A stretch of DNA of 6,434 bases, from contig MGQK01000032.1 of NCBI GenBank assembly GCA_001797815.1, forward strand, positions 21,606 through 28,039, given 5' to 3'. Below the pieces are notes generated by a model, which was given only the letters and a program-made list of their open reading frames with translations, was not told the origin of the DNA and did no database searches. This stretch comes from Deltaproteobacteria bacterium RBG_13_61_14 (lineage in GTDB: Bacteria; RBG-13-61-14). Of the stretch, positions 1 to 6,434 are shown in pieces. Made by a program: the position numbers and the translations under genes. Each line of letters begins with the position of its first letter. The stretch's first letter is position 1.

Positions 1-1091
1 CCTATTTCAACGACCGCCAGCGCTTTGCGGTCAAGGAGGCCGGCCGCCTGGCCGGGCTGGAGGTGGTGCGGATCATCAACGAGCCGACGGCCGCGGCCCT
101 GGCCTACGGCTACCGCAAGGGCATCGAGCGCAAGATCGTGATCTACGACCTGGGCGGCGGCACCTTCGACGTCTCGGTCATGGACCTGGGCAAGGACGTT
201 TACCAGGTGCTCAGCACCAACGGCGACACCTTCCTGGGCGGGGTGGACTTCGACAACCGCATCATCGAGCAGGTGGTTGACCGCTTCGAGAAAGAGACCA
301 GGATCAACCTGATGGGCGACCGGATCGCGCTGCAGCGGCTCAAGGCCGCGGCGGAAGAGGCCAAGAAGGAGTTGAGCCTGCGCTCGGAATCCGAGATCAA
401 CCTGCCCTTCATCGCCACCGGTTCGGAAGGCCCGCTCAACCTCTCGGTCACCGTCAAGCGGGAGGAGTTGGAGCAATGGGTCGGGGGCCTGGTGGACAAG
501 ACCATTGACATCTGCCAGTTCGCCCTGGACGCGGCCAAGCTCCAGCCCAACGAGATTGACGAGGTGGTCCTGGTCGGCGGCCAGACCCGCATGCCCCTGA
601 TCTGGGAAAAGGTCCGGTCCTTATTCGGCCGGTCCCCCTCCAAGGGCGTGCATCCCGAAGAGGTGGTGGCCCTGGGCGCCGCGATCATGGCCGACATCCT
701 CTCCCGCGGCGAGACCGGCGTGCTCCTGCTCGACGTGGTCCCCCTCTCCATCGGCCTGGCCCTGCCCGGCGGCCGCTTCAAGAAAATCATTCCCCGCAAC
801 TCCACCACCCCGATCAAAAAGACCGAGGTCTTCACCACCAGCAAAGACGACCAGAAATCGGTCGCCATCACCGTGCTCCAAGGCGAAAGCCCGAAGGTCG
901 AAGAAAACGAAGTGCTCAGCCACTTCGCCTTTACCGGCCTGCCCCCGCACAATAAGGGTCAGCTCAAGATCGAAGTCACCTTTGCGGTGGACACCGACGG
1001 CATCCTCACCGTCTCGGCCCGCGACCAGAGCAGCGGGAAAAAGATCACTACCGTCGTCAACCCCAAAACCAGCGTCTCGCCTGCGGCCTGA
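1..1091 (+). CDS. Hsp70/DnaK-family chaperone, lidless, 5' end outside window
   Basis: This is the C-terminal 362 residues of an Hsp70 chaperone, open at the left edge; the reading frame begins at base 3 with YFNDRQRFAVKEAG, matching about residue 145 of E. coli DnaK. Hsp70s bind unfolded peptides in an ATP-controlled cycle in the cytoplasm. Visible in order are INEPTAAALAYG, the phosphate-2 motif DLGGGTFDVSV, NGDTFLGGVDFD, the adenosine motif VLVGGQTRMP, the interdomain linker VLLLD and a full substrate-binding beta domain ending near DTDGILTVSARDQSSGKK. The protein stops about ten residues later, so the alpha-helical lid of a normal DnaK (about 130 more residues) is absent. The 41 nt before the next gene leave no room for a frameshifted lid. 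By alignment from memory, the arch residues M404 and A429 of DnaK are Pro and Ser here, while the pocket Val436 is kept. It is therefore more likely an accessory Hsp70 paralogue than the housekeeping DnaK. No grpE or dnaJ is visible nearby. Confidence 0.93.
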   Translation, partial: YFNDRQRFAVKEAGRLAGLEVVRIINEPTAAALAYGYRKGIERKIVIYDLGGGTFDVSVMDLGKDVYQVLSTNGDTFLGGVDFDNRIIEQVVDRFEKETRINLMGDRIALQRLKAAAEEAKKELSLRSESEINLPFIATGSEGPLNLSVTVKREELEQWVGGLVDKTIDICQFALDAAKLQPNEIDEVVLVGGQTRMPLIWEKVRSLFGRSPSKGVHPEEVVALGAAIMADILSRGETGVLLLDVVPLSIGLALPGGRFKKIIPRNSTTPIKKTEVFTTSKDDQKSVAITVLQGESPKVEENEVLSHFAFTGLPPHNKGQLKIEVTFAVDTDGILTVSARDQSSGKKITTVVNPKTSVSPAA

Positions 1092-1132
1092 GCCGGCGCG
1101 GTTCTTTCCGCAAAAATCAAGGGAAAAATGGG

Positions 1133-2002
1133 GTGCGATCATTGAAGGTGATTCCAGCCCTTTCTCTGGCTTGCCTGGTGGCAGGACCCGGCTGGGCCCG
1201 GAGCCAGGAGCCTCCTCCCTCACCGGCCGAGCCGGCCCCTCCTTCCGCACAAGCGCCGGCCCCGACACCGGTGAAAATCCATCCCGGCGTGATCGAGCTC
1301 GGCCGCGACGTGTTCCTGCCCCACCTGTACCAGGACACCAAGGCCAGTTTCACCTCGCGGGAAAGCCTGATCGGCCTGGCCCTCGGCGGCTTTGCCACCG
1401 CCGCGATCTCCTTCCAGGACCAGAAGATTGACGACTACTGGGAAGCCGAGGACCCGATCGGCGACTGGTCCGAGATCGGCGACCAGTGGGGATCGGGCTT
1501 CTTCCAGCCGGCGGTCGTGGTCGGCATGTATGGCTGGTCGCGCTGGACCAAGAACCAGGAGCTGGCCACCAACGCCGAAGTCTTGGCCGAGGCCCTCATC
1601 CTCCAAGGCCTGACCATCAACTTGATGAAGCCGTTAGTCGGCCGCGAGCGGCCCGATCACAGCGACAAGCTCTCCTTCCCCTCCGGCCACACCGGCAACG
1701 CCTTTGCCTTTGCCGCGGTGGTGGACGACCGCTACGGCCACAAGTGGGGCATCCCCCTGTTCGCCCTCGCCACCTTCACCGGGCTGACCCGCATGGAAGA
1801 CCGGGCGCATTGGGCCTCGGACGTGGCCTTCGGCGCTACCCTGGGCACGGTCATCGGCTACGCCGTGTCCAAGAACCACGACGACTACCCCTACCAGAAA
1901 GCCTGGCGCCGGAAAAAAAAGACCAAGATCACCCTCCTGCCCCTGCTCCCCTCCCCGGGAGACGACCGCACCGGGATCATGATCTCCATGCCCGTGCGCT
2001 GA
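1133..2002 (+). CDS. PAP2-family phosphatase with signal peptide
   Basis: This 289-residue protein belongs to the type 2 phosphatidic acid phosphatase family, which removes phosphate from lipid phosphates or pyrophosphates, usually on the outer face of the inner membrane. All three catalytic motifs are present: KPLVGRERP at 166-174 (K-x6-RP), PSGH at 183-186, and TRMEDRAHWASD at 219-230, where the usual SR is TR and the catalytic His226 and Asp230 are kept. Residues 1-23 form a signal peptide or anchor (MRSLK, hydrophobic core, GWA). A Pro/Ala-rich linker follows to about 46, then hydrophobic segments near 76-92, 122-135, 187-197, 206-218 and 231-245. The tail has a basic RRKKKTK run and ends in a strand-like GIMISMPVR. 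GTG at 1133 is chosen because AAGGGA lies 8 nt upstream; the ATG at 1128 is in another frame and stops after five codons. The gene follows the Hsp70 by 41 nt and may share its transcript. The substrate (phosphatidate, undecaprenyl pyrophosphate or lipid A phosphate) cannot be told from sequence. Confidence 0.92.
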   Translation: MRSLKVIPALSLACLVAGPGWARSQEPPPSPAEPAPPSAQAPAPTPVKIHPGVIELGRDVFLPHLYQDTKASFTSRESLIGLALGGFATAAISFQDQKIDDYWEAEDPIGDWSEIGDQWGSGFFQPAVVVGMYGWSRWTKNQELATNAEVLAEALILQGLTINLMKPLVGRERPDHSDKLSFPSGHTGNAFAFAAVVDDRYGHKWGIPLFALATFTGLTRMEDRAHWASDVAFGATLGTVIGYAVSKNHDDYPYQKAWRRKKKTKITLLPLLPSPGDDRTGIMISMPVR

Positions 2003-2028
2003 AGCGGAAAGCCTTTATTCAAAATATC

Positions 2029-2069
2029 GCGGATTGTTCATCGCTTGCGGATAACTGTTCATCGCGCTT
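2029..2069. repeat. Two-copy imperfect tandem repeat, about 21 bp
   Basis: GCGGAT followed by TGTTCATCGC occurs at 2029-2044. It recurs at 2047-2065 with AAC inserted between the two blocks. The 10-bp TGTTCATCGC cores at 2035-2044 and 2056-2065 are identical and 21 bp apart, and each is followed by CTT or TT. The repeat lies in the convergent gap between the PAP2 and fumarase genes. No function is evident. Confidence 0.6.
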
Positions 2070-2070
2070 T

Positions 2071-2105
2071 CACTGATTACTGTTTACTGTGCACTGTCCA
2101 CTACT
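2071..2105. repeat. Degenerate heptamer tandem repeat (about 5 units)
   Basis: Five successive 7-mers share an ACTG or ACT core in the same phase: CACTGAT, TACTGTT, TACTGTG, CACTGTC, CACTACT. The array ends immediately before the fumarase stop codon. Neither this array nor the rest of the 2003-2106 gap contains a clear stem-loop with a T-tract, so no terminator is called for the convergent genes. Confidence 0.6.
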
Positions 2106-2106
2106 C

Positions 2107-3486
2107 TCAGGTCATCTTGCCCGGATCCAGGAGCCGGTCGAGTTCCGCGGGCGAGAGGTCGGTCATTTCGGCTGCCACTTCCTTGACCGGCCGGCCTTCT
2201 TTCACCGCCCGCTGGGCAATTTCGGCCGCCTTATCGTAGCCGATCTGGGGGGTCAGCGCGGTGGCCAGCATCGGGTTCTGCGCGGCCAGCCGGGCGCAGC
2301 GCTGGGCATTGGCCTTGATGCTTCGCACGCATTTTTCCGCAAAGAGCCGGGCGGCGTTGGTGAGGAGCGTGATGGACTCGAGCAGGCTTTGGGCGATGAG
2401 CGGCATCATGGTCGAGAGCTGGAAGCGGGCGTTGAGACCCGCGACCGCCACCGCGGCGTCGTTGCCGATCACCTTGGTGCAGGCCATGATCACCGCCTCC
2501 GGCACCACCGGGTTGACCTTGCCGGGCATGATGGTGGAACCCGCCATCAGCTCGGGCAGCATGAGTTCCCCCAGTCCCGCCGTCGGCCCGCTCCCCAGGC
2601 AGCGGATGTTCTCGGAGATCCCGGCCAGGGTGACCGCCAGGTCGCGGAGCGATCCGCTCACCCGCACCAGCCGGTCCGAGGCGGCCTGAGCTTCGAAATG
2701 ATTCTCCGCTTCCCGGAGCGGCAGGCGATAGTCCTGGCGCAGCCGGGCGATCACTTTCCCCGCGAACCGGGGGTGCGCGTTCAGCCCGGTGCCCACCGCG
2801 GTGCCGCCGAGCGGAAGTTCATATAGATTCTCCACCGTCCTTTCCAGGTCAGCCGAGGCGAGTCTCACCCGCGCCGCCCAGCCGGAAAATTCCCGGCCCA
2901 GCCGGATCGGCGCCGCGTCCATCAGGTGGGTGCGGCCGGTCTTGACGATGCGGTTGAATTCCTTGGCCTTGCGCTCGAGCTCGTGGGTGAGCCGAGTGAG
3001 CGCGGGAATCAGCTCGCGGACGATGGCCCGGGCCGCGGCCAGGTGGAGCGCGGTGGGCATGACGTCGTTGGAGGACTGGCCCCGATTGACGTGGTCGTTG
3101 GGGTGGACGAGCCGGCGGTCGCCGATCCGGCCGCCCAGAAGCTCGGCCGCGCGGTTGGCGATCACCTCGTTCAGGTTGCCGTGGCTGTTGGTGCCGGAGC
3201 CGCTCTGATAGAGGTCAAGCGGGAACTGGTCGGCGAGCCGGCCGGCCTCCACCTCCCGGGCCGCCCGGGCGATGGCCCGGGCCTTGCCCGCCGGGATCAT
3301 TTTCAGTTCGGCATTGACCGCGGCGGCGTGCCCCTTGATCCGGGCCGCACTCCGGAGAATCGCGGCCGGCAGGCGTTGCCCGCTGACCGGGAATACCTCC
3401 AGGGCTTTTTGCGTTTCCCGGTCCCAGTAGGCTTGCTTCGGGACCGCCGCGGTCCGGCCCCGCTCCTTGGCCATCCGCTTTTTCAT
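2107..3486 (-). CDS. fumC: Class II fumarate hydratase (fumarase)
   Basis: This 459-residue protein (the family is usually about 460) interconverts fumarate and malate in the cytoplasmic TCA cycle. Its motifs sit almost at E. coli FumC positions: QSGSGT 94-99, HPNDHVN at 128, QSSND ending at Asn140-Asp141, GRTH with catalytic His187, GGTAVGTGLN, and the mobile signature loop GSTIMPGKVN at 316-325, which keeps the catalytic Ser, Lys and Asn. The stretch HFEAQAASD...LGSGP and the IGYDKAAEIA C-terminus are also typical. GKVNPVVPEAV resembles the actinobacterial fumarase form; QSSND and GSGT favour fumarase over aspartase. The start at 3486 is chosen because GGAGG lies 8 nt upstream; the in-frame ATG at 3513 has no such site and falls inside the predicted -10. 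Unusual positions are SHGN for SNMN, DRET for GAQT, and ARFQLS for GNFELN. The gene is monocistronic in this window, convergent with PAP2 and divergent from the DUF481 operon. Confidence 0.92.
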   Translation of the reverse strand: MKKRMAKERGRTAAVPKQAYWDRETQKALEVFPVSGQRLPAAILRSAARIKGHAAAVNAELKMIPAGKARAIARAAREVEAGRLADQFPLDLYQSGSGTNSHGNLNEVIANRAAELLGGRIGDRRLVHPNDHVNRGQSSNDVMPTALHLAAARAIVRELIPALTRLTHELERKAKEFNRIVKTGRTHLMDAAPIRLGREFSGWAARVRLASADLERTVENLYELPLGGTAVGTGLNAHPRFAGKVIARLRQDYRLPLREAENHFEAQAASDRLVRVSGSLRDLAVTLAGISENIRCLGSGPTAGLGELMLPELMAGSTIMPGKVNPVVPEAVIMACTKVIGNDAAVAVAGLNARFQLSTMMPLIAQSLLESITLLTNAARLFAEKCVRSIKANAQRCARLAAQNPMLATALTPQIGYDKAAEIAQRAVKEGRPVKEVAAEMTDLSPAELDRLLDPGKMT

Positions 3487-3494
3487 CGGTCGTT

Positions 3495-3499
3495 CCTCC
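3495..3499 (-). promoter_or_regulatory. Ribosome binding site of the fumarase gene
   Basis: GGAGG on the minus strand, 8 nt before the ATG whose first base is 3486. This strong Shine-Dalgarno site decides the start in favour of MKKRMAKER, over the ATG nine codons upstream. Confidence 0.8.
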
Positions 3500-3508
3500 C
3501 CGCTCTCG

Positions 3509-3538
3509 AACATAGATGCTCAGCTCCGCCGTTGTCAA
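3509..3538 (-). promoter_or_regulatory. Sigma-70-type promoter of the fumarase gene
   Basis: On the minus strand, a perfect -35 TTGACA (3538-3533) is followed by an 18-nt spacer and TATGTT as -10 (3514-3509, 4 of 6 consensus). The start of transcription would be near 3502, giving a short leader that contains the GGAGG site. The call rests on consensus match and placement only. Confidence 0.55.
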
Positions 3539-3625
3539 GCGTCCCAACACGTTCCCCCTGATTCCCGGATAAAACAGGATCAGGTTGATTTTACCTGCCA
3601 GAGCCGTTCCCCCGAGGTGAGGCCG

Positions 3626-3645
3626 GGGCGCAATTGATTGCGCCC
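3626..3645. repeat. Internal palindrome 1 of the inverted-repeat element
   Basis: GGGCGCAAT and ATTGCGCCC form a perfect 9-bp palindrome around TG. A hairpin would probably have an 8-bp stem and a 4-nt loop. It has the same build as the palindrome at 3667-3686. An alternative pairing of CCCCG (3610-3614) with CGGGG (3624-3628) would compete with it. Confidence 0.75.
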
Positions 3646-3666
3646 GCAAATCAGCATGGGGCAAGA

Positions 3667-3686
3667 GGGCGCGATGAATCGCGCCC
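3667..3686. repeat. Internal palindrome 2 of the inverted-repeat element
   Basis: GGGCGCGAT and ATCGCGCCC form a perfect 9-bp palindrome around GA. It differs from palindrome 1 at one compensated pair in the stem (A-T changed to G-C) and in the loop. This palindrome resembles short intergenic repeats that I recall from many GC-rich bacterial genomes; that recollection is unverified. Confidence 0.75.
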
Positions 3687-3732
3687 CTGTCCCCTGATCC
3701 TTATCCGGGAATCAGGGCGCGTTCCTTCCGCC

Positions 3733-3761
3733 TTGACATCTTCCTGGCGGTTTTCTATCGT
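3733..3761 (+). promoter_or_regulatory. Sigma-70-type promoter of the DUF481-MFS operon
   Basis: A perfect -35 TTGACA at 3733-3738, a 17-nt spacer and TATCGT at 3756-3761 (4 of 6 to TATAAT). Transcription would start near 3768, only about 5 nt before the ATG at 3773, so the mRNA would be leaderless or nearly so. The call rests on consensus and spacing alone. Confidence 0.5.
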
Positions 3762-3772
3762 GGGGCAAATTG

Positions 3773-4663
3773 ATGGCGCATCCAAATCCGGAAAAAGTGA
3801 AAATTGACTGGAAAGCTCTGCTGATCTCGGTCCCTTTGCTGGCCTGGCCGGGATTCAGCCTTTCCCAAGAGCCGGAGCCCGCCGCCCCGGCGGCTGGCGC
3901 AGAGGAAAAGCCGGCGCCGCCGTGGAAAGGCTCCGCGGCCCTGGGCTATACCCAAAGCGGGGGCAATACCAACTCGACCGCGATCAATGCCAACGCCGCC
4001 CTGAGCCGGGACGGGGAACTGACCGACCTGGGCTGGCAGGCCGGGCTTCTTTACGGTTTTACCCGCTACACCGACAAGAACATCCTCTCGGCTAACAACT
4101 ACTTCGGCCTCTTCCGAGTGGATCAGTTTTTAACTACTTCGAAAAGGCCCTATGGCTTTTGCCAGTTTCAATTCCAGAGCGACCAGTTCGCGGGATTTTG
4201 GGGCAAATACATGGCCGAGGCCGGCGCCGGTTACAATTGGTGGAAGAGCAAAAAACGGAGCCTCAAGACCGAGGCCGGCTACGCCTTCATTGACTGGAAC
4301 TATACCGAGCCGAGCGAGGACGGCCGCCGTTGGGCACCGACCAATAACAGCGTGGCGCGCCTGCGTTACTGGCACCAGGTGCTTTCCTGGCTGGCGCTAT
4401 CCGAGGAAGCGGTCTATTACCTCAACTTGGAGGATACCCGGGAGTATCAGACGGAATCCATGAGCGCGGCCAAGATCAAATTGACGGACCGGATCGGCTT
4501 TCAATCTTCCCTGGCGGTCAAATATAACAACCGGCCGCCGCTGGTCGAAAAGAAAGACGCTTACGGTCAGACCGTCCACGACGCTGACGGAAATCCGGTT
4601 CTGGAAAGAGCCAAATATACCGACTATATCTGGACCAATACCTTGGTTCTCTCCTTCCCTTAA
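3773..4663 (+). CDS. DUF481 (YdiY-type) outer-membrane beta-barrel protein
   Basis: This is a 296-residue exported protein of the DUF481 family, whose biochemical role is not established. Residues 1-31 form a signal peptide with a long polar front (MAHPNPEKVKIDWK), hydrophobic core ALLISVPLLAWPGF and probable cleavage near SLS-Q. A Pro/Ala/Glu linker follows to about 50. From Trp51 the sequence alternates aromatic and polar residues in strand-like segments and begins with the family hallmark GYTQSGGNTNS (58-68). Later landmarks are AGAGYNWW, EAGYAFIDWNY, NNSVARLRYWHQ, and a final strand TNTLVLSFP. The terminal aromatic of the barrel signal is followed by one extra Pro, which is unusual. ATG 3773 is preferred to TTG 3770; its ribosome binding site is weak (GGGG at 3762-3765). 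The gene is less GC-rich in its third positions than the transporter after it, and shares an operon with it. Confidence 0.82.
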   Translation: MAHPNPEKVKIDWKALLISVPLLAWPGFSLSQEPEPAAPAAGAEEKPAPPWKGSAALGYTQSGGNTNSTAINANAALSRDGELTDLGWQAGLLYGFTRYTDKNILSANNYFGLFRVDQFLTTSKRPYGFCQFQFQSDQFAGFWGKYMAEAGAGYNWWKSKKRSLKTEAGYAFIDWNYTEPSEDGRRWAPTNNSVARLRYWHQVLSWLALSEEAVYYLNLEDTREYQTESMSAAKIKLTDRIGFQSSLAVKYNNRPPLVEKKDAYGQTVHDADGNPVLERAKYTDYIWTNTLVLSFP

Positions 4664-4675
4664 GCGGAGACGGTG

Positions 4676-6055
4676 ATGCTGAAACGCTTCGTCGGCCGCA
4701 TGGGCATGCGCGAGCTGCAGGGGCGCGACCCCGCCGAGGTGCGCACCGTGTTCCTGATGCTCTTCATGTTCGTGTTCCTCAATGCCGACGTGATGCTGAT
4801 GGTGCCCTCCTTCCGCGCCATCCGCGACGAGTTCGGCAAAAACGAGGCCGCCATCGGCCTGGTCGCCTCCCTCTTCGTGTTCTCCGGCGCCGGCATCGCC
4901 CTGGTCTCGGGCTACCTGGCCGACCGCTATCCCCGCAAGCTCCTGGTCTTCTTCACCATCCTGCTCGGCGAGATCCCCTGCCTGCTCACCGGCTACGTCC
5001 GCTCCTTCGAGGAGCTGTTCCTGATCCGGGCCTTGACCGGGCTCGGCATCGGCGGGCTGATGCCCTTGATTTACTCCATGATCGGAGACCTGGTGACCGA
5101 CAAAGAACGCGCCACCGCTTCCTCCTGGATCGGCCTGGCCGAAGGCGTCGGCCTGGCCCTGGGCATGGCCGTCGCCGGGAACCTGGTCGAGAGAACCGAC
5201 GTCGCCTTCCTCGGCGCTTCCGGCTGGCGCCTGCCCTTCGTACTCGCGGCGCTCCCCAACTTCATCCTCGCCCCCCTGTTCCTGCTCCTGGCCAAGGAAC
5301 CGCCCCGCGGCGGGGGCGAGCGGTCCATCCAGAAAGAGCTGGCCCAGGGCCTGGAATACAAGCGCCGGATCAAGCTCCGCGACTACCTGACCATCTTCCG
5401 CAACCGCACCAACCTCTACTTCATCCTCCAGGCCGTCCCCGGCACCATCGGCTGGGGCGTGCTCCCCAACTGGGTGGTGGCCTACTACCAGGAAAAGAAC
5501 GTCTCCGCCGCGCTCGCCACCAACCTCAACCTCCTGATCGGCCTGGGCATGATCCTCGGCGGCTTTTTCGGCGGCATCCTCGGCGACCGGCTCCATCGCC
5601 GAAACAAAAAGTATTCGCCCATCCTTTGCGGGATCACCACCCTCCTGGGTTTGGCTTTTTTCCTGGCCATGCTCCATTGGCCGCTGCCCGACCATCCCGC
5701 CGTCGCGGACATGGCCGGCCCCCTGGCCATCGGCATCGTCGGCGGATTCCTCATCACCGTCACCTCCTCCAACATCCGCGCCATCGTCCTCAACGTCAAC
5801 CCGCCGGAAAACCGCGGCGCCATGATGAGCATCTTCACCCTCAGCGATTCCATCGGAAAAGGCCTCGGACCCGTGCTCGGCGGCGTCCTGATCGTGGCCG
5901 TGGGCTATATCTGGACCATGGACCTCGCCACCCTGGCCTGGATTCCCTGCGCCCTGGTCTTCCTTTTCCTCCTGGCCCCCCAATATCCCAAAGACGCCGC
6001 CCACCTGGACCAGCTCATGGCCGAGCGGGCCAAGGAAATGGAACAATCCTTATGA
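4676..6055 (+). CDS. Spinster-like MFS transporter
   Basis: This 459-residue inner-membrane protein has about twelve hydrophobic segments in two halves, split by a polar loop near 206-245. The first half carries the MFS motif A as GYLADRYPRK (79-88, between segments 2 and 3). The second half has the matching GGILGDRLHRRNK (299-311). The sequence NVNPPENRGAMMSIFTLSDSIGKGLGP near 373-399 is typical of the Spinster branch. Eukaryotic members move sphingosine-1-phosphate or lysophospholipids; the substrate of this bacterial one is unknown. ATG 4676 is preferred to the adjacent GTG 4673 because GGAG (4666-4669) lies 6 nt upstream. It begins 12 nt after the DUF481 stop, so the two genes are almost certainly cotranscribed and perhaps translationally coupled. 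This pairs an inner-membrane carrier with an outer-membrane-type protein. Confidence 0.88.
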   Translation: MLKRFVGRMGMRELQGRDPAEVRTVFLMLFMFVFLNADVMLMVPSFRAIRDEFGKNEAAIGLVASLFVFSGAGIALVSGYLADRYPRKLLVFFTILLGEIPCLLTGYVRSFEELFLIRALTGLGIGGLMPLIYSMIGDLVTDKERATASSWIGLAEGVGLALGMAVAGNLVERTDVAFLGASGWRLPFVLAALPNFILAPLFLLLAKEPPRGGGERSIQKELAQGLEYKRRIKLRDYLTIFRNRTNLYFILQAVPGTIGWGVLPNWVVAYYQEKNVSAALATNLNLLIGLGMILGGFFGGILGDRLHRRNKKYSPILCGITTLLGLAFFLAMLHWPLPDHPAVADMAGPLAIGIVGGFLITVTSSNIRAIVLNVNPPENRGAMMSIFTLSDSIGKGLGPVLGGVLIVAVGYIWTMDLATLAWIPCALVFLFLLAPQYPKDAAHLDQLMAERAKEMEQSL

Positions 6056-6059
6056 TCCC

Positions 6060-6077
6060 GTGAACGTAAACGTGAAC
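6060..6077. repeat. Hexamer repeat after the MFS gene
   Basis: Three hexamers in phase, GTGAAC, GTAAAC and GTGAAC, begin 5 nt after the MFS stop codon. They form the first part of a repeat-rich 133-nt convergent gap. Confidence 0.5.
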
Positions 6078-6083
6078 GAAATC

Positions 6084-6104
6084 GGTTGGCGGTTGGCGGC
6101 TTGC
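6084..6104. repeat. Heptamer repeat GGTTGGC x2 plus variant
   Basis: GGTTGGC at 6084-6090 and 6091-6097 is followed by the variant GGCTTGC at 6098-6104. A further AGTTGGC lies at 6129-6135. The 7-nt period is the same as in the array at 2071-2105, although the unit sequence differs. Confidence 0.55.
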
Positions 6105-6123
6105 TCTGAGCGCGGTCGAAGAG
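6104..6123. repeat. CTGAGC/GTCGAAG imperfect palindrome
   Basis: CTCTGAGCGCGGTCGAAGAG is an imperfect inverted repeat with CTCT and AGAG ends. It resembles the CCTGAGC-N-GTCGAAGG element that I recall as a common intergenic repeat in many bacterial genomes. The resemblance is from memory and needs a search. Confidence 0.5.
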
Positions 6124-6152
6124 TTCGCAGTTGGCGGAAAGCAAGAAAGTAG

Positions 6153-6175
6153 CCGCGACCGCTCTTCAGTCGCGG
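6153..6175. terminator. GC-rich hairpin between convergent genes, possible terminator
   Basis: CCGCGAC (6153-6159) and GTCGCGG (6169-6175) form a perfect 7-bp stem around a 9-nt loop. It lies between the stop codons of the MFS gene (+) and the HemW-like gene (-). No T-tract follows on either strand, so a classic intrinsic terminator is not supported; it may instead be an intergenic repeat or a 3' stabilising hairpin. Confidence 0.4.
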
Positions 6176-6188
6176 ACAAGCGGAGAGG

Positions 6189-6434
6189 TCAGATCAATTC
6201 GAGGGCCGCGGCGTCGGCGAGGAGGAAGCCTTTGGGGGTGAGTTGCAATCTGCTTCTGCTTTGCCGGCAGACCTTCATCTCTTCCAGGGCGCGGATACTC
6301 TCGGCCCGGTCCGACCAGAGGTCGCGGCCGAATTGAGCCAGATAATCCCGGCGCGAGATCCCGGCCGCAGTGAGGATCCCCAGCAGGATAAACTCCCGCC
6401 GCGCCCGCTCCCGGTCCGGCGGCTCGGTCGCGGT
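6189..6434 (-). CDS. hemW: HemW-like radical SAM protein, C-terminal fragment
   Basis: An open minus-strand frame enters from the right edge and ends with TGA at 6191-6189, giving 81 residues. It begins TATEPPDRERARREFILLGI and ends LQLTPKGFLLADAAALELI. The pattern REF-(I/M)LLGL...GI...F...L...I..L...L.LTPKGFLLAD is typical of the C-terminal HemW domain of HemN/HemW (coproporphyrinogen oxidase-like) proteins. HemW is thought to be a haem chaperone. The radical SAM domain with its CxxxCxxC motif would lie outside the window, so it cannot be checked here. The gene converges with the MFS gene. A HemN-type enzyme or another member of the family remains possible. Confidence 0.68.
   Translation of the reverse strand, partial: TATEPPDRERARREFILLGILTAAGISRRDYLAQFGRDLWSDRAESIRALEEMKVCRQSRSRLQLTPKGFLLADAAALELI

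What the first reader, a model, noticed from the sequence alone, without database searches (positions are those of the whole stretch)
3556..3717. 162-bp compound inverted repeat between two outward promoters
The sequence shows 25 complementary positions (17 perfect, a 4-nt interruption, then 8) flanking 108 bp that hold two further palindromes. It has no coding capacity. It is nearly centred between the fumarase and DUF481 -35 boxes (17 and 15 nt away). This could be a non-autonomous mobile or REP-doublet element that has landed in, or become, a divergent control region, or a shared operator or structured RNA leader.
Basis: partly seen in the sequence, partly recalled or inferred. Interest (0 to 1): 0.6.

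Follow-up and report, generated by a model that had tools for sequence, protein, structure and literature searches.

The report
Promoter-adjacent mobile element carrying palindromes
The 162-base hairpin between two genes is a small non-autonomous transposon with matching ends and a duplicated landing site; it belongs to element families that, in this poorly known bacterial phylum, repeatedly landed right beside the -35 box of promoters.

Summary
Bases 3556-3717 are a MITE-like element. The same TIRs end other elements in this genome and in two congeners from another family of the order, some 162 bp long, some with perfect 8-bp TSDs. The interior holds a decayed head-to-head pair of GTAG-tagged (REP-type) palindromes, 153 matches genome-wide; most doublets examined sit inside a second MITE family ("MITE2", 10-bp TSDs).

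Unexpected: both families lie beside sigma70 promoters. MITE2 ends have a -35 box at exactly 13 nt (28 of 93 ends; at most 3 at any other offset). The window family has one within 0-17 nt at 17 of 42 ends (shuffles 4.1±1.8). A G001 orthologue keeps the promoter but lacks the element. Here the element lies 17 and 15 nt from the -35 boxes of two divergent promoters, upstream of both predicted transcripts, so it is not their RNA leader.

Unresolved: the transposase, whether promoter proximity reflects targeting or retention, and why solo ends persist upstream of promoters.

The parts
3548..3555 (.). left copy of the 8-bp target-site duplication, CACGTTCC
   Evidence: 7/8 identical to 3718-3725 in the exact register abutting the TIRs
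3556..3572 (+). left terminal inverted repeat CCCTGATTCCCGGATAA
   Evidence: perfect complement of 3701-3717; same end sequence in all three genomes held for the phylum
3577..3584 (+). inner extension of the left arm, GGATCAGG, after a 4-nt bulge
   Evidence: pairs with 3693-3700
3626..3645 (+). palindrome A, GGGCGCAATTGATTGCGCCC (GTAG tag decayed here)
   Evidence: 153 genome hits at up to 2 mismatches, reversed-pattern control 0
3667..3686 (-). palindrome B, GGGCGCGATGAATCGCGCCC (CTAC tag decayed here)
   Evidence: same family
3693..3700 (-). inner extension of the right arm
3701..3717 (-). right terminal inverted repeat TTATCCGGGAATCAGGG
3718..3725 (.). right copy of the target-site duplication, CGCGTTCC
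3509..3538 (-). predicted fumarase promoter, TTGACA-18-TATGTT, 17 nt outside the left TIR
3733..3761 (+). predicted DUF481-gene promoter, TTGACA-17-TATCGT, 15 nt outside the right TIR
2107..3513 (-). class II fumarase gene
   Evidence: Pfam Lyase_1 and FumaraseC_C
3770..4663 (+). DUF481 protein gene
   Evidence: Pfam DUF481

Best explanation
The 162-bp feature is a non-autonomous transposable element (MITE). It is bounded by 17-bp TIRs and an 8-bp TSD and was inserted between two back-to-back sigma70 promoters (24 nt between their -35 boxes in the inferred empty site). Its interior is a decayed head-to-head pair of GTAG-tagged REP palindromes of a family found about 150 times in the genome. 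Shown from sequence: TIRs, TSD, multicopy family, REP doublet, position beside promoters. Inferred: a transposase acting in trans cut a site close to the -35 boxes, and the element now separates the two promoters. Most likely (about 0.6) the transposases of this family and of MITE2 choose sites by the -35 region or by promoter-bound RNA polymerase: the MITE2 10-bp TSD ends exactly 3 nt before a TTGACA-like box in most copies.
For: TSD in the exact register: window 7/8, L274 8/8, L277 8/8, L280 7/8; 90 mismatched left/right pairings reach at most 6, once; permutation p about 1.5e-4 over 10 elements with +/-1 register slack. Paired TIRs also at C111 (164 bp) and in G002, including 162-bp copies L271, L277, L288. 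TIR hits at up to 1 mismatch: 10 in G000, 12 in G002, 1 in G001, control 0. Palindromes: 153 hits, control 0; 98 of 104 carry GTAG or CTAC on one side and 41 of 46 doublets are GTAG-A-B-CTAC, with a compensatory A-T/G-C swap. MITE2: 18 of 38 pairs with a perfect 10-bp TSD and 8 more at 9/10, wrong-pairing maximum 8. MITE2 -35 at exactly 13 nt: 28 of 93 ends, at most 3 at any other of 50 offsets, shuffle maximum 5. Window family: 17 of 42 ends with a -35 at 0-17 nt, shuffles 4.1 +/- 1.8, maximum 10. The G001 orthologue of one G002 site keeps TTGACT-18-TAGAAT and has no element.
Against: The window TSD has one mismatch. Several paired family members (C111, L246, L271, L276, L288, L278) show no 8-bp TSD in the exact register; some have a shorter or shifted repeat. 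No autonomous element with these TIRs was found among DDE_Tnp_1 genes of the three genomes, though only that transposase family was searched. About a dozen ends are solo, with no recognisable partner within 260 bp, which a plain MITE does not predict. No empty site is known for the window locus itself. The window's 15/17-nt spacing is off the family's 6-9-nt mode.
Confidence: 0.83

Rival explanations
1. The 17-nt arm is primarily a regulator-binding site upstream of the -35 box, and the window simply has one facing each divergent promoter: a shared operator, not an insertion.
For: Arms lie 6-17 nt upstream of a -35 box at about 8 G000 promoters and at many in G001/G002, including solo arms without a partner. 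Spacings cluster at 6-9 and 14-17 nt, about one helical turn apart. The arm always points the same way relative to the promoter.
Against: It does not predict the TSDs, fixed 162-bp paired units with shared interiors in G002, or the absence of the element at the G001 orthologue. Downstream genes show no common pathway.
Confidence: 0.1
2. The element was an insertion, but its end sequences have since been co-opted as upstream promoter elements, so that promoter-proximal ends are kept while distal ends decay; proximity to promoters is then retention rather than targeting.
For: Explains both the TSD-bearing pairs and the solo, promoter-proximal ends in all three genomes.
Against: Does not explain the single sharp 13-nt register of MITE2 copies that still have perfect TSDs. 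No expression data.
Confidence: 0.3
3. The arms and palindromes are one large REP/BIME structure spread by a RAYT (Y1 transposase) only, and the TIR reading is wrong.
For: 19 Y1_Tnp genes in the genome; GTAG-tagged palindromes; GTAG dimers inside longer palindromes are known (PMC3733652).
Against: From general knowledge, IS200/IS605-type Y1 transposition makes no TSD, whereas 8-bp and 10-bp TSDs are present. None of the 19 Y1 genes has these palindromes beside it, apart from one 3-mismatch chance-like match in L323.
Confidence: 0.04
4. The inverted repeat acts as a structured RNA (leader, terminator or small RNA).
For: Very stable fold on both strands.
Against: It lies upstream of both predicted transcripts, Rfam has no match, and the flanking genes diverge so neither reads into it. 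Arm pairing is expected from TIRs.
Confidence: 0.03

Closest known systems
Bacterial MITEs (e.g. Correia elements, ERIC, RUP, BOX; review PMC10969869)
   Same: Under 500 bp, TIRs, TSD, no transposase gene, multicopy, intergenic, strong fold, often near genes.
   Different: Correia-type MITEs bring promoters inside the element. Here the promoter lies outside it, and in MITE2 at one fixed distance. In the passages of the review that I read, insertion preference is described as intergenic; nothing about a fixed register to the -35 box was found there or in the open-library searches.
GTAG-tagged REP head-to-head dimers (PMC3733652, PMC2817692)
   Same: GTAG-hairpin-spacer-hairpin-CTAC layout, high copy number; dimers nested inside longer palindromes are described for Anabaena variabilis.
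   Different: The surrounding palindrome here is a TIR element with a TSD. The tags in the window copy are decayed, and no cognate RAYT was identified.
Insertion sequences with a preferred host sequence context (e.g. ISPpu9 in REP sequences, abstract of PMC8450116)
   Same: A mobile element with a preferred host sequence context.
   Different: The context here is the upstream edge of the sigma70 -35 box. No such family was found in the papers searched (not an exhaustive search).

Membership tests
MITE (non-autonomous TIR element) | short element with terminal inverted repeats | tested here: met
   17 of 17 pairs at the ends of 162 bp
MITE (non-autonomous TIR element) | target-site duplication | tested here: met
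   7/8 in the window, 8/8 in two relatives; wrong-pairing control reaches 6 at most
MITE (non-autonomous TIR element) | several dispersed copies with the same ends | tested here: met
MITE (non-autonomous TIR element) | no transposase gene inside | tested here: met
   162 bp; the frames of 50 aa or more that touch it all run out into the flanks
MITE (non-autonomous TIR element) | autonomous parent with the same TIRs | tested here: inconclusive
   none beside 8 DDE_Tnp_1 genes of the phylum; other transposase families not searched
MITE (non-autonomous TIR element) | empty site in a relative | tested here: inconclusive
   orthologous promoter without the element seen for G002 site L280 in G001; no orthologous locus available for the window
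GTAG REP head-to-head dimer | high-copy short palindrome | tested here: met
   153 hits, control 0
GTAG REP head-to-head dimer | GTAG tag at the outer foot of each hairpin | tested here: met
   met by the family, 98 of 104 copies; the window copy itself is decayed on both sides
GTAG REP head-to-head dimer | RAYT gene flanked by the same REP | tested here: not met
   no clear copy near any of 19 Y1_Tnp genes; so a RAYT origin is not claimed, only the GTAG-dimer layout

The most novel reading that the evidence does not exclude
At least two TIR transposon families in this phylum select targets by the sigma70 promoter itself: the integration complex recognises the -35 region or promoter-bound RNA polymerase and cuts at a fixed distance upstream (MITE2: 10-bp TSD ending exactly 3 nt before TTGACA). 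This would spare the promoter while placing the element beside active genes.
Probability: 0.5. Interest if true: 0.75.

Novelty: new variant of a known kind. Interest (0 to 1): 0.56.

Why it matters
Bacterial MITEs are usually said only to prefer intergenic DNA. A family whose cut site keeps one register to the -35 box would be a natural promoter-seeking transposon: a bacterial counterpart of eukaryotic elements that integrate next to promoters, a possible marker of promoters in uncultured bacteria, and a source of regulatory change beside intact promoters. It also explains a class of large compound hairpins between divergent genes as nested mobile DNA rather than regulatory RNA.

Tried and rejected
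RNA leader or riboswitch: no Rfam match and the element is upstream of both promoters. RAYT-driven spread of the outer arms: no arms or clear palindromes beside the 19 Y1_Tnp genes, and TSDs argue against it. Autonomous parent: candidates L319 and L320 looked at in full; L320 is an IS with unrelated TIRs and L319 has one stray MITE2-like end. Orthologues of the window locus: fumarase searches in 40 relatives and in the genome-contig collection gave only distant homologues. A common regulon for the arm: downstream genes are mixed, e.g. gamma-glutamyltransferase-like, SPOR-domain-like, galT-like, SlyD-like, by reading of the translations only. Searches of the paper library for promoter-targeted insertion found nothing matching.

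Full report
WHAT IS THERE. The window lies on a 35-kb contig of a 4.74-Mb genome (G000) of a phylum for which only three genomes are held: G000 plus two congeners, G001 and G002, from another family of the same order. The compound inverted repeat exists as described, folds far better than shuffles, and lies between a class II fumarase and a DUF481 gene, whose promoters are both called by the consensus scan.

OUTER ELEMENT. In ten paired elements of the family, 8-bp matches in that exact register are 7, 8, 8 and 7 for the window, L274, L277 and L280; mismatched left/right pairings never exceed 6 (90 pairings, 6 reached once), and the permutation test, which allows one base of register slack, gives p about 1.5e-4. 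Other pairs show no such repeat in that register, which I take as decay or misplaced ends; C111 shows none at all. The arm TTA[A/T]CCGGGAATCAGGG has 10 hits at up to 1 mismatch in G000, 12 in G002 and 1 in G001, with none in the reversed-pattern control. G002 holds complete units, 114-195 bp, three of them 162 bp, mostly with a different interior doublet TGTAGCGTCA...TGACGCTACA. These are the marks of a MITE family shared at order level.

INNER DOUBLET. The two inner palindromes belong to a family with 153 matches in the genome (control 0). In the 104 distinct copies read, 98 carry GTAG or CTAC on one side, and 41 of 46 neighbouring pairs have the layout GTAG-A-spacer-B-CTAC; one stem position alternates A-T/G-C in step. 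This is the head-to-head GTAG REP dimer layout of PMC3733652, which also reports dimers nested in longer palindromes. In the window the tags are decayed and the spacer is 21 nt instead of the usual 11-12.

SECOND FAMILY. 39 of 46 doublets sit inside another TIR element (MITE2, TIR CTTGCCC[A/T]CCCTCATTTTTT, mostly 137-148 bp). Its 10-bp TSDs are unmistakable: 18 of 38 pairs perfect and 8 more at 9 of 10, against a maximum of 8 in mismatched pairings.

PROMOTER REGISTER. Reading outward from 93 MITE2 ends, 28 have at least 5 of 6 matches to TTGACA at offset 13, against at most 3 at any other of 50 offsets; shuffles average 0.5 with a maximum of 5. 24 of 38 complete elements have such a box at 12-14 nt on exactly one side. 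With the 10-bp TSD this puts the cut 3 nt upstream of the -35 box. Base composition also rises for T, A, A at positions 36-38, where a -10 box is expected. For the window family, 17 of 42 ends have a -35 at 0-17 nt (shuffles 4.1 +/- 1.8, maximum 10) and 4 at 20-54 nt; the mode is 6-9 nt, with a smaller group at 14-17 nt that includes both window ends. Seven doublets outside MITE2 (one of them the window's) show no fixed register, though 14 flanks is a small control. At G002 site L280, the G001 orthologue keeps the promoter TTGACT-18-TAGAAT and lacks the element, so that promoter does not depend on the element. I found no description of such a fixed register in the open-access library; subscription papers were not searchable.

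HOW IT LIKELY WORKS. Shown: insertion by a TIR/TSD mechanism, and adjacency to promoters. Inferred: an unidentified transposase acting in trans prefers the upstream edge of the -35 region; the element spares the promoter and moves upstream DNA away. Joined at the TSD, the window's empty site would have 24 nt between the two -35 boxes. Effects on expression are untested.

CAVEATS. Statistics rest on loci fetched because they match the TIRs or palindromes, not on a full census; the hexamer criterion is a consensus match, not a mapped promoter. The offset range for the window family (0-17) was chosen after seeing the data; the MITE2 offset is a single sharp peak and does not depend on such a choice. 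Solo arms near promoters leave room for a regulatory role of the arm.

Noticed in passing
L002-L030, L205-L234, L290-L309 (G000): MITE2: about 46 elements with TIR CTTGCCC[A/T]CCCTCATTTTTT, 10-bp TSDs and a -35 box at exactly 13 nt from one end in most; this is the sharper case of promoter register.
   Followed up: yes
L049, L051, L052, L053, L055 (G000); L235, L237, L242, L244 (G002); L236 (G001): Solo copies of the 17-nt arm, without a recognisable partner, 4-14 nt upstream of a -35 box.
   Followed up: partly
window 6149-6175: GTAG followed by CCGCGACCGCTCTTCAGTCGCGG, apparently a member of a different GTAG-tagged palindrome family; similar strings are visible in L016, L074 and L320.
   Followed up: no
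window 2070-2105: TACTGTTTACTGTGCACTGTCCACTAC: a string resembling the ACAGTGCACAGTG-type repeats seen next to other elements (L016, L074, L307, L320).
   Followed up: no
L243, L245, L246, L271, L288 (G002): In the congener the same TIRs enclose a different palindrome doublet (TGTAGCGTCA...TGACGCTACA), so interiors differ while ends are kept.
   Followed up: partly
L076-L090, L322-L325 (G000): 19 Y1_Tnp (RAYT/IS200-like) genes, none clearly flanked by the GGGCGC palindromes; their own cognate repeats were not identified.
   Followed up: partly
window 3556-3584 and 3693-3717: Each arm also holds a local dyad (CCTGAT...ATCAGG), which accounts for the extra 8 complementary positions.
   Followed up: no
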